Program-made: the position numbers and the translations under genes
In this document: in pieces, positions 1 to 64,000 of the stretch
Position numbering within the stretch: position 1 is the first letter of the stretch
Layout: each line of letters opens with the position of its first letter
The notes under the pieces: model-generated
The model's input: the letters and a program-made list of their open reading frames with translations, nothing else
Database searches by the model: none
What the model was told of the DNA's origin: nothing
Assembly (NCBI GenBank): GCA_016936575.1
Contig: JAFGXQ010000176.1
Coordinates: 1 to 64,000, forward strand
DNA from: Deltaproteobacteria bacterium
GTDB taxonomy: Bacteria > Myxococcota_A > Polyangia > JAAYKL01
Direction of reading: 5' to 3'
DNA length: 64,000 nucleotides

Positions 1-32
1 GTTTCAATCCACGCCCCCGTGATGGGGGCGAC
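1..32 (-). CRISPR. Leader-proximal type I-C CRISPR repeat (array continues off the left edge)
   Basis: The first 32 bases match the type I-C repeat class. Read on the minus strand the repeat starts GTCGC and ends TGGATTGAAAC. A 7-bp stem (CGCCCCC/GGGGGCG) with loop ATCAC forms its centre, and the last 11 nt would be the 5' handle that Cas5c leaves in this subtype (known family behaviour). The cas operon is also on the minus strand and ends 187 bp away, so this should be the first, leader-end repeat, with spacers at lower coordinates outside the window. Only one copy is visible, so the call rests on its sequence and the adjacent cas genes. Confidence 0.9.
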
Positions 33-219
33 AGTACGTACAATATCCTATTGAAATAAAAGGTCAATTTTGATGTGAAACGCTAACTTCGATTCTAATT
101 TCGATTCGATTGTCAAAGAACGCCTTGGTTCTGCCATTGCTTTCTAAAAACCGAATAAAACAACAGAGATACGAATTCCGCTAACCAAGTTGGGTTTTAA
201 TGTGAAAAACACCTTAGCG
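33..219 (-). promoter_or_regulatory. CRISPR leader with candidate promoter
   Basis: AT-rich 187-bp gap between the cas2 stop and the first repeat, where a type I-C leader is expected. On the minus strand a TTGACC (62-67) and TATTGT (40-45) pair with a 16-bp spacer would start transcription at or just before the first repeat. A further TTGACA-like hexamer lies at 111-116. A direct repeat TTCGATTC occurs at 88-95 and 100-107. The promoter is inferred from motif match only. Confidence 0.55.
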
Positions 220-510
220 TTAAAGAATCATCGGCTCGTCAATGGACAAATAATCCTTTTGCCCGTGATGTTCCAACCGTCTACGCCAATGCTTGCCGAG
301 AAAATAGAATCTTAGCGAATCTTCCTTGGGGTCATATAGTTTCAATAATCGAGATTTCAGCTTCTCCCATTGAGCTGGCTCCAAGTCACATTCATAGACT
401 GAATACTGAACTCTGTTGCCATAGTCGAGAACTTCCTTTGAAATTTGCCTCAATCGCTTTCGACCGGCGGCGGTTTCAGTGCAGACATCATACGATACAA
501 CAACCAACAT
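220..510 (-). CDS. cas2: CRISPR-associated endoribonuclease Cas2
   Basis: A 96-aa protein of typical Cas2 size, starting with the ferredoxin-like strand MLVVVSYDV that carries the conserved Asp8. Cas2 forms the core of the Cas1-Cas2 spacer integrase. The start is set at 510 rather than four codons upstream: GGAGGT (515-520) is ideally spaced from this ATG, and the ATG overlaps the cas1 stop as TAATG, indicating translational coupling. It is the last gene of the cas operon and lies next to the leader. Confidence 0.95.
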   Translation of the reverse strand: MLVVVSYDVCTETAAGRKRLRQISKEVLDYGNRVQYSVYECDLEPAQWEKLKSRLLKLYDPKEDSLRFYFLGKHWRRRLEHHGQKDYLSIDEPMIL

Positions 511-1544
511 TATGACCTCCAAAGAAATGCAGGATAGTAGTCCACATCGCCACGGATATACCGTGCAAGCAACAATGCCTGCGTATGAAACAATAATCCT
601 ATCTTCACATTCTCTTTAATCGCGGGATGGAAAATGCTTTCCTGTTTTCGCTTTTGATATTCGGTCAACACTGTCTTTCGCGCAGTATCAGCAATGAAGA
701 CCGCCCCATTTTCCTTGTAAGAAAAATCATTGGATTGGATTTGCCGCAGGTTTATTAGTGACAAACACAGCCGATCGCCGACAAACGCGCGAAACTCTTC
801 CATCAAATCCAGCGCCAGACTCTGCCTGCCAGGCTTGTCGCGATGAAGAAAACCAACATAGGAATCAAGGCCAACTGCTTCGAGTGCGGAGGCGCAATCC
901 TGTAACAGCATTGCGTAAACAAACGACAACAGCGCATTCACAGGATCTTTGGGCGGCCTTCTGTTTCTGCACTTAAAACCAAAATCCTGCCGTTGCTGAC
1001 TGATTAAATTTTCGAATACATCGAAGTACACATTGGCAGCTTCTCCCTCCCGCCCACGTAACTCGTCCAGGTTCTCAACACGTTCCAACCGTATCAGTGT
1101 TTCTTTCATATTGTCGCACGCACTGCGCAGTTTTTCGCTGCCTTCAGCATCAGGTCGGTTGCGGGCAGACTTGGCTATTACCGAACGGGAATTGGCAACT
1201 TTGGCCCCAATCATGTTTCTGGCTATTTCGACGCACCGCTTTTCGTCGTCGGCGATGCGATACTGCTCTCTGCGCAGCAAAACATTGCCATTCTTGCGAC
1301 CCACGATGCGCGCCTGGAAACGCCCGTATTCAGAAAAGTACGCCACACCAATACTGTTTTCCATGCAATGGTGCATCAACTGCGGGGACAGATTCACTCT
1401 TCCAAAACAGAAAATATTGGACAGCGCCAAAATGGGAACCTGCAGCAGTTTGGTATTTCCCTGTTCTACGCTCACCGTTTCACGCTCTTTGTGCAGGTAG
1501 GCGCCATCCTGAGTCACAAACAATGTATTCAGTAGCTTTTTCAT
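510..1544 (-). CDS. cas1: CRISPR-associated endonuclease/integrase Cas1 (type I-C)
   Basis: 344 aa, the usual length for Cas1 of subtype I-C. The metal-binding residues of the family can be placed at Glu168 (GREGEAAN), His234 (GFLHRDKPGR) and Asp246 (LALDLMEEF). The protein inserts new spacers together with Cas2; in this subtype Cas4 helps with PAM selection. The start overlaps the end of cas4 by 4 bp (ATGA) and the stop overlaps the cas2 start by one base. No sign of decay. Confidence 0.96.
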   Translation of the reverse strand: MKKLLNTLFVTQDGAYLHKERETVSVEQGNTKLLQVPILALSNIFCFGRVNLSPQLMHHCMENSIGVAYFSEYGRFQARIVGRKNGNVLLRREQYRIADDEKRCVEIARNMIGAKVANSRSVIAKSARNRPDAEGSEKLRSACDNMKETLIRLERVENLDELRGREGEAANVYFDVFENLISQQRQDFGFKCRNRRPPKDPVNALLSFVYAMLLQDCASALEAVGLDSYVGFLHRDKPGRQSLALDLMEEFRAFVGDRLCLSLINLRQIQSNDFSYKENGAVFIADTARKTVLTEYQKRKQESIFHPAIKENVKIGLLFHTQALLLARYIRGDVDYYPAFLWRS

Positions 1545-2224
1545 GGTTCAAACGGTTCTTCAAAAAGGATTTTCTCGTAATATTTGCGAGTCATCACATG
1601 ATCCCATTTAGGCTGGCACACATCAAACAGGGAACAGCTGTCGCACTTTTTTTGGTAGGTCGCTTTGGGCGTGCGACCGGAATCAACCAGGTCATGCAGT
1701 TCCAAAATCAAACCAATCGTCTCTTCCCTAAGCGCGCTATCAAATTCAACCAGCTGCCGTTTTTTCTTTTCGCCATAAAACAAAGCTCCGCTGCCTATGC
1801 TGACGCCAAGCTGTTCCTCCAGACAAATCGCCTGAGCACAAAGCTGTACCGTGTCAACATTATCTTTTTTGGGTTTTCCCTTCTTGTATTCAACCGGAAA
1901 CGGCGCCCAAAAACCATCACAGCGATAAAGACGTACCGAGCCACGTGACTCACCAGTTTTATGAAACTCCACCACATCCGATTGCCCAACCAATCCATAT
2001 TCATACGAAACCAGACGTAACGACCGCGCCGTCCGAATATCCCCCCGCGTCTCATGACTTTCAGTATGAACCTTCTCATGCAACAGCTCCCCCAAAACCG
2101 TCGCACGATTCTCAGCCCACTGCTGCTCCACATGAATCAACGCGCACTGACGCTTGCAAAACGCCAGGTGTTGCAGTGCGGAGATCATGACGAGCTGGTC
2201 TTCGGTGTACATGGAATGGTCCAA
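1541..2224 (-). CDS. cas4: CRISPR-associated exonuclease Cas4
   Basis: 227 aa with the RecB-type nuclease residues His49, Asp83, Glu112 and Lys114 (VEYKKG). Candidate Fe-S ligands are Cys23 or Cys27 in FCKRQC near the N-terminus and Cys194, Cys197 and Cys203 (CDSCSLFDVC) at the C-terminus. Cas4 trims prespacers and enforces PAM orientation during adaptation. It begins 2 nt after the cas7 stop; a second in-frame ATG four codons downstream (2212) is an alternative start. It overlaps cas1 by 4 bp. Confidence 0.95.
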   Translation of the reverse strand: MDHSMYTEDQLVMISALQHLAFCKRQCALIHVEQQWAENRATVLGELLHEKVHTESHETRGDIRTARSLRLVSYEYGLVGQSDVVEFHKTGESRGSVRLYRCDGFWAPFPVEYKKGKPKKDNVDTVQLCAQAICLEEQLGVSIGSGALFYGEKKKRQLVEFDSALREETIGLILELHDLVDSGRTPKATYQKKCDSCSLFDVCQPKWDHVMTRKYYEKILFEEPFEP

Positions 2225-2226
2225 TA

Positions 2227-3078
2227 TTAGAAACCATCGACTATTTCTGGTTCAAGACCATCCAGCTTTTCAACAGCAAAGGTGGCGTCCGGATTAACTG
2301 TTAGACTTCGATGAACGGTTGCAGATGAGTATTGACCCGCTTTGGAATTGTGTTTCCACCAAATAACCTTCTCTACCTTCATAGAACCTTCTGGCCTCGC
2401 AGACGACGCATCGCCTTCAAAAAGTCTGGGAAGAACATCCTTGATGCTTTCAGCATCATCGTCACTAAAACCAGTTCGCTCAGCTAGTTGTGGGCTCATC
2501 GCGCCATAAGTTACATATACAGCCTTATCGACCCGATGTTTCATCCCCATTGTGTCAGAACTTCGTTTGGTGCCATCACCTTCACCACTAACGCTCTTTG
2601 TGATTTGAGTGCTGGTCACGCCAACTGGTTCAACACTGAATGCCGATTGAATGGAGACCGGTCCACGAATAGGAATTGAGACTCCGTCTTTTTCAGAACC
2701 TTTGAAGGCGAAGAGTTGACCGAAACTACGGACATCCAGCCATTTTTCACAAGCCATTTGTCCTGCTTGTTCAGGTTTGGTCTTTTTACTGTTAAAGGCA
2801 TCTTTGCCCAAACCAAATTCACTGGATTCAGCACGTTCTTTTAGGCTAGGCATGCCATCTATTTTATTGTCATCGGATTGAACAAAAATAGATTGGCCAT
2901 TTGCTAAAAGTCGATTTCTAATTTTTCTTTTCAAACAAACATCTGATATTTCACCGAATCCATCGTAATCGACCCGCGGTCGATTACCATTCAGAGGGTC
3001 ACCATTGGGATTGGCATTTTTAACGGACAGGATTATGGCAAAATCAATTTTGTTTTCGAGCGTCATTTTCATTTTCAT
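2227..3078 (-). CDS. cas7c: Type I-C Cascade backbone protein Cas7 (Csd2)
   Basis: 283 aa with the characteristic N-terminal block of Csd2 (AIILSVKNANPNGDPLNGN), which belongs to the RRM-like Cas7 fold. Multiple copies coat the crRNA in the type I-C Cascade. Three in-frame ATGs (3078, 3072, 3066) lie close together. The first overlaps the cas8c stop as ATGA, but the GGAG element is only one base from it and about 7 bases from the second, so initiation at 3072 is equally or more likely. Confidence 0.95.
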   Translation of the reverse strand: MKMKMTLENKIDFAIILSVKNANPNGDPLNGNRPRVDYDGFGEISDVCLKRKIRNRLLANGQSIFVQSDDNKIDGMPSLKERAESSEFGLGKDAFNSKKTKPEQAGQMACEKWLDVRSFGQLFAFKGSEKDGVSIPIRGPVSIQSAFSVEPVGVTSTQITKSVSGEGDGTKRSSDTMGMKHRVDKAVYVTYGAMSPQLAERTGFSDDDAESIKDVLPRLFEGDASSARPEGSMKVEKVIWWKHNSKAGQYSSATVHRSLTVNPDATFAVEKLDGLEPEIVDGF

Positions 3079-5054
3079 TCTCCTTCTATTTCTATTTCGG
3101 TTTCCTGATTGTCGTTGTTACTTTTCGTCCACGCTTGTTTCTGACAATGATATCCCAACAGAAACTCGCCAGTTAAGGCTTTGTCGTCAGCAAAATCTTC
3201 AGGTGCAAAGGCTGCCTGAACAGCATCTAACTCTTTCTTTCGGTTCACTAGAAATCCTGTGCGATTGGCTTGCAGTCGCTGCATATACGGCTGTAGTCCC
3301 AACTCAATGGTTCGCCATGTGGAAAAAGGCCTGTCAGCGAATCGCTGCATGAGTCGCGCTGCTGATGTTGGGCGATTTTCACCTGCTACTCGCAACGCTG
3401 TTTCTTCGATATATTCAGCTATCGCGAGCAGACGGCCATAGAGGTAGTCTTTTGTTTTTAAATCTTCTTCCAATGCCATTTTGTATTCTCTCCTCTCCTG
3501 AGTGTTGGGGTGGCGCTGAAAATATCCTCTGTATAGTGCACAGGTTACTCCCATGTTGCGCTCCCATTCCCAATGTTCACAGTTGTTACGATTTGACGCA
3601 CGTCGTACCGCCGATTCCAATATGTCTCTGGGAATCGGCCTGCCATCAACAATGCAAGGCATGATTCTCTCAATAACGCTTTTTTTAAGCGTATCATTGC
3701 TTTTCAAAACTGCACCATAGGCAGCATCAGCGATTACTCTGGGTGCAGGACTGGATATTGGCCAAACAGTTTTCGACTTAGGTTTCTTTTTCCCTTTTGA
3801 ATCAGGCACTTCGATAGTGTGGCGTTGAAACCAGGCAAACTGCCGATGCCAACTCTCAATCCGACCCAGAAATTCGCTGGCCAACAATTGCCGATAATAG
3901 ATGATTCCCATCCGTCCGGGAGTTGCGGAATCCAGTCCCATTATGACAATCTGCTCGTTCGGATCTAGCTTTGCCGAGTAGCCCGCAAGATACTTTTTCA
4001 ATTTGTTTGAGAAGGATTCTCCAATGTCCACGGAGTGGTCAATGCTCGCCTCTTCATTAGTTGGTGTTTCAGTTTCAAATATCAGCTCAGATGAAAAAAG
4101 GTTGTACGAGGATTGGAGCGGTTCCGGTGTTTCCTTTCCAGAAATAGCCCAGGAAACGAACACCTGGTCGCCATTCCGAAACCCTTGTCGGCTAATCAGC
4201 CACCTCAACGCATTATGAGCTTTTTGCGTAACATCAAAACTGATTCTTGCCGCCTGAGAACCATCTTTGTCTGCAAAGCGCCCCCTGAACGTAAACCCAG
4301 AGGAATCATTGGAGGATATGAGTTTCGCTTTATCACCTGTATGCCGTAGCTTCGCCGGATGGTTTTCTGCAATACAATCATGTTCCCCCCTTACAAAACA
4401 AAAATCTTCGTTTGAACCGATGCTGCCATCATATGAGATCCAGCTTTGGTGAAGGTCGCTGTCTGTCCATGTTGAACTATTCAATTCCCCATCAATTTCT
4501 ACAGACCAACAAATAAGTGCATCACCTTGTTCTACTGCACCTTTGTTTTTGGGTAGTACCTTATATATTTTTGGGGCTTCCTTGTCGGCATCTGTCCATG
4601 TGCTCATCAACATTGAATTTTCGTCAACGTGTAACACCGAACAATTGACCAGGTCAGAAACTACATTTCCCTTACTAGTATATCTGTAAACAGCGATAGC
4701 CTTCTCGTTGCGATATTTTGATTCACACCATAAACGCAACTGTTCATGGTAACCATCATAATAGCTTTTCTTCTTGCCACCAAATTCAGGATAATCTTTT
4801 GCCACGTACTGAATTTTATCAGCTAATGGATGAGGCGCTTCGCCGCTGGAACGCCCTGCTGATTTTTCAGTTGCTGGCAGCACAACCTGTGTTTTTTCCA
4901 GTACGGATGCCCGTTTGAAGTTACCTTCCCCATCAATGACAATATTGATATGTGCATTTTGAAGAGTATGGTTCACAGGCATTAATTTTTCGCCAGGTAA
5001 ATCCAGCAATATCCCTCTGTTATACGTTTCGTACAATGTCGCCAGCCAACTCAT
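3075..5054 (-). CDS. cas8c: Type I-C Cascade large subunit Cas8c (Csd1)
   Basis: 659 aa, somewhat longer than many Csd1 proteins. It is assigned from its place between cas5 and cas7 in the I-C gene order and from Csd1-like blocks such as the N-terminal LYETYNRGI and MGLDSATPGRMGIIYYRQL. Cas8c recognises the PAM and nucleates the complex; in several I-C systems an internal start in this gene yields a small Cas11-like subunit, and internal ATGs in the last third would allow that here (inference). It overlaps both neighbours by 4 bp. Confidence 0.93.
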   Translation of the reverse strand: MSWLATLYETYNRGILLDLPGEKLMPVNHTLQNAHINIVIDGEGNFKRASVLEKTQVVLPATEKSAGRSSGEAPHPLADKIQYVAKDYPEFGGKKKSYYDGYHEQLRLWCESKYRNEKAIAVYRYTSKGNVVSDLVNCSVLHVDENSMLMSTWTDADKEAPKIYKVLPKNKGAVEQGDALICWSVEIDGELNSSTWTDSDLHQSWISYDGSIGSNEDFCFVRGEHDCIAENHPAKLRHTGDKAKLISSNDSSGFTFRGRFADKDGSQAARISFDVTQKAHNALRWLISRQGFRNGDQVFVSWAISGKETPEPLQSSYNLFSSELIFETETPTNEEASIDHSVDIGESFSNKLKKYLAGYSAKLDPNEQIVIMGLDSATPGRMGIIYYRQLLASEFLGRIESWHRQFAWFQRHTIEVPDSKGKKKPKSKTVWPISSPAPRVIADAAYGAVLKSNDTLKKSVIERIMPCIVDGRPIPRDILESAVRRASNRNNCEHWEWERNMGVTCALYRGYFQRHPNTQERREYKMALEEDLKTKDYLYGRLLAIAEYIEETALRVAGENRPTSAARLMQRFADRPFSTWRTIELGLQPYMQRLQANRTGFLVNRKKELDAVQAAFAPEDFADDKALTGEFLLGYHCQKQAWTKSNNDNQETEIEIEGE

Positions 5055-5755
5055 AGCGAAGCCTCTTCCTTCACAGCAGAGTTCAAATTTTCATCCAACC
5101 CAAATTGTTTGGCGGTCATTTTTCGGATGAATCTTCGCATAACGCATTCTTCGGGGCGCGGAAATTCCAAGATTCCCCCACGTAGCGTAGCATTCCAAAA
5201 TCGACCGGCAAATTCATCCTTTCCGGTCTCATCAGGATAGTCAAAGCTGTGGAACATCAGCCCAAATCCCAGCTCGTCAATTTGATCATAAGCGCCTTTG
5301 CCTTCCCCAAAATTGCAAGGCTCTACGTATCCCTGACAGTCCCTCACTCCTAGAAAAACATCCTGCCGCCCACCTTTTTCGAGCATCCGCGTCGCAATAC
5401 TGTAATGCTTTCCGTCAATCCGATCCCCGGACAACTCAGGTCGGTGCTCATTCCATTCGAAATGCGCTTCGACCTGGTATTCCACATCATGAAGAAAAGT
5501 ATAGATAGCCAACGAATTGCCGCCTCCCCACACCAACGGTTTAGTACCTTTTGTCTGAGTACGCAGCGGTTTCATCACCCGCACCCTGTCCACATACCAA
5601 ATCAAAGTTGGTTTCCAATAAATGGACTTCAGTACCCCCTTAATCGCCTCGTAGGTTGGAACATGATACGAGCACTTCTCTCCGCCAGTCTTAGTCACTG
5701 GATCGGTGAAGAGTGCATATCTGCCCCATAGTTTAAAACTGACGCTGTTTTTCAT
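5051..5755 (-). CDS. cas5c: Type I-C crRNA endoribonuclease/Cascade subunit Cas5c
   Basis: 234 aa, typical of Cas5d/Cas5c. In subtype I-C, which lacks Cas6, this protein cuts pre-crRNA at the base of the repeat stem and stays bound to the 5' handle. The N-terminus (FKLWGRYALFTDP) and the VKSIYWKP-like segment (GVLKSIYWKPTLIWYVDRV) fit the family. A strong AGGAGG lies 6 nt before the ATG. It starts 15 bp after cas3. No cas6 is seen, consistent with the subtype. Confidence 0.94.
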   Translation of the reverse strand: MKNSVSFKLWGRYALFTDPVTKTGGEKCSYHVPTYEAIKGVLKSIYWKPTLIWYVDRVRVMKPLRTQTKGTKPLVWGGGNSLAIYTFLHDVEYQVEAHFEWNEHRPELSGDRIDGKHYSIATRMLEKGGRQDVFLGVRDCQGYVEPCNFGEGKGAYDQIDELGFGLMFHSFDYPDETGKDEFAGRFWNATLRGGILEFPRPEECVMRRFIRKMTAKQFGLDENLNSAVKEEASL

Positions 5756-5770
5756 CTGTTTCCTCCTGTA

Positions 5771-8191
5771 TTATACAATTTGAAAATCCAGAGTGCCGAC
5801 TTCCTCTGCGGATAATCCAAATTCCTGACTGTAATAACGTTCATCCAGGTAATAGATCATTTTTCCCTGCTGCACAGGATGAACAGCTTGTGCTTCCTCA
5901 AGTTTCCTCCAAATGTTTGGAAAAACATTCACTGAGTATTTTTGAGCCTTCTTTAGCAGCCGAAATGACTGCGCAGGTTCATGTGCCGCGCAAAGTTCTG
6001 CAATAATATTTTTGCCATCTCCATAAGGAACAATCACGGCCTGAGTCGGCGCATCAATCGCCTGAAAAACTTTCCCGGCAGTTTTAAATGATTGCTGCAA
6101 AGAGACAGATGCTCGCTGGCGTCCTATGTTATTGGGGTTGTCACTTAATAAGTTTAAAAGATTGTCTGTTCGCCCTATCTGTTTTGCGTCAACTTCATAT
6201 TTCATGTCTTTTGCGCGATCAAAGAAGTAGTACTTGAAGTATCGTTCCATTACTGCAGGACTGAGAAAATCTTCATGCTCTTCTTCTCCAAGAACACGCA
6301 TTGCTTTTTCCTGGCCAATCTTAATGTCTTCCAGCATCGAGATCTTCTCTTCGGCTGGATTGACAACAAAGACGTCTGACGTTTCATGCCTTCCATTACG
6401 GTTGCATCGACCGGCAGCTTGTGCGATGGAATCCAACCCGGCAAGAAAACGAATGACCACATTAAAGTCCACATCTACACCGGCCTCGATCAGCTGAGTG
6501 GAAATACAAAGAACGGGTTCCTGAACATCCGATGAAATACGTCTTGTAACTTCGGTTAAAATCTTCTTTCGATGAGCCGGGCATAGACTTGTGCTTAAAT
6601 GATATACGTTTTTTTCGCCCACTATTTGGCTGCAACGCTCATAAAGCACCCTCGCCCATTGTTTAGTATTGACGATAACGAGGCAATTGCCCCTGGCATT
6701 GAACTGCTCAGCCGCGAAAGTGGCCAATTCCTCTTCACTCCAGCCACCGGGCTGTGTCTTGTCGACGACATTCACTCGCTTCAAGTTCCTAAACAATTCG
6801 GAGGTATCGGATACGAGCTCATTTTCTTGTGGAATTTTCAGCGCACCGTACTTCTCATTGACACCTGACAGCAACGGTTGAGTAGCAGTGCACAAGACTG
6901 CTGTGCTCCCGGAGTGGTCGACAAGAAACTGAAGCGCATTGTTAAATAAATGAACACATTTAACCGGCAATGTCTGAATTTCATCGAAGATAATCAATGA
7001 GTTTGCAAGATTGTGTAGTCGTCTCGCGCCTCGCGTTCCACCGCCAAACAATACTTCGAGGAACTGAACCATGGTCGTAAAAATGATCGGCGCATCCCAG
7101 TTTTCTCCAGACAATTTAGATTGCCATGTTTGGCGCTCAGGTTCCAAATTGGAATGATGCTCGAGCACCCAGGGAAACGCATCATCATCTTTTTCAATTG
7201 CGTCCCGTATGACCTGTGCGTTTTGCTCAATAATAGAAGTGAAAGGAATAACGTAATAGATATGGTCCAATCCGTGCTTTTTCGCGTGATGGAGAGCGAA
7301 ACGCATTGAGGTATAGGTTTTCCCTCCCCCTGTTGGCACCGTTAGCGTATAAATATTCTGAGGGCCATCAGCCCTTTTTAGGCACTCGTCAGATATCTTT
7401 GTACGAATTTTATCTACGTCATTGCGAACCTGGAACGTCGCAATCTTTGATTCAAGACGATCAATTGCTGGCTGCCAGTTGACATCACCACTGCGTCTGA
7501 ACTTCTTTCTTCCTGGCTCTTCAAAATCAGCGCTATCAATTCGATCCGCATCAATTAAGCAGCTAAAAAGAAATCGAGTGAAAAAACCGATGCGAAATGC
7601 CTTCAGCCGAAGTTCTTCATTTTGATCAGGAGCGATAATAACAGCAAGTCTTGCCCAAAATTGCTGTAAAAAAGTTCTTATGGCTAAAATTTCGAGTCTA
7701 TCAATTATCGTTTTGTCGCATGAGACCAGACACTCTTGAAGATGTGTGCTCTCGTCAGATTTGGTAATCCTTCGGACGAAATCATTTTTTCCTTCTGGCA
7801 GTAAACAATCAATCATTCCTCCGTGATGAGAAGCCAAACACACCGCCAAGATTTGGCAAAGAAGCTTCGCCTGTTCCCCATTGCCCGAAAATTTTTGCCA
7901 AATCCATTGACTACCTGCCGTAGAATGATCGATTTTCCCCTTCAACATTGACGAATCGACATAGTCATCATCAATATCCGGATTCAGAAGATCTGTAGAT
8001 GATTGAATGTATTTCTGAAATGCACTGCTGTACTTACCTAAATCATGAAGGAGCCCCAACAATTTTCCAACATCAGCAAGTCCAATCTTATTTGTCAGGC
8101 GACCACAAATACTAGACACATTAATCAAATGCGCCGCTACGGATTGCTCTGTTTTGTCGAACTGGCGATAATGCGCGATAAACTCAGTCAT
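5771..8191 (-). CDS. cas3: CRISPR-associated helicase-nuclease Cas3 (HD-DExH)
   Basis: 806 aa. The N-terminal HD nuclease shows His21, HD at 49-50 (LLHDLGKYSSAF), His89 (DHSTAG) and HH at 122-123. The SF2 helicase follows: Walker A VPTGGGKT (Lys291), Walker B FDEIQ (402-406), motif III CTATQP near 434, then QLIEAGVDVDF and the arginine-finger motif QAAGRCNRNGR. Cas3 is recruited by Cascade to nick and degrade target DNA. All key residues are intact. A GAGGA site lies 7 nt before the ATG. It is the first cas gene, 21 bp downstream of a possible small ORF. Confidence 0.96.
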   Translation of the reverse strand: MTEFIAHYRQFDKTEQSVAAHLINVSSICGRLTNKIGLADVGKLLGLLHDLGKYSSAFQKYIQSSTDLLNPDIDDDYVDSSMLKGKIDHSTAGSQWIWQKFSGNGEQAKLLCQILAVCLASHHGGMIDCLLPEGKNDFVRRITKSDESTHLQECLVSCDKTIIDRLEILAIRTFLQQFWARLAVIIAPDQNEELRLKAFRIGFFTRFLFSCLIDADRIDSADFEEPGRKKFRRSGDVNWQPAIDRLESKIATFQVRNDVDKIRTKISDECLKRADGPQNIYTLTVPTGGGKTYTSMRFALHHAKKHGLDHIYYVIPFTSIIEQNAQVIRDAIEKDDDAFPWVLEHHSNLEPERQTWQSKLSGENWDAPIIFTTMVQFLEVLFGGGTRGARRLHNLANSLIIFDEIQTLPVKCVHLFNNALQFLVDHSGSTAVLCTATQPLLSGVNEKYGALKIPQENELVSDTSELFRNLKRVNVVDKTQPGGWSEEELATFAAEQFNARGNCLVIVNTKQWARVLYERCSQIVGEKNVYHLSTSLCPAHRKKILTEVTRRISSDVQEPVLCISTQLIEAGVDVDFNVVIRFLAGLDSIAQAAGRCNRNGRHETSDVFVVNPAEEKISMLEDIKIGQEKAMRVLGEEEHEDFLSPAVMERYFKYYFFDRAKDMKYEVDAKQIGRTDNLLNLLSDNPNNIGRQRASVSLQQSFKTAGKVFQAIDAPTQAVIVPYGDGKNIIAELCAAHEPAQSFRLLKKAQKYSVNVFPNIWRKLEEAQAVHPVQQGKMIYYLDERYYSQEFGLSAEEVGTLDFQIV

Positions 8192-8212
8192 GCTTAATCC
8201 TCGAAGTTTTTT

Positions 8213-8440
8213 TCACTTCTCATGCACCTCTATCCCAATCACTCCCCCAACTCTACCACTCCCCTCGGACAAAAATTGTCCAATGTAACCGGTTGAAATC
8301 AAGAAAGTTTTACGTGCTCCATTTATAACCGCTCGATTCCCCCCATCCAAAGATGCCCTCATCCGCTCCTTTTCGCAGGGCATAAAACCCAGTGCTAAAT
8401 TGGGGATCCATGCGAAGTGATTTGGCGTATTGGAGCGCAT
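8213..8440 (-). CDS. Possible small hypothetical ORF between WYL regulator and cas3
   Basis: A 75-codon frame fits exactly between the regulator and cas3: its ATG directly follows the regulator's TAA stop, and its stop is 21 bp before cas3. A GGAGG lies about 11 bases upstream of the ATG, inside the end of the regulator gene. The product (rich in Arg, Gly, Ser; no signal peptide or membrane segment) matches nothing I recognise and its composition is not clearly protein-like. It could be a translationally coupled small protein or chance reading frame in the operon spacer. Confidence 0.3.
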   Translation of the reverse strand: MRSNTPNHFAWIPNLALGFMPCEKERMRASLDGGNRAVINGARKTFLISTGYIGQFLSEGSGRVGGVIGIEVHEK

Positions 8441-9514
8441 TTAGTATTCACCCTCCAAATCGGAGAACAGATCTTTGGTTTGAGTGTCTTGCAATGCCTC
8501 GCGGTGATTCATGTCTTTCATGGGCGCGATTTCGGCGCCGTATTGCGACAGGGCTGCTTGCAGTTGACCGGCGACTTCTTTTCTTAGCGACTCGGGTTTT
8601 ATCACCTCCACGTGAGGACCGAAAGACAACAGCCAATTCACCAGCTCGAAATTGATGGGAACATTAAGCGTCATTTGCAGCGTGCCATTGGGTAGCGTTC
8701 GCAAACGCTGCGTGGGATGATACGTGCGAAGCTGAATGTACCGCTTGGTTTTGGGCGTAAAATGCAAAACCACCTTTTGCGGCGTACCCGGAACAATACA
8801 AAACGCACTGGCGAAATATTCCTCGGGATTCCAATTCTTGGGATACTCATACGAAACAGACCGTTGCCATGCCGCGCTGCTGATTCGCTCCAGTGCAAAA
8901 ATCCGTATTGCCTCGTCCTTCTCGTCGCATGCTGCCGCCAAGTACAACCCGCGTTTGTACACCACCAGCGAATACGGACACAGCAACCATGAATTGAGCT
9001 TACCGTTTGAACTGCGATATCGAATTTTCAGCTTTCGCTCCATTAACAGAGCGGAAAGACACTCATCGAGCACCTCGCTGGATTTTCCCTTTAATCGTTT
9101 GGGACCTTCGTGAATTAGATAGACCTTGTTGACGAGCTTTTGGGCATTGGCAATGTCATCGGTTTTAGACAGCTTACTCTCAATGCGCGAATACACCCGT
9201 TCGATGGCGTCCTCCAACGACGTGTTTTCTAAGAAATCAAAACACCGCCTCGCTGTAAACAACGCCATCACTTCGTGAAGGGAATACCGAACTTCGATTT
9301 TTCTGGATGCAGCGGACTCATACCACACCGGTGGGTCCACTATGTTGTCGCACTCCAACTGCGCACCCATGAAAGAAAGCGCTTCAAGATCACGCTTAGC
9401 CGTCTTCGTGCTTACATTAAAATCATCGCAGATACGTTTTATGGATAACCGACCGCCACCTGAAAAACGCATTCGCAACGAATTTAATCGTTCCGTCTTC
9501 GTAAATTGCTTCAC
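8441..9514 (-). CDS. WYL-domain helix-turn-helix transcriptional regulator
   Basis: About 357 aa. The N-terminus (TKTERLNSLRMRF...SIKRICDDFNVSTKTAKRDLEAL) is a DeoR-like winged HTH. The middle part is a WYL domain (ALLMERKLKIRYRSSNGK... PYSLVVYKRGLYLAA), and the C-terminal part fits the WCX extension. WYL proteins sense ligands, often nucleic acids or nucleotides, and frequently control CRISPR and other defence loci; role here is inferred from its position just upstream of and in line with cas3. The start chosen is GTG at 9514, preceded by AGGA at good spacing; the frame stays open to a TTG at 9577 that lacks a ribosome site. Confidence 0.88.
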   Translation of the reverse strand: MKQFTKTERLNSLRMRFSGGGRLSIKRICDDFNVSTKTAKRDLEALSFMGAQLECDNIVDPPVWYESAASRKIEVRYSLHEVMALFTARRCFDFLENTSLEDAIERVYSRIESKLSKTDDIANAQKLVNKVYLIHEGPKRLKGKSSEVLDECLSALLMERKLKIRYRSSNGKLNSWLLCPYSLVVYKRGLYLAAACDEKDEAIRIFALERISSAAWQRSVSYEYPKNWNPEEYFASAFCIVPGTPQKVVLHFTPKTKRYIQLRTYHPTQRLRTLPNGTLQMTLNVPINFELVNWLLSFGPHVEVIKPESLRKEVAGQLQAALSQYGAEIAPMKDMNHREALQDTQTKDLFSDLEGEY

Positions 9515-9812
9515 AATGGTTCCTGTTGCTGAATGAAAATGACGACTCACGATGTCACGGTAGGTGATGTAAGTCAAAAATTCGTCATAAAGTTATGTGA
9601 TAATTCTCCCAACCTTATCGGCAACGCGGAAGGCACACAGGTCATCCCATCACTTCACATATTTAGATTTCGTTCAAGTTCGCCGGTGCCATTTCGAAAT
9701 GGGGGTGTTGGTGATCAGGGATTGGAAGGGCGCGTGGACACGCCGAGCATTCTTACTTTATTCGTGAAGAGACCGCAAAAGGTTGGATTGGTTGGCGATT
9801 CCCAATCTGCGG
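9515..9812. other. Non-coding region upstream of the WYL-cas operon
   Basis: No convincing gene is seen on either strand. A plus-strand frame crosses this stretch and the heptamer array but has no ribosome site and composition unlike neighbouring genes. The region should hold the promoter of the regulator-cas operon; I could not pick a clear -35/-10 pair. Confidence 0.5.
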
Positions 9813-10008
9813 GCATTGGCGGTAGGCGATGCGATATTGGATGGGAGGAGGTCGATATTGGGGGAGGGAGTGGCAGATATTGGACAGGGGGGACCGGATA
9901 TTGGGGGGAGGAAGGCGAATATTGGATGCCGGTGACTGAATATTGGATGTCGGCGGCCAGATATTGGATAGGGGATAGACGATATTGGACGGGGTTGCCC
10001 GTTATTGA
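9813..10008. repeat. Array of ATATTGG heptamers at 21-bp spacing
   Basis: Eight perfect copies of ATATTGG begin at 9834, 9855, 9877, 9898, 9919, 9940, 9961 and 9982. Intervals are 21, 22, 21, 21, 21, 21 and 21 bp. Degenerate copies extend the phase on both sides (GCATTGG at 9813, TTATTGA at 10002). The 14-bp spacers differ in sequence but are mostly G-rich on the plus strand. Spacing of two helical turns would put every heptamer on the same DNA face. It lies about 300 bp upstream of the WYL regulator and just after the stop of the 252-aa gene. Not a CRISPR: the conserved part is shorter than the variable part. Confidence 0.85.
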
Positions 10009-10025
10009 GAGGGTTTGCGGGGTTT

Positions 10026-10784
10026 TTATTGGTTTACGGCATTTTTCGTGAGGGCGGTTTCAGCGCTGGATTTGGTTTGGCTGCGACGCAAGTAGGCGCT
10101 CGCATACCCCTTGCGGCGGTGTGGGTCTCTCCAGAAGACGTATTGGCCGCATTCGCGGATGGCGTCGACGGCTTCTTTGAGGTGGGTGTAGGCCTGGTCG
10201 CGGATGCGTTTGATTTCGTTGTCGTTGCCTTTGTCGGCGGTGGCTTCACCGCGCAGGGTGCCCATTTCGTTGCTCATTTCGGCGGCCAGTTCGATTTTGT
10301 TCACGTCAAAGCCGATGGCCTTGAGGGGCGCCGGGTTTTCACGGCCGATGATGGACAGGTTGTTGAGGTCCTGAATCATGTCGGCGTCGCCGCTGCCCTC
10401 GGCTACGGCGCGAACGCGGCTGAGGAGGGTGTCGTCATCGCGATAGGCGTAGCGCATGGCGTGAAGCAGTTCGTCGCGCAGGTCGTACGCCTCGGGAGAC
10501 TCTTCGTTCCAGCGTTGCTGGGCCTCTTCGCGGCCGCGCATCACGTTGTTCCACAGGGACTGGGCTTCGCTGGCCGCGTCGCTGCGATAGGGCAGGTCCT
10601 CGAACAGGGTGTTGGACAAACCGGCTTTCTGCAGTTCGGGCAGGTCTTTTTGCGCCCAGTGGTACAGGGTTTCCGCCTCCTGAATGTACACCCCCATGGG
10701 CATGGTGGGTATCTTCACGTCCTCGGGCGCGATGGCGGTAATTGTGGGTAGTTTTTGTTCGTAGGTAATACTTTTGGTACTCAT
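10026..10784 (-). CDS. Hypothetical protein, 252 aa
   Basis: Not recognised. The product is soluble-looking, without signal peptide or membrane segment, rich in Glu, Asp, Ala and Arg, and probably mostly helical. The central part (ELLHAMRYAYRDDDTLLSRV) and the segment ELAAEMSNEMGTLRGEA look like packed amphipathic helices. A purine-rich GGGGGA precedes the ATG. A TTGACA hexamer on the minus strand at 10905-10910 is a possible -35. It stands alone, separated from tgt by about 330 bp, and its stop lies 18 bp from the heptamer array, so any functional link to that array is speculation. Confidence 0.8.
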   Translation of the reverse strand: MSTKSITYEQKLPTITAIAPEDVKIPTMPMGVYIQEAETLYHWAQKDLPELQKAGLSNTLFEDLPYRSDAASEAQSLWNNVMRGREEAQQRWNEESPEAYDLRDELLHAMRYAYRDDDTLLSRVRAVAEGSGDADMIQDLNNLSIIGRENPAPLKAIGFDVNKIELAAEMSNEMGTLRGEATADKGNDNEIKRIRDQAYTHLKEAVDAIRECGQYVFWRDPHRRKGYASAYLRRSQTKSSAETALTKNAVNQ

Positions 10785-10983
10785 AAATCCCCCTTATCAT
10801 TAAGGAAAGTAAAGGAAAGCGCCGCCTGCTCCCTCTGGAACGCCGGCCCTTTCGGTTTTACAAATATTGAAATATACAATCGGGTTATGTCAGATTTTCC
10901 AGAATGTCAACCGTTTATTTGGGCGGGATGCGTGCAGAACACTACAGATATTTTTCGACAAACTGTCTGGCTGTCCGTATTGC

Positions 10984-11003
10984 GACACCAAAATGTTGGT
11001 GTC
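10984..11003. repeat. Perfect 8-bp inverted repeat with 4-nt loop
   Basis: GACACCAA and TTGGTGTC are exact reverse complements around AATG. It could be an operator or an RNA hairpin; no adjacent T-run makes it a terminator. Confidence 0.6.
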
Positions 11004-11029
11004 AATCAGTCCCTACGCGCGAATAGCGG

Positions 11030-11046
11030 CCGGGCATGAAGCCCGG
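11030..11046. repeat. REP-like palindrome CCGGGC-ATGAA-GCCCGG
   Basis: A 6-bp GC-rich stem around ATGAA, followed on the plus strand by ACCCTACA and then a run of seven T. This resembles dispersed intergenic palindromes with a GTAGGG flank found in many genomes (from memory). It lies between the 3' end of tgt and the 5' region of the 252-aa gene, both on the minus strand. The T-run starts 8 bases after the stem, too far for a classic terminator. Confidence 0.45.
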
Positions 11047-11118
11047 ACCCTACATTTTTTTGTTTCTACCTGACGTTGCGATTGCTTTGGTTGTAAGCGG
11101 TTTGAAGACTGCGTCGTC

Positions 11119-12228
11119 CTAAATCTCTCTTGGTTGCAGCCAGCTTTTTTTGAATGCGGCGAAGTTCCCTTGGGCGATGGCGTTTCGGGCGCCGGCCATT
11201 AGTGCGCCGTAGTGGTGCAGGTTGTGAATGGTCAGCAGGCGGTGAATCAGCAGTTCTTTGCTCATGAACAGGTGGCGCAGGTATCTGCGTTCGTAGGTGG
11301 CACAGGTAGGGCAGGTGCATCCCGGTTCGAGGGGAAGCGGGTCGTTCAGGAAACGGGCCTGCTTGATGTTCAGTTTGCCGCCTTTCACGAACACCTGACC
11401 GTTGCGCGCGTTGCGGGTGGGCATTACGCAATCGAACATATCCACACCGTGTTCGATGGCCTCAAGCAAATCGGCCGGGGTGCCCACGCCCATCACATAG
11501 CGCGGTCGTTCCACGGGCATCAACGGGGCGATTTCGGCGAAAATGCGATACATGTCTTCGACCGGTTCGCCCACCGAGAGCCCTCCCAACGCGATACCGT
11601 CGAACGGCAGTGCGGCGATTTCATCCAAATGCAGTTTTCGAAGATCACTGTGAATGCTGCCCTGCACAATGCCGAACAGTGCCTGACCTTCGGGGCGCAG
11701 AACTTCAATCTGTCGCTTCGCCCATAGGGTAGTGCGGCGCATGGCGTTTTCCACGTCTTTTCGCGGAGCGTTTCCCGGCGGGCATTCATCGAGAATCATG
11801 GCGATGTCCGACCCCAGCTTACCCTGTACTTCCACTGCGCGCTGCGGTGAGAGCGCAATGCGGCTTCCGTCAATGTGAGATGAAAAAACCACCCCCTCGT
11901 CGCTGATTTTGACACGGTCGCTCAGGCTGAATACCTGAAAACCGCCCGAGTCGGTGAGGGTGGGTTTCTTCCAGGCCATGAAGTTCGCCAGTCCGCCCGC
12001 CGATGCGATGAGTTGTTCTCCGGGGCGCAGCATCAGGTGATAGGTGTTTCCCAGAAGAATAGACGCGCCGCCGGCGGAGATTTCTTCGGGCGACAGCGCC
12101 TTGACCGAGGCCCGTGTTCCCACCGGCATAAATGCGGGAGTGGGAATATTGCCCCGCGGGGTGGTGATGCACCCGGTGCGCGCGGCGCCGTCTGTGGCAT
12201 TAATTTGAAACAGAAATCCGTCGGTCAT
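11119..12228 (-). CDS. tgt: Queuine tRNA-ribosyltransferase
   Basis: 369 aa, standard length. The enzyme swaps guanine 34 for preQ1 in tRNAs with GUN anticodons. Asp93 (DSGGFQVF) and the nucleophile Asp266 (MFDCVMPTRNARNG) are present, as is the zinc site Cys304, Cys306, Cys309 and His335. It overlaps queA by 4 bp (ATGA), so the two successive steps of queuosine formation are co-translated. No other queuosine genes are in the window. Confidence 0.97.
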   Translation of the reverse strand: MTDGFLFQINATDGAARTGCITTPRGNIPTPAFMPVGTRASVKALSPEEISAGGASILLGNTYHLMLRPGEQLIASAGGLANFMAWKKPTLTDSGGFQVFSLSDRVKISDEGVVFSSHIDGSRIALSPQRAVEVQGKLGSDIAMILDECPPGNAPRKDVENAMRRTTLWAKRQIEVLRPEGQALFGIVQGSIHSDLRKLHLDEIAALPFDGIALGGLSVGEPVEDMYRIFAEIAPLMPVERPRYVMGVGTPADLLEAIEHGVDMFDCVMPTRNARNGQVFVKGGKLNIKQARFLNDPLPLEPGCTCPTCATYERRYLRHLFMSKELLIHRLLTIHNLHHYGALMAGARNAIAQGNFAAFKKSWLQPREI

Positions 12229-13280
12229 GCGTCCTCCGGCAATACGAGCATGGCGTCTCCGTAACTGTAAAATCGATATTCGTTCTGCACTGCTTCATCG
12301 TACGCTTTCAGAATGAATTCGCGCCCCCCCATGGCGGATACGAGGCATAGCAGCGTGGATTTGGGCAGATGAAAATTGGTGAGCAAGCCGCTCACTACAT
12401 TGAATGGATACGGCGGTGAAATGAAGATGTCGGTGGCACCATCCCCCGCGACCACTCGGCCGTTGTGGCGGGCGGCACAGCCTTCAAGGGTTCGAACCGT
12501 CGTTGTTCCGATGGCGATTACGGGGCGTCCGTCGTTTTTGGCGTCGTTGATTTTGTCGGCAACCGCGTTTGAAATGTGGTAGTGCTCCACATCCATTTTG
12601 TGTTCATCGGTGCGTTCCGCGGTGATGGGGCGGAATGTTCCCGGCCCCACGTGGAGTGTGACATATTCCACCGCGCATCCGTTACTGCGGATTTCAGAAA
12701 TCAGCGCCTCGGTCAAATGCAGCCCTGCGGTGGGCGCGGCCACCGAACCCTCGTACTCGGCGAATACGGTTTGATACCGTTCCCGGTCACTTTCTTCGGC
12801 ATCTCTTTTCAGATACGGGGGCAGCGGAATCGCGCCCTGCTGATCGACATAGTTACGAAACGCCTCGCTCCTCACATTTAGTCGTAATGTGCGATGCCCC
12901 ATCTCTCCGCTCTGTATGATGGTTGCGGTGGAGGTGTTGTCGAACAACAGGGTATCGCCGATGCGCAGCGGTTTGTTCGCCTTGCAGAGTGTATTCCATG
13001 TGCACGAGGTGTCGTCTTCTGATTCCAATCGCACCAGCAGTACCTCAACTGCGCCCCCGGTGGGGCGCCGAGCCTGAAGCCTGGCCGGAATCACTTTGCT
13101 GTTGTTGGCTACGACCAGACAATTCGTCGGGAGCAAAGACGGCAGGTCGGTTATTTTGTGATGCTGTATTTTTTGTTGTTGCGGCAGCGTTACCAGCAGT
13201 CTTCCGCCGTCGCGGTTCAGGGGAGGATAGGTGGCAATCAGATGCGGCGGGAGGGTGTAGTCAAATAGGTCTGTTTTCAT
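12225..13280 (-). CDS. queA: S-adenosylmethionine:tRNA ribosyltransferase-isomerase
   Basis: 351 aa, full length for QueA, which converts preQ1 in tRNA to epoxyqueuosine using the ribosyl part of SAM. Family landmarks: the N-terminus FDYTLPPHLIATYP, the block GSVAAPTAGLHLT, the YVTLHVGPGTF segment and NFHLPKSTLLCLVSAM. It lies 27 bp after the zinc-ribbon membrane protein gene and overlaps tgt by 4 bp, forming a queA-tgt pair. Confidence 0.97.
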   Translation of the reverse strand: MKTDLFDYTLPPHLIATYPPLNRDGGRLLVTLPQQQKIQHHKITDLPSLLPTNCLVVANNSKVIPARLQARRPTGGAVEVLLVRLESEDDTSCTWNTLCKANKPLRIGDTLLFDNTSTATIIQSGEMGHRTLRLNVRSEAFRNYVDQQGAIPLPPYLKRDAEESDRERYQTVFAEYEGSVAAPTAGLHLTEALISEIRSNGCAVEYVTLHVGPGTFRPITAERTDEHKMDVEHYHISNAVADKINDAKNDGRPVIAIGTTTVRTLEGCAARHNGRVVAGDGATDIFISPPYPFNVVSGLLTNFHLPKSTLLCLVSAMGGREFILKAYDEAVQNEYRFYSYGDAMLVLPEDA

Positions 13281-13307
13281 GTTGTCGCAAACGGTTGTGG
13301 GCGGCGG

Positions 13308-15281
13308 TTATTTTCGTTTTTTCTTTCTTGACGCGGCGGTGGCGATCAGCACATATTGCGCATCGACGGCGGGAAGGGCCTTTTTACTTCCGCCTGCAAA
13401 ATCAACTTCCTGGGTACCGCGAACCTTGCCGTATACATCGACCATGGATTGCAGCCCGGCATCGGTTTCTCCCCGAAACGCCACGTAGACGCCGCATTGG
13501 CCGCCTTGCGGACATCCATTGTCCACGTACATCAGGAATGCGGTAACGCCTTTGGCTGTATTAATGTTGATGATACGCCCGGTCAAGTGAATCTTTTTTC
13601 CGGCATACGCATCGGTGTTTCGGGAGAGTTTGGCGAAGTTGAACGAGTCGTCCAAATTTTTGGACCAACTGGCCACGTACGGTTGCAGGTCCTCCACTTT
13701 GGTGACCAGCACTTGGCGCGAAACCGGCGCGGAACCCGCCGCGACGACGCGAATGTTGATTTTGTTGGTGCCGATAGCCGGAAGGGACACGGTTGCGGCG
13801 AAACCGGTTTCTCCCACTTGAAGGGTTTTTCCGTTAATGGTGACTGTCGCACCGGGAACGCTGCTGCCGGCTACCGTGATTTCATTGGAATCGACCACTG
13901 CGCCATCGGCCGGTCTATCCAGTTGTAACTCTGTGATCGGCACCACCAGCGTATGCTGTCCCGCGTCGGTATTGCCTTCTCCATCGGCCAGTTCGAATGG
14001 AATCGAGTACTGCAGCTTTTTCACTTTGCCCCCTTTGGAGGCACCGTCCGGGATGGTGAGTTTGTATTCGCAGATTCCGTTCACCAATGTGCAGGCCGCG
14101 CCGTTCACTTTAATGGAAAAACCGGATGCGATCTGAAACTGAACCCCCACGGTGGGCGGCGTGTTTGTCAGGCCGCTGAAATCGTTTGTGGCAATATGTC
14201 GCAGCGTAATGGGAAAGCTGATTTCCTCAGGCGTTCCACCCGGTTCGGTTACCGTGAGTTTCACCAGATTCGCACCGAGCACCATCTGTTTTTTCGGCAG
14301 TAAAAACTGAACCTTTCCGCCTGCAACCGGAATGTTTTTGTCCTGAAGCTGTACCGTGGCGCCGGGGGGGGCGGTGGGGAGATCCAGAATTACGGTCAGG
14401 TGTTCGCCATCGGCCGATGGAACAATCTGGGGCTGCACGTCGGGAGAGCGAAACAGCACAAATTTGACCAGAATGAATGCCACCAGTCCGAGTATGATGA
14501 GTGCCGCAGCGGAGACGGCAATAATAATTCCCACATTGGACGACTTTGGTGACGTATCGTCGGGCCATTCCCCCGAGTCGTCAGTGGCTTTCGGTTTTTC
14601 AAGGAATGGTGTGGGTTGTCGCTGTATCTTGGGTTTGGGTTCCGGCTTGGGTTCCGGTTTTGATGCCTCTGCCGGCGCCGCCGCAGGTTCTTTTTTTTCT
14701 TCGACAGGGGGCTGCGCCGCGGGCGGACTTGTAGTTTTATTTTTTTCGGCCGCTTTCTGTTTCGCAGCGGCAACCGCCGCCTGCACGTCATCGGCATTGG
14801 CCGACGGTAGACCCAGCACGGTTTTGGCACGGGTATCTTCGGGGGACGGCGCGACCGCCGGTTGCGGAGAAGTTGCTTTGGGAGACGCCATTTTAATCAT
14901 CGGTGCAGGTTGTGTGGAGGAGGGCTTCACACTGGCAGCGGGCGCGTTCGATGGTGTCTGCACGGGATTGGCCGTGGTCACCGGTTTGGCCATAGCCACC
15001 GGAACTGCTTGGGCACCGGTCTGGACAACGGCGGCCATTTTCACCGCCGGTGCACCGAGCATGGTTCTGTTTGAAACTCCGGCGGACGCCGATGACACAT
15101 TTGCCTCCGGAATCTGAGGAGCCTTTCCGAACATCATTGTTTTGGCAGGGGTAGAACCGGCAGCGATTCTTCCCTGGTTTTGCGGAGGAACAGCACCTTC
15201 TTGCAGCGGAGTTCCGCACGCAGCACAAAACTGCGTACCGTCAGCGTTTGATATTCCACACATTTTGCAGTTCACAGGCAC
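13308..15281 (-). CDS. Zinc-ribbon membrane protein with KT[MV]xG motifs and OB-like C-terminus
   Basis: 657 aa. A zinc ribbon opens the protein (Cys5-x2-Cys8, Cys19-x2-Cys22). A long Pro/Ala/Lys-rich disordered region follows (about 30-245) carrying three related motifs: KTMMFG at 47-52, RTMLG at 72-76 and KTVLG at 153-157. One membrane helix spans about 250-277, and the outer part has two Ig-like beta segments (about 280-520) and a C-terminal domain containing LTGRIININT that resembles an OB fold. The GTG start is fixed by AAGGAGG 8 nt upstream. Such zinc-ribbon/Pro-rich proteins are common in Myxococcota; function unknown. The motifs may be phosphothreonine docking sites (inference). Confidence 0.8.
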   Translation of the reverse strand: MPVNCKMCGISNADGTQFCAACGTPLQEGAVPPQNQGRIAAGSTPAKTMMFGKAPQIPEANVSSASAGVSNRTMLGAPAVKMAAVVQTGAQAVPVAMAKPVTTANPVQTPSNAPAASVKPSSTQPAPMIKMASPKATSPQPAVAPSPEDTRAKTVLGLPSANADDVQAAVAAAKQKAAEKNKTTSPPAAQPPVEEKKEPAAAPAEASKPEPKPEPKPKIQRQPTPFLEKPKATDDSGEWPDDTSPKSSNVGIIIAVSAAALIILGLVAFILVKFVLFRSPDVQPQIVPSADGEHLTVILDLPTAPPGATVQLQDKNIPVAGGKVQFLLPKKQMVLGANLVKLTVTEPGGTPEEISFPITLRHIATNDFSGLTNTPPTVGVQFQIASGFSIKVNGAACTLVNGICEYKLTIPDGASKGGKVKKLQYSIPFELADGEGNTDAGQHTLVVPITELQLDRPADGAVVDSNEITVAGSSVPGATVTINGKTLQVGETGFAATVSLPAIGTNKINIRVVAAGSAPVSRQVLVTKVEDLQPYVASWSKNLDDSFNFAKLSRNTDAYAGKKIHLTGRIININTAKGVTAFLMYVDNGCPQGGQCGVYVAFRGETDAGLQSMVDVYGKVRGTQEVDFAGGSKKALPAVDAQYVLIATAASRKKKRK

Positions 15282-15401
15282 TGTGAAATCCTCCTTGGGA
15301 AGCGTTTCAGATTTTTGTCGATCGGTGTTTCAATAATGTCACGATAACAGTACTCGACGTCAAACTTCACTAAATCAGCAGTGCATTGTATTCCAATTTA
15401 A

Positions 15402-16400
15402 TTACTTGGCAAGGATTTGCTTGAAGCGTGCGCGATGGCCCGAAAAATCGACGATATGCGCCATTCCGGCGGTGCGCCCGCCGTTCGTCAGCCGAACCGG
15501 AATGGCGTCGGCACTTCCCGCCTGCAGAATGATGGACGGATGCCATATGCCCGGTGGAAGGGATTGGGTAGAGCCTTTAGCCACCGCGTTTCCGCCGGAT
15601 TCGTATACATGACCCACCAGGGCGAATTTAATCGGGGAGTCGGACAGTTCGTCGCGCAGCGCAGGGTCGCCGATATTCACATTTCCCCGTCCCATGTCCG
15701 GGGCATTGGGACCGGTGCCGAGAGGGGGGGTCGCCGAAAGCAGCACATTGGTTTTGTCGTCCATGGCCAGGTCGGTGATTTGCTGCAGCTCCTTTAACTC
15801 ATAGGAGCACCCCTGCGATCGCGCTTCCAGATAGAACGGGTTGAAGTAACCCGGGAGACTGATGAAATTCACATGCTTCATAAACACCCGCCGAACCTGG
15901 GTGAGATCCACCAGTTGGGGGTATTTCTGTTTCAGTTTTTTGAATGCACCCCGAAGGGCGCCGAAACTCGCTTGCGAGCCGGGGGTCACCAGAATGGGAA
16001 TCGGCGCCTTGGCCAGGGCTGTCAACACGTTTGTGATTTGCTCCTGGGTTTTACCGACGCCGCCCACCACGATGATGGCCTGCACCTTGGCGGCTTTAAA
16101 CTGATCCAGGTAGTAGTTGAGGTTTTTTTCGGTTTCAGGCGTCATTTCATGAATGCCGGCCAGCAGCCCCACAGCGATAATCGAAGAGCTGATACCGCTG
16201 ATTTTCAAATCCTGATCATCCCGTACCAGCGTCAGCGGCGGAAGCGAAATTTTTTCAAGGTTGTCGTCTCCGGCCACATCGGCACATTTTAAAAAATCAT
16301 TCCCGTTTTTTTGTGACGAAGACGGTTCGGTGGCGCTCTTGCAACCCAGGTTGAAAAAGACGCAAAGCGCGATTATCGTTGATATTCGTAGGGTATTCAT
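15402..16400 (-). CDS. Lipoprotein with degenerate metallophosphoesterase-like domain
   Basis: 332 aa. The start at 16400 gives a clean lipoprotein signal (MNTLRISTII...FFNLGC, Cys about residue 20); an upstream TTG at 16442 would spoil it. The body follows the layout of calcineurin-like phosphoesterases: strand-loops IIVVGGVGKT, ILVTPGSQASF, FISLPGYFNP and FALVGHVYESGGNA sit where GDxxD, GNHE and GHxH motifs are expected, but the metal ligands are replaced. I therefore infer a non-catalytic, periplasm-facing lipoprotein. The gene stands alone, 220 bp from a divergent methyltransferase. Fold assignment is from motif order only. Confidence 0.65.
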   Translation of the reverse strand: MNTLRISTIIALCVFFNLGCKSATEPSSSQKNGNDFLKCADVAGDDNLEKISLPPLTLVRDDQDLKISGISSSIIAVGLLAGIHEMTPETEKNLNYYLDQFKAAKVQAIIVVGGVGKTQEQITNVLTALAKAPIPILVTPGSQASFGALRGAFKKLKQKYPQLVDLTQVRRVFMKHVNFISLPGYFNPFYLEARSQGCSYELKELQQITDLAMDDKTNVLLSATPPLGTGPNAPDMGRGNVNIGDPALRDELSDSPIKFALVGHVYESGGNAVAKGSTQSLPPGIWHPSIILQAGSADAIPVRLTNGGRTAGMAHIVDFSGHRARFKQILAK

Positions 16401-16497
16401 GCGAGGCAGTGTACGGTCGGCCGGGTAAATGGTCAACCCCAAAGCCGCGCCAAAACCGCCCTAACCGATTTGACCCAGGGAGCCGACAAATAGGCGA

Positions 16498-16512
16498 TTG
16501 AAACGTTTTCAA
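16498..16512. promoter_or_regulatory. Inverted repeat TTGAAA-N3-TTTCAA in divergent promoter region
   Basis: A 6-bp palindrome with a 3-nt centre lies between the divergent lipoprotein and methyltransferase genes. Its core resembles operators of LacI-type regulators. A -10-like TAATAT for the plus strand follows at 16528-16533. No regulator is encoded next to it, so the role is open. Confidence 0.35.
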
Positions 16513-16618
16513 AATGATGGATTGTGGTAATATGGGTCTATCTGGACACCAGTGCGCTGCTTCGGTACCCAGCGCGATTATGACAACACTGTTGGGGGAC
16601 GAACGGACCAAGTGAACA

Positions 16619-17275
16619 ATGGAACGAAATCAGGAACAACGTCTCGAGCATATTGCTGTAACGTATAATACGCTGGCCGGAGAGTGGGCCCGGAAATTCG
16701 CGAATGAGCACGACCGAAAACCGCGAGATCGGGAAATGCTGCAGCTGTTTGCGTCTGAGATCGGCAAGCGCGGCCCCGTGTGGGATCTCGGATGCGGGCC
16801 CGGCTGCACCAGTGCATACCTGAATCAACTCGGTGTTTCCGCAAGCGGATTGGACATTTCTTCTCAACTGATTGAAGAAGCGACGCGCGCTTACCCCCAT
16901 ATTCCTTTTGTGTTGGGAAATATGCTCGAATTACCGTTTGCGGAAGACGAAGTCGCCGGTCTGGTATCGTTTTACGGCATCGTTCATTTTACCCCTGAAG
17001 AAGTGCAGCAAACGTTTGACGAGGTGTTTCGAGTGTTGCAGGAAAACGGCTTGTTCCTGTGCACCTACCATGTGGGTGATGAATCTCTTCACATAGAGGA
17101 ATTTCTGGGGCACCCGGTAGATATTGATTTTCATCATTTCACCACCATTTTCATAACGGACTGCTTGAAAAAAAGCGGGTTCGACCAGATTGCGGTGGTG
17201 GAACGGGAGCCGTACCCCGAGTTGGAGCACCCCTCCCGGCGGGCATATGCGTTTGCCCGAAAAATGGGCGGATGA
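16619..17275 (+). CDS. Class I SAM-dependent methyltransferase
   Basis: 218 aa with a Methyltransf_11/25-type Rossmann fold: motif I VWDLGCGPG (about 54-62), the acidic end of strand 2 SGLDIS, motif II LGNMLELPF and the post-II segment GIVHFTPEEV. The substrate cannot be told from sequence; small-molecule methyltransferases of this class act on quinones, lipids or metabolites. It is convergent with the TPR gene that ends 1 nt away. Confidence 0.88.
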   Translation: MERNQEQRLEHIAVTYNTLAGEWARKFANEHDRKPRDREMLQLFASEIGKRGPVWDLGCGPGCTSAYLNQLGVSASGLDISSQLIEEATRAYPHIPFVLGNMLELPFAEDEVAGLVSFYGIVHFTPEEVQQTFDEVFRVLQENGLFLCTYHVGDESLHIEEFLGHPVDIDFHHFTTIFITDCLKKSGFDQIAVVEREPYPELEHPSRRAYAFARKMGG

Positions 17276-17276
17276 T

Positions 17277-18200
17277 TCACGGTTTCTGAGTACTGAGTCG
17301 AAAAAGCATTTCTTTGAATTTTCCCTGGGGATACAATCGTGCATACGTGGATACCGCGGCGCCGTACTTGGGATTGCGAGCCCTGTGATACGCCTCAGCG
17401 GTTTTGGCAAACGCGGCTTCTCGCAGGGGTTCCGCCAGGCCCAGCGCAACGGCTTTTTCAAAGTACTCGGCGGCGCGGGTGGGAATGAACAGTGCATCCA
17501 GGTACAGTTTGGCAATGGTGAACGCCGCAGCCGGCGCTTTGGCGTGATTCGGATACTGTGTCAGCAACGTGTTCAGCGGTACAATTGCTCCTTGCGGATT
17601 TCCATCCACGCGTGCGGCATCGGCCAGCGCAAACAGATCTTCGGGTGAGAATTTGGTCAGTGTTTTTTTGATAGGTGTGTTTTCATTCAGCTCCATCAGG
17701 CCGCACTTACAGAACCAGCCGCCCCGTCGGGTCTCCAGTGCGAACGTGGTGTAGTCCGGGATGGATTGAACCCGCGAGGGAATTTTGTTCTCCTTCTCAG
17801 ACGGAATTTTGTTCGATTCGTCGGTTGTTGTGGGCGAGGGGGCGGGTTTTATGCCTTGGGTCTGATTTTGACAGAACTGAATCATCTCCGATATCTGAAT
17901 GGCAACGGTGCGTTGTTTGTCGGGCGTATCCGCGTCAAACAGAATGGGTGCATTCAGGGCGCACTGCTGCGGTCCGCTTCCGGTGGTTACGCTGACCTGT
18001 ATTCGGGTGTCGGCACACTGCGCCAGCGCTACATGGACCGGAGTGCCGGTGGCCGGAGGGCGTTCACTCAATTCCACCGCCAACATTTCCCTCAGCTGAG
18101 GGGGCGAGAGCCAATTTGTTTTACATTGCTTGTGTGAAAAATGAAGCTGTTGCGGCAAGGTTGCGAGCACCGCAAAAGTAATGAGGAATGCATTCATCAT
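17277..18200 (-). CDS. Secreted TPR-like protein of ECF/FecR operon
   Basis: 307 aa with an N-terminal signal segment (MMNAFLITFAVLATLP). Residues about 30-120 form an uncharacterised domain with several Cys. A Pro/Thr/Lys-rich linker follows, then a C-terminal helical repeat region (DLFALADAARVDGNPQGA...AAEYFEKAVALGL). That last part is clearly homologous to the C-terminus of the FecR-like protein encoded directly upstream (shared blocks PTRAAEYFE and LGL.EPLRE). It starts 1 nt after the upstream stop, so the two are co-translated. Likely periplasmic partner of the signalling operon; exact role unknown. Confidence 0.75.
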   Translation of the reverse strand: MMNAFLITFAVLATLPQQLHFSHKQCKTNWLSPPQLREMLAVELSERPPATGTPVHVALAQCADTRIQVSVTTGSGPQQCALNAPILFDADTPDKQRTVAIQISEMIQFCQNQTQGIKPAPSPTTTDESNKIPSEKENKIPSRVQSIPDYTTFALETRRGGWFCKCGLMELNENTPIKKTLTKFSPEDLFALADAARVDGNPQGAIVPLNTLLTQYPNHAKAPAAAFTIAKLYLDALFIPTRAAEYFEKAVALGLAEPLREAAFAKTAEAYHRARNPKYGAAVSTYARLYPQGKFKEMLFRLSTQKP

Positions 18201-18201
18201 G

Positions 18202-19362
18202 CTACCGCCTTTCTTTCAAAATCGCTTCTGTCTGAATCCGGTATTGACCGGTGGGGTATAACCTCAGATACCGTTCCGCCGCCAACCTGTACCGGGGGTT
18301 ATTGGCGGCCAGATACGCTTCGGCAATTTTTGCAGTAGCGGTCTCCCGCAGTGGTTCGTGCAATCCGAGGGACAGCGACCTTTCGAAATACTCTGCCGCG
18401 CGGGTAGGGGTGGAAAACGCATCCTGGTAAAGTCGCGCAATCGAAAATGCCGCGGTGGCCGCGCGTGGATGTTGAGGATAACAGCTCAGAATCTGGTGGA
18501 GGTAGTTCAGTCCGGTTTGAGAATCGCCGGCCAGTCGCGCGTTGTCTGCCAGAACGAACAGTTCGTCTATTGTCGGGATTATCGCCGCTGTCATGTCGGA
18601 ATCCACGGTGTTCAAGATGGGGGTCCCGGTGTCGATTTCATCGCCAGGTTCGCGAACCGGAATCGAAACGGCGTCTGACGTGGCCGGCACATCGTCGAGC
18701 GATGTGGACTGGGCGCTCGCCGAGTGCTTTGGATGAATCAATGCCTGGTGCCCCGCCGATAGTCGCTGCACACCACCGCTGACATTGTCTCCTCGAATCA
18801 GCACCACGCCCCGCTGTACCGAAACTCTCACGGCGCCGGCACTTTTTTCAATATCGAAAACCGTTCCAACCACTTCGACCATTGCGAATTCGCAATTGAT
18901 TTTCCAGCCGCGTTTTTTTCCGGAAGGAATATCGAAATGAGCCGTTCCGTTCCGGACCGCGATTTCCACGTCTGCGTGGGTATTTTTTACAAACTCAATG
19001 GCAGTATCCCGCTGAAGCTGAATCTGAGTGCCGTCAGAGAGTTGAATCGATTGCGGCTGCGCGGCGATAATACTCCCAGGCAGAACGCTGCTGTTTTGGA
19101 ATGTTAGGGGGGCCTCTTCCTGAGCATTCCGAATATGAATACCCCACCACAGTGCGACCGGTACGAGAAGTACGAGCGCGGTGATGAAAGCGAATCGTTG
19201 TGCTGCGGCCCATTTGTCGACACTGCCGACTTTTTCACGGCGTCGGTTGTGATGCGCAGCGGCGTGGTCTTCCGCAAGAAGAATCTGTGTCCACATTTTA
19301 TCTACCACCGTCTGAGCAGGTGAGCTGTCCAGCGTGGAACGAAGGTGTTTATCGTTCGTCAT
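18202..19362 (-). CDS. FecR-domain anti-sigma-like membrane protein with C-terminal TPR
   Basis: 386 aa from the ATG at 19362. A cytoplasmic N-terminus is followed by a membrane helix (FAFITALVLLVPVALWWGI, about 55-75). A FecR-type domain follows (QSIQLSDGTQIQLQRDTAIEF, HFDIPSGKKRGW, VEVVGTVFDIEKSAGAVRVSVQRG), then a linker and a TPR-like C-terminus. FecR proteins carry envelope signals to a cognate ECF sigma factor. The start lies inside the end of the sigma gene (14-bp overlap), as is usual for sigma/anti-sigma pairs. No TonB receptor is nearby, so this is probably not an iron-uptake system. Confidence 0.85.
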   Translation of the reverse strand: MTNDKHLRSTLDSSPAQTVVDKMWTQILLAEDHAAAHHNRRREKVGSVDKWAAAQRFAFITALVLLVPVALWWGIHIRNAQEEAPLTFQNSSVLPGSIIAAQPQSIQLSDGTQIQLQRDTAIEFVKNTHADVEIAVRNGTAHFDIPSGKKRGWKINCEFAMVEVVGTVFDIEKSAGAVRVSVQRGVVLIRGDNVSGGVQRLSAGHQALIHPKHSASAQSTSLDDVPATSDAVSIPVREPGDEIDTGTPILNTVDSDMTAAIIPTIDELFVLADNARLAGDSQTGLNYLHQILSCYPQHPRAATAAFSIARLYQDAFSTPTRAAEYFERSLSLGLHEPLRETATAKIAEAYLAANNPRYRLAAERYLRLYPTGQYRIQTEAILKERR

Positions 19363-19984
19363 TGCGACCCCCGGAATCGATTCCGATTTGCAAGGAAAGC
19401 CTTTCGTCGGCAAGCTTGAGTTTGCGTTTCACCGTCGCTGGAGAGATACCGGCGGCGGTAGCTATTTCGCTGATGGAGAACTGTTCAATGTGTCGCAGCA
19501 TCCAGCACATGCGAACGGTATCGTCAAGGGTGTTCAATTGCTGCTCCAACAGAGCGATTTCAGCGCGCGTTTCACCCGATGCATGCGAAACAAGTTGTGC
19601 GCACAGCGGAGCGTCCATCGGCGCGGAACTACCGAACAGACGAATTCGCATGCGACGTTTGCGAAACATGCGATGTACTTTGTGAACCGCAATCTGAGTG
19701 AGCCATGCGCGGAAGCGTTCGGGATCACGAAGTCGATGCAGCTCTGCGAATGCCTGGATAAAGGTTTCCTGTACAACATCTTCTGTGTCAGATTGATTGC
19801 GCAATAATCGCAGCGCCACGGCGTATACATAGCGTACATGGTTGCGATAGATCTGTTCCTTCGCGGCCACATCTCCACGCAGCGCGGCTTGAATCGGTTC
19901 ATGCGCTGGGATGGCATCCGGAGCAGCAGCCTGAGCAATCGCCGCCTTGGGAGACAGCGGAATTATGTTGTTTGCAGAACTCAT
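19349..19984 (-). CDS. ECF-family RNA polymerase sigma factor
   Basis: About 211 aa from ATG 19984. Sigma region 2 (IYRNHVRYVYAVALRLLRN, DTEDVVQETFIQAFAEL, FRAWLTQIAVHKV) and region 4 (LNTLDDTVRMCWMLRH, SISEIATAAGISPATVKRKL) are intact. The frame is open to an ATG at 20098, but that would add 38 basic, unrelated residues. First gene of a three-gene operon with a FecR-like and a TPR protein. It is divergent from an Asp-rich lipoprotein gene across 134 bp that carries a possible ECF-type promoter. Confidence 0.92.
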   Translation of the reverse strand: MSSANNIIPLSPKAAIAQAAAPDAIPAHEPIQAALRGDVAAKEQIYRNHVRYVYAVALRLLRNQSDTEDVVQETFIQAFAELHRLRDPERFRAWLTQIAVHKVHRMFRKRRMRIRLFGSSAPMDAPLCAQLVSHASGETRAEIALLEQQLNTLDDTVRMCWMLRHIEQFSISEIATAAGISPATVKRKLKLADERLSLQIGIDSGGRNDER

Positions 19985-20032
19985 TTGTGTATTGGGGCCA
20001 TCATGGCGGAAAAACGGCTCAAAGAAAATTGT

Positions 20033-20058
20033 GAACGAAAAAAAAGTTCTCGGTCGTC
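20033..20058 (+). promoter_or_regulatory. Possible ECF-type promoter (GAAC...CGTC)
   Basis: GAAC (20033-20036) and CGTC (20055-20058) are 18 bp apart in the divergent region, pointing to the lipoprotein gene. Typical ECF promoters have GGAAC and CGTC at 16-17 bp, so spacing is slightly long. GAAC is also mirrored by GTTC across a run of A. Motif match only. Confidence 0.35.
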
Positions 20059-20118
20059 GAGGTTGCCGCCATCTCCGCCCTGCGATAAAATGAAGCATAA
20101 CCCCAAAGGAGGTACGTA

Positions 20119-21189
20119 ATGAAGAAACGATTTTTCCTGGTGTGGTTGTGTGCTTTTGCGGTTGTTTTGGTGGGGGCGGCGGTCATCGGATGCGGCGATG
20201 ATGCACCCGGGGATTCCAGCGGTGCGGACGGCGATACAGACAGTGACGGGGACGCCGACGGTGACAGCGACGGTGACAGCGATGGTGATAGCGACAGCGA
20301 TGCAGATACAGGCAATGTGGATCAGACATTCGGTTGCGCGGTTTTTCCGTCCGATAATCCGTGGAATACAGATGTTTCGGCGTATCCGGTGCACGAGAAC
20401 TCCGATGCGTTCATCGCATCAATCGGCGCCAACACCGGGCTTCACATGGATTTCGGCACCGTATGGGATGGGGCGCCGAACGGTATTCCATATGTGGTGG
20501 TGGATTCCAGCACACCGCGCGTAGACGTGACATTCGGTTATGCCGATGAAAGTGATGTCGGTCCGTATCCCATTCCCGAAGGCGCGCCCGTTGAGGGTGG
20601 ACCGGATGGATCAGGCGACAGGCATATTCTGATGGTCGATAGGGATGACTGTATGTTGTACGAGCTGTATGCCGCATGGCCGCCGGGTGAGGGCGATAAT
20701 CCCAGCAGCACAGAGTGGTATGCGGGCAGCGGTGCCATTTTTGATTTGAACAGCAATGCGCTTCGTCCGGACTACTGGACCAGTGCCGATGCGGCGGGAC
20801 TACCCATTTTCCCAGGGTTGGTCCGATATGAAGAGGCGGTGGAGGAAGGGGTTATCGATCACGCGTTGCGGTTTACGGTGAGTACGTCGCAGGCAGCGTT
20901 TATTCATCCGGCCACCCATTACGCCAGTAGCAATACGAGTCCGGACGTGCCGCCCATGGGGTTGCGCCTCCGCTTGAAATCTGACTATGACATCAGTTCG
21001 TTCTCCCCGGAAATTCAGGTAATTGCCCAGGCAATGAAAACGTATGGTATCATTGTTGCCGATAACGGCAGCGATTGGTATATCTCGGGCGCACCCAATG
21101 ACAATTGGAGCGATGATCATCTGCATGAACTCGATGTAATTCAGGGGAGTGATTTCGAAGTAGTATATACAGGCGACCCGATATACTAA
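20119..21189 (+). CDS. Asp-rich-linker lipoprotein, uncharacterised family
   Basis: 356 aa. Lipoprotein signal ending in VIGCGDD (Cys about residue 25), then an acidic GD/SD linker (about 35-65), then a globular domain starting near CAVFPSDNPWNTDVS. Blocks such as FIASIGANTGLHMDFG, HILMVDRDDCMLYELY and DHALRFTVSTSQ recur in an uncharacterised family seen in soil and myxobacterial genomes (from memory). No catalytic motif is obvious. A near-perfect AAAGGAGG lies 6-7 nt before the ATG, so translation should be strong. Divergent from the ECF sigma operon, which may control it. Confidence 0.82.
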   Translation: MKKRFFLVWLCAFAVVLVGAAVIGCGDDAPGDSSGADGDTDSDGDADGDSDGDSDGDSDSDADTGNVDQTFGCAVFPSDNPWNTDVSAYPVHENSDAFIASIGANTGLHMDFGTVWDGAPNGIPYVVVDSSTPRVDVTFGYADESDVGPYPIPEGAPVEGGPDGSGDRHILMVDRDDCMLYELYAAWPPGEGDNPSSTEWYAGSGAIFDLNSNALRPDYWTSADAAGLPIFPGLVRYEEAVEEGVIDHALRFTVSTSQAAFIHPATHYASSNTSPDVPPMGLRLRLKSDYDISSFSPEIQVIAQAMKTYGIIVADNGSDWYISGAPNDNWSDDHLHELDVIQGSDFEVVYTGDPIY

Positions 21190-21449
21190 AATGAAATGTT
21201 ATATTTTCGGAATATTTCCATGGCTCGCGCTTCAAATTCGGCGTCTTCGCTGAAGAGTTCAATTTCAATTCCGCGTAGTTTGCTGATGAACTGAACTGCT
21301 GAACGAATCACCTGTTGCGCTGCGTTGTTTGCCTTTCCAAGGTGAATAATGAGCTCCTGCTGTTTGGTTTCAACGGTTCGCGTGAGTTGCTGTAGAATCT
21401 TCCGCGCCTCGGCATCGTAGTCTCCTAGACCGCTCCACTCGTGGTGTGC
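21186..21449 (-). pseudogene. Start-less ORF remnant, helical protein fragment
   Basis: An 87-codon open frame runs from a TAA at 21450-21452 to TAG at 21186-21188. It reads as plausible helical protein (blocks EARKILQQLTRTVE, NNAAQQVIRSAVQFI and EARAMEIFRKYNISF) with codon use like real genes, but contains no ATG, GTG or TTG near its 5' end. The first usable start (GTG) would leave about 41 residues. I read it as a truncated gene remnant, or a gene with a non-standard start. Its end overlaps the lipoprotein stop by 3 bp on the other strand. It fills the otherwise empty 21190-21508 gap. Confidence 0.45.
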
Positions 21450-21508
21450 TTAAATAATTGTTCAATTCGATATGTAATTCTTCTGTTTTAAAACAATAAG
21501 GAAGAACG

Positions 21509-22312
21509 ATGGGATATTACATGAAACCGTATTTTTTGATGTTTGTTCTCTTATGTGCGCTGATTGTTCCGATGCCAAGTCACGCCGATTCTTTTCGTGA
21601 CGTGTATGATGTTGTGAAAAAGGCACTTGATGCGGGAGAAGATGCGGTTGATACCGCAAATCGCGCGCTGGATACAATCGATGAACTTCAGGATATAGCC
21701 GAAGACATCAGACAACTGCTCGATACTGAAATCAAGGAACACACGCCCCTTCGAAAGGAGGATGTCATGAAGCTGTGGCTTTCGGATGTTCCGAAGTCAA
21801 CAATCATTGAACTGATAAAGCGTCGCAAATGCGGGTTTGAAATCACTCCGGATGAAATCATCTATCTGAAATCAAAAAAAATGAGTAACAAAATTATTCA
21901 GGCCATGGTGAAGTATTCGATTTACCAATCTGCGTGCCAGCGGATTCAGCTGAGTAGCCAGTCCAAACAACGCGTTGAGATGCAGCGGGCCACGGGCATT
22001 GATTTCAGCGCATTATTTGCCAGCTACCTGTCACAGCATAATTACACTGAAATTTCATTTGCAGACTACACCTATGGAAAGAAAATCACAGAAACCAATG
22101 TGGGAATGGGACTGGCTATTGCCGGGGGAATTTTAAATCTTATCGGCGGCGTCTTGGGGCCTTTTCTCATTTCGAAAGACAGGCACGGCGCGGCGGCAGC
22201 AGTGATGATTCCGACATTGACCGTCGGTACCTCCCTTATGACACCGGGAATCGTGCTATGGATTCGAGGCAATCGTCAATCCAACCGGATTTATGATTGG
22301 ATGGTTCGATAA
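21509..22312 (+). CDS. Secreted/membrane hypothetical protein with DUF-type repeat helix and C-terminal membrane pair
   Basis: 267 aa. Signal peptide ending near PSHADSF, a helical acidic segment (about 35-75), then a module DVMKLWLSDVPKSTIIELI... TPDEIIYLKSKKMSNKIIQAM. The latter has the pattern of a widespread short motif in which 'VxxLxKAGxSDxVIxxxI' is followed by 'xLxxLKxAGVSxxVIxAM'. Two hydrophobic segments near the C-terminus (MGLAIAGGILNLIGGVLG and VGTSLMTPGIVLW) probably insert in the membrane. AAGGAAG precedes the start. Function unknown; it stands alone. Confidence 0.75.
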   Translation: MGYYMKPYFLMFVLLCALIVPMPSHADSFRDVYDVVKKALDAGEDAVDTANRALDTIDELQDIAEDIRQLLDTEIKEHTPLRKEDVMKLWLSDVPKSTIIELIKRRKCGFEITPDEIIYLKSKKMSNKIIQAMVKYSIYQSACQRIQLSSQSKQRVEMQRATGIDFSALFASYLSQHNYTEISFADYTYGKKITETNVGMGLAIAGGILNLIGGVLGPFLISKDRHGAAAAVMIPTLTVGTSLMTPGIVLWIRGNRQSNRIYDWMVR

Positions 22313-22332
22313 TTTTCATACTTGTCCATCGT

Positions 22333-22405
22333 TCGTCCTTGGGAACTTGGGATGGATGGCCCGCTCTTCGCTCCTGCGAGCTACGGCGGATGGACGACTT
22401 TTTTT
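22333..22405 (+). terminator. Possible terminator between convergent genes
   Basis: TCGTCC (22333-22338) can pair with GGACGA (22392-22397), with further pairing of CCGC/GCGG inside, and seven T follow at 22399-22405. It lies after the plus-strand gene and before the hppA 3' end. The long loop makes it less certain than a classic hairpin. Confidence 0.4.
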
Positions 22406-22417
22406 ATGTGGAGAAAA

Positions 22418-24550
22418 TCAGGGAAAGAGCAGGTTGCCCCATTTTGCAAAAACAGGAGCGAGTACCAGTGATACAACGCTCATCAATTTGACGAGGATGT
22501 TGAGTGCGGGACCGGCGGTATCTTTGAAGGGGTCACCTACGGTGTCGCCGGTTACGGCTGCCGCGTGCGCTTCAGAACCTTTGCCGCCGTTGGCGCCGCC
22601 TTCGATGTGTTTTTTGGCGTTGTCCCATGCGCCACCGGCATTGGACTGGAAGAGCGCCATCAATACACCCGAAACGGTTACACCGGCGAGTACGCCGCCC
22701 AGACCGCGGATGCTGATGAACCCAACAGCTACGGGAACGAGTACGGCGATGAGACCGGGAACAATCATTTCCTTAATTGCCGCCGCTGTCGAAATATCAA
22801 CGCATTTGGCGTATTCGGCTTTGGCTTTGCCTTCCATCAGCCCGGGAATCTCTTTGAACTGACGACGTACTTCGGCAATCATCGCCTGGGCCGCACGTCC
22901 AACAGCGTCCATTGCGAATGAGCTGAAAAGGAAGGGCAGCATGCCGCCGATGAACAGACCGGCCATCACGATGGGGTCGGAAATGTCGAGGGTGGCGTTA
23001 ATGTTGAGATTGTTTACTTTGGAAATGTGATCTACCTGGGTTCTAAATGCGGCGAAAAGCGCCAGGGCGGTGAGGGCCGCCGAACCGATGGCGAAGCCTT
23101 TTCCGATGGCCGCAGTGGTGTTGCCCACTGCGTCGAGTTTGTCCGTACGACCGCGTACTTCTTTGGGCAGTTCGCTCATTTCGGCGATACCGCCGGCGTT
23201 GTCGGCGATGGGGCCGTAAGCGTCAACCGCCAGCTGAATACCGGTGGTGGAGAGCATGCCGAGGGCGGCGATGGCGATGCCGTAAAGACCAGCCAATGAG
23301 AAGGCGGCTACGATGGCGATGGCGATGACGATGAGCGGCCAGGTGGTGGAGGCCATACCCACGGCCAGACCTTTGATAATGTTGGTTGCGGCGCCGGTCA
23401 TGGAGGCATCGGCGATTTGGTTGGTGGGGCCTTTGTCTTCACCGGTGTAGTACTCGGTGATGAGTCCGATGGCGGTACCGCCGGCCAAACCGATAACCGC
23501 GGCGGCGGCTACTCCCCACCAGGTAAAGGTAACGCCTTCATACGTCCAGCTTGCGGGCAGCATTTGTTGCGCCACAACAAAGGTGGCGATGGCGGTTAGA
23601 ATAGCGGTGCCGAATGTGCCGAAGTTCAATGCGGCTTGAGGGTTTCCGCCTTCTTTGGTTTTAACGAAAAAGGTGCCGATGATAGAAAGTACGATGCCGA
23701 TAGCCGCGATGATGAGCGGGAACATAATTGCGTTGTATTGGGAGCCGTCCTGGGGGAACGCCGTAATCCACGCGGCGCCCAGTACCATGGCGCCGATGAT
23801 GGAACCGACATAAGATTCGAAAAGGTCAGCACCCATACCGGCCACGTCACCCACGTTGTCGCCCACGTTATCGGCGATGGTGGCGGGGTTGCGGGGGTCG
23901 TCTTCGGGAATACCGGCTTCCACTTTACCCACGAGGTCAGCGCCCACGTCGGCTGCTTTAGTGTAGATTCCGCCGCCCACACGGGCGAACAGCGCGATGG
24001 AGCTGGCGCCCAAGGAGAAACCGGTGACCGTGTTGAGTACGAGCATTGTTTCATCGATGGTGCCGGTGAAGTTCCACATATTGGCGAAGATAAGCAGCAA
24101 GAGTCCGAGACCCAGCGTGGCCAAACCAACTACGCTCATGCCCATTACCGCACCGCCGCCGAAGGCGATGGCCAGGGCTTTGTTGAGTCCTTCACGGGCT
24201 GCCGCGGTGGTGCGAATGTTGGCCGCAGTGGCAACGCGCATGCCGAAGAATCCGGCCAGACCAGAGCAAATGGCGCCGACAACAAAAGAGAGGCCGACCA
24301 GCGCGCTGGAGTCTTCCATGCTTCCGTTAGCGACGGCGAGCAGCGCGGCAACGATCACGACAAAGATAGCAAGCACTTTGTACTCACGACCCAAAAAGGC
24401 CATGGCGCCGTCGCGGATGTGACCGCCGATTTCTTTCATTTTGTCCGTTCCGGCATCAGCCTTGTTAATCATACCCGTTTTGACGAACGCGTATGCCAAC
24501 GCTAATGCCCCTGCAATTGGTGCTACGAGTAGCATTGTGTTGAGGTTCAT
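22418..24550 (-). CDS. hppA: Membrane-bound, K+-dependent-type ion-translocating pyrophosphatase
   Basis: 710 aa with about 15-16 membrane segments, full length. The PPi-binding block [19 protein letters not shown] and the [20 protein letters not shown] motif are intact. The sequence [16 protein letters not shown] has Ala where K+-independent enzymes have Lys, so it belongs to the K+-dependent class. Whether it pumps H+ or Na+ cannot be settled by eye. The enzyme uses PPi from biosynthesis to energise the membrane. It overlaps pth by 4 bp and has AAGGAG upstream. Confidence 0.95.
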
Positions 24551-25137
24551 TGGTTATCTCCTTGACGTTGATTAAACTGGTTCATTGCTTTTACAATTCC
24601 AAAATCAGCTATGCACTCAACGGCCTTGCAGGTTCGGTCGATAATTGAGTTCAAGTCAATCTGCTCGTCCGAGGTAAAACTTTTGAGCACAAAATCTGAA
24701 ACATCTCCGTGTGTTGGGCGACCTACGCCAATCCTGATTCTGTGGAAGCCGGCATCACCCAGTTCCTGTTTACAAGAGGTGATTCCCTTGTGGCCGCCGG
24801 TACCACCGCCGGATTTCAAGCGGACCATACCATAATCCAAATCAATGTCATCATGAATAATAATTAAGTCATTGATAGATAATTTGAAGAATGTCATCGC
24901 CGGTTGCACACTGCGCCCACTCAGGTTCATATACGTTTGCGGCTTGAGCAGAATGATCTGCTTTCCCGCGATGCTCAGCTTCGCAAACTCGCCTCTGAAT
25001 TTTTCCTGCCAGCGGGTTCCGAACGTGCCGAAGCGGGTTACCAGTTCATCGAGCACCATGAAGCCGACATTGTGTCTGGTGTTGTCGTACTTGGGGCCGG
25101 GGTTTCCGAGTCCAACGATAAGAATGGGACTTTCCAT
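24547..25137 (-). CDS. pth: Peptidyl-tRNA hydrolase
   Basis: 196 aa, usual length. N-terminal [19 protein letters not shown] contains the catalytic His and its Asn partner, and [12 protein letters not shown] and [11 protein letters not shown] complete the active site. The enzyme rescues tRNAs from peptidyl-tRNA that drops off ribosomes. It follows rplY as in many bacteria and overlaps hppA by ATGA. Confidence 0.97.
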
Positions 25138-25205
25138 AGTGGTACCTTACTTCTGTTGGGTTGAGATTGAGAATTGGAGACGGAACTTATATATGTTCGC
25201 GATGA

Positions 25206-25826
25206 CTATTTTTTAGAGGCTTTCTTGTCTTCTTCGCCTTCTTTTGTTTCTTCTGCTGCAACCGCAGAAATCGTGATGATTGCTTCCTGGGGCGGCAGAT
25301 CGATAGACAAGCCCTCGGAGAGTGTCATCTCATGTACGTGGAATGTGATACCCGCCTGCAGCGCAGATACGTCGATTGCAATTTTCGCGGGAATGTCTTT
25401 GGGAAGACAGAGAACCGGAACCGTACGATGAACCATACGCAATATTCCACCCATCTGCTCACCAACAGAACGCCCCGATTTTTCGACCGGCACGTCCACG
25501 CGAATCTGTTTATCTTCTGTAATCGCCAGAAAATCCACATGAAGCAATTCACGGGTGACCGGATCGTACTGATGGTCTTTCACGATTGCCAGGGAGTCGG
25601 CGGCTTTTTTCCCGTCTACTTCCGTAATAGAGAGATTGAGCGGTGTATTCACGCGCAATGGCCCGGCAAGGGCTTTTACCAGCGCTTCGGGATTGACAGA
25701 AATGGGCGTGTTGTTCGTGCTTTTTCCATATATTACCGCCGGTACAAAACCTGCGGTACGCATGCGACGAGCAGCGCCCTTTCCTTTGGTTGCTCTGACT
25801 GTGGCATCGAGTTTAATAAAATCCAT
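25206..25826 (-). CDS. rplY: Ribosomal protein L25/general stress protein Ctc (TL5 type)
   Basis: 206 aa with the N-terminal 5S rRNA-binding L25 domain (RMRTAGFVPAVIYGK) and the C-terminal beta domain found in the longer TL5/Ctc form (DVSALQAGITFHVHEMTLSEG). The tail is Glu/Lys-rich. Start 25826 is supported by AGGTGA 6 nt upstream; a longer open frame to 25949 adds 41 unrelated residues. Part of the prs-rplY-pth-hppA run. Confidence 0.95.
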   Translation of the reverse strand: MDFIKLDATVRATKGKGAARRMRTAGFVPAVIYGKSTNNTPISVNPEALVKALAGPLRVNTPLNLSITEVDGKKAADSLAIVKDHQYDPVTRELLHVDFLAITEDKQIRVDVPVEKSGRSVGEQMGGILRMVHRTVPVLCLPKDIPAKIAIDVSALQAGITFHVHEMTLSEGLSIDLPPQEAIITISAVAAEETKEGEEDKKASKK

Positions 25827-25863
25827 TGTTTCACCTGTGTCCTTATATTTTTTGAAATTTGTT

Positions 25864-26823
25864 TTAGTCCTTGTAATTCGCGGCGAACAGACTGCTGAGG
25901 GATTCTCCCAGGTGAATACGTCTGAGCGCTTCGCCGAGTATTTTACCACATGAAACCACTTCTATTCTGGCCCGTTTCTGTTTTTCTTCAGAAACGGGAA
26001 TGGTGTCCGTGACAAATAGTTTGTCGAGAACAGATTTCTCCAGACGGTCGATGGCCGGTCCGGAGAGAACGCCGTGTGTAATTGCCGCCATGACCCGTTT
26101 GGCGCCTGCCTCTTTTATCGCTGCTGCACCGCTGCACAGCGTTCCTGCTGTGTCAATCATATCATCGACGATGATACAATTGGTATCTTTGACATCACCG
26201 ATGATGTGCATAACCGCGCATTCATTTGCCTGGGGACGCCGCTTGTCGATGATAGCCAGGTTGGCGTTGAGAATTTTTGCAAAACTGCGAGCCCTTGGAA
26301 CACCTCCGGCGTCCGGAGATACGATCACCACGTCTTCGGTGACCTGACTTTTAATGTGGTCGCAAAGTACTTCGAGCCCATACAGATTATCAAACGGAAT
26401 ATCGAAGAATCCTTGGATTTGTCCCGCGTGCAGATCGAGAGAAACAACGCGATCCACACCGGCTGCGGTCAACAGATTGGCTACCAGCTTGGCGGTGATG
26501 GGAGTGCGGGGAGAAACTTTTCGATCTTGTCGAGCATACCCGTAATAGGGTGTCACTGCAGTCACCGATGCGGCCGAGGAGCGATTCAGCGCGTCGATGA
26601 TTACCAATAACTCCATTAGGTTGTCGTTGACGGGGGGGCACGTGGGCTGTACGACAAACACATGCACTCCGCGAACGCTTTCTTCTATCTGTGCGAAAAT
26701 TTCGCCGTCAGAAAAACGTCGTACAGTAGCCGCACAAAGCGGAATCCCCGATGACTCACTGATTTTCTGGGCCAAAGGCATATTTGCAGTGCCGGCAATG
26801 AGGAGTGTCTTTTGCATGTCCAT
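25864..26823 (-). CDS. prs: Ribose-phosphate pyrophosphokinase
   Basis: 319 aa, full length. It makes PRPP from ribose-5-phosphate and ATP. Seen are the flexible ATP loop region YYGYARQDRK, the metal/His region VVSLDLHAGQIQGFFDIP and the PRPP-binding loop CIIVDDMIDTAGT. The start at 26823 has AAGGAG 8 nt upstream; the frame is open farther but includes the tRNA flank. It lies directly downstream of tRNA-Gln, a common arrangement with prs-rplY-pth. Confidence 0.96.
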   Translation of the reverse strand: MDMQKTLLIAGTANMPLAQKISESSGIPLCAATVRRFSDGEIFAQIEESVRGVHVFVVQPTCPPVNDNLMELLVIIDALNRSSAASVTAVTPYYGYARQDRKVSPRTPITAKLVANLLTAAGVDRVVSLDLHAGQIQGFFDIPFDNLYGLEVLCDHIKSQVTEDVVIVSPDAGGVPRARSFAKILNANLAIIDKRRPQANECAVMHIIGDVKDTNCIIVDDMIDTAGTLCSGAAAIKEAGAKRVMAAITHGVLSGPAIDRLEKSVLDKLFVTDTIPVSEEKQKRARIEVVSCGKILGEALRRIHLGESLSSLFAANYKD

Positions 26824-26851
26824 TTGTGAATCTCCTTGATGTGTCGAAGGC

Positions 26852-26869
26852 AAAAAAAAAGCCCTCGCC
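26852..26869 (-). terminator. tRNA-Gln trailer: GGCGAGG stem arm and U9 run
   Basis: On the minus strand the tRNA is followed by GCT, GGCGAGG (26863-26869), GC and nine T. GGCGAGG has an exact complement CCTCGCC at 26956-26962, just 5' of the tRNA, so the pre-tRNA may be closed by a 7-bp outer stem that ends at the U-run. It may terminate or attenuate transcription into prs, whose ATG is only 28 nt further on. Confidence 0.5.
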
Positions 26870-26872
26870 AGC

Positions 26873-26944
26873 TGGGACGGCAGGACTCGAACCTGCAATG
26901 ACAGGTACCAAAAACCTGGGGCCTACCAATTGGCCTACGTCCCA
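26873..26944 (-). tRNA. tRNA-Gln (TTG)
   Basis: 72 nt cloverleaf: acceptor TGGGACG/CGTCCCA with the U1-A72 pair typical of tRNA-Gln, anticodon stem CAGGT/ACCTG, loop TTTTGGT with anticodon TTG, and T arm GCAGG-TTCGAGT-CCTGC. No CCA is encoded. A likely promoter lies about 105 bp upstream. Confidence 0.95.
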
Positions 26945-26984
26945 ATAAAGGTCAAGGCGAGGACCGATAAGGGCTTGAAGATGT

Positions 26985-27049
26985 TATCATCCGGGCCCGC
27001 CTACCTCAACTTGAGGCCTTCGGTTCGCGCCGGTATCACCTGGAACAGG
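26985..27049 (-). ncRNA. Unrecognised structured leader of the tRNA-Gln/prs transcript
   Basis: Between the likely start site and the tRNA the minus strand holds several short self-complementary segments: CCTG-TTC-CAGG (27039-27049), CCTCA-AGT-TGAGG (27004-27016) and GGGCCC (26993-26998). No riboswitch or tRNA pattern I know fits. It may be simple leader processed from the tRNA. Confidence 0.25.
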
Positions 27050-27078
27050 CGTCTACCATTGTGATTGCACCGTGTCAA
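27050..27078 (-). promoter_or_regulatory. Likely promoter of tRNA-Gln and prs
   Basis: Perfect -35 TTGACA (27073-27078), 17-bp spacer ending in TGG (extended -10) and -10 TAGACG (27050-27055) on the minus strand. The same layout is seen before tRNA-Pro and, more weakly, tRNA-Val in this window. Confidence 0.6.
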
Positions 27079-27190
27079 ATGAAAAAAAGATAAAATAGTT
27101 ATGTGTATTTTTTTTGGGTTTTTCAAATAGTGAAGGCGATCGAGTTGAGATGCATACGGTTTCGAGGGTGGGTATTTCGGTGGGGCTGGC

Positions 27191-28957
27191 TTACAGCTCA
27201 GGCTGCGTTTTCGGTTGCGGCTGCGATACCGTAGGGGCTTTTGACGTAGCGGGAAGATCTGCTTTTTGGGGGCGCATGGCCTTGATTGGTTTTTTCAATG
27301 CGGGTGGTGTTCCTCCGCAGGATCCCATCGGTACGGGGGATAGCGGCGCATCAACGATATCCATGTTCTTTTCGCAATTGGCAATGTCCGCATTTTTCTC
27401 GCAATACGCGTCTTTGATTTGGCGCGGCGCTCGTGCACGCAAATCAAATCGATTGTTCATCAGCCAGCTCGGCGAGCCGGTGAGATTCAGGTCGGACGCC
27501 AGGGTGAAGGATTCGGCGAGCAGTTGTTCTCCTTCTTCGCTTTCCGCACATTTTTTAATGATCGCTGAGGCGATGCCGTCTTTGGCACATTCCTCCCACG
27601 AGTTTTCGTCTTCGCGTCCATGGTTTTTCTGAAACGCATCATTGCGGCAAAGGATATAGTCCATGAACTTGTAGCTTTTCGGGTAGTACTTCTGTGCGCA
27701 AATCTGTCTTTTATCTTCGTTCACTTCACGTTCACCATGCATGGAACTTAACTTGTCGTCCGATACTGTGCCGATAAATTGTAAATGAAAATCGATTTGG
27801 CTGCGGTCGTTGCCGAAGTGATCCAACACGGGTTTCATAGCATTCACAGTGCGAACGCCATAGGGGCAATGACTCATGACGAACAGATCCAGTTTGCCGG
27901 GAATTTCCTGTCTGCAGACTTTGCGGCTGGCGCAGGTTTCGTCTTCACAATCGGTTTTTCCGTTTCCGGTGTTATCGACGCCGTCATCACAGATTTCTGC
28001 GGTTGGATCCCATGGCGGCTTTCCATGTCGTCCGAGTGGATATACGTATTCACCGCTGTCCAGTTTTTCAAAATGTCGCTGAAGGCGGCTGAATCCAGCC
28101 TGTACTTTGGTTACGCTTGCTCCGAATACCGCGATGGGAAGGTACGACTGCCCTGATTTTTCGAATATGGCTTTTCCTTCTTTGTCCGAGTAATCGAGGG
28201 TGCGGATCTCAGCGCCTTCAAACGTATTGCTGACAAAAGCCAGGAATCTTCGCGGGTTACAGGTTCTCCCCTCGCAGCGTTTGTCCGTGATAATCGTTAC
28301 AGGCACCTTAATGGGCTCGGGAATGTTAGCGCAGTATTCCGGTTTGCTGGTAGTAAATTTGTCGCAGATTGCCCGGCCGAAAGAGGCTTCTGTTCTCCCT
28401 CCGGTGTACGGTTCACCCGCAAGGAAGATAGTCGGGCTTCCCTTGGCCTCTTTTCCCTGGGAGTATTTGAATGATTCAACCAGCAGCTTTTTTCCCTCGT
28501 CACCTTCTGCGCAGGTCTTGATGCCGGCGGTGTCAAGTTTTGCCTTTTGGGCGCATTCCTCCCAACCTGTCGGAATCTTTCGCCAATTTTTGACCTGGCA
28601 TTTTAAGAACGAAAGCCACTGGGATTGACTTCCCTCTTTGTGGACACAAAGTTGCAGCATATCTCCCTGAAGTTCGGATTCCCCATGGGATGATTTCCAT
28701 TCGCCGTTTTCTTCTCTGGCGATGTAGTGCACGTTGAAATCCACATTCTCTTCCATTTTTTCAAGAATTGGAAAAAGGGTAGTGAGCACCTTGGCAGACC
28801 AGGTGCATTTGGACATGATGTGAATATCAAGTTTGATTTTCTCTGTAACTACGTTTTTGTTCTGATCTTTTTGTGCATTGGAGTCAGCGTCTCCACCACA
28901 GCCGGACAGAAACGCCAGTGCGAGTACGACAACCAGAAGCTTGAGAACTGTTTTCAT
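27191..28957 (-). CDS. Lipoprotein with tandem GILT/DsbA-like thioredoxin-fold domains
   Basis: 588 aa. Lipoprotein signal ending LSGCGG (Cys20). Domain 1 (about 42-205) starts IHIMSKCTWS (Cys51) and has the cis-Pro loop KGSPTIFLAG. A middle thioredoxin-like segment (about 218-300) holds CEGRTC (228-233). A short Cys-rich stretch (DDGVDNTGNGKTDCEDETC, about 324-342) is a motif common in Myxococcota secreted proteins. Domain 2 (about 355-540) has FVMSHCPYGVRT (Cys364) and cis-Pro TGSPSWL. Both main domains lack the second Cys of CxxC. Each also has several conserved Cys as in gamma-interferon-inducible thiol reductases. Role is likely in envelope thiol chemistry or sensing. GGAG lies 8 nt before the start. 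Confidence 0.78.
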   Translation of the reverse strand: MKTVLKLLVVVLALAFLSGCGGDADSNAQKDQNKNVVTEKIKLDIHIMSKCTWSAKVLTTLFPILEKMEENVDFNVHYIAREENGEWKSSHGESELQGDMLQLCVHKEGSQSQWLSFLKCQVKNWRKIPTGWEECAQKAKLDTAGIKTCAEGDEGKKLLVESFKYSQGKEAKGSPTIFLAGEPYTGGRTEASFGRAICDKFTTSKPEYCANIPEPIKVPVTIITDKRCEGRTCNPRRFLAFVSNTFEGAEIRTLDYSDKEGKAIFEKSGQSYLPIAVFGASVTKVQAGFSRLQRHFEKLDSGEYVYPLGRHGKPPWDPTAEICDDGVDNTGNGKTDCEDETCASRKVCRQEIPGKLDLFVMSHCPYGVRTVNAMKPVLDHFGNDRSQIDFHLQFIGTVSDDKLSSMHGEREVNEDKRQICAQKYYPKSYKFMDYILCRNDAFQKNHGREDENSWEECAKDGIASAIIKKCAESEEGEQLLAESFTLASDLNLTGSPSWLMNNRFDLRARAPRQIKDAYCEKNADIANCEKNMDIVDAPLSPVPMGSCGGTPPALKKPIKAMRPQKADLPATSKAPTVSQPQPKTQPEL

Positions 28958-29158
28958 TTTCCTGTCTCCTCATTTGTTCGCGATGACATTCGCGACGCTA
29001 TCAGCGACGCGCTCGTGCGTCATCAAGCAGACCGCGGAACAACCACATGTGCAATCGGCAAAAACCGCTGCTCACGTGTACCGTACGGTTCATCGCTCTT
29101 TAATCGTAAATATGAGAATATGTCAAGCGATGGGTGACTTATTGAACGGATTGCGATG

Positions 29159-31195
29159 TTAATCGGTATGCCAAGGAATCGAGGGGGCGTCACAGGTCCA
29201 TAAACCGGATTCAATTCCTAAAAATAATGTTTTTCCAATAACTTGGGAGGTGTCGTTGGGATGAAAGGCCAATTCAGATACTGAACACCAGTCTTGAACT
29301 GCGCGGAATTTTTCATCGAACGGGTGCGGAAGTCTCAGTCGGTCAATCAATTGGTGAATCATGTGTGATGGAGATACACTGCGCATTTCGAGCTTCTGAT
29401 ATATTTCATCGGTATCCATCTCATCGGCTCGATGAAGCAGGTAATCTCTAACAAAACTTACCAGGTCCAACTGAACTTCCAGTACTCCCTGGCGTACTTC
29501 CACACCCTCAAAAAATTCATATTTCCCAGATTGCCAACGAACGAGATCATTCAATCGTTGGGTAATCTGACCACTGATATGCTTGAACAAATCGACTGCA
29601 GTGAGCATGCCGAGTGCAATTAGTGTATCTCCTAAGTGCCCATGAAATTTTGGTAAAAGAGCGAGGGCCATTTCGAGTTCCATGCGTTCGACAACGCCGT
29701 TTTCTACCAGATATTCTCCCAACAGCTCAGACGATTCATTCGAACCGACATATACCGCCTGGCCGTTTCTGATATACACCTCTTTGCGGCGACCGTTCAG
29801 TTCACAGATGAGCGCCCCTGTATCATTGGATGCAGCCAGGGTAAGCAGAATATTGGATGGAGATTCCATTTCAAGGAGTCCCCGCCGTTTCGGCATATTC
29901 ACTTCTTCAGTCGTGGATGTCGGGGTGTACACCGGAAGATGTCGCACCAGTTCTTCGAATTCCTTGGCGGGTGAGAAGCTGCGGCCGTCTTTGGAGATGG
30001 GAGTGTCGCCGGATATTTTGTCGCTGTAAATAAGTTCGACGATATGGGCGAACGCCGTGGGGCCGATGGAGGTGCCGTCCGTGATATGCGCCCAGTATTT
30101 TCCCTGGCCGGTGCGCTGTTCGAAGTCCATGGTAACCGGAGTACCATCACTTTCTGTAATAATTTTTATGGCATCGACTGCGGTGACACCGTCGGGTTTG
30201 GTGGTTTGAACACCAAGTATCTCTTCGCCCGCCAGCGTTTGCGCAATCGCGCCGATGTCGGAGGTGATATCTTTTTGCGAATCGCCAAGTTCCAGTATCT
30301 GTTGGATTTTTGCTGCGAACTGGCCTTGAGAAATCTGCTTGTCCAGCGTAGTTTCGTACACCATGAGCGCTTCGCTGAATTCGGAGGCCGTGCGATATCT
30401 ATCGGCTGGATTCCGCGCCAGCGCGCCTTCAAGGATTTGCCGCAACCCGTCCGGAATTTTTTCGGCGTTTTTTTCAAGTCGCTCCAGTCGGCCGTCGCGT
30501 ATATCCAGCATGATGCTGAGCTGACTCGTTCCGGTGAACAGCTGTTGCTGAATGAGAAGTTCTGTCAACACTACACCGGCGGAATATACATCCGCGCGCA
30601 TATCCACTGGACGACCCTCTACCTGTTCAGGAGCCATGTACCCGTATTTGCCTTTGGGAATGATTTGCACCGCGCGAAAGCGAGTTGACTCGATTCGGGC
30701 GATGCCGAAGTCTCCCAGCTTCACGTTGCCGCTTCGAGAGAGATAAATATTGGAAGGCGTTAAATCCCGGTGCACCACTTGCAGCAGTTCGCCGTTTACA
30801 TCGCGAACGTTGTGTGCGTACGCCAACGCATCGAGGACCTGGCGAATAATATATACGGCAACGCCGACGTGCTTGTCTTCCCAATGTTCGCTTCGTTTGG
30901 CAAAGCGCCAGCAGTCCAGTCCGTCAACAAATTCCATCACCATAAACAGTCGGCCGTCTTCCTCGCCGAATTCCAATACCCGAACGATATTGGGGTGGTG
31001 CATATGCGCCGCCAGCTGAGCCTCATTTAAAAACATGGCTACGAAACGTTCATCGTGCGCGAGGTTGGGAAGGATTCTTTTTACGACAACGGGTGCATCG
31101 TCTGCCGGAGAGTTTATGTGTGTAGCCAAAAATATTTCGGCCATTCCTCCATGCGCCAGTTTTTTAGTGAGACGGTATTTCCCGATTGTTTCCAT
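29159..31195 (-). CDS. Ser/Thr protein kinase with GYF_2-like and DUF4388-like domains
   Basis: 678 aa, no membrane segment. Hanks-type kinase at about 7-275: glycine loop AHGGMAE (14-20), Lys39, Glu58, HRD 142-144 (HRDLTPSN), DFG 162-164 and APE 188-190; all catalytic residues are present. Around 375-430 a GYF_2-like module (GKYWAHITDGTSIGPTAF) follows, then a DUF4388/PATAN-like region (about 450-600) with LLTLAASNDTGALICE and VYIRNGQAVYVGS. Such kinases are typical of Myxococcota, where DUF4388 proteins belong to signalling networks. A second GYF_2-like protein is encoded at 37195-38184. Targets unknown. Confidence 0.9.
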   Translation of the reverse strand: METIGKYRLTKKLAHGGMAEIFLATHINSPADDAPVVVKRILPNLAHDERFVAMFLNEAQLAAHMHHPNIVRVLEFGEEDGRLFMVMEFVDGLDCWRFAKRSEHWEDKHVGVAVYIIRQVLDALAYAHNVRDVNGELLQVVHRDLTPSNIYLSRSGNVKLGDFGIARIESTRFRAVQIIPKGKYGYMAPEQVEGRPVDMRADVYSAGVVLTELLIQQQLFTGTSQLSIMLDIRDGRLERLEKNAEKIPDGLRQILEGALARNPADRYRTASEFSEALMVYETTLDKQISQGQFAAKIQQILELGDSQKDITSDIGAIAQTLAGEEILGVQTTKPDGVTAVDAIKIITESDGTPVTMDFEQRTGQGKYWAHITDGTSIGPTAFAHIVELIYSDKISGDTPISKDGRSFSPAKEFEELVRHLPVYTPTSTTEEVNMPKRRGLLEMESPSNILLTLAASNDTGALICELNGRRKEVYIRNGQAVYVGSNESSELLGEYLVENGVVERMELEMALALLPKFHGHLGDTLIALGMLTAVDLFKHISGQITQRLNDLVRWQSGKYEFFEGVEVRQGVLEVQLDLVSFVRDYLLHRADEMDTDEIYQKLEMRSVSPSHMIHQLIDRLRLPHPFDEKFRAVQDWCSVSELAFHPNDTSQVIGKTLFLGIESGLWTCDAPSIPWHTD

Positions 31196-31278
31196 ATTAT
31201 CAACTACTTTAAAATTTATTTTGCTGCAGTCACATTTATAGTAAGTGTAACATCAACTCGGGTTTTGCAAATATTAAA

Positions 31279-32556
31279 ATGGGAGATTTATTGTTAATGG
31301 AATGCGAAAAAATCGACTTTGATATTCCGTTTGGCGTCCGGAAAATTTGCAAGATTCTTCAGGAAAACGGTGAGGACGGCTTTCTGGTAGGCGGGTCCGT
31401 TCGCGACCTGTTGCTTGGGGTGCCGCCCGGTGATTTTGACTTGGCATCCACCGCAACCCCAGAAAAAATGATGTCACTGTTTCGCCGGGTGATTCCTACC
31501 GGCATAGATCATGGAACGGTTACCGTAGTGATAAAAAAAAATACCTTCGAGGTGACTACACTGCGCTCGGAACAGGGATACACAGACGGTCGTCATCCGG
31601 ATTCTGTGAAATACGTCACAGACATTGTCGAGGATTTGTCGCGTCGGGATTTCACCGTAAATGCAATTGCGTGGAATCCGTTGACAAAAGAATTGTTCGA
31701 TCCATTCGGCGGACGAGGCGATTTGTCGGCGAGAATATTGCGAGCGGTGGGGGACGCGCATGTGCGTTTTGAGGAGGACGGACTCAGAATTATGCGGGCG
31801 GCGCGTTTCGCAGCCACATTGGAATTCGAGCTTGAAGCGTCTACGTTGAATGCAATTTCCGGGGCGGCGTATCGGTTGGAAAATGTTTCTGTAGAACGCA
31901 AACGGGTGGAGCTGCAGAAACTGCTTCTGGCGGTGAGGCCCTCTTGTGGGTTGCGTGTGATGGCGGAACACAATATTTTCAAATACATATGTCGGGATGG
32001 AGTTGGTGCGGATACACCTCAATCCTGGCAGACGTTATATCAACGCGTGGATGCCGTACCGGCCAGCTTTCATCTTCGTTTGGCAGCACTGTTTTTACGC
32101 GTACCCCCGGTACATTTGAATGCCTGGCTGGAGCACTTTCTGATAGACAAGCGAACCAAGAAACGGGTGCTGTCACTATGCGTGCTTTTTCCCGTGCCGT
32201 TTCAGCCGGAGTGGTCGGATGCAGAAGTGCGTCGATTTCTGTCTTGCGTGGGAAAAGAGCATTACGGTGATTTTCTGTCGTTGTTTGTCGCTCAGGAAGA
32301 GGCAGATAACGGAAACCGGATTGCGGCGAGACAGTTCGATGAGCGGGTGAAATCCATCGATGGATTGGGGAGTCCCTTGACAATCAGTGAGCTGGCTGTT
32401 TCAGGAAAGGATTTAATTTCTGTGTTCGGCCTTTCTCCTGGGCGGCAAATCGGAGTGATGCTGGAGCGATTGCTGCAACGGGTTTTGGAAACGCCGGCGG
32501 AGAATTCGAAAGAGAGACTGGTGGCGATTGCCAAAACGTTTCTATCGGATAGTTAA
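31279..32556 (+). CDS. tRNA nucleotidyltransferase/poly(A) polymerase family protein
   Basis: 425 aa, class II nucleotidyltransferase. Motifs: GGSVRDLLLG (about 37-46), the metal-binding DFDLAST, the RRDFTVNAIAW block and the EEDGLRIMRAARFAATL segment. These enzymes either add CCA to tRNA 3' ends or polyadenylate RNA; since the tRNA-Gln gene here lacks an encoded CCA, CCA addition must exist in this cell, and this protein is a candidate. Two starts are possible: ATG 31279 without ribosome site, or ATG 31297 with GGGAG 11 nt upstream. Divergent from the kinase gene. Confidence 0.88.
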   Translation: MGDLLLMECEKIDFDIPFGVRKICKILQENGEDGFLVGGSVRDLLLGVPPGDFDLASTATPEKMMSLFRRVIPTGIDHGTVTVVIKKNTFEVTTLRSEQGYTDGRHPDSVKYVTDIVEDLSRRDFTVNAIAWNPLTKELFDPFGGRGDLSARILRAVGDAHVRFEEDGLRIMRAARFAATLEFELEASTLNAISGAAYRLENVSVERKRVELQKLLLAVRPSCGLRVMAEHNIFKYICRDGVGADTPQSWQTLYQRVDAVPASFHLRLAALFLRVPPVHLNAWLEHFLIDKRTKKRVLSLCVLFPVPFQPEWSDAEVRRFLSCVGKEHYGDFLSLFVAQEEADNGNRIAARQFDERVKSIDGLGSPLTISELAVSGKDLISVFGLSPGRQIGVMLERLLQRVLETPAENSKERLVAIAKTFLSDS

Positions 32557-32632
32557 GAATTCTGTACTTTGGGGTACCGGTTTGGCCGCAAATTGCGTAA
32601 GATGATTTTAGAAGGCTGTTTTAGGAGGCCGA

Positions 32633-34879
32633 ATGTTTTTTGCTTACAAATATAATTGTACCTTACGCTTCTTTTTTTTACTGATATTTTCGGCGGTGCC
32701 TCTTGTCGCAGGATGCGGCAATAAAACCGGAATTTCAGCGTATTGTGTCACCAATGAAGAGTGTGCGTCGGGGCAAGTTTGTTTGGATGGGACGTGCCAG
32801 ACGTTGAATGTTGATTCCGAGCCGATTTTGATAGACACCAACTCTGAAACATCTACTGATGCCGATATCGATACAGACGCCGATACCGATACAGACGCCG
32901 ATACCGATACAGACGCCGATACCGATGCGGACACCGATACCGATGCCGACACGGATACCGATGCGGATGCGGACACGGATGCGGATTCTGATGCGGACAC
33001 GGATTCGGATACGGATACCGATACGGACGCGGATACCGATACCGATACGGATTCTGATACCGATACGGACGCGGATACCGATACAAATACGGACACGGAT
33101 TCGGATACGGGTTCGGATACCGATACCGGAACAGAAGATGCCTGCGCAACTGCGGTGTGCGATACGCCGCCCGCAGCGCAATGCGCCAGTGATTACATTT
33201 TAACCGAGTTTGATCAGCATGGAGAATGTTTGAATGGCATCTGTTATTACGCGTATACCGAAAGTTGGTGCGAGTTTGGCTGCACCGCAACGGAGGAAGC
33301 GGCTGTCTGTGTTCCGGATGCGTGCGAGAACGTGGCGTGTGTGACTGAGCCCGATGATGCGTGTGACGGTGAGTCTGTGTTGAAACGATATGCGGAAGAA
33401 GGGGAATGCCTGTATGGCGATTGCAACTACGCGTACGAACTGATTCCTTGCGAGATGGGGTGTGTGGTTCAGACGGGAAATGATGTTTGCTCCGGTGACC
33501 CGTGTGAAGGGGTGGTGTGTGATGCAGTGCCTGACGATGTGTGTGAATCCGCTGATTCTTTGTGGCAATACACCGGCCACGGCGAGTGTTTTGATGGCGG
33601 TTGTGAGTACGACCACATAACTGCCGACTGCGCGTTCGGGTGTCAGGAAGAAAGTGGTGACGATGTTTGCGCACCTGATCCGTGCGACGGCGTGGTGTGT
33701 GACAACGCACCCGATGATGAATGTGATGAAAACGGCAATCTGCAGAAGTACCCTGCCGTGGGGATATGCAGCAACGGAGAATGCGAATATGTGTTCCAAA
33801 CCATTCTGTGTGAACTCGGCTGTGGTGCGCAGAGTGGAGACGATGCGTGTCTCAACGATACCGATTCGGGAACAGATTCGGGCACAGATACGGCGACAGA
33901 TTCGGAAACAGACAGCGATACCGGCATTGTTCAGATTTGTGGGAACGCATTTGATGACTACGATGGAGACGGGTACACGGAACAGAACGGTGACTGTGAT
34001 GATTGCAACGAATGGGTGGGGCCGATGGCTTTGGAAGTTCCTGCCAACAACATTGACGATGATTGCGACGGCGCACAGGACGAGCCGATTTCTCCATGTG
34101 ATTGCGGAGATGACGCGGATTGGGTCGCAGCTATGGACTTGTGTGACGCCAAGTATTACTTCAGCCAGAGCACATCCCATGCCTCAGGGAAAGACCCGGC
34201 GGTGCTCGGCGCATTGGATGTGATTTCGTATTACGGAGATGCAAGCAATGATCTGGGTGTGAAGGCAGGTTGCAAGTATGCGGTGTTGTCCACGGGTTCC
34301 ATTCATTCCGGCATACCGCAGGAGGGACATGATTGGATGGCGACAAGCGTTGACCCTGCCCCTGAATATAATGGGTACACACCGTTGGGGAGCGACGGCG
34401 CAACAACATTCGACACGGTGCAGCTTTACGTTGCCCTGTTTGTTCCCGCGAATGCCCGCGGTTTTTCGTTTGATTTTATTTATATGAGCACAGAGTATCC
34501 CGAATATGTGGGAGATTTGTACAACGATGCGTTTTACGCAATCATTCAATCGGAAGGAACCAATAACTGGGCAACGACCAATATCGCTTTTGATCAAACA
34601 CCACAACAAAATGAAATCTGCGTCAACTCCGCTTTTTTTGAAGACCCGCCGGAGACCAGTCTGGAAGGAACCGGCTTCGGCTGGGACAGTGCAGAGAATA
34701 TGCACATCGGCGGATCCACCGGTTGGTATCAGACGGCGTGGCCGGTCGAACCCAATTCGGTGTTTTATCTGACATTTTCCATTCATGACGAAGCGGACGG
34801 GTTGTACGATTCGCTGGTTATCATTGATAATTTTCAATGGCTTCTTACCGAGCCTGTGGGAACCACAACCCAGTTGTAA
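32633..34879 (+). CDS. Large Asp/Thr-linker, Cys-rich lipoprotein with choice-of-anchor L-like C-terminus
   Basis: 748 aa. Lipoprotein signal ending LVAGCGN (Cys about 28) and a short Cys-rich EGF-like part (NEECASGQVCLDGTCQ). A linker of about 90 residues follows, made almost only of Asp, Thr, Ala and Ser (about 75-165). Next come four tandem Cys-rich units of about 55 aa, each with a C-V-C...DDxC...GEC...C-Y...C-GC pattern. After a second short linker comes an MYXO-type segment (DGDGYTEQNGDCDDC). The C-terminal 250 residues (FNAF-type SAFFEDPPETSL, FSIHDEADGLYDSLVIIDNF) resemble choice-of-anchor L domains. It is surface-exposed and probably adhesive; function unknown. AGGAGG precedes the ATG. 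Confidence 0.82.
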   Translation: MFFAYKYNCTLRFFFLLIFSAVPLVAGCGNKTGISAYCVTNEECASGQVCLDGTCQTLNVDSEPILIDTNSETSTDADIDTDADTDTDADTDTDADTDADTDTDADTDTDADADTDADSDADTDSDTDTDTDADTDTDTDSDTDTDADTDTNTDTDSDTGSDTDTGTEDACATAVCDTPPAAQCASDYILTEFDQHGECLNGICYYAYTESWCEFGCTATEEAAVCVPDACENVACVTEPDDACDGESVLKRYAEEGECLYGDCNYAYELIPCEMGCVVQTGNDVCSGDPCEGVVCDAVPDDVCESADSLWQYTGHGECFDGGCEYDHITADCAFGCQEESGDDVCAPDPCDGVVCDNAPDDECDENGNLQKYPAVGICSNGECEYVFQTILCELGCGAQSGDDACLNDTDSGTDSGTDTATDSETDSDTGIVQICGNAFDDYDGDGYTEQNGDCDDCNEWVGPMALEVPANNIDDDCDGAQDEPISPCDCGDDADWVAAMDLCDAKYYFSQSTSHASGKDPAVLGALDVISYYGDASNDLGVKAGCKYAVLSTGSIHSGIPQEGHDWMATSVDPAPEYNGYTPLGSDGATTFDTVQLYVALFVPANARGFSFDFIYMSTEYPEYVGDLYNDAFYAIIQSEGTNNWATTNIAFDQTPQQNEICVNSAFFEDPPETSLEGTGFGWDSAENMHIGGSTGWYQTAWPVEPNSVFYLTFSIHDEADGLYDSLVIIDNFQWLLTEPVGTTTQL
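32857..33135 (+). repeat. Low-complexity GAYACN/GAYGCN coding repeat
   Basis: A run of 6- and 12-bp units alternating Asp codons with Thr, Ala or Ser codons, coding for the long linker of the lipoprotein. Units are imperfect, with varied third bases, which suggests selection for the peptide rather than a recent slippage product. Confidence 0.85.
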
Positions 34880-34883
34880 TCTC

Positions 34884-35669
34884 ATGTGGCCGTTTCGAAT
34901 ATCCAGAAAGCCCACGCTTGCGAGAGAGTTTCCGTTGTATGACGTTCACAGCCATTTGCTGCCGGGGGTGGATGACGGTTCAACGGACCCTGCAACCACT
35001 GCCGCATTCCTTGCCGCGTATGCGGATTTGGGGTACCGGGGAATTGTCGCCACGCCGCATACAAATCATCCGATGTTTCAGACCTTGGAAACAAGCGAGA
35101 TTGACAAGCAGGTAGCTGCTTTATCCGAGACCGCGTCACCTTTGGGAATATCGATCCGTTCGGGCGGGGAGATCATGCTGCGCGACTCGTTTGAAACGCA
35201 ATTTCTCGATCGCCGATTGCCCGAGTTGGGGGGAGCATATCTGGTGGAGCTGGAAAACCGTCCCATGCCGGTGCAACGTGTGTTGGAGCCGGTGCTGTAT
35301 CAGTTGCAGCGGGCGGGAAAGGTACTGATTCTTGCGCATCCGGAGCGCTATGCGGAGGTTCAGAAGAATCCCCGAATTCTTGCTGAATTGAAGGTTCGCG
35401 GGGTGTTGTTTCAGATTAACCTGGGTTCCCTCACCGGTTGGTTCGGCGCACGTGCACAGGAATTGGCCTGGAGGATGGTGCAGGACGGCATTGCGGATAT
35501 GGCGGCGACAGACGTTCATCAATTGCGTGATTTTCAGGTGGTTAACAGTGCGCTGCAGGAGTTGGAGGCATTCAGTTCATCGGTATTCCGACGATTGGTA
35601 AGCGAGCATCCGGGGTTGGTTTTCAGCGGTCGGGCCCAAGAGATTGAATCGGCGGTCGGCGCGGGGTGA
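34884..35669 (+). CDS. PHP-domain protein, CpsB/YwqE-type tyrosine phosphatase
   Basis: 261 aa from ATG 34884, 4 nt after the preceding stop. The PHP signature YDVHSHLLPGVDDGS, IVATPHTNHP, SGGEIMLRD, ILAHPERYAEV and the final AATDVHQL supply the metal-binding His and Asp residues. Members such as CpsB and YwqE remove phosphate from the BY-kinase that controls capsule or exopolysaccharide assembly. No kinase or capsule genes lie here, so the substrate is unknown. No ribosome site is visible, so translation may depend on coupling with the lipoprotein gene. Confidence 0.88.
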   Translation: MWPFRISRKPTLAREFPLYDVHSHLLPGVDDGSTDPATTAAFLAAYADLGYRGIVATPHTNHPMFQTLETSEIDKQVAALSETASPLGISIRSGGEIMLRDSFETQFLDRRLPELGGAYLVELENRPMPVQRVLEPVLYQLQRAGKVLILAHPERYAEVQKNPRILAELKVRGVLFQINLGSLTGWFGARAQELAWRMVQDGIADMAATDVHQLRDFQVVNSALQELEAFSSSVFRRLVSEHPGLVFSGRAQEIESAVGAG

Positions 35670-35720
35670 AACCACGAACATTGATTGTTAAATAATCGTG
35701 ATTCAGAATGGAGAACAGTT

Positions 35721-37168
35721 TTGGAAAAAGAGGAACTTGTTGGTGAAAACAGCGTTCGAAGATTCAGGCTGACACCGGAGAATACCTGCCTGGAGTCGCT
35801 GTCGCCCAGAGAGATTGACGCGCTGTTTGAGAGAAGTAAGGGCGATGATCAGCACATGTTGATTCGATGCGTCCTGGCTGTACTGAACAGTGGAGAAGAA
35901 ACCGACGATGTCAAACAGATGCTGGCAAAATACCGGAATTTTTCCATTGATGTGGAGCGTACCGCTGGAGGCATCGAACTGCTGTTGCACAATGCACCGA
36001 TTAACGCGTTTGTAATATACGAGCAGAATACCCCCGGCGGCAGCGTAAAAGTACCTAAAATCATCGAAGGGCTCAGACAGCATGTCTTTGCGGTGATTCG
36101 CGATCTTCTCTTTATCAGCAGTGAAATTGAGCGAACCGCGAAATTCGATTTCGCTTCGTCAGACGGTATCACCGATGCGGTGTTCTTGATGCTTCGCAAC
36201 GCCGGAGTGTTCGGCAAAACCGGTCGCCATAAGGTGGTTGTTTGTTTCGGGGGCCACGCGATTTCCGATGAAGAGTACGAGTATACCCGAGAGGTGGGTT
36301 ATGAGTGCGGCATTTACGGTTGATGGACGTGGTCACCGGCTGCGGTCCCGGTGCCATGAAGGGCCCCATGGAGGGGGCCGCGATTGCGCATGCCAAGCAG
36401 CGAATTACCGATGGTCGCTACATCGGAATCACAGAGCCGGGGATTATCGCCTCGGAAGCGCCGAATGCAATTGTGGACCCACTGGTGATCATGCCCGATA
36501 TCGAGAAACGCCTTGAAGCGTTTGTTCGTCTCGGTCACGGAATCATTATTTTTCCGGGAGGGGCGGGAACCGCCGAGGAACTGATGTATATTCTGGGAAT
36601 TTTGTCCCATCCCCGAAATGCTGATTTGCCGTTCCCGCTGATTCTGTCAGGGCCCGCTTCCAGCCGGTCTTTTTTTGAACAGCTCGATCAGTTTGTTCGC
36701 GCGACATTGGGAGATAAAGCGGCGTCGAAATATCAGATCATTCTCGATGACCCGCAGCGAACGGCCACTGAGCTCAACAAGGGGCTGCTCGATGTAAAGA
36801 GTTCGAGAGAATCGCTGGCCAACGCGTATTATTTCAACCGAAGTCTTCACATTCCGTCGATTTTTCAGCAGGGATTTACACCCTCTCATGATGCGGGGGC
36901 CGATCTGGAAATACGGCTTGCCGATGACGCGTCAACCTTTGCCGCATCTCTCCGACGTTTTTTTTCCTGTGTTGTGTGGGGAAATGTGAAACCGGACGGG
37001 GTGGCAGCGGTGGAAGCGCATGGACCTTTTACGGTTTGCGGCGATGCGGAGATACTCAAGGCTGTTGACAATCTGGTGGCCGCGTTCGGCAAACAGGGGC
37101 GTATGCGACTCGTCGGTGACTACACGCCGGTCTACCGAATTTTGTCCGCCGACGGCGAAACGGAATAA
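35721..37168 (+). pseudogene. ppnN: Nucleosidase PpnN (YgdH/LOG family), frameshifted
   Basis: Two abutting frames together make one PpnN-type protein of about 480 aa, which cleaves the N-glycosidic bond of purine nucleotides and is controlled by (p)ppGpp in E. coli. Frame 1 (TTG 35721 with GGAG upstream, to TGA 36321-36323) holds the N-terminal domain and VVCFGGHAISDEEYEYTREVGYECG. The other frame continues from about 36314 with LRLMDVVTGCGPGAMK, IIMPDIEKRLEAF and the LOG motif PGGAGTAEEL to 37168. The break lies between 36309 and 36320; two extra bases (AT at 36312-36313) would best restore the family spacing. Mutation or sequencing error cannot be told apart here. Both halves look otherwise intact. 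Confidence 0.85.
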
Positions 37169-37194
37169 AACTGTATTCACGTTAATGCTTGGTG

Positions 37195-38184
37195 TTATTG
37201 GACGGTTTCGAGTCTTTTCAGGTATCGGTATGTGTTTCTGCGCGAGATGGCATTGATGAGAAATGCGAACGTTGTCAACGATGCGCCGGAAATAAGCAGT
37301 CCCATAGACAGTCGGCTGAATCCATCACTGTCGGGTTCACCCATGACGAATGGCAGGGCCATAAAACAGACGCCCAGCCCCAGCAACGGCAACACCGCAT
37401 ATTTTCGGCTGAATTCCCGTTTGGAGATGACCCCGGGATTGACCCCGGATTGAATCGTATGCATCCCAAGAGGCGACGGCCAGAAATATTCCGGAAAGGT
37501 TTGTCCGCTGCGATACGCCTCCGGAATTTTCAGTATTTCTTCTCTGTCAGCCGGATACAGAAAACCGGACATCGAAAATTGGGCGTATTGTTCGAGACCG
37601 ATAGATACGGTTCCCTGGTATTTCATTTTTCGTTTCAGGGAATATGGCTTGCCGTCTACTTTTATTCGATACGGTGAACTGAAAAGACCATACCTTCGGG
37701 AGACTTCAATTTCGGGTTTGGTTGCATAGACCGCGTCCGGGAATACTTCGAATGCCCGGGACCAACTGTTCGTTCCCGCGGTTTGTATCTGGTCGTAGTG
37801 CGAAATCTGTTTCTGTGCAATTCTCTGTTCAATATCTGCTTTTGTGTAGGGTCCCTCCGGCTGCGTCAGGCTGATTCGAAGCACATAATATTGTACAATC
37901 GGCGGTGGCGGTGGTGCAATGGCGGGTTCTTTAACGGCGGTGGGCGTTTCAGTTTCAATTGCGGAAAGAGGGGGCTCAACCGCAGCCTGTTCTGCACTGT
38001 CAGAAATGTCGTCTGATACGATTGCCGGCGCTTCTGCTTCTGCTTCGGTATCCTCCAGCGTGCCGGATTCCTGTGCGTCGGTTGTGACATCGGTATCTTG
38101 TGCGTGGGCGTGGCCGCCAGACAGCCAGCCGGAGGATAAAAGCGCCAGTAAAAAGATATACTTGGGAATTTGATAATGCTTCAT
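37195..38184 (-). CDS. GYF_2-like domain membrane protein with signal peptide
   Basis: 329 aa. Signal peptide (about 1-29, ending HAHAQ), acidic disordered part (30-85), Pro-run, then a GYF_2-like module (YYVLRISLTQPEGPYTKAD... QISHYDQIQTAGTNSW, about 95-150). A beta-rich segment follows, then two membrane helices near the C-terminus (VLPLLGLGVCFMALPFVMG and LSMGLLISGASLTTFAFLI). The start at 38184 has GAGG 9 nt upstream. It shares the GYF_2-like element with the kinase at 29159-31195. Function unknown. Confidence 0.75.
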   Translation of the reverse strand: MKHYQIPKYIFLLALLSSGWLSGGHAHAQDTDVTTDAQESGTLEDTEAEAEAPAIVSDDISDSAEQAAVEPPLSAIETETPTAVKEPAIAPPPPPIVQYYVLRISLTQPEGPYTKADIEQRIAQKQISHYDQIQTAGTNSWSRAFEVFPDAVYATKPEIEVSRRYGLFSSPYRIKVDGKPYSLKRKMKYQGTVSIGLEQYAQFSMSGFLYPADREEILKIPEAYRSGQTFPEYFWPSPLGMHTIQSGVNPGVISKREFSRKYAVLPLLGLGVCFMALPFVMGEPDSDGFSRLSMGLLISGASLTTFAFLINAISRRNTYRYLKRLETVQ

Positions 38185-38460
38185 TCGTAGCAACCTCTTT
38201 GGGGGTTTGATTCGTTAAACAAATTGTGTTCGGTACATAAAAGTGAAAAGAAAAACGCACAGCACATTCATCCTTTCAAATTCGGGCAATATATAAACGA
38301 AATGAAATTTATTTGGGAAATATAATTTCATATTTTTGAAGTATTCCAAGTTTTGTTTTTCAGCGCCGATTGTGAGACAAATGACAAATGTCACAAGGGA
38401 AATGACGGGAAGCTGCGGGTGGGGGTTGCGCCCTCTTGCGGAAGATGATATCCGTTTTAC

Positions 38461-39273
38461 GTGACTGACATTAAAAGAAATGAAAGAAAAGAAGATGCGC
38501 TGAAGGCGTTTGCCGAGTTGATAGATATTATTGATACTTTGCGTTCTCCAGACGGGTGCCCATGGGACCGAAAGCAGACATCTGAGTCATTGAAACCATA
38601 TATTGTAGAAGAGACATACGAAGTGCTCGATGCGATTGATTCCGGTGATGCGGCGCACATCCAGGAAGAACTCGGTGATGTATTGCTGCAGATAATGCTC
38701 CACTCTCAAATCGCATATGAGGAAGGCACCTATCACATCGGTGATGTGATTCGCGGGCTTTCCAGAAAAATGGTGGAACGGCATCCACATGTTTTCGCTT
38801 CGACAAAAGTGAATGGTGCAGATGAAGTAGTGACCAATTGGGAAAAAATCAAGGCTGATCAGAAACGGGAGCGCGGGTTGCTCGATGGAATTCCACCGTC
38901 ATTGCCCGGGTTGCTGATGGCGTATCGCATGGGGCAGAAGGCCGGTCGGGTTGGTTTTGATTGGCCCGACGGCGCGGAGGTGCGCGCGAAAGTTGTGGAA
39001 GAGCTGCAGGAACTCGATGATGCGCTCTCCAATGGTGGTCGAACAGAACTGGAACATGAACTGGGCGATGTACTGTTCGCGGTGGCGCAATGGGGGCGGC
39101 ACCTGGGGGTGGACCCGGAAGAGGCTGTGCGAAAGTGCTGCATGCGTTTTAAACGTCGGTTTTCGTATGTCGAAAAATCGGTAAAAGAAGCGCATCGTAC
39201 ATTTGATGAATATTCTATCGATGCCCTTGAGGAATTGTGGCAACAGGCAAAATTCGATGAAAGAAATCAATGA
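38461..39273 (+). CDS. mazG: Nucleoside triphosphate pyrophosphohydrolase MazG
   Basis: 270 aa with two MazG domains. The first has the signature CPWDRKQTSESLKPYIVEE and EELGDVLLQIMLHSQIA; the second has KVVEELQELDDAL and HELGDVLFAVAQW. The EExxE/ExxD metal sites of both are recognisable. MazG hydrolyses (d)NTPs, including damaged ones, to NMP and PPi. The start is GTG 38461 without a good ribosome site. It overlaps the acyl carrier protein gene by 17 bp. Confidence 0.95.
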   Translation: MTDIKRNERKEDALKAFAELIDIIDTLRSPDGCPWDRKQTSESLKPYIVEETYEVLDAIDSGDAAHIQEELGDVLLQIMLHSQIAYEEGTYHIGDVIRGLSRKMVERHPHVFASTKVNGADEVVTNWEKIKADQKRERGLLDGIPPSLPGLLMAYRMGQKAGRVGFDWPDGAEVRAKVVEELQELDDALSNGGRTELEHELGDVLFAVAQWGRHLGVDPEEAVRKCCMRFKRRFSYVEKSVKEAHRTFDEYSIDALEELWQQAKFDERNQ

Positions 39274-39517
39274 AAAGAATCATTCCGATGATATCGAGAA
39301 AACCATCGCCGATATCATTTCGTCAGTAACCGGCAAGGCGATTGAGTCCGGTGTGGACAATCTTCAGCATTTGAACCTGGACTCTTTGTCGAAATTGGAA
39401 ATCATGACGATGATAGAATCTCGGTTTGACCTGTCGTTGACCGAAGAAACTGCTCGGGAATTTACATCGATTTCCAGTATTGCCCGTATCGTTGCCCGCT
39501 CGCTTGATGTGCAGTGA
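39257..39517 (+). CDS. Orphan acyl carrier protein
   Basis: 86 aa. Four-helix ACP pattern with the phosphopantetheine site LNLDSLSKLEIMTMIE (the Ser in DSL) and an acidic helix 2. The start at 39257 lies inside the end of mazG. No fatty acid or polyketide genes adjoin, so it is probably a specialised ACP; the acyl-CoA synthetase at 45026-46891 is 5.5 kb away and not obviously linked. The family sometimes serves lipid A or storage lipid formation, but nothing here shows which. Confidence 0.88.
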   Translation: MKEINEKNHSDDIEKTIADIISSVTGKAIESGVDNLQHLNLDSLSKLEIMTMIESRFDLSLTEETAREFTSISSIARIVARSLDVQ

Positions 39518-39726
39518 GAATACCGAAATCTGCGTAGTGTGCTTGTTTTCAATTTGCACTTTATCACTGTGTTTTTCTGCTATTTCCATAATTATTCCAA
39601 ATCATAAGTTGACTTTTTGCAACTACTTTGAGTACTATTTTGTAATAATTTTAGGCAATAAGCGCGAATTGTGTCGTGCTTGTACGCCATAAGTAACTGT
39701 ATTTGCACTGGTTTGGAGGACTTCCT

Positions 39727-40158
39727 GTGAATGGTCGCTATGCAATCCTCGCTTTCTTTTTTCTTTGCGTTTTCGTGTTGGGGTGTGCCCCGATAGAATA
39801 TTCCGTTGTGATAGTTGATGCGTCTGAAGCGATTTCTGAAGCCAAGGTTGCCGGTGCGTCATGCACCGAACAACAGCTTGCCAAGTTGTCGCCGGTTACT
39901 CAGAACACCGCTCCCGAATCCGGTACAGAGGTTGCCTCCACAGAGAACGACGATTCTTCTTTGGCTGGAAGTCCCATGTGCAGTGCGCCGTATGAGTATT
40001 ATTCCGCGCTTGAATTTTTAAGCAAGGCGCGCGAGGAGGTCGGGTACTCCGATTATCAGGCCGCATTGAAATATGCACGCCAGGCACGTTCTTTTGCAAA
40101 AAAAGCACGCGATATTGCGTTGAATATGGGACAGGAGAGGGGGCGCGAACATGAATAG
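39727..40158 (+). CDS. DUF4398-like outer-membrane lipoprotein
   Basis: 143 aa. GTG start fixed by GGAGG 7 nt upstream. Lipoprotein signal ends FVLGCAP (Cys about 21). The C-terminal half (YYSALEFLSKAREEVGYSDYQAALKYARQARSFAKKA) fits the helical DUF4398 pattern. It overlaps by 8 bp the OmpA-family gene, whose N-terminal part carries a similar helix pair (LALAKAHIEFARLEI), so the two proteins probably act together at the cell wall. Confidence 0.8.
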   Translation: MNGRYAILAFFFLCVFVLGCAPIEYSVVIVDASEAISEAKVAGASCTEQQLAKLSPVTQNTAPESGTEVASTENDDSSLAGSPMCSAPYEYYSALEFLSKAREEVGYSDYQAALKYARQARSFAKKARDIALNMGQERGREHE

Positions 40159-41257
40159 CGTATGGTGCCGCGCAACCTTTTTCATATTGGTTCTGGGGCT
40201 GTCGGGGTGTGCCGCGACGGCAACGTTGCGTGGCGGATTGGCCGCTGCGGAAAAACGACTGGAGCAGATTGAAGCCAATGGTGCGTATGTGTGTGCGCCC
40301 AAAGAGTTGGCGCTGGCCAAAGCGCACATTGAATTTGCCCGGTTGGAGATTTCGCAGGGAATGGGCAGTCGAGCCAAGGCGCATTACGATATTGCGATGC
40401 AGAATCTGGAGCTGGCCGATAAAAAATCTCCGCCGGATAAATGCGCCACCCCGGCGGTAGTCGTGGCAGAACCCCTGCCGCCTGAATGTAACGATCAGGA
40501 CGGCGACTACATTTGTGCCGATGTCGACAAGTGTCCGCAGCAGGCTGAAGACTTTGACGGCATTGAGGATGAAGACGGATGTCCCGAAGATCAGGATACG
40601 GACGGGGACGGTATTCTCGACTCCGTCGATATGTGCGTTGTGGATGCCGAAGATAAAGATGGGTATCAGGACGAAGACGGATGTCCCGATTTGGACAACG
40701 ACGCAGACACCATTTTGGATTCAGTCGACACTTGCCCGATGACCCCGGAGGACCCGGATGGGTACCAGGATGAAGACGGATGTCCCGACGAGGACAACGA
40801 CGGCGACAAGATTCTGGATGTCGATGATGAATGTCCCAATGAAGCCGGTATCGAGAGCGAGAAAGGGTGTCCGAAAAAATATGAGGGTGTTCAGATTACG
40901 GAAACGCGCATCGAAATTAATCAGAAGATTTTCTTTGCGTATAACAAAGCCAAAATCATGAAGAAGTCCTACGCCATTTTGGCTACCGTGGCAGAAGTGC
41001 TGAACGATAATCCGGAAATTACATTGAGCATTGAGGGTCATACCGATAGCAGAGGTAAAGATGCATATAACAAACGTTTGAGTACCAAGCGTGCGAAAGC
41101 GGTTATGGACCACTTGGTGAAAAAAGGAAAAGTCGACAAGAATCGGCTGACCTCGGTCGGATGGGGTGAAGAGAAACCAATTGACAGCAATCAGACCGAC
41201 GAGGGTCGTGCTGCAAATAGACGTGTGGAATTCGTAAGAACGGATAACACCGATTAA
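40151..41257 (+). CDS. OmpA-family lipoprotein with thrombospondin type-3 repeats
   Basis: 368 aa. Lipoprotein signal ending LGLSGCAA (Cys about 20), a DUF4398-like helical part (25-95) and Ca2+-binding TSP3 repeats (about 117-235) of the type DxDxDxxxDxxDxCP. A C-terminal OmpA peptidoglycan-binding domain follows (FFAYNKAKIMKKSYAIL, IEGHTDSRG, SVGWGEEKPI, RAANRRVEF). It should tether the outer membrane to the cell wall. Overlaps the preceding lipoprotein gene by 8 bp and is followed by two barrel-protein genes. Confidence 0.93.
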   Translation: MNSVWCRATFFILVLGLSGCAATATLRGGLAAAEKRLEQIEANGAYVCAPKELALAKAHIEFARLEISQGMGSRAKAHYDIAMQNLELADKKSPPDKCATPAVVVAEPLPPECNDQDGDYICADVDKCPQQAEDFDGIEDEDGCPEDQDTDGDGILDSVDMCVVDAEDKDGYQDEDGCPDLDNDADTILDSVDTCPMTPEDPDGYQDEDGCPDEDNDGDKILDVDDECPNEAGIESEKGCPKKYEGVQITETRIEINQKIFFAYNKAKIMKKSYAILATVAEVLNDNPEITLSIEGHTDSRGKDAYNKRLSTKRAKAVMDHLVKKGKVDKNRLTSVGWGEEKPIDSNQTDEGRAANRRVEFVRTDNTD

Positions 41258-41279
41258 TCACATAGGGATTGGCTTTGAA

Positions 41280-43013
41280 ATGATGAGACTGCAAGTAAAG
41301 ATTGTTACAAGTGTAATGATGGTTTGTCTGATGGGTGTGTTCGCGCAGACGGCGACAGCTCAAACCAATCAGGATGTTCTTCAGAAAAATAAGCAGGCGA
41401 TGGACGATTACGGAAATCTTGAAATCGACAAAGCGCTGGCAAATCTGAAAGAAGCAGAACAAATCTGCCTGAACAACAACCTTGCCGGTTCTCCGTTGGC
41501 GCGAACCTATGTGAATATGGGGATGGTAGAGTTTGGCGGAAACGGCGATAATGCCCTTGCGATGGAGTTGTTTAAAAAGGCCCTGTGTCAGGACCCATCG
41601 GTTATGCTCGACCCGTTGAACTCCACTCCCGATATGGATATTTTATTTAAAGGGGCCAAATCGCAGGTGGATTCCCAGGGGTGTCCGAACAAACCAACGT
41701 CTCCTGCGGGGGGAGGTGAGCCGACGGTTGACGATCTTCTCGGTGGTGGTACCACACCTACGCCGGCCGGACCACCCTCGACTGTGACAGCGGTATCCGC
41801 TGCTGAAGTGGTAAACGATGTCCTGCGGCATACGCCGGTGACACAGCAGGCGCGATTGATTCCGATTCCGTTTTTTGTGCAGACCAATCCCGAAATTGAA
41901 GTGGCGAGTGTGGTAGCTTTCTACCGCACAGTCGGAGAGCGTATTTTTCAGCAGTTGCCGCTGGTATCGAAACCGTCCGGGTGGTCCGCGTATATTCAAT
42001 GCGATGTATTGACAACGCTGGACCCGGTAGCGATTGAGTACTATATCGCGGTGACCGATGCGGCCGGGCAGTTGTTGTCCACCGCGGGTTCCGAGGCGCA
42101 GCCGTTCACGATTCAAATCGGAGAGGCTGTGTCTGCACCGCCGCCGTCCATTCCCGGCGAGGAACCCATGCCGGCATGTCAGGAAGAATGCCCCCCGTGG
42201 AATCCCGACTGTAACAACGCCGATTGCAAGCAGTATGCGGATTTGTGTTCAGAAGACGAGCCCTGCTGTGCCGGCATGGCGTGCGTGGATGCTGTGTGCG
42301 TGGAAGCGGAGGGCGGCATCGGCGAAGGCGAAACATTGAATACCAAAGGGGCCAATACCAAAGTTCGGTTTTATGTGAACGGCGGTATCGGTTTTGGGTT
42401 TATCCCCAAAGAGAGCTACGATAGTTCTGATTTTCCGAATATGCGCAGCGAGCGTGGGGTGACCACCGACAAACCCGGTCTTGCACTTTCCAAATTGCAT
42501 CTGCGGGTCGGGGCGATGTTCGCGCTCACCGAAAAATTCGAGCTGGGTTTGAACTTCCGCGGTGATTTGCCCATGTTTGCCGATTTTTACGACACACTCG
42601 TTCCGTCGGTGGTGGCCAACGCCGCGTTCCGAATTGCGGGCACGAACGCCGAAAAAGGTTTTCAGATGTTCGGTGTTGTTGGCTTCGGGTTCGTGCAGAT
42701 TATGCACCGGATACCGTTCAAGGATTGCGCCAATTATCAACCGATTTTGGATGCGGATAATCAGCCAACGGGAGCAACGGAGTGCTATAACTCGGAAGAT
42801 CCCACTGTGGATTGGGAAGACACTGCGAGTCAACAGGTGATGACGTCCGGTTTCCGTAAAGCGGGTAAATTGGGCGCGGAGCTCGGTTTCGATATGAACT
42901 ACTGGTTCGTGAAGAACGTGGGGCTGAATCTCGGAACAATTTTCGACATCACGTTCCCGCACGAATTCACCATCAACCTGGATGTTCAGCTGGGTCTGGC
43001 GCTGCGTTTTTAG
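41280..43013 (+). CDS. Outer-membrane barrel protein with N-terminal helical repeat domain (paralog 1)
   Basis: 577 aa. Signal peptide ending QTATAQ, a TPR-like helical part (28-125; ALANLKEAEQICLNNNL, MELFKKALCQDPSV), a Gly/Pro linker and an Ig-like segment (about 175-280, IEYYIAVTDAAGQLL). A Cys-rich stretch (CQEECPPWNPDC...CCAGMACVDAVC) follows, then a C-terminal beta-barrel-like region (350-577) ending in the aromatic LALRF. The next gene has the same architecture, so the two are tandem paralogs. Follows the OmpA gene by 22 bp. Function unknown. Confidence 0.78.
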   Translation: MMRLQVKIVTSVMMVCLMGVFAQTATAQTNQDVLQKNKQAMDDYGNLEIDKALANLKEAEQICLNNNLAGSPLARTYVNMGMVEFGGNGDNALAMELFKKALCQDPSVMLDPLNSTPDMDILFKGAKSQVDSQGCPNKPTSPAGGGEPTVDDLLGGGTTPTPAGPPSTVTAVSAAEVVNDVLRHTPVTQQARLIPIPFFVQTNPEIEVASVVAFYRTVGERIFQQLPLVSKPSGWSAYIQCDVLTTLDPVAIEYYIAVTDAAGQLLSTAGSEAQPFTIQIGEAVSAPPPSIPGEEPMPACQEECPPWNPDCNNADCKQYADLCSEDEPCCAGMACVDAVCVEAEGGIGEGETLNTKGANTKVRFYVNGGIGFGFIPKESYDSSDFPNMRSERGVTTDKPGLALSKLHLRVGAMFALTEKFELGLNFRGDLPMFADFYDTLVPSVVANAAFRIAGTNAEKGFQMFGVVGFGFVQIMHRIPFKDCANYQPILDADNQPTGATECYNSEDPTVDWEDTASQQVMTSGFRKAGKLGAELGFDMNYWFVKNVGLNLGTIFDITFPHEFTINLDVQLGLALRF

Positions 43014-43197
43014 AACCTGATTCTGCTACCAGTTTAAATTCTTGATTTGATTACAATTTATTTACATTTTTGTCTATTGGGATTGACGAAATGCTTGACA
43101 TTAGAAAGACAAAACGTGCACTCTGTGTTGTCATTTTGATGGCTGGGGGATATCGATTGGCGTGATAGCGCTAAAATATACGAATGGAGAGAAAACT

Positions 43198-45024
43198 GTG
43201 CGAATCGGAGCTTTTTCAAGAATTCTTGCAACCGTTTTTGTTGTTTCATTGATCGGATTGATACCCGTTTCAAAAGCCAATGCGCAGGGTGCTGACATGC
43301 AGGCCGTCGCTCTGAAAAAACAGGCGATGAGCGCCTACGGAGACCTCAATCTCGATCAGGCGGTGAGACTGCTGGATCAGGCTGCGGCGATGGGGCCGCA
43401 ACTGTCGGCAAATACCGTTGCACAGATTTACGTAAGCTACGGTTTGGTATACGTGGGTGGTCACGGCGATAACGCTCGCGGCCAGGAATATTTTACGATT
43501 GCACGATGCCTTGACGCCACCATTCAAATTGATCCGCTGTACTCAACCCCCGAAGTTGATATGATTTTTAAAATGGCCCAGTCCAGGGCAACCCCGGCCA
43601 CATGCCCGTCTTTGCTGGCCAACGTCAGCTACATGGGCGGCGGTATGCAACCCATGCAGCCTGTACAGCCCATGCAGCCGGTACAGCCGATGCAGCCTAT
43701 GCAGCCCATGCAGCCCGGCATGCTACCCGCCTGTGGTATGCACAATGCACCGATGCAGCAACGCAAATCATATGAACTTCCCCTGGCTATTCAGATGGAT
43801 CCGGCCAAGGCAGCCACACTGAATCGGGTGGTCGTAAAATACGCATTCGATGGCGGGGCAACCTATTTCGAGTTGGATATGACCAAAGGCGACCAGGGCT
43901 GGGTGACCGGCATGCTGAGTTGTGATGAAGGGCAGATTACCGCGTTCGATCCAACAACGATTACGTATTTCATTGAAGGATACGATATGTCCGGCGTTTT
44001 GGTTTGCGGGCACGGTTCTGCCGCGCAGCCTTTCACTGTGAGTATGAATCCGAATGCAGCAGTGGTCTCCGGGCTTCCCGGAATGACCGCGCCGAACGCC
44101 TGTGCGGAGTGTCCCCCGTGGGATCAGAACTGTCACCAAGAGAAGGGCGAACAGATTCCGTGTTTCGCCGACGATGAGTGCCCCGGTGGGAAATGTCTGG
44201 ATACAGGCTATTGCGAGAGCACCGGCGGCGGCGGCGGTGGCGAAGGCTGGGAAGACGGCCCTGCAGATGGGGAAGGCAGCGGCCCTAAACATTTTTATGT
44301 GAATATTTCCGGCGGCACGGGAGCGGGTTTTTTTAGTTCACCCAACAGCTGGTACGTGACTTCCGCCCTGAACGGCACGTCCTGGAATGATTTGTACGCA
44401 TATACAGAATCCGGTGGACTGTCTCAGGGGGCTGCCGGCGGGTTACCTCTTCGGTTATTGATCGGGTTTCAGGTAGGACGGAAGGTGGGGCTGGAACTCG
44501 GTTTTCGAGAAGATATTTCCTCTGCCTGGAGAAAACAACGAAATATTGCGTACTGCGCTTCAGACCTTGACTCCTATGTGGATGGCCAGGACGGCGGTGG
44601 CGGACTGGTGTGCAGGGCGCCGCTGGCAGATCCTGATGCCGGCATTTTCGGTGCGTGGGTGGTGAATGATCAATACATTTATTCTACCGAGAGTGACGGC
44701 ATTGCAAAATCCTGGCTACTCAATTTCAGGGTGCGCGGACGTCTGGTCGATAAAAACGGCGTTCAGTTCTCGCTGTTCGGCGGCGCCGGCTACGGGCACC
44801 TGTTTTTTGCACCCCGTATTGAAGACATGGATCTCGACGGCGAAGACGATCGTGTTGTGGTTACCCCCGGTATGATCAACTTGGAAGTCGGCCCCGGCTT
44901 TGCCTACTATCTGAACCGTCATTTCGGATTCATTATCGAGCTGCCAATTGACCTGGTGTTCGGCGAAGATGCCTCGTTCGGTATGAACGCTGATCTGATG
45001 TTGGGTATCAGCTTCGGAGGCTGA
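43198..45024 (+). CDS. Outer-membrane barrel protein with N-terminal helical repeat domain (paralog 2)
   Basis: 608 aa from GTG 43198 (GGAG 8 nt upstream). Order of parts matches paralog 1: signal peptide ending KANAQG, TPR-like N-terminus (SAYGDLNLDQAVRLLDQAA, PLYSTPEVDMIFKMAQ), MQP/VQP repeat linker, Ig-like segment (ITYFIEGYDMSGVLV), Cys-rich stretch (CAECPPWDQNC...CPGGKCLDTGYC), poly-Gly and C-terminal barrel (about 375-608). A 184-bp gap with TTGACA-like elements separates it from paralog 1, so it may have its own promoter. Function unknown. Confidence 0.78.
   Translation: MRIGAFSRILATVFVVSLIGLIPVSKANAQGADMQAVALKKQAMSAYGDLNLDQAVRLLDQAAAMGPQLSANTVAQIYVSYGLVYVGGHGDNARGQEYFTIARCLDATIQIDPLYSTPEVDMIFKMAQSRATPATCPSLLANVSYMGGGMQPMQPVQPMQPVQPMQPMQPMQPGMLPACGMHNAPMQQRKSYELPLAIQMDPAKAATLNRVVVKYAFDGGATYFELDMTKGDQGWVTGMLSCDEGQITAFDPTTITYFIEGYDMSGVLVCGHGSAAQPFTVSMNPNAAVVSGLPGMTAPNACAECPPWDQNCHQEKGEQIPCFADDECPGGKCLDTGYCESTGGGGGGEGWEDGPADGEGSGPKHFYVNISGGTGAGFFSSPNSWYVTSALNGTSWNDLYAYTESGGLSQGAAGGLPLRLLIGFQVGRKVGLELGFREDISSAWRKQRNIAYCASDLDSYVDGQDGGGGLVCRAPLADPDAGIFGAWVVNDQYIYSTESDGIAKSWLLNFRVRGRLVDKNGVQFSLFGGAGYGHLFFAPRIEDMDLDGEDDRVVVTPGMINLEVGPGFAYYLNRHFGFIIELPIDLVFGEDASFGMNADLMLGISFGG
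43645..43716 (+). repeat. Eight 9-bp units coding MQP/VQP
   Basis: Tandem units ATGCAGCCN or GTACAGCCN encode MQP-MQP-VQP-MQP-VQP-MQP-MQP-MQP inside paralog 2. Near-identical units suggest recent slippage and possible length variation; each unit keeps the frame. Confidence 0.9.
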
Positions 45025-45025
45025 C

Positions 45026-46891
45026 ATGTCCTCTCCCCAGACCATTCCCGGCCAGTTTCTCGCATTACTCGAAAGGGTGCCTCACAAAGCGGCGCTGATG
45101 GAGCGGGAAGGCAATACCTGGGTTTCAGAAAGTTTCAAAGAGTGGGATGCGAGGTCTAGAGCCGTAGCGGCAGCCTTGATCGCCGATGGCATTCAACCGC
45201 AAGATGCCATATCGATTTTTTCGTTTTCGCGCCGGGAGTGGCTTGAAGCCGATATGGGAATTCTTTTTTGCGGCGCGAAGACGGCCACGATTTATCAGAA
45301 TCTGGCCGGCGAAACGGTCGACCATATTCTGAATGATTCCCAAGTGAAAATCGTTTTTGCGGAAGGTCCGATTCAGCTTCGCGCCATTTTCGGTGACGAA
45401 AAAGACAAACCGCTGCCGCCTCACGTAACGAAAATCGTGTATTTTCAAAATTCCCAGCAACCGGCGCATCGCCCGGGCAAACCTGCGCCGCCGGCCCTCA
45501 CCCTGAGTGAAACCGTTCCGCAGGAGTACCGCAAACAGGTCGTTTCGTTTGAAGACTACGTGAAACACGGTGCCGCTGTGCTCGATTCCAAACATGCAGA
45601 ATTGGAGAGGCGAATCCGTTCGTTGCAGGCCGATGACGTGGCGAAAGTGGTGTATACCTCGGGGACCACCGGCACCCCCAAGGGCGCACTGTTGACCCAT
45701 CACAACCTGACTTCTGTGACCACGAATCTGGGTGAGACCCTTGATTTGAAATCGTCGGAAAAAACCCTGCTGTTTTTGCCGTTGGCCCATGTGTACGCGC
45801 AGTTGGTGTACCACGCCCAGATGCGAATCGGATTCACTATCGGGTTTGCGCGCTCGATGCTCACCGCCGTGGAGGATGCCGAGTCGTTTCAACCGGATTT
45901 TTTTGTTTCTGTTCCCAGGTTGTTTGAGAAAATTCACGCCGGTGTGGTAGAGAAGGTCGACCAGGGGAGCTTCGTAAAAAAGACAATTTTCAAATGGGCG
46001 TCCGGCGTGGGCCGTGACGTGAGTCGATGTCATCAGGAGAAAAAGCCGTTGCCCAGAAAACTGGCGGTTGAAGCCAAAGTAGCCGACAAGCTGGTTTTTT
46101 CAAAGTTACAGCAACGACTGGGCGGAAACGTTCGCATGATGATTTCGGGCGGCGCACCGTTGCAGCAGGAGATTATTGAATTCTTTCACGCAGCCGGGCT
46201 TCTCATTATCGAAGGTTACGGAATGACCGAGAATGCGTCGTTGACCCATCACAATCGCATACGCAATTATAAATTCGGCACGGTGGGGCTTCCGCTTGCG
46301 GAGACCGAGGTGTTGATTGCCGATGACGGCGAGATATTGCTCCGCGGACCGGGCGTGATGAAGGGGTATCAGAATCTGCCCAAGGATACCGCGGAAACCA
46401 TTGATGAAGGCGGCTGGCTGCACACCGGCGACATCGGTGTCATTGACGACGAAGGTTTTTTGAAAATTACCGATCGCAAAAAAGATATTATCGTGACGTC
46501 CGGTGGGAAGAATATTGCTCCGGCGCCCATTGAGGCTCATTTGGTTCAGCTGAAGTATGTGTCTCAGGCGGTGGTGTTCGGAAACAAACGAAAATATCTG
46601 ACCGCATTGCTGACCCTTGATTCTGATGCGGTCACCCAGTGGGCACGGGAGAACAATGTGGATGAATCGCTCTCGGGGCTGGCCCGAAATGCGCTGCTGA
46701 AAAAGGCGATAGAAGCGCAGATTATTTCACTCAATTCAAGGTTGGAACGCTATGAAACCATCAAACGGTTTGCCATCGCCCCGCGGGAATTCACCATTGC
46801 CGACGGCGAGGTGACACCCAGTTTGAAGCTGCGTAAAAAAATTATCGAACAACGCTACACTCATCTCATTGACGAGCTATACTCCAACTAG
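45026..46891 (+). CDS. AMP-dependent long-chain acyl-CoA synthetase
   Basis: 621 aa. Adenylation motif VVYTSGTTGTPKGALLTHHN (about 208-227), EGYGMTEN, GDIGVIDDEGFLKITDRKKD and the C-terminal catalytic Lys region (SLKLRKKIIEQRY) are all present, as in FadD15-type long-chain acyl-CoA synthetases of about 600 aa. The product activates fatty acids for breakdown or lipid synthesis. GGAGG precedes the ATG, which follows the barrel gene stop by one base, so the two are coupled, though a functional link is not evident. Confidence 0.93.
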   Translation: MSSPQTIPGQFLALLERVPHKAALMEREGNTWVSESFKEWDARSRAVAAALIADGIQPQDAISIFSFSRREWLEADMGILFCGAKTATIYQNLAGETVDHILNDSQVKIVFAEGPIQLRAIFGDEKDKPLPPHVTKIVYFQNSQQPAHRPGKPAPPALTLSETVPQEYRKQVVSFEDYVKHGAAVLDSKHAELERRIRSLQADDVAKVVYTSGTTGTPKGALLTHHNLTSVTTNLGETLDLKSSEKTLLFLPLAHVYAQLVYHAQMRIGFTIGFARSMLTAVEDAESFQPDFFVSVPRLFEKIHAGVVEKVDQGSFVKKTIFKWASGVGRDVSRCHQEKKPLPRKLAVEAKVADKLVFSKLQQRLGGNVRMMISGGAPLQQEIIEFFHAAGLLIIEGYGMTENASLTHHNRIRNYKFGTVGLPLAETEVLIADDGEILLRGPGVMKGYQNLPKDTAETIDEGGWLHTGDIGVIDDEGFLKITDRKKDIIVTSGGKNIAPAPIEAHLVQLKYVSQAVVFGNKRKYLTALLTLDSDAVTQWARENNVDESLSGLARNALLKKAIEAQIISLNSRLERYETIKRFAIAPREFTIADGEVTPSLKLRKKIIEQRYTHLIDELYSN

Positions 46892-46922
46892 CTGTCTTCC
46901 TTTCACTATCGTTATTTCGGGC

Positions 46923-46951
46923 TTGACGCTCATGGTCCCTTCTGCTACCAA
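46923..46951 (+). promoter_or_regulatory. Possible promoter of tRNA-Val
   Basis: TTGACG (46923-46928), 17-bp spacer ending TGC, and TACCAA (46946-46951). Weaker -10 than those of the other two tRNAs but the same layout. A TTGACA also occurs nearer the tRNA but with no room for a start site. Confidence 0.35.
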
Positions 46952-47003
46952 TCTCGCTGTCTTCGTGAACGCGTGTTGACACGTGGGAATACGCAGGCAA
47001 TGC

Positions 47004-47075
<72 letters not shown>

Positions 47076-47144
47076 TTTAAACGGTATTTATTTTGAAATC
47101 CGAGAAATGTACGTGAACCCTTTCACAAATTTTAAAAACAAAAG

Positions 47145-49043
47145 ATGAACAATCCAGAAGTAGCATTTGAAAAAGGTACAGCGGGCGCAATTCTCGCTGC
47201 GAATGAGCAACTTCGTCACGACACGGTGGCGGCACTGATTTCGGGACAGGTTGTTGACCTACAGGCTCCCGTTGCTGCAGATGCGGAGGCTAAAGCCATT
47301 GGTGCAACCGATGATGCGGCGTTGGCGGTGATTCGCCATTCAACGGCCCACGTGATGGCCGATGCGGTGCAACGGCTTTTCCCCGGTACAAAGGTGACCA
47401 TCGGTCCATCTATCGAAAACGGGTTCTACTACGATTTTGATAAAGAGGGCGGTGGGTTTACCGAGGAAGATTTAGCGGCGATTGAAAAAGAAATGAAGTC
47501 CATCATCCAGGAAAAGCATTCGTTTATTCGCAGGGAAGTATCCCGGGACGAAGCGCGAAAACTGTTTTCTGAAATGGGGGAAACGTACAAGCTCGAATTG
47601 CTCGATGCCATTGATGCCGAAAAACCGGTAACCCTATATTACCACGGAGACTGGGTGGACCTGTGTGCCGGGCCTCACCTGCCGAATACCAAGTTTATCA
47701 ATGCGTTCAAAGTGTTGTCTGCCGCGGGCGCCTATTGGCGCGGCGATGCGAACAACAAGATGCTTTCCAGAATTTACGGTACCGCGTTCAGCGACAAGAA
47801 AGCACTGAAGGCGCATCTTGATGCACTGGAAGAAGCCAAAAAACGTGACCACCGAAAACTGGGAAAAGAGCTGGATTTGTTCAGTATTGACGAGCAGATC
47901 GGCGGAGGATTGGTACTCTGGCACCCTAAAGGCGCATTGGTGCGTACATTGATTGAGAACCATTGGCGCAGTTCGCACATGAAGCACGGATATGAGTTGA
48001 TTATGACGCCGCATATCGGTCGTTCCAAACTCTGGGAGACGTCGGGGCATCTGGAAAACTATGCCGACGATATGTACGCCCCGATGGAGATAGAGGGAAA
48101 TCCATATTACATCAAGCCGATGAACTGTCCGTTTCATATTGCCATCTATCGCAATTCGCTCAAGTCGTATCGCGATTTGCCACTGCGCTGGGCGGAGCTT
48201 GGAACCGTGTATCGGTTCGAGCGTTCCGGACAGTTGCACGGGTTGCTTCGCGTACGTGGCTTTACCCAGGACGACGCGCATATTTTCATGCGACTGGACC
48301 AGCTGGAAGAAGAAATTCGACGTGTGGTACGGTTTTCTCTGAAGCTACTCGGCGACTATGGTTTCACCGATCTTGATATTATGGTGGCCACGCGGCCCGA
48401 AGCTAAATCCATTGGTGACCCGGCTGTATGGGAAAAGGCAGAGGCCGCGTTGAAATCAGGATTGGAAGCCGAAGGCGTTGCCTATTCAATTGATGAAGGC
48501 GGCGGCGCATTTTACGGCCCCAAAATTGATGTGAAGATTAAAGATGCCATCGGTCGCGTATGGCAATGTTCTACGGTGCAGGTGGATTTCAATCTGCCCG
48601 AGCGATTTGATTTGTCATATATTGGTGAGGACTCCGGCAGACATCGTCCGGTGATGATTCATCGCGCGTTGCTCGGCTCGATTGAACGGTTTTTCGGCAT
48701 CATGTTGGAACACTACGCGGGGGCGTTTCCCATGTGGCTGGCTCCGGTTCAGGTATCGTTGCTGACCGTGGCGGATCGACATGAGGAATTCGCTCGAAAT
48801 GTTCAGCAAGCGCTTCGCGATAAAGGATTCCGCGTCGAAGTGAATACCGACAACGAAAAATTGGGGGCCAAAATTCGTCAGACCCGGCTTGCGAGAATTC
48901 CGGCAATGGCGGTGATTGGCGACAAGGAAGTGGAAGAGGGCGGGGTATCGTTGAAAACCCGGGAGGACGGCGACCTCGGGTTTGTTCAGTTGGACAAATT
49001 CGTACAATTTATAGAAGAAAAAGCGGCCGCTCCCGAAATTTAA
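47145..49043 (+). CDS. thrS: Threonyl-tRNA synthetase
   Basis: 632 aa, full length. A TGS-like N-terminus, then the editing domain with HSTAHVMADAV and the CAGPHLP motif, then the class II core: motif 2 YRFERSGQLHGLLRVRGFTQDD and motif 3 near HRALLGSIERF, with the zinc ligands in MNCPFH and further on. The C-terminal anticodon-binding domain ends the protein. First gene of a translation operon with infC-rpmI-rplT-pheST-ihfA. Confidence 0.97.
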   Translation: MNNPEVAFEKGTAGAILAANEQLRHDTVAALISGQVVDLQAPVAADAEAKAIGATDDAALAVIRHSTAHVMADAVQRLFPGTKVTIGPSIENGFYYDFDKEGGGFTEEDLAAIEKEMKSIIQEKHSFIRREVSRDEARKLFSEMGETYKLELLDAIDAEKPVTLYYHGDWVDLCAGPHLPNTKFINAFKVLSAAGAYWRGDANNKMLSRIYGTAFSDKKALKAHLDALEEAKKRDHRKLGKELDLFSIDEQIGGGLVLWHPKGALVRTLIENHWRSSHMKHGYELIMTPHIGRSKLWETSGHLENYADDMYAPMEIEGNPYYIKPMNCPFHIAIYRNSLKSYRDLPLRWAELGTVYRFERSGQLHGLLRVRGFTQDDAHIFMRLDQLEEEIRRVVRFSLKLLGDYGFTDLDIMVATRPEAKSIGDPAVWEKAEAALKSGLEAEGVAYSIDEGGGAFYGPKIDVKIKDAIGRVWQCSTVQVDFNLPERFDLSYIGEDSGRHRPVMIHRALLGSIERFFGIMLEHYAGAFPMWLAPVQVSLLTVADRHEEFARNVQQALRDKGFRVEVNTDNEKLGAKIRQTRLARIPAMAVIGDKEVEEGGVSLKTREDGDLGFVQLDKFVQFIEEKAAAPEI

Positions 49044-49096
49044 TGTAATATTTACGTGATTATATTTTATAATGCAGTATTGATGGTGAAATAACC

Positions 49097-49122
49097 AAAG
49101 AGTCCAAGAGGGTACTCTTTTT
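49097..49122 (+). terminator. Attenuator-like hairpin before infC
   Basis: AAAGAGT (49097-49103) pairs perfectly with ACTCTTT (49114-49120), followed by two more T. It sits between thrS and the infC ribosome site (49126-49131). A -10-like TATAAT lies upstream at 49068-49073. It may terminate part of the thrS transcripts or bear on infC expression. Confidence 0.5.
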
Positions 49123-49139
49123 GTGAAGGAGAAACAGTT

Positions 49140-49751
49140 ATCCAATCGAAGCAATCATCAGCATCGGGCAAAAAACGTCCTCCGAAAACGCGAATCAATG
49201 AAATGATTCGAAGGCCGGAAATCCGCTTAATAAATCCTGACGGTCAGCAATTGGGGATTTATACCACCAGGCAGGCGCTTGCCATCGCGCAGGAAATGAG
49301 CCTTGATTTGGTGGAGATCAGCCCCAACGCCAAACCGCCGGTCTGCCGTATTATGGACTACGGCAAGTACAAGTACGAGCAGAAAAAACAGGCACAAGCG
49401 GCAAAGAAAAATCAAAAAACGATTGAAGTTAAGGAAGTGAAGATGCGGCCCAAGACCGATACCCACGATTTTAACTTCAAAGTGAAACATATTCGCAGGT
49501 TTATCGCAGAAGGGAACAAAACCAAGATTACGATTCGATTTCGGGGTCGTGAGGTTGCCCATCCCGAAATGGCGGCTGCATTGCTCGATAAGGTTGTTGA
49601 GGCGGTGAAAGATGTTGCCGAAGTGCAGCAACGCTATCAACTGGAAGGGAAAGCCATGACCACCATTTTGGCGCCCACCGGAAAAGGACAGTCCGCTCCG
49701 GTTGAGCGAGCGCCGATAAGCGATGACTTCGAGGGCGAGGAAGAAGAATAA
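49140..49751 (+). CDS. infC: Translation initiation factor IF-3 (AUC start)
   Basis: About 203 aa. The first in-frame ATG (49203) would cut off the conserved N-terminus TRINEMIRRPEIRLI. The frame runs upstream to ATC at 49140, placed 8 nt after a perfect AAGGAG (49126-49131). IF-3 genes are known for AUU/AUC/AUA starts that allow autoregulation, and Myxococcus xanthus IF-3 (dsg) was reported to use AUC. The core blocks GQQLGIYTTRQALAIAQE, PPVCRIMDYGKYKYEQ and VKMRPKTDTHDFNFKVK are standard, and the C-terminus has an acidic tail after about residue 170. Confidence 0.93.
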   Translation: MQSKQSSASGKKRPPKTRINEMIRRPEIRLINPDGQQLGIYTTRQALAIAQEMSLDLVEISPNAKPPVCRIMDYGKYKYEQKKQAQAAKKNQKTIEVKEVKMRPKTDTHDFNFKVKHIRRFIAEGNKTKITIRFRGREVAHPEMAAALLDKVVEAVKDVAEVQQRYQLEGKAMTTILAPTGKGQSAPVERAPISDDFEGEEEE

Positions 49752-49840
49752 CAATACCCGTGAATATTGGTTTTTTTTTCTTGCACTGTGTGCAAAGGAC
49801 GTGTAAACACGGTTACCCATCGTTTGATAAACGGGCGATG
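49752..49840 (+). promoter_or_regulatory. Structured infC-rpmI spacer, possible L20-type leader
   Basis: Four self-complementary segments in a row: CAATA/TATTG (49752-49756, 49765-49769) followed by nine T (terminator-like); TTGCAC-TGT-GTGCAA (49781-49795); CGTGT-AA-ACACG (49800-49811); and CATCG...CGATG (49818-49840) with an inner CGTTT/AAACG. In other bacteria L20 binds such a leader to repress rpmI-rplT; the sequence does not let me match a known class. Confidence 0.45.
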
Positions 49841-49873
49841 AGAAACGATTTTATTGAGTAATAGGTACCCATT

Positions 49874-50071
49874 ATGCCGAAAATGAAAAGTAATAGAGCG
49901 GCGGCAAAAAGATTCCGCAAAACAGCAAAAGGAAAAGTTCGCTGCGCCAGGCCGTTTCATAGTCACATTCTGACTAAAAAGTCTACCAAAAGAAAACGCA
50001 ATCTCCGCAAAGAGACCACTGTTGACAAAGGTAGTGAACGGCAGGTTCGCAGGCTCCTGCCTTATCTGTAA
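49874..50071 (+). CDS. rpmI: 50S ribosomal protein L35
   Basis: 65 aa, basic, with the family start [14 protein letters not shown] and [13 protein letters not shown]. It lies 122 bp after infC and 56 bp before rplT, the standard order. Confidence 0.97.
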
Positions 50072-50127
50072 GCCGATTACGGTTTCACGGACAGGCGAAT
50101 TCCTGATTACGCAAAAGGAGCGTTCAA

Positions 50128-50478
50128 ATGGCTAGAGTTACACGAGGATTTAAATCAAGAAGACGACGCAACAAAATTTTGAAGCGTGCCAAAGGCTTTT
50201 TCGGTTCACGCAGCAAAATGTACAAAGCGGCATATAATGCAGTTATGCATGCGCAGATGGATGCTTACATCGGACGTAAGCTTCGCAAACGCGATATGCG
50301 TAAATTGTGGATCACCCGTATCAACGCGGCAGCGCGTCTGAACGAAATGAGTTATTCTAAATTGATGGGCGGCCTGAAAAAAGCCGGTATCGATTTGAAC
50401 CGTAAAGTGCTTTCTGACATCGCTATTGAAGATCCCGCGGGGTTTGCGGCGATCATATCGATAGCTCGCGGCAAATAA
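50128..50478 (+). CDS. rplT: 50S ribosomal protein L20
   Basis: 116 aa, standard length. RRRRNKILKRAKGFFGSRS and WITRINAAARLNEMSYSKL are typical. L20 is an assembly protein and often the autorepressor of its operon. AAAGGAG lies before the ATG. Confidence 0.98.
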   Translation: MARVTRGFKSRRRRNKILKRAKGFFGSRSKMYKAAYNAVMHAQMDAYIGRKLRKRDMRKLWITRINAAARLNEMSYSKLMGGLKKAGIDLNRKVLSDIAIEDPAGFAAIISIARGK

Positions 50479-50541
50479 CCGCGGCGGCACTTTTGCCCCT
50501 TCTTTCAACAAATCAACCATTCATATTATCGGGAGTTTGCT

Positions 50542-51582
50542 ATGGATCCTAAAGAGATCATCGAGCAACTGCAACTGTTGACCCAACAGTTTGTCGCGTC
50601 GTTGCAAAATCAGTCCACAGAACAAGCCATTCGCGATTTGCAGGCCGCGTATCTTTCCAAAAAGGGAAAGGTGGGAGAGCTGCAGACATCGCTTGGGCAA
50701 GTGGAGCCGAGTCAGCGCAAAGAAGTGGGTCAGGCGTTTAACAAAGCGAAACAAACGATTGTTCAGTCTGTCACAGAAGCCATTGACGGGCTGGTCAAAC
50801 GGGCCGAAGAGGCCTATCTGAATGCGCATTTTGACGTGACGCTTCCGGGGCGTGCACCTGCTCAAGGGCATATGCATCCGCTCAGCATCGTAATGTATGA
50901 TATTGTGGATGTGTTCACCTCAATGGGCTTTGATGTGGCGCAGGGCCCTGAGATTGAAACCGATGAGTACAACTTTGCGAAGCTCAATTTTCCCGACGAT
51001 CACCCGGCGCGGGATATGCAGGATACTTTGTTTATTGAGGAGGGAAAGACGCTGCTGCGCACACATATGTCTCCGGTGCAGATTCGCTCCATGCTGGAAC
51101 GACCGCTTCCGGTACAGGTGGTTGCCCCTGGTGCGGTTTTTCGGCGTGATGATGACCCAACGCACAGTCCCATGTTTTTTCAGATTGAGGGGCTGCTCGT
51201 CGATAAGGGAATTCATTTCGGGCATCTCAAGGGCGTTCTGAATACATTTCTGTATCAGATTTTCGGTGAAGATGTGCAGACCCGGTTTCGTCCCAGCTTT
51301 TTTCCGTTTACCGAGCCGTCGGTGGAAGTCGATATTCAATGCATTTACTGCAAAGGAAAAGGATGTCGTCTCTGTTCCCAAACCGGTTGGATTGAAATAC
51401 TCGGCGCCGGGATGGTGGACCCGAATGTGCTGGAAGGAGTGGGAATTGATTCCGAGATGTACAGCGGGTTTGCTTTTGGTTTAGGCGTCGATCGCGTGGC
51501 AATGCTGAAGTATGAAGGAATCACCAGTATCAAACTGTTTTACGAAAATGATCCGCGTTTTTTGGAAAGGTTCAGGAGGTAA
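50542..51582 (+). CDS. pheS: Phenylalanyl-tRNA synthetase alpha chain
   Basis: 346 aa. N-terminal coiled-coil (about 1-85) and class II catalytic core with PARDMQDTLFI, RTHMSPVQIRSM, motif 2 FRRDDDPTHSPMFFQIEGL and motif 3 FGLGVDRVAMLKY. The four Cys of IYCKGKGCRLCSQTGW form an extra knuckle seen in many members. It pairs with pheT, 3 bp downstream. Confidence 0.97.
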   Translation: MDPKEIIEQLQLLTQQFVASLQNQSTEQAIRDLQAAYLSKKGKVGELQTSLGQVEPSQRKEVGQAFNKAKQTIVQSVTEAIDGLVKRAEEAYLNAHFDVTLPGRAPAQGHMHPLSIVMYDIVDVFTSMGFDVAQGPEIETDEYNFAKLNFPDDHPARDMQDTLFIEEGKTLLRTHMSPVQIRSMLERPLPVQVVAPGAVFRRDDDPTHSPMFFQIEGLLVDKGIHFGHLKGVLNTFLYQIFGEDVQTRFRPSFFPFTEPSVEVDIQCIYCKGKGCRLCSQTGWIEILGAGMVDPNVLEGVGIDSEMYSGFAFGLGVDRVAMLKYEGITSIKLFYENDPRFLERFRR

Positions 51583-51585
51583 GTC

Positions 51586-53967
51586 ATGTTAGCAAGTTAC
51601 AAGTGGCTGTGTGAGCTGGCCGGGTTTGCCCCGGACCCCAAAGAACTCGAAGAAAAATTTACCTTTTCTGGACTTGAAGTGGCGAGTGTTGTTCATCGCA
51701 AATCGGAATTCGATCATATTGTTGTGGCGGAGGTCGTTGAAAAAGAGGCTCACCCGGATAGTAAGAAATTGAGTCTAGTTAAAGTTAGCGACGGCAGCGC
51801 GGTGTTACCGATTGTTTGCGGTGCTTCCAATTGCCCCTTGCCCGGAGGAAGAGTGGTGCTTGCAAAAGAGGGCGCCCGATTCGGTGACTTTGTGATTGAA
51901 CCCCGAAAAGTGGGTGGCTACGAATCGTTCGGGATGCTTTGCAGTGAAGAGGAGTTGAATCTGGGTCCCGATAGCGATGGCATCATTGTACTGGAGGGCG
52001 TAGATGCGTCGCTAGGAACACCAATTGCAGAGGCGTTGCAGCTGGAGGATTGGATTTTCGAGCTGGAAGTCACTCCGAATCGTCCGGACGCCTTGTACCA
52101 TCGTGGATTGGCGCGCGAGATGTGTTTATTGTTCGATAAGCCCTTTGCGCCGACTGAGCGGCCGGCAGCGCCGCTGGCATCGGGAAAGACGTCTGACGTG
52201 ATTCATGTGACGGTAGAGAATGCCACCGGTGCACCCCGCTATGCCGCATCAGTGGTTGAGAATGTTACCGTACAGGCGAGTCCGTTCTGGTTGCGCTATC
52301 GTCTTCACAATCTGGATATTCGACCGATTTCAAATCTGGTCGATATGACGAATGCCATTTTGATGGAATACGGGCAGCCGCTGCATGCATTTGATTTGGA
52401 TAAACTGGCCGGTAAAAAAATTGTTGTTCGCAACGCCGCAGAAGGTGAGAAAATGAGAACTCTCGACGATGTGGAGCGAACGTTTTCTACCGATGACCTC
52501 CTGATTTGCGACGGGGCTAAGCCGGTAGCGGTGGCTGGTGTGATGGGGGGGCTGGACACTGAAGTAAGCAATGAGACTCGCAATATTCTGATTGAGTGTG
52601 CGTACTTTAACCCGTCGAATGTTCGAAAGACATCGAAGAAGCTAAAACTCTCCAGTGAATCGTCGTACCGGTTTGAACGGGGCGTGGACCCCAATCATGA
52701 ACCGGAAGTATTGGCGGCTGCGAATGCGATGGTCTGTGAATTGTCCGGCGGAAAAGCCCGTGAGGGAATTGTGGATTGTTACCCCAAACCCATTGCGCCG
52801 ATTGAAGTGATATTCCGTCCAAGTCGCTATGCCGCAATGATGGGACATCAGATCTCGTCCGCGCAAATGGTGAAATGTATTGAAGGTATTGGTGCGGAAG
52901 TGACAGTGGACGGTGAAAATTACATAGTGCGTATTCCCACGCATCGTCCGGATATGGAGCGGGAAATTGATGTGATTGAAGAGATTGCCCGGGTGACTGG
53001 AATGAATCAAATCGAAGCAATGCTTCCGCAGATTCAATGCCAGATTCCCCGGCGTGGTGCGTTTGAAAACGTAAAGCGCGCCAAGGAGTGTCTCTCTGCA
53101 CTGGGGTTGATGGAATCGGTTACCTACTCGTTTGTTCCGAAAGAAATACTGAGGAGTCTCGGTGTTGGTGATGAATTGATTACTGTTGCGAATCCGCTGA
53201 ACGCGCAGCGAGCGGCGATGAGAACAACGCTCTTCGCCGGCTTGCTTGAAAACTTGAAACGTACGCACTCCAGGTACATGGATAGCTTCGCGCAATTTGA
53301 GGTGGCAAAGACATATCATTCATCCAATGCGGAATTGCCCACTGAAGTGGTTCGCGTTGCGGCTGTGCTGGATGGCTATGTGGGATCGTGGGTGAGTGAG
53401 TCGTCGCGACGTTATGATTTTTACGACGCGAAGGGTATCGTCGATAGTTTTTGCTGTGCGATGACCGGTCGGTCCCCGGATTTTACGGTTGAATCCGGCA
53501 ACGTTGCGATGCATCCCAAAAGAACGCTGGCCGTATCGGTCAATGGTGTGACTGTTGGGGTGCTGGGAGAAATTCATCCGGCAGTATTGAAAGAGTTGAA
53601 ATTGAGCAGCGGCGCTGTCGGTTTTGAGCTGGATTTGGAAATGCTCTGCGCACAACGCGCTGTAGCCACTGCTGTGCCACTCAGTGATTTTCCTCCGATG
53701 GCGCGGGACGTAGCGGTGGTTGCGGATGAAGCACAAGACGTTGGTCCCATTCTCGCCGCGTTCGCAGAAGCAGGTGGAGACTTGGTTACCGGAGTGAAAT
53801 TGTTTGACGTATATCGAGGCGAACATGTGGAGAAGGGGAAGAAATCCATCGCGTTTTCGGTTCAGTATCGTTCTTTTGAAAAAACACTGACAGACAAGGA
53901 AGTGGATATGATTCATCAGAAGGCTGTCTCGTCGGTATCTGAACAGTATAATGTGCAACTTCGATAA
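51586..53967 (+). CDS. pheT: Phenylalanyl-tRNA synthetase beta chain
   Basis: 793 aa, full length. N-terminal tRNA-binding domain (VAEVVEKEAHPDSKKLSLVKV), B3/B4 editing region (NRPDALYHRGLAREM), B5 domain, catalytic-like core and C-terminal ferredoxin-like anticodon-binding domain (LFDVYRGEHVEKGKKSIAF). AGGAGG lies 6 nt before the ATG. Next gene is ihfA, 207 bp on. Confidence 0.97.
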   Translation: MLASYKWLCELAGFAPDPKELEEKFTFSGLEVASVVHRKSEFDHIVVAEVVEKEAHPDSKKLSLVKVSDGSAVLPIVCGASNCPLPGGRVVLAKEGARFGDFVIEPRKVGGYESFGMLCSEEELNLGPDSDGIIVLEGVDASLGTPIAEALQLEDWIFELEVTPNRPDALYHRGLAREMCLLFDKPFAPTERPAAPLASGKTSDVIHVTVENATGAPRYAASVVENVTVQASPFWLRYRLHNLDIRPISNLVDMTNAILMEYGQPLHAFDLDKLAGKKIVVRNAAEGEKMRTLDDVERTFSTDDLLICDGAKPVAVAGVMGGLDTEVSNETRNILIECAYFNPSNVRKTSKKLKLSSESSYRFERGVDPNHEPEVLAAANAMVCELSGGKAREGIVDCYPKPIAPIEVIFRPSRYAAMMGHQISSAQMVKCIEGIGAEVTVDGENYIVRIPTHRPDMEREIDVIEEIARVTGMNQIEAMLPQIQCQIPRRGAFENVKRAKECLSALGLMESVTYSFVPKEILRSLGVGDELITVANPLNAQRAAMRTTLFAGLLENLKRTHSRYMDSFAQFEVAKTYHSSNAELPTEVVRVAAVLDGYVGSWVSESSRRYDFYDAKGIVDSFCCAMTGRSPDFTVESGNVAMHPKRTLAVSVNGVTVGVLGEIHPAVLKELKLSSGAVGFELDLEMLCAQRAVATAVPLSDFPPMARDVAVVADEAQDVGPILAAFAEAGGDLVTGVKLFDVYRGEHVEKGKKSIAFSVQYRSFEKTLTDKEVDMIHQKAVSSVSEQYNVQLR

Positions 53968-54174
53968 CGGCTTTTTTGTCCTTTCTTTTTTGTTTCAGTT
54001 TTAGTATTTCTTTAATTTCCGTTGAAATTCTTAATTTTATAAAAAAAAACTGGTGCCAATTGGAATAAACTATTATTTTTAAATGGTTACAAGGCTTGAA
54101 CCAACATACATCATGTGCTTAAATGTATTTTAAGCAACAATACATGTGGGTCGTCAGCCAAAGGAGTTCCACGG

Positions 54175-54468
54175 ATGACCAAAGCGGATATTATCGAACG
54201 AGTTTACGAAAAAGTGGGGGGCTTTTCCAAAAAGGAAGCATCCGAAATCGTAGAAGCAGTATTTGAAGTGATGAAATACTCTTTGAAGGAAAACAAAAAA
54301 ATTAAAATTTCCGGTTTCGGCAATTTCGTTGTCCGCCAGAAAAAGGAGCGAATGGGGCGCAACCCGCAAACCGGCCAGCCGATTGTGATTGCACCGCGAT
54401 ATGTGCTGAGTTTCAAACCGAGTCAAGTGTTAAAGAATGCGTTGAATTCCAAACAGCAGTCTTCATAG
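54175..54468 (+). CDS. ihfA: Integration host factor alpha subunit
   Basis: 97 aa from ATG 54175, with AAGGAG 8 nt upstream. HU/IHF fold with KADIIERVYEKVGGFSKKEA, ISGFGNFVVRQKKERMGRNPQTGQ (DNA-binding arm with GRNPxTG) and VLSFKPSQVLKNALN. IHF bends DNA in promoters and recombination, and in some CRISPR systems also in spacer integration at the leader. Its place after pheT and before a MerR gene is the standard order in many proteobacteria. Confidence 0.95.
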   Translation: MTKADIIERVYEKVGGFSKKEASEIVEAVFEVMKYSLKENKKIKISGFGNFVVRQKKERMGRNPQTGQPIVIAPRYVLSFKPSQVLKNALNSKQQSS

Positions 54469-54498
54469 GCTGATGTTTGCAGACAGGAAATCGCGACT

Positions 54499-54936
54499 TT
54501 GACGACACGTGTGGAACTACCGGACAAGCTATTTTTTAAAATCGGTGAAGTGAAAGACATCGTTGGCGTAAAGCAACATGTGCTTCGTTATTGGGAGTCC
54601 GAGTTTTCAACCATTCGGCCGCAGAAATCAAAAACCAACCAGCGTTTGTATCGACGAAAAGATGTGGAAGCCGTGCTGGCGATTAAACATCTGTTGTACG
54701 ATCGCAAGTTTACCATCGAGGGGGCAAAGCAATATCTGAAGTCTGAAGGGGTGGAAGCATCGCTTCCTCCGGTCAGCCCTGAAGCGGTAGCTGAAAGTGC
54801 ACGCCAGGAAACCATTGCCCAAATGAAGATCGAAGTGGCAAGGGCGCAAAAAATAGTTGTCGATCGCTACGAGAAGCAGCTGCTACAGCTAAAACAGGAT
54901 GTCCAGTCGTTTGCGGCGAAGGTGGAATCGAGCTGA
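54499..54936 (+). CDS. MerR-family transcriptional regulator
   Basis: 145 aa. N-terminal MerR winged helix ([46 protein letters not shown]) and a C-terminal coiled-coil. No effector-binding domain or metal Cys pair is seen. Start taken as TTG 54499, since the frame has no nearby ATG; the ribosome site is weak. This short MerR protein typically follows ihfA and its target genes are not known. Confidence 0.9.
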
Positions 54937-54987
54937 ACTGCAATTTTTTTCCGGATACGAAAGTGTCATTGCGCGCACATTTTTTCT

Positions 54988-55016
54988 TGCGTCCATGAAA
55001 CCCCTCTGGTAGAAAG
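54988..55016 (+). promoter_or_regulatory. Likely promoter of tRNA-Pro
   Basis: TTGCGT (54988-54993), 17-bp spacer ending TGG, TAGAAA (55011-55016). Start would be about 4 nt before the mature tRNA, so the 5' leader is very short. Layout matches the tRNA-Gln promoter. Confidence 0.5.
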
Positions 55017-55026
55017 TCACCTCAAT

Positions 55027-55168
<142 letters not shown>

Positions 55169-55915
55169 ATGCTGCGAATTTTACTGACAAATGATGATGG
55201 CGTTGATGCGCCGGGAATACTGGCGTTGGAAGAGTCTTTGCGACAACACACCGAGGTGGAATGCTGGGTCGTTGCGCCTGACTCTCAACGGTCCGCTTGC
55301 AGTCATTCGATGTCGTTGGGGACACCGGTTACAGTTGAGCAGCGGGGAGTCCGTCACTACGCGCATGGTGGTGTGGTTGCGGACGGTGTGTATTGGGCAT
55401 TGGTTCATTTGATGGCTGCACAACCTCCGCACCTTGTGGTTTCGGGGATAAATCGCGGCGCCAACCTGGCCGAAGATGTAATTTATTCCGGAACCGTAGC
55501 CGGAGCGCGGGAGGCCGCATTGCGGAACGTACACGGATTGGCGGTGAGCCTGGTTGACGGCGATGATTTCAGTCTGGCAGCGAAGAGCGCCGCGGAGGTG
55601 GCGGTTTCTCTGGCAAGGAACAGCGAAACGGCGCCGTTGTTGCTGAATTTAAATTATCCGGTGGGGGAATTTTCGGGGCCGTATTTCTGCCGATTGGGAA
55701 CCAAACCGTATGAACCGCTCGTTCGCTGCGTGTCGCCTGCAAAAAAAGAGAAATCCTATTTACTTGGCGGGCCACCCGTGGCTAATATCCCGCGTGAGCC
55801 GGGAACAGATGTGGCGTTGATTGATGAGGGTAAAGCGAGTATTACGCCTTTGCTAATTAATCAGACTGCAGAACAATCATTAACGAAAAAAGCGTTTTCG
55901 TTTTTGGATAAGTAA
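55169..55915 (+). CDS. surE: 5'/3'-nucleotidase SurE
   Basis: 248 aa, usual length. The NDDG metal motif (LLTNDDGVDAPG), APDSQRSACSHSMS, GVYWALVHL and SGINRGANLAEDVIYSGTVAGAREA are all present. SurE is a survival protein that removes phosphate from nucleoside monophosphates. Start ATG 55169 is right after the repeat GAGAAAGAG. Confidence 0.95.
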   Translation: MLRILLTNDDGVDAPGILALEESLRQHTEVECWVVAPDSQRSACSHSMSLGTPVTVEQRGVRHYAHGGVVADGVYWALVHLMAAQPPHLVVSGINRGANLAEDVIYSGTVAGAREAALRNVHGLAVSLVDGDDFSLAAKSAAEVAVSLARNSETAPLLLNLNYPVGEFSGPYFCRLGTKPYEPLVRCVSPAKKEKSYLLGGPPVANIPREPGTDVALIDEGKASITPLLINQTAEQSLTKKAFSFLDK

Positions 55916-55928
55916 AAAAAGGTGAGGA

Positions 55929-56948
55929 ATGACAGAACAGAAAAAAATGACGATGAAAAATGCGATCCTGACAGCGATAAACGGTGCGCTGATTGGATTG
56001 GCCAATATTATTCCCGGTGTTTCCGGCGGTACATTCGCATTGATTCTTGGAATTTTCGATCGAATGGTGAATGCGATTGATTCGCTATCATTTCAGACAG
56101 TGAAGATTTGTCTGGGGTTGTTGCGGTTCAAGCGAGATGCATGGGATTCGTTTTTGGCAGAGATGCAACGAATTGATGCTTTGTTTCTCATAATTCTCGG
56201 TGGTTTTGCCGCTTCTTGCGCAGGGGCGCTGACTTTTTTAATGGAGTATCTGCTGGCGGAACAAACGGCGCCCACGTTGGCATTTTTTATCGGACTGATT
56301 GTTCCATCCGTTGCCGTACCGTGGGCGATGATGGAAAAAAAGGGTGCAAGGCTTCTGATGATTATTCCGGGGATTGCATTGACGGCGGGCATCTCTTTTG
56401 CGATGCCCGATACTTCCGGCGGTGGGGACAATCCTCTTGTTGCATTCGGCGCTGGTGCCATAGCGATTAGCGCTATGATTCTTCCTGGAATCAGTGGTTC
56501 GTTTGTTTTGTTGGTGTTGGGGCAGTATCAGAATGCTGTCGCAAAGTTCACAAGTTTTGCAACGGACCTATCTGCCCGGTCATTCAATACGACCGCTTTT
56601 ATTTGGCTGGTTGCTCTTGCGATCGGAATGGCTGTCGGGTTGCTTGGGTTCACCAAGTTTTTGGCCTGGCTTTTGAAAAAAGCGAAGTCTGCCACGATGG
56701 CATTTTTGATTGGATTGATCATCGGTAGTCTCTTCGTAATGTGGCCGTTTAAAGATGTTTCTCAGGGGACCGCGATTACCGGTCGTGATGGAGAAGTGAA
56801 GCAGGACGTACAAATCGCGACGGCGAAAAACCGTATGCCTGAATCTACGCAAGAAGGCGTAACTGCCGGGGTTGCGCTGGTGCTCGGGTTGGGCGGTTCT
56901 TTCGGGATGATTGCCCTCGGACGTCGTCGTGAAGACGATGAGTCGTAA
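55929..56948 (+). CDS. DUF368 polyprenyl-phosphate transporter (PopT family)
   Basis: 339 aa, about nine membrane segments. The family signature NGALIGLANIIPGVSGGTFA and its second copy AISAMILPGISGSFVLL are present. DUF368 proteins were shown to recycle undecaprenyl phosphate across the cytoplasmic membrane, needed for peptidoglycan and O-antigen synthesis. It follows surE by 13 bp and precedes a cell-wall LysM/M23 gene, which fits an envelope role. The last about 45 residues after FVMWPFKD include an unusual charged stretch before a final helix. Confidence 0.9.
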   Translation: MTEQKKMTMKNAILTAINGALIGLANIIPGVSGGTFALILGIFDRMVNAIDSLSFQTVKICLGLLRFKRDAWDSFLAEMQRIDALFLIILGGFAASCAGALTFLMEYLLAEQTAPTLAFFIGLIVPSVAVPWAMMEKKGARLLMIIPGIALTAGISFAMPDTSGGGDNPLVAFGAGAIAISAMILPGISGSFVLLVLGQYQNAVAKFTSFATDLSARSFNTTAFIWLVALAIGMAVGLLGFTKFLAWLLKKAKSATMAFLIGLIIGSLFVMWPFKDVSQGTAITGRDGEVKQDVQIATAKNRMPESTQEGVTAGVALVLGLGGSFGMIALGRRREDDES

Positions 56949-57009
56949 CATTTAAATTGTTTGACGGGATTCTTTGGTTCCTTTACGGCATCGTGATATA
57001 ACCTCGAGC

Positions 57010-57765
57010 ATGTTGTTAAGGACCGCTTTTCTTTTTTTGTTTCTTTTCTTTGTGGGATGTGCGCAAACCGTTGCACCGCTTTCTGTTCTGGGAAAATGGC
57101 ATATTGTAAAAAAAGGCGACACCGTGGAGAGTATTGCATCCTCCTACGGCGCTTCTGCCGAATTGATTGCGGAGCTGAACGAGATTCCGGCTGCCGGGGA
57201 AATTCAAGGACGAGACCAGATTTTTGTTCCCCTCAAGTCGGGAACTCCACCCGGGGATGGAAAGCCGCCCAAGGTGACGCCGAAAAAAACAAACGATACG
57301 GTTGCGGAGCGCAGCGATTCGAACAATGCGATAACTACGCATGTCGTGCAGGGACAGTGCGGGCAGCAGGGACGGCCTTGTTTTTTGTGGCCGGTTGATG
57401 GTGCGTTTTCGCGCCCGTTCGGAAAAGACGAGAATGGTGACCATGACGGCATTGACATTGAAGCGCCGGAAGGAACGCCTGTGGTTGCCGCAAATGACGG
57501 GGAAGTGTTGTATAGCGGCGATGCCATCAAAGGGTACGGCAACCTGGTGCTCATCCGTCATGAAGACAACATTATTACGGTATATGCCCATAACGCTCGA
57601 AATGTGGTTTCCGAGGGAACCGCCGTGAAGCGTGGAGATAAAGTTGCCGAAGTGGGGAGAAGCGGTGCCGCGGCACGGGATCATCTGCACTTCGAGGTGC
57701 GTGTGAACGAACAGCCGACGGATCCGTTGTTGTATCTACCCTCAGTAGAAAACCAAAAGGAGTGA
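57010..57765 (+). CDS. LysM-M23 metallopeptidase-family lipoprotein
   Basis: 251 aa. Lipoprotein signal ending FFVGCAQ (Cys about 16). LysM domain about 30-77 ([17 protein letters not shown]). Linker, then an M23/LytM domain (about 120-245) with [19 protein letters not shown] and [10 protein letters not shown], i.e. the HxxxD and HxH residues of active enzymes are present. Similar proteins are either endopeptidases or NlpD-like activators of amidases. It overlaps by reading frame the region before apt; AGGAG at its end serves apt. Confidence 0.9.
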
Positions 57766-57767
57766 GA

Positions 57768-58289
57768 ATGAGTGACATAGATTTGAAATCAATTATCCGA
57801 GACGTTCCCGATTTTCCGAAACCGGGAATTCTTTTTAAAGATATTACGCCGTTGCTCAAGCATCCGGCGGCGCTGAAGAATGCGCTTGATGCACTGGCAG
57901 AACCGTTTTTTAATGCCGGGATTACCGCGGTGGCCGGAATGGAATCTCGTGGTTTTATTTTTGGCGTGCCCGTGGCCGAGCGATTGGGGGTCGGTTTTGT
58001 TCCGGTGCGCAAGCCCGGTAAGCTGCCTGCTGAAACAGTGAGCGAGGAATTCGCGTTGGAATACGGTACCGATACGCTGGAAATCCACAAGGATGCACTG
58101 GGGCCGGAAGACAAGGTGTTGGTTATTGATGATTTGTTGGCTACCGGCGGTACAGCGGCGGCAACCATCAGCCTCGTTGAAAAACTCGGTGCCGCGGTGG
58201 TTGGACTGGGCTTTGTGATTGAATTGGCATTTCTGGACGGACGAAGCAAGCTCGGCGACATCATGGTTCACCGACTCATTACCTACTAA
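57768..58289 (+). CDS. apt: Adenine phosphoribosyltransferase
   Basis: 173 aa. Standard start ([25 protein letters not shown]), the substrate part [10 protein letters not shown], and the PRPP motif [14 protein letters not shown]. Salvages adenine with PRPP to AMP. ATG 57768 has AGGAG 5 nt upstream; the GTG two codons before is less likely. Confidence 0.96.
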
Positions 58290-58299
58290 GTCGTTCTGT

Positions 58300-59619
58300 C
58301 TATTCTGTTTCTATGTTGACCCGCGAGGGCGTTTTTTTCTTTTTTATATCTTCAACCATGGTTTTCAGTCGTTCCGCCGTGCGTTTGTAGCCGCCCAGCA
58401 TAAAGAAGACGGCAACACCGAGCGACACAGTGACCGACAGAACCGTGTACCGCGGCCAAAGAACGAATTGGATGCACCACGCCAGGATGACCGTTCGTCG
58501 AATTTTGGTTTGTATTACCGGATATCGTTTGCGAACCCAGTCAATACTCCATGCGAGCAAAATCATCAGCGTAAACAGCACCGCAATATACGCAAACACC
58601 TGCAGCGGCGACATTCCCTGCTTGTATTGCTGCGCCACCCCTAATGTTCCACCGTATATGATAGGAAGATGAACCACATATATGGCCAGAGAGTCTTTAC
58701 TCATTGTCAGTGCTAACTCGGGCAGAATCACTACGAGTTTTTCAAGGAAGAACAATCCGGAAATGACCAGCATGGCACTGCCGCAGCGTGCGAACGTATT
58801 ACCCGGTGTTTTTTCCATTTCAACCGCGAACGGGAATACACCGCCGCTGACATGGTTTCGGATCACATACTCGAACAGCAAAAATCCGACCCCGGTTGCC
58901 GCCAATGCAGCCATGGCTTTCCATTCTGTACCTTTTTGTTTTCCCTGCCAGAAAAAGTAGGCGAAAAATGCGCCGACCAGCATGAATCCGGTAAACGGAA
59001 TCAGAGGGAAGAGGGAACGGTGATACATATTTAGCGCCGGTGCCAACCCAAGTGGGAGATGCGCATCGATGGCAGGGTCATAGGTAAGCGTAGCCAGCAA
59101 TAGAACCCCGATGAAAAGGGCGAGCGTGATTTTCCAAAAATGTTCGATTTTCTTCACCGCGAATGCGGCAGTATGCAAAATGAGTAATCCGAAGCCGATG
59201 TTCTGCAGCACATCAAAGCGCAGGAACGCCTCCAAACGGTTGGGATTGTACCACGAAACCATTCGTGCCAGTGTGCCGCCGTACATATGCAGCAGATATG
59301 CGAGAAACAGAATGTAGCCGATTCTTCGCAACCGTGCGATCAACCTGGGAGAGATGTGGGTGTAGTCATCCCAATACTTGAAGGAGGCCACTACAAATGA
59401 AAATCCGGAAACCATGAGAAACAGTGCGGAAGTGATTCCTCTGAAAAACTGATATTCGTTGTACGCTTCTCCGCTGCGCCAGGGTTCCCCGAGAAAATGG
59501 TGAAGCGTGTGCCCCACCAGCATCATGGTCAACGCAAATGCGCGCGCTTGATCAATAAATACGACGCGACCGGGCTTTTTTCCGGAAAGCGGCTTTTTTT
59601 GTTCTGGATCGTCTGCCAT
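58300..59619 (-). CDS. DUF1624/heparan-glucosaminide acetyltransferase-like membrane protein
   Basis: 439 aa, about 10-11 membrane helices. The N-terminal block RVVFIDQARAFALTMMLVGHTLHHFL and the FFRGITSALFLMVSGFSF segment fit DUF1624 (HGSNAT-like acyltransferases) and related acyltransferase-3 enzymes. A conserved His (GHTLHH) in helix 1 could be catalytic. Substrate unknown; envelope glycans are plausible. It is convergent with apt (10-bp gap), and ends in a Lys-rich tail. Confidence 0.82.
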   Translation of the reverse strand: MADDPEQKKPLSGKKPGRVVFIDQARAFALTMMLVGHTLHHFLGEPWRSGEAYNEYQFFRGITSALFLMVSGFSFVVASFKYWDDYTHISPRLIARLRRIGYILFLAYLLHMYGGTLARMVSWYNPNRLEAFLRFDVLQNIGFGLLILHTAAFAVKKIEHFWKITLALFIGVLLLATLTYDPAIDAHLPLGLAPALNMYHRSLFPLIPFTGFMLVGAFFAYFFWQGKQKGTEWKAMAALAATGVGFLLFEYVIRNHVSGGVFPFAVEMEKTPGNTFARCGSAMLVISGLFFLEKLVVILPELALTMSKDSLAIYVVHLPIIYGGTLGVAQQYKQGMSPLQVFAYIAVLFTLMILLAWSIDWVRKRYPVIQTKIRRTVILAWCIQFVLWPRYTVLSVTVSLGVAVFFMLGGYKRTAERLKTMVEDIKKKKTPSRVNIETE

Positions 59620-59902
59620 TTGTAACCTGTATCTGTGCGAGCGGTACTCAAGCCGCTGTGAGGCCTCTGTAACATAAAACCGGTGTTTCTGTAACGGTTT
59701 GGTGGTTTTTTTTCGATGGTCTTATAAGTTGGATAGCGATTTGTCATTAACGACAACCACCTCAGCGCACAGTGACAATTTGTCCAATTTGCAGCCTGGT
59801 GACGGCTGGCTGTATCTCGCAAGTTGCTGAATAAATATAGCAAATATGGTTCGTTTGTAGGTGGCATGGATTTCGCTTAGTATTTCATAGCAGGTGAATT
59901 GT
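59620..59902. other. Divergent promoter region between DUF1624 gene and gspD
   Basis: No gene is seen. It is rather AT-rich near the plus-strand end and holds TTGCT-N10-AGCAA (around 59823-59842), a possible operator or hairpin before the gspD start. Promoters for both genes must be here but no sharp -35/-10 pair stands out. Confidence 0.4.
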
Positions 59903-60079
59903 ATGAAGCAGAATATAAATTTGAATGGTCTACACCTTGGGCGTTTTAAACGGAATGGGCAGGTTCGCGGAGCGATATTTGATAAACGGATGCGTGCTCC
60001 CAATGGCTCAATGATGCCGAAGGGGGACATTTTGACAACGGATGAGCGCGCAGCGCGTCATGCTTTGGAGTTGTTTGTA

Positions 60080-62689
60080 ATGGGTAGAAGCTGGAATACG
60101 AAATACACGATGAATGTTGGATTGTTGCTTGGATTTATGTTGGCTGTGATGCTGGCTGGCCCGTCGTCATTGAACGCGTCGCCGCAGCGGGGTCGAAATG
60201 CCTCTCCGACTGCAACCAAGCCCGTCACTGCGAAACCGGGGGCCAGACGCCCCGCTGCTGCTGCGAGAACAGCCGCAGCTGTAAAAAATAATGCCGCGAA
60301 AGCGAGCGCGGCGCCGCCAGAGAAGAAGACTGAGCCGGAGAACGAACCGTCGGCTTGGGATGAAGTGAAGGAAGCGCAGAACATGGATTTGAGTATCGAG
60401 TACAAGAAGCCTCGGCGCGGTGCTCGTTTCGCTTTTAATCTGGTTGATGCGGATTTGATTGAGCTCATCAAAATAATCGGAAATATTACCGGCAAAAGTT
60501 TCATCATCGGTGGCACGGTTCCCAAAATTAAGGCAACGATTTACGCACCGACAAAAATAACTGCCGATGAAGCGTATCAGACCTTTTTGAGCGTTCTTCA
60601 GGTCAACGGATTAACTGTGATGCCTTCGGGGCGGTATTTGAAAATTGTTCCCAACAAGAATGCAATCGCCAATACCACACCGATTACGCGAAATGTACCC
60701 AACCGGGATCAGATTGTTACCCGGTTGCAGCCGCTTACCTATGTGTCTGCGGACGAGTTGTCGGGATTGCTCACAAAGTTTAAATCTCCGGAGGGAGATA
60801 TTACAGTTTACTCTCCCACCAACACGTTGATTATTACCGATTACGGCAGTTCAATACGTAGGCTGATTCGGTTAATTGATCTGCTTGATGTAGCCGGAAC
60901 ACGGGAACAGATTTGGGTGGAGCCCGTAAATTACGCATCCGCAGAGGAATTGGCGGCGCGCATTCAGGAAATTTTTGAAGTGGATGCCAACGGAGGCGCG
61001 AGAAAGGCCGCTCCCAAGAAGAAAGGAAAAGGCGCGGATGTTACGCCAGAAGTGGCGATGGGGGATGGCGCCGGCGCCGGCGCGGTGAACTACTCAAAAG
61101 TGATTGCGGATGAACGAACAAATTCGTTGATTATTGTTGCCTCGGAGGCGGGGTATCTTCGTATTCTTGAGTTGGTTAAAGTATTGGATGTTCCAGTGGC
61201 GGGAGAGGGTACGCTGCACGTGATTCGACTGCAGCACGCCAACGCTGAAGAACTGGCGAAAACGCTGAACAGCCTTGCCAAGGCGGCAAATCGCGCATCG
61301 GGGGCAAAAGGAAAAAACGCGGCGGCACCAACAGAGCTGTTTGAAGGAGATTTGAATATCTCTGCGGACAAAGCAACCAATTCGTTGGTGGTGGTTTCTT
61401 CATTGCGTGACTACATGAGTCTGAAGGCGGTAATTGATGAGTTGGATTCGATGCAGCGTCAGGTTTTTGTTGAGGCGGTGATTATGGAAGTGAGCCTGGA
61501 CAAAACCCGAGAAGTCGGTTTGGGGGTTCACGGCGGCGGTATGCTGGGCGACGGTGATAACGAATCGCTGTTGTACGGCGTGAGTCAGCCGCCGGGGGGA
61601 CCCACCAGTCTCGGGTTGGATCCGTCTTCGCTTACCGGTCTGGCGGCGGGGGTGCGAGGCCCGGATATTCCCGGTTCGGAAGATTTGATTGGAGTGTCTG
61701 TTCCGGCGTTTGGTGTGGCGTTGCAGGCGCTGCAGCAGAATACTGATGTGAACGTATTGTCAACTCCGCATATTCTGGCAACCGACAACGCGGAAGCATC
61801 CATCACGGTGGGAGAAAATGTTCCGGTTCTTCAAGGGGTGAACTCCGGCGCCGCCATGCTGGGGTTGCTCGGTTCTTCCGGAACGAATACCGGCAGCGCG
61901 GCAAGTCTGTTGAATTCAGGCTCGTTGAGTAGACTGACCAGCTCGTACAGTCGTCAGGATGTGGGAATCACACTGACCATTACACCACATATTAATGATG
62001 ACAATCAGGTTCGTCTGGAAGTGGACCTGGAGATCAGCGAAGTGAAATCCATTGACCCTACCTCGGGACCGACCATTTCCAAACAGAATGCGAAAACCAC
62101 ATCGGTGGTGTCGGATCAGCAAACATTTGTGCTGGGCGGATTGATTACCGACAATCAGGTGGAAACAACCAACAAGGTTCCTGTGCTGGGCGATATTCCT
62201 GTGCTCGGTGTTTTGTTTCGCCATAAAGCGAGCATTACCAAAAAGCGGAACCTTCTGATTTTTCTGACGCCGTACATCGTACGTTCACCCGAAGATTTCA
62301 GAGAAATTTTTCAACGCAAGATGGCCGAACGCCGTGAGTTTATCGAAAGATATACCGCGTTTGAGTATCATCGGTACGACCCGCATCTGGATTGGTCCAG
62401 AACCAAAGGCGCTTTGTCCGTAATTAATGAAGTAATTGGTGAGGCACAAACAGATTCTGAGCTGCGTAAACAATCCGAGCAGGTGGATGTGGATACCCAT
62501 GAACCGAAAAAGCCGCTTCAACTATCAAAACTCGGCGACAAAGAGATTGAAGGAGAAGCGGGGGAAGAAGAAGACGGAGAAGAAACCATTGAAGAACCCG
62601 GAAAATCAGCTGTCGAGGCGCAGTCTCTGGGGGGGGTGGCAGGAGAAGAACCCGTCGTTATCACCAACACCGGAGGCGACAGTGAGTAG
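60080..62689 (+). CDS. gspD: Type II secretion system secretin GspD
   Basis: 869 aa from ATG 60080. Signal peptide ending SSLNAS, Ala/Lys/Pro-rich linker, then N0 (FNLVDADLIELIKIIGNITGKSF), N1-N3 repeats (about 200-470), and the secretin channel (VFVEAVIMEVSLDK; VPVLGDIPVLGVLFRHK; NLLIFLTPYIV). A long acidic C-terminal tail follows. GGAG is 9 nt before this ATG. An alternative ATG 59903 with AGGTGA upstream would put a basic 69-residue piece before the signal segment. It overlaps gspE by 8 bp. GspC and others are not in the window. Confidence 0.92.
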   Translation: MGRSWNTKYTMNVGLLLGFMLAVMLAGPSSLNASPQRGRNASPTATKPVTAKPGARRPAAAARTAAAVKNNAAKASAAPPEKKTEPENEPSAWDEVKEAQNMDLSIEYKKPRRGARFAFNLVDADLIELIKIIGNITGKSFIIGGTVPKIKATIYAPTKITADEAYQTFLSVLQVNGLTVMPSGRYLKIVPNKNAIANTTPITRNVPNRDQIVTRLQPLTYVSADELSGLLTKFKSPEGDITVYSPTNTLIITDYGSSIRRLIRLIDLLDVAGTREQIWVEPVNYASAEELAARIQEIFEVDANGGARKAAPKKKGKGADVTPEVAMGDGAGAGAVNYSKVIADERTNSLIIVASEAGYLRILELVKVLDVPVAGEGTLHVIRLQHANAEELAKTLNSLAKAANRASGAKGKNAAAPTELFEGDLNISADKATNSLVVVSSLRDYMSLKAVIDELDSMQRQVFVEAVIMEVSLDKTREVGLGVHGGGMLGDGDNESLLYGVSQPPGGPTSLGLDPSSLTGLAAGVRGPDIPGSEDLIGVSVPAFGVALQALQQNTDVNVLSTPHILATDNAEASITVGENVPVLQGVNSGAAMLGLLGSSGTNTGSAASLLNSGSLSRLTSSYSRQDVGITLTITPHINDDNQVRLEVDLEISEVKSIDPTSGPTISKQNAKTTSVVSDQQTFVLGGLITDNQVETTNKVPVLGDIPVLGVLFRHKASITKKRNLLIFLTPYIVRSPEDFREIFQRKMAERREFIERYTAFEYHRYDPHLDWSRTKGALSVINEVIGEAQTDSELRKQSEQVDVDTHEPKKPLQLSKLGDKEIEGEAGEEEDGEETIEEPGKSAVEAQSLGGVAGEEPVVITNTGGDSE

Positions 62690-64000
62690 CCCCAGGGACA
62701 GTTTTATCGGAGATATTCTGGTGTCAGCCGGATTGCTCGATAGTGAGCAATTAAATGAAGCGTTGGTGGTGTTGTCCACCAAGGGGGGGACATTGGTAGA
62801 GTATGTGGTGGGCGACAGTCTGCTGACGGAAGTGCAAGTGGGCAGAGCCGTTGCCGATCATATGGGGATTCCATTTTTGGAGACCATTAAAACCGACGAA
62901 GTAGCTCCCCACCTGATAGAGCATTTGCCGATTGTATTTGCGAAAAATAATTGTGTGTTGCCTTTGAGTGAGACCGCTGCCGGCGTTCGTGTGGCCTGCA
63001 AAGATCCGTTTGACTTGGGGGCGCTTGATGCAGTGCAGGCAATTTTGGGCGCGCCGGTGGAAGCGGTGGTGGCACCGGGCGGGGTCATTGTTGAAACTAT
63101 CAACGCCGTATACGAGCGTTCGGGAAAAGATGAAGACCTGGAGGGAGAAGGCGCGGCAGAGGAAGAGGAGCTGACAGACCTCATTGATGCCGAAGATGAG
63201 GCGCCCATTATCCGTTGGGTGAATAATTTATTTTTTGAAGCTGTTCGGCGGCGGGCCAGTGATATTCATATTGAGCCTCTTGAAAAAGAAGTGGGCGTTC
63301 GGTATCGGGTGGACGGCGTTCTACAGAACGCGAAGAATGTGAAGAAAGCTTTTCTTCCGTCAATTATTTCCCGTGTGAAAATTCTGGCGAAATTGAATAT
63401 CGCCGAAAAAAGATTGCCGCAGGATGGGCGCATCGCATTGAAAATTGCGGGTAAGCCGATTGATGTGCGCGTTAGTACGGTTCCCACCAGTCAGGGAGAA
63501 CGCGTGGTGATGCGACTTCTCGATAAACAGGCGGTACTTCACGATATTACAGACCTGGGATTCTGGAAAGATCACTACACACTTTTCCATTCTCTGATTC
63601 GCAGACCTCATGGCATTATTCTGGTAACCGGGCCTACCGGTTCCGGTAAAACCACCACGTTGTACGCCGGGTTGTCGCAAATCAATACGCCCGATAAGAA
63701 CATCCTCACCGTTGAGGACCCGGTGGAGTACGATATTGAAGGTATCGGGCAGGTTCATGTGAATCCCAAAATTGATTTGACATTTGCCAGTGGACTGAGG
63801 GCATTCCTGCGACAGGATCCCGATGTGATCATGGTCGGTGAGATTCGCGACAGGGAAACCGCTGAAATCGCGGTGCAGTCGTCGTTGACGGGACACCTGG
63901 TACTTTCCACAATTCATACCAACGATGCCGCCGGTGCGTTGACCCGGTTGGTTGAGATGGATATTGAACCGTTTCTGGTTGCATCCTCTATGATCGGCAT
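62682..64000 (+). CDS. gspE: Type II secretion ATPase GspE (truncated by window edge)
   Basis: About 439 codons from GTG 62682, continuing past the right edge. GGAGG lies 5 nt before the GTG, which overlaps the end of gspD. An N-terminal GspE_N/MshEN-type domain (about 5-150) is followed by the ATPase: RASDIHIEPLEKEVGVRYRV (about 188-207), Walker A GPTGSGKTTTLYAGL, the Asp box near LTVEDPVE, Walker B LRQDPDVIMVGEIRD and the His box GHLVLSTIHTND. The ATPase drives pseudopilus assembly. The right end has no stop, so it is partial. Confidence 0.95.
   Translation, partial: MSSPRDSFIGDILVSAGLLDSEQLNEALVVLSTKGGTLVEYVVGDSLLTEVQVGRAVADHMGIPFLETIKTDEVAPHLIEHLPIVFAKNNCVLPLSETAAGVRVACKDPFDLGALDAVQAILGAPVEAVVAPGGVIVETINAVYERSGKDEDLEGEGAAEEEELTDLIDAEDEAPIIRWVNNLFFEAVRRRASDIHIEPLEKEVGVRYRVDGVLQNAKNVKKAFLPSIISRVKILAKLNIAEKRLPQDGRIALKIAGKPIDVRVSTVPTSQGERVVMRLLDKQAVLHDITDLGFWKDHYTLFHSLIRRPHGIILVTGPTGSGKTTTLYAGLSQINTPDKNILTVEDPVEYDIEGIGQVHVNPKIDLTFASGLRAFLRQDPDVIMVGEIRDRETAEIAVQSSLTGHLVLSTIHTNDAAGALTRLVEMDIEPFLVASSMIG

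Follow-up and report, generated by a model that had tools for sequence, protein, structure and literature searches.

A family of all-helical proteins in Myxococcota and its 21-bp DNA arrays: a candidate two-part system

The window, that is, the whole analysed stretch of 64,000 nucleotides, starts with a type I-C CRISPR-Cas region. The repeat GTTTCAATCCACGC... is found at its very start, and positions 1-9577 contain the complete set of type I-C genes (cas2, cas1, cas4, cas7, cas8c, cas5, cas3 and WYL), with the gene of the WYL regulator ahead of the cas genes. A phased array of short repeats is located between the WYL gene and a gene encoding a 252-aa protein. As both genes are on the minus strand, the array lies behind the 252-aa gene and ahead of the WYL gene. 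The features of the region are as follows.

8441-9577, minus strand: WYL regulator gene (Pfam WYL/WCX), only a neighbour, outside the module on comparative evidence (control with 19 homologues)
9813-9819, minus strand: degenerate unit, GCATTGG on the plus strand, at the array's far end and keeping phase (from sequence)
9834-9988, minus strand: phased array of eight units of 21 bp, one of them 22 bp (from sequence and period statistics)
9989-10025, minus strand: stretch from the stop codon to the first exact unit, including the degenerate TTATTGA at about 10002, one base out of phase
10026-10784, minus strand: gene encoding the 252-aa all-alpha protein, whose family is the partner of the array (from homologues and an AlphaFold2 model)

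Exact copies of ATATTGG begin on the plus strand at positions 9834, 9855, 9877, 9898, 9919, 9940, 9961 and 9982, with steps of 21, 22, 21, 21, 21, 21 and 21 bp, just as an earlier sequence-only reading had described them. The first exact unit starts 38 bp past the stop codon of the 252-aa gene; in the sense of this gene, units start with CCAATAT followed by a variable stretch. The window contains 21 copies of ATATTGG compared to 7.2 +- 2.7 in shuffled sequences, none of 100 shuffles reaching 21, and eight of the copies are packed into 155 bp. The period-21 signal in the 300 bp beside the 252-aa gene was matched by none of 200 shuffles. The same reading had degenerate copies keeping phase at both ends, which is correct for GCATTGG at 9813 but not for TTATTGA, which is shifted by one base. 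It also regarded the 14-bp spacers as free apart from a G-rich bias. However, the unit on the sense strand of the 252-aa gene is CCAATATC...T..CC..C., and thus there is a second, weak CC box approximately 14 bp beyond the first one, whereas the G-rich bias is simply the C-richness of the sense strand. The conservation of the heptamer and its spacing, with helical phasing, is real and compatible with cooperative binding of a protein on one face of DNA. No named element with this layout was found.

Further copies of the repeated ATATTGG-N14, envisaged by that reading as a way to find the genes adjoining them, did not turn up: the source genome contains no other mismatch-free pair ATATTGG-N14-ATATTGG, and 58 relatives contain nothing beyond single chance pairs. 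In the two genomes tested, the array unit is confined to its own array. In a scan of 84,980 genomes, at least 120 stretches carried three copies of ATATTGG spaced by 20-22 bp. They belong to unrelated taxa, Acinetobacter and Prevotella among them, and we take them to be chance occurrences or other minisatellites. The Rfam search gave no match, and the scan for promoters and terminators yielded nothing exceeding shuffles. A 172-aa plus-strand frame spanning the array does not count as evidence of coding: units of 20-22 bp break the frame, also in homologous arrays. A coding heptapeptide repeat was rejected, since units of 20 and 22 bp break its frame and the sequences differ freely. Other tandem repeats of the window (32854-33128, 43645-43716, 20239-20295; periods 9, 12, 18, 24 and 42 bp) are unrelated to the array in sequence and appear to be of the coding type.

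The AlphaFold2 model of the 252-aa protein (pLDDT 94.8) consists of helices throughout. A Sorangium member whose N-terminal tail is basic likewise gave an all-helical model (confidence 90.4). Foldseek comparison of these two confident models with PDB and a viral library produced no significant relative, and no recognisable DNA-binding fold was seen in the family protein. Pfam, NCBIfam, PHROGs and PDB sequences provided neither an informative sequence family nor relatives among Rep, ParB, ParR and TubR; the match to NCBIfam PQLLE (NF052641) is weak (E = 1.3e-4, 21.7 bits with a cut-off of 80). PADLOC assigned no defence family, a single weak match apart, and no relatives were found in phage and plasmid records or viral contigs. 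The charge of the window protein is about -13 in the core and +4 in the C-tail, and family proteins have acidic cores and usually basic tails. L184 and the Sorangium members L238-L244 carry lysine/alanine/proline-rich, histone H1-like N-terminal tails before the helical domain.

Members of this family, which has neither a name nor a functional annotation, occur in about one third of the genomes searched in the class (110 of 318) and also in further families of the phylum. The family is often present in many copies: one relative of the same genus gave 21 matches, another relative from the same family gave 13, and up to about 20 paralogues were detected per genome. The neighbours of the family genes are diverse, and no partner recurs among them. 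At the tgt locus of the congener G002 there is no counterpart of the gene-array pair. Two diverged members of that genome, L159 and L161 (G002:C226), share a contig and lie within approximately 8 kb of each other; only one of them has a clear array.

The sequence-only reading linked the array to the WYL/CRISPR locus, in which case it would be an operator through which the WYL regulator controls the type I-C CRISPR-Cas operon. WYL proteins bind DNA, and the array is indeed upstream of the WYL gene, whose own upstream region has a significant period. However, the 600-bp regions upstream of 19 other WYL homologues from relatives all lack a significant period at 19-23 or 40-44 bp. By contrast, an array of the same pitch is very often found beside homologues of the 252-aa gene, and arrays track the 252-aa family wherever it is located, beside diverse genes. 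The operator explanation is thus unsupported, and we consider it extremely unlikely. That reading held absence of the array beside homologous loci to count against a regulatory role; such absence does exclude the WYL gene as the partner, but leaves the 252-aa gene, which had also been named. Judged by sequence comparison, the array belongs to the 252-aa gene on its other side, and not to the CRISPR genes.

The association was measured by counting shared 4-mers at each lag of 14-61 bp and comparing the best lag with 200 Markov shuffles at significance level 0.01. Among the immediate 3' flanks of family genes, 34 of 63 have a significant period, and all 34 periods are at 20-22 or 40-44 bp. At these lags the signal was seen in 3 of 58 stretches at 300-600 bp downstream, 1 of 54 at 600-900 bp, 5 of 66 immediately upstream flanks, and at most one of 68 genes themselves. 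Among 35 unrelated genes from the same genomes, neighbours included, no 3' flank is periodic (Fisher p = 4e-9, a value that overstates independence, since the family members are related to each other). In a second set of 60 members, chosen by profile search so as to include more distant ones, periods of 19-23 or 40-44 bp were observed downstream in 18 of 56 cases and upstream in 16 of 60, along with some significant lags outside both ranges (14, 15, 17, 24, 33, 47, 60). A detectable array is missing from about half of the family flanks. Where present behind homologues of the 252-aa gene, it usually starts 5-120 bp past the stop codon; the arrays of Sorangium were judged with care, since some members have long N-terminal extensions. 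The mean over 130 unit lengths is 21.02 bp, that is, two turns of B-DNA. A widespread gene-plus-lattice module in Myxococcota is real and well supported. As regards the PQLLE family, the weakly matching L217 has a 21-bp array, while L209, which scores above the cut-off, has none in its 3' flank.

The 3' arrays of homologues have the same build with different words, among them CCAATAAC, GCGCGGGA, CGGGGGA, ATCGGA, CCGTTT, CGGCT, CCGTATC, TACAGACA and TACGAAGCCC; CCAATAT, GTACAG and CTATCGC are further words of the family, each held inside its own array. Direct repeats prevail among near relatives of the window protein; among more distant members, units of 42-43 bp are common, with half-sites that alternate in orientation and form dyads, for instance CCGCCGGGTGACCTTCGACGTCACCCGGCGG in L302 and AGTACTCCGAGTACT in L166. 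In L189 and L172 the orientation flips within a single array. The proteins of L189 and L191 are 86% identical and their arrays have the word CCGTA in common; all units of L191 have the same orientation, whereas most units of L189 are reverse complemented relative to them. Position may change as well: L321 and L322 (41% protein identity) both have TCACTTCC/GGAAGTGA, in a downstream array in the former and an upstream array in the latter. The case nearest to the window is L151 (57% identity), with CCAATAAC against CCAATATC.

Each array strongly holds one box of 5-8 bp, although partly by construction, as this box served to register the units, and a weaker second box is observed roughly one helical turn off. 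The paralogues L182 and L183 are nearly identical, and they differ mostly outside the two boxes. Word similarity follows protein identity (Mantel r 0.36, 0 of 5000 permutations), and sense words are common to all six pairs with more than 80% protein identity and to few pairs at 40-60%. Since words change fast between members, conservation increases from the word to the protein and from the protein to the pitch.

One could imagine a neutral minisatellite, arising as 21-bp tandem repeats by replication slippage and then decaying. Such an origin agrees with the identical or nearly identical units in L238, L240 and L291 and with block duplications visible in L173. On the other hand, slippage would not prefer 21 or 42 bp at unrelated sequences beside one gene family, the 5-8 bp box is kept while the rest of the unit varies, and orientation alternates on the same lattice. 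The plain decaying repeat without heptamer conservation, which the sequence-only reading held against its own proposal, is not what is seen, and we regard the neutral explanation as distinctly improbable.

What we observe looks like an undescribed system of two parts, a protein and an array. The chances seem to us about even that the array is the cis-acting half of this module and that the all-helical partner protein binds its word on DNA, a reading built on sequence comparison. The protein would recognise its own word at the level of double-stranded DNA, with several protein copies bound next to each other along one helix face, producing a nucleoprotein platform. Iteron and centromere proteins form such side-by-side platforms on DNA. 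The words would diverge so that paralogues of one genome do not cross-bind. Cognate recognition and platform formation are what we infer; the platform might serve in self-regulation, anchoring, insulation or marking, and as a working guess we favour a role at the locus of the gene itself, either anchoring or local silencing.

The level of DNA is favoured by the two-turn pitch, by indifference to orientation and side, and by several observations on the possible transcripts. Dyad stems read on the sense strand contain 22 G-T and 32 A-C mismatches, that is, no excess of the pairs tolerated as G-U in RNA. Direct arrays on average fold no better than shuffled sequences, and RNA stem-loops were rejected as the common mechanism for this reason. 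In L291, a terminator-like hairpin, read by eye, is situated between the gene and the array. Against binding to DNA stand the acidic core of the proteins and the Foldseek search without a significant relative. Moreover, the word already differs in most pairs at 50-60% protein identity, and thus either recognition changes fast or the protein reads something else. The lack of a detectable array at about half of the family flanks also weighs against this reading. Finally, the sense strand is C-rich in 30 of 36 downstream arrays of near relatives, an asymmetry that counts against the DNA reading, as pure DNA binding does not predict it.

The same asymmetry, together with the mostly downstream position of the array in line with the gene, would suit an array working as RNA. 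Transcribed together with the gene or next to it, such an array would supply 21- or 42-nt units that the protein binds and perhaps excises, for use as guides or decoys; this would parallel TIGR-Tas, though with an unrelated protein. The closest look-alike is TIGR-Tas itself, where a lone protein gene is accompanied by a short-repeat array upstream or downstream (PMC12045711). TIGR arrays have short repeats, variable spacers, direct and hairpin forms, and locus-specific words (PMC12045711), and they are processed into small guide RNAs. However, the Nop domain that defines TIGR-Tas has no match in the family by Pfam scans, comparison with two archaeal Nop proteins gave an hhalign probability of 0.1, and Nop is absent from the 50 matches that Foldseek listed for each model, though Nop structures are present in PDB. 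The TIGR-Tas unit is about 36 nt, with alternating edge and loop repeats of 8-12 nt and spacers of about 9 nt, whereas a single word recurs every 21 bp in the window array, and the family keeps a constant pitch of 21 bp, with dyads of 42-43 bp in some relatives. Unlike the variable spacers of TIGR-Tas, those of several family arrays are identical (five identical units in L238), and the module is chromosomal in Myxococcota and absent from the phage and plasmid records searched. With the lack of G-U excess and the reversed orientation between L189 and L191 also against it, we consider action as RNA unlikely. Its special form, in which the proteins would be loaded with 21- or 42-nt array RNAs for target finding, seems less probable still; if true, this would be an RNA-guided family unrelated to Cas, OMEGA, Argonaute and Nop, expanded so that a myxobacterial genome contains many copies. 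Given the likeness to TIGR arrays, the choice between RNA and DNA is directly testable.

The excess of C over G behind the genes of near relatives might also indicate an element of transcription end, such as a C-rich stretch for Rho loading. However, neither the second set nor the upstream arrays show a clear C/G skew, several arrays (L171, L173, L247) are G-rich, and neither the fixed pitch nor the upstream arrays would be explained. An element of this kind is very unlikely.

Returning to the protein that would bind its word on DNA, several known systems have a similar plan. Plasmid iterons are direct repeats of approximately two helical turns beside the gene of the Rep protein that binds them, and the family arrays too are repeats of about two turns beside a protein gene. 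However, the family has no Rep or winged-helix domain, it is chromosomal with many copies per genome, and no replication gene stands out among its neighbours. In the plasmid centromeres sopB/sopC and parR/parC, an array of direct or dyad sites is located beside the gene of the binder; the sopC units, which are 43 bp long and contain inverted heptamers, are similar to the dyad arrays of 42-43 bp in the family. Unlike these centromeres, the family has many different words within one phylum, without an NTPase of the ParA, ParM or TubZ type standing out nearby and without a match to the ParB or ParR families. The type III toxin-antitoxin system ToxIN combines one protein gene with a tandem repeat array upstream. 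Its toxin has a different fold, whereas the family protein is all-helical and the arrays occur downstream as well. No description of the gene-array module was found in the open-licence papers searched; the passages on repeats and duplication in the paper on Sorangium cellulosum So0157-2 do not mention it (PMC3696898).

Thus the family travels with a DNA lattice whose sole constant is the two-turn pitch. Repeats that look like junk and genes annotated as hypothetical become a testable system, and paralogous protein-array pairs with different words in the same genome provide material for the study of how specificity is encoded.

Two further observations concern unusual members. L262 and L265 of genome G298, approximately 480-545 aa in length, are preceded by a G-rich lattice TGCGCAGGA(C/G)GG with a step of about 21-22 bp. 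The window's own genome contains truncated members, L179 (G000:C13) and L201 (G000:C144), with frames of 83 and 104 aa, which retain 20-21 bp arrays behind them.
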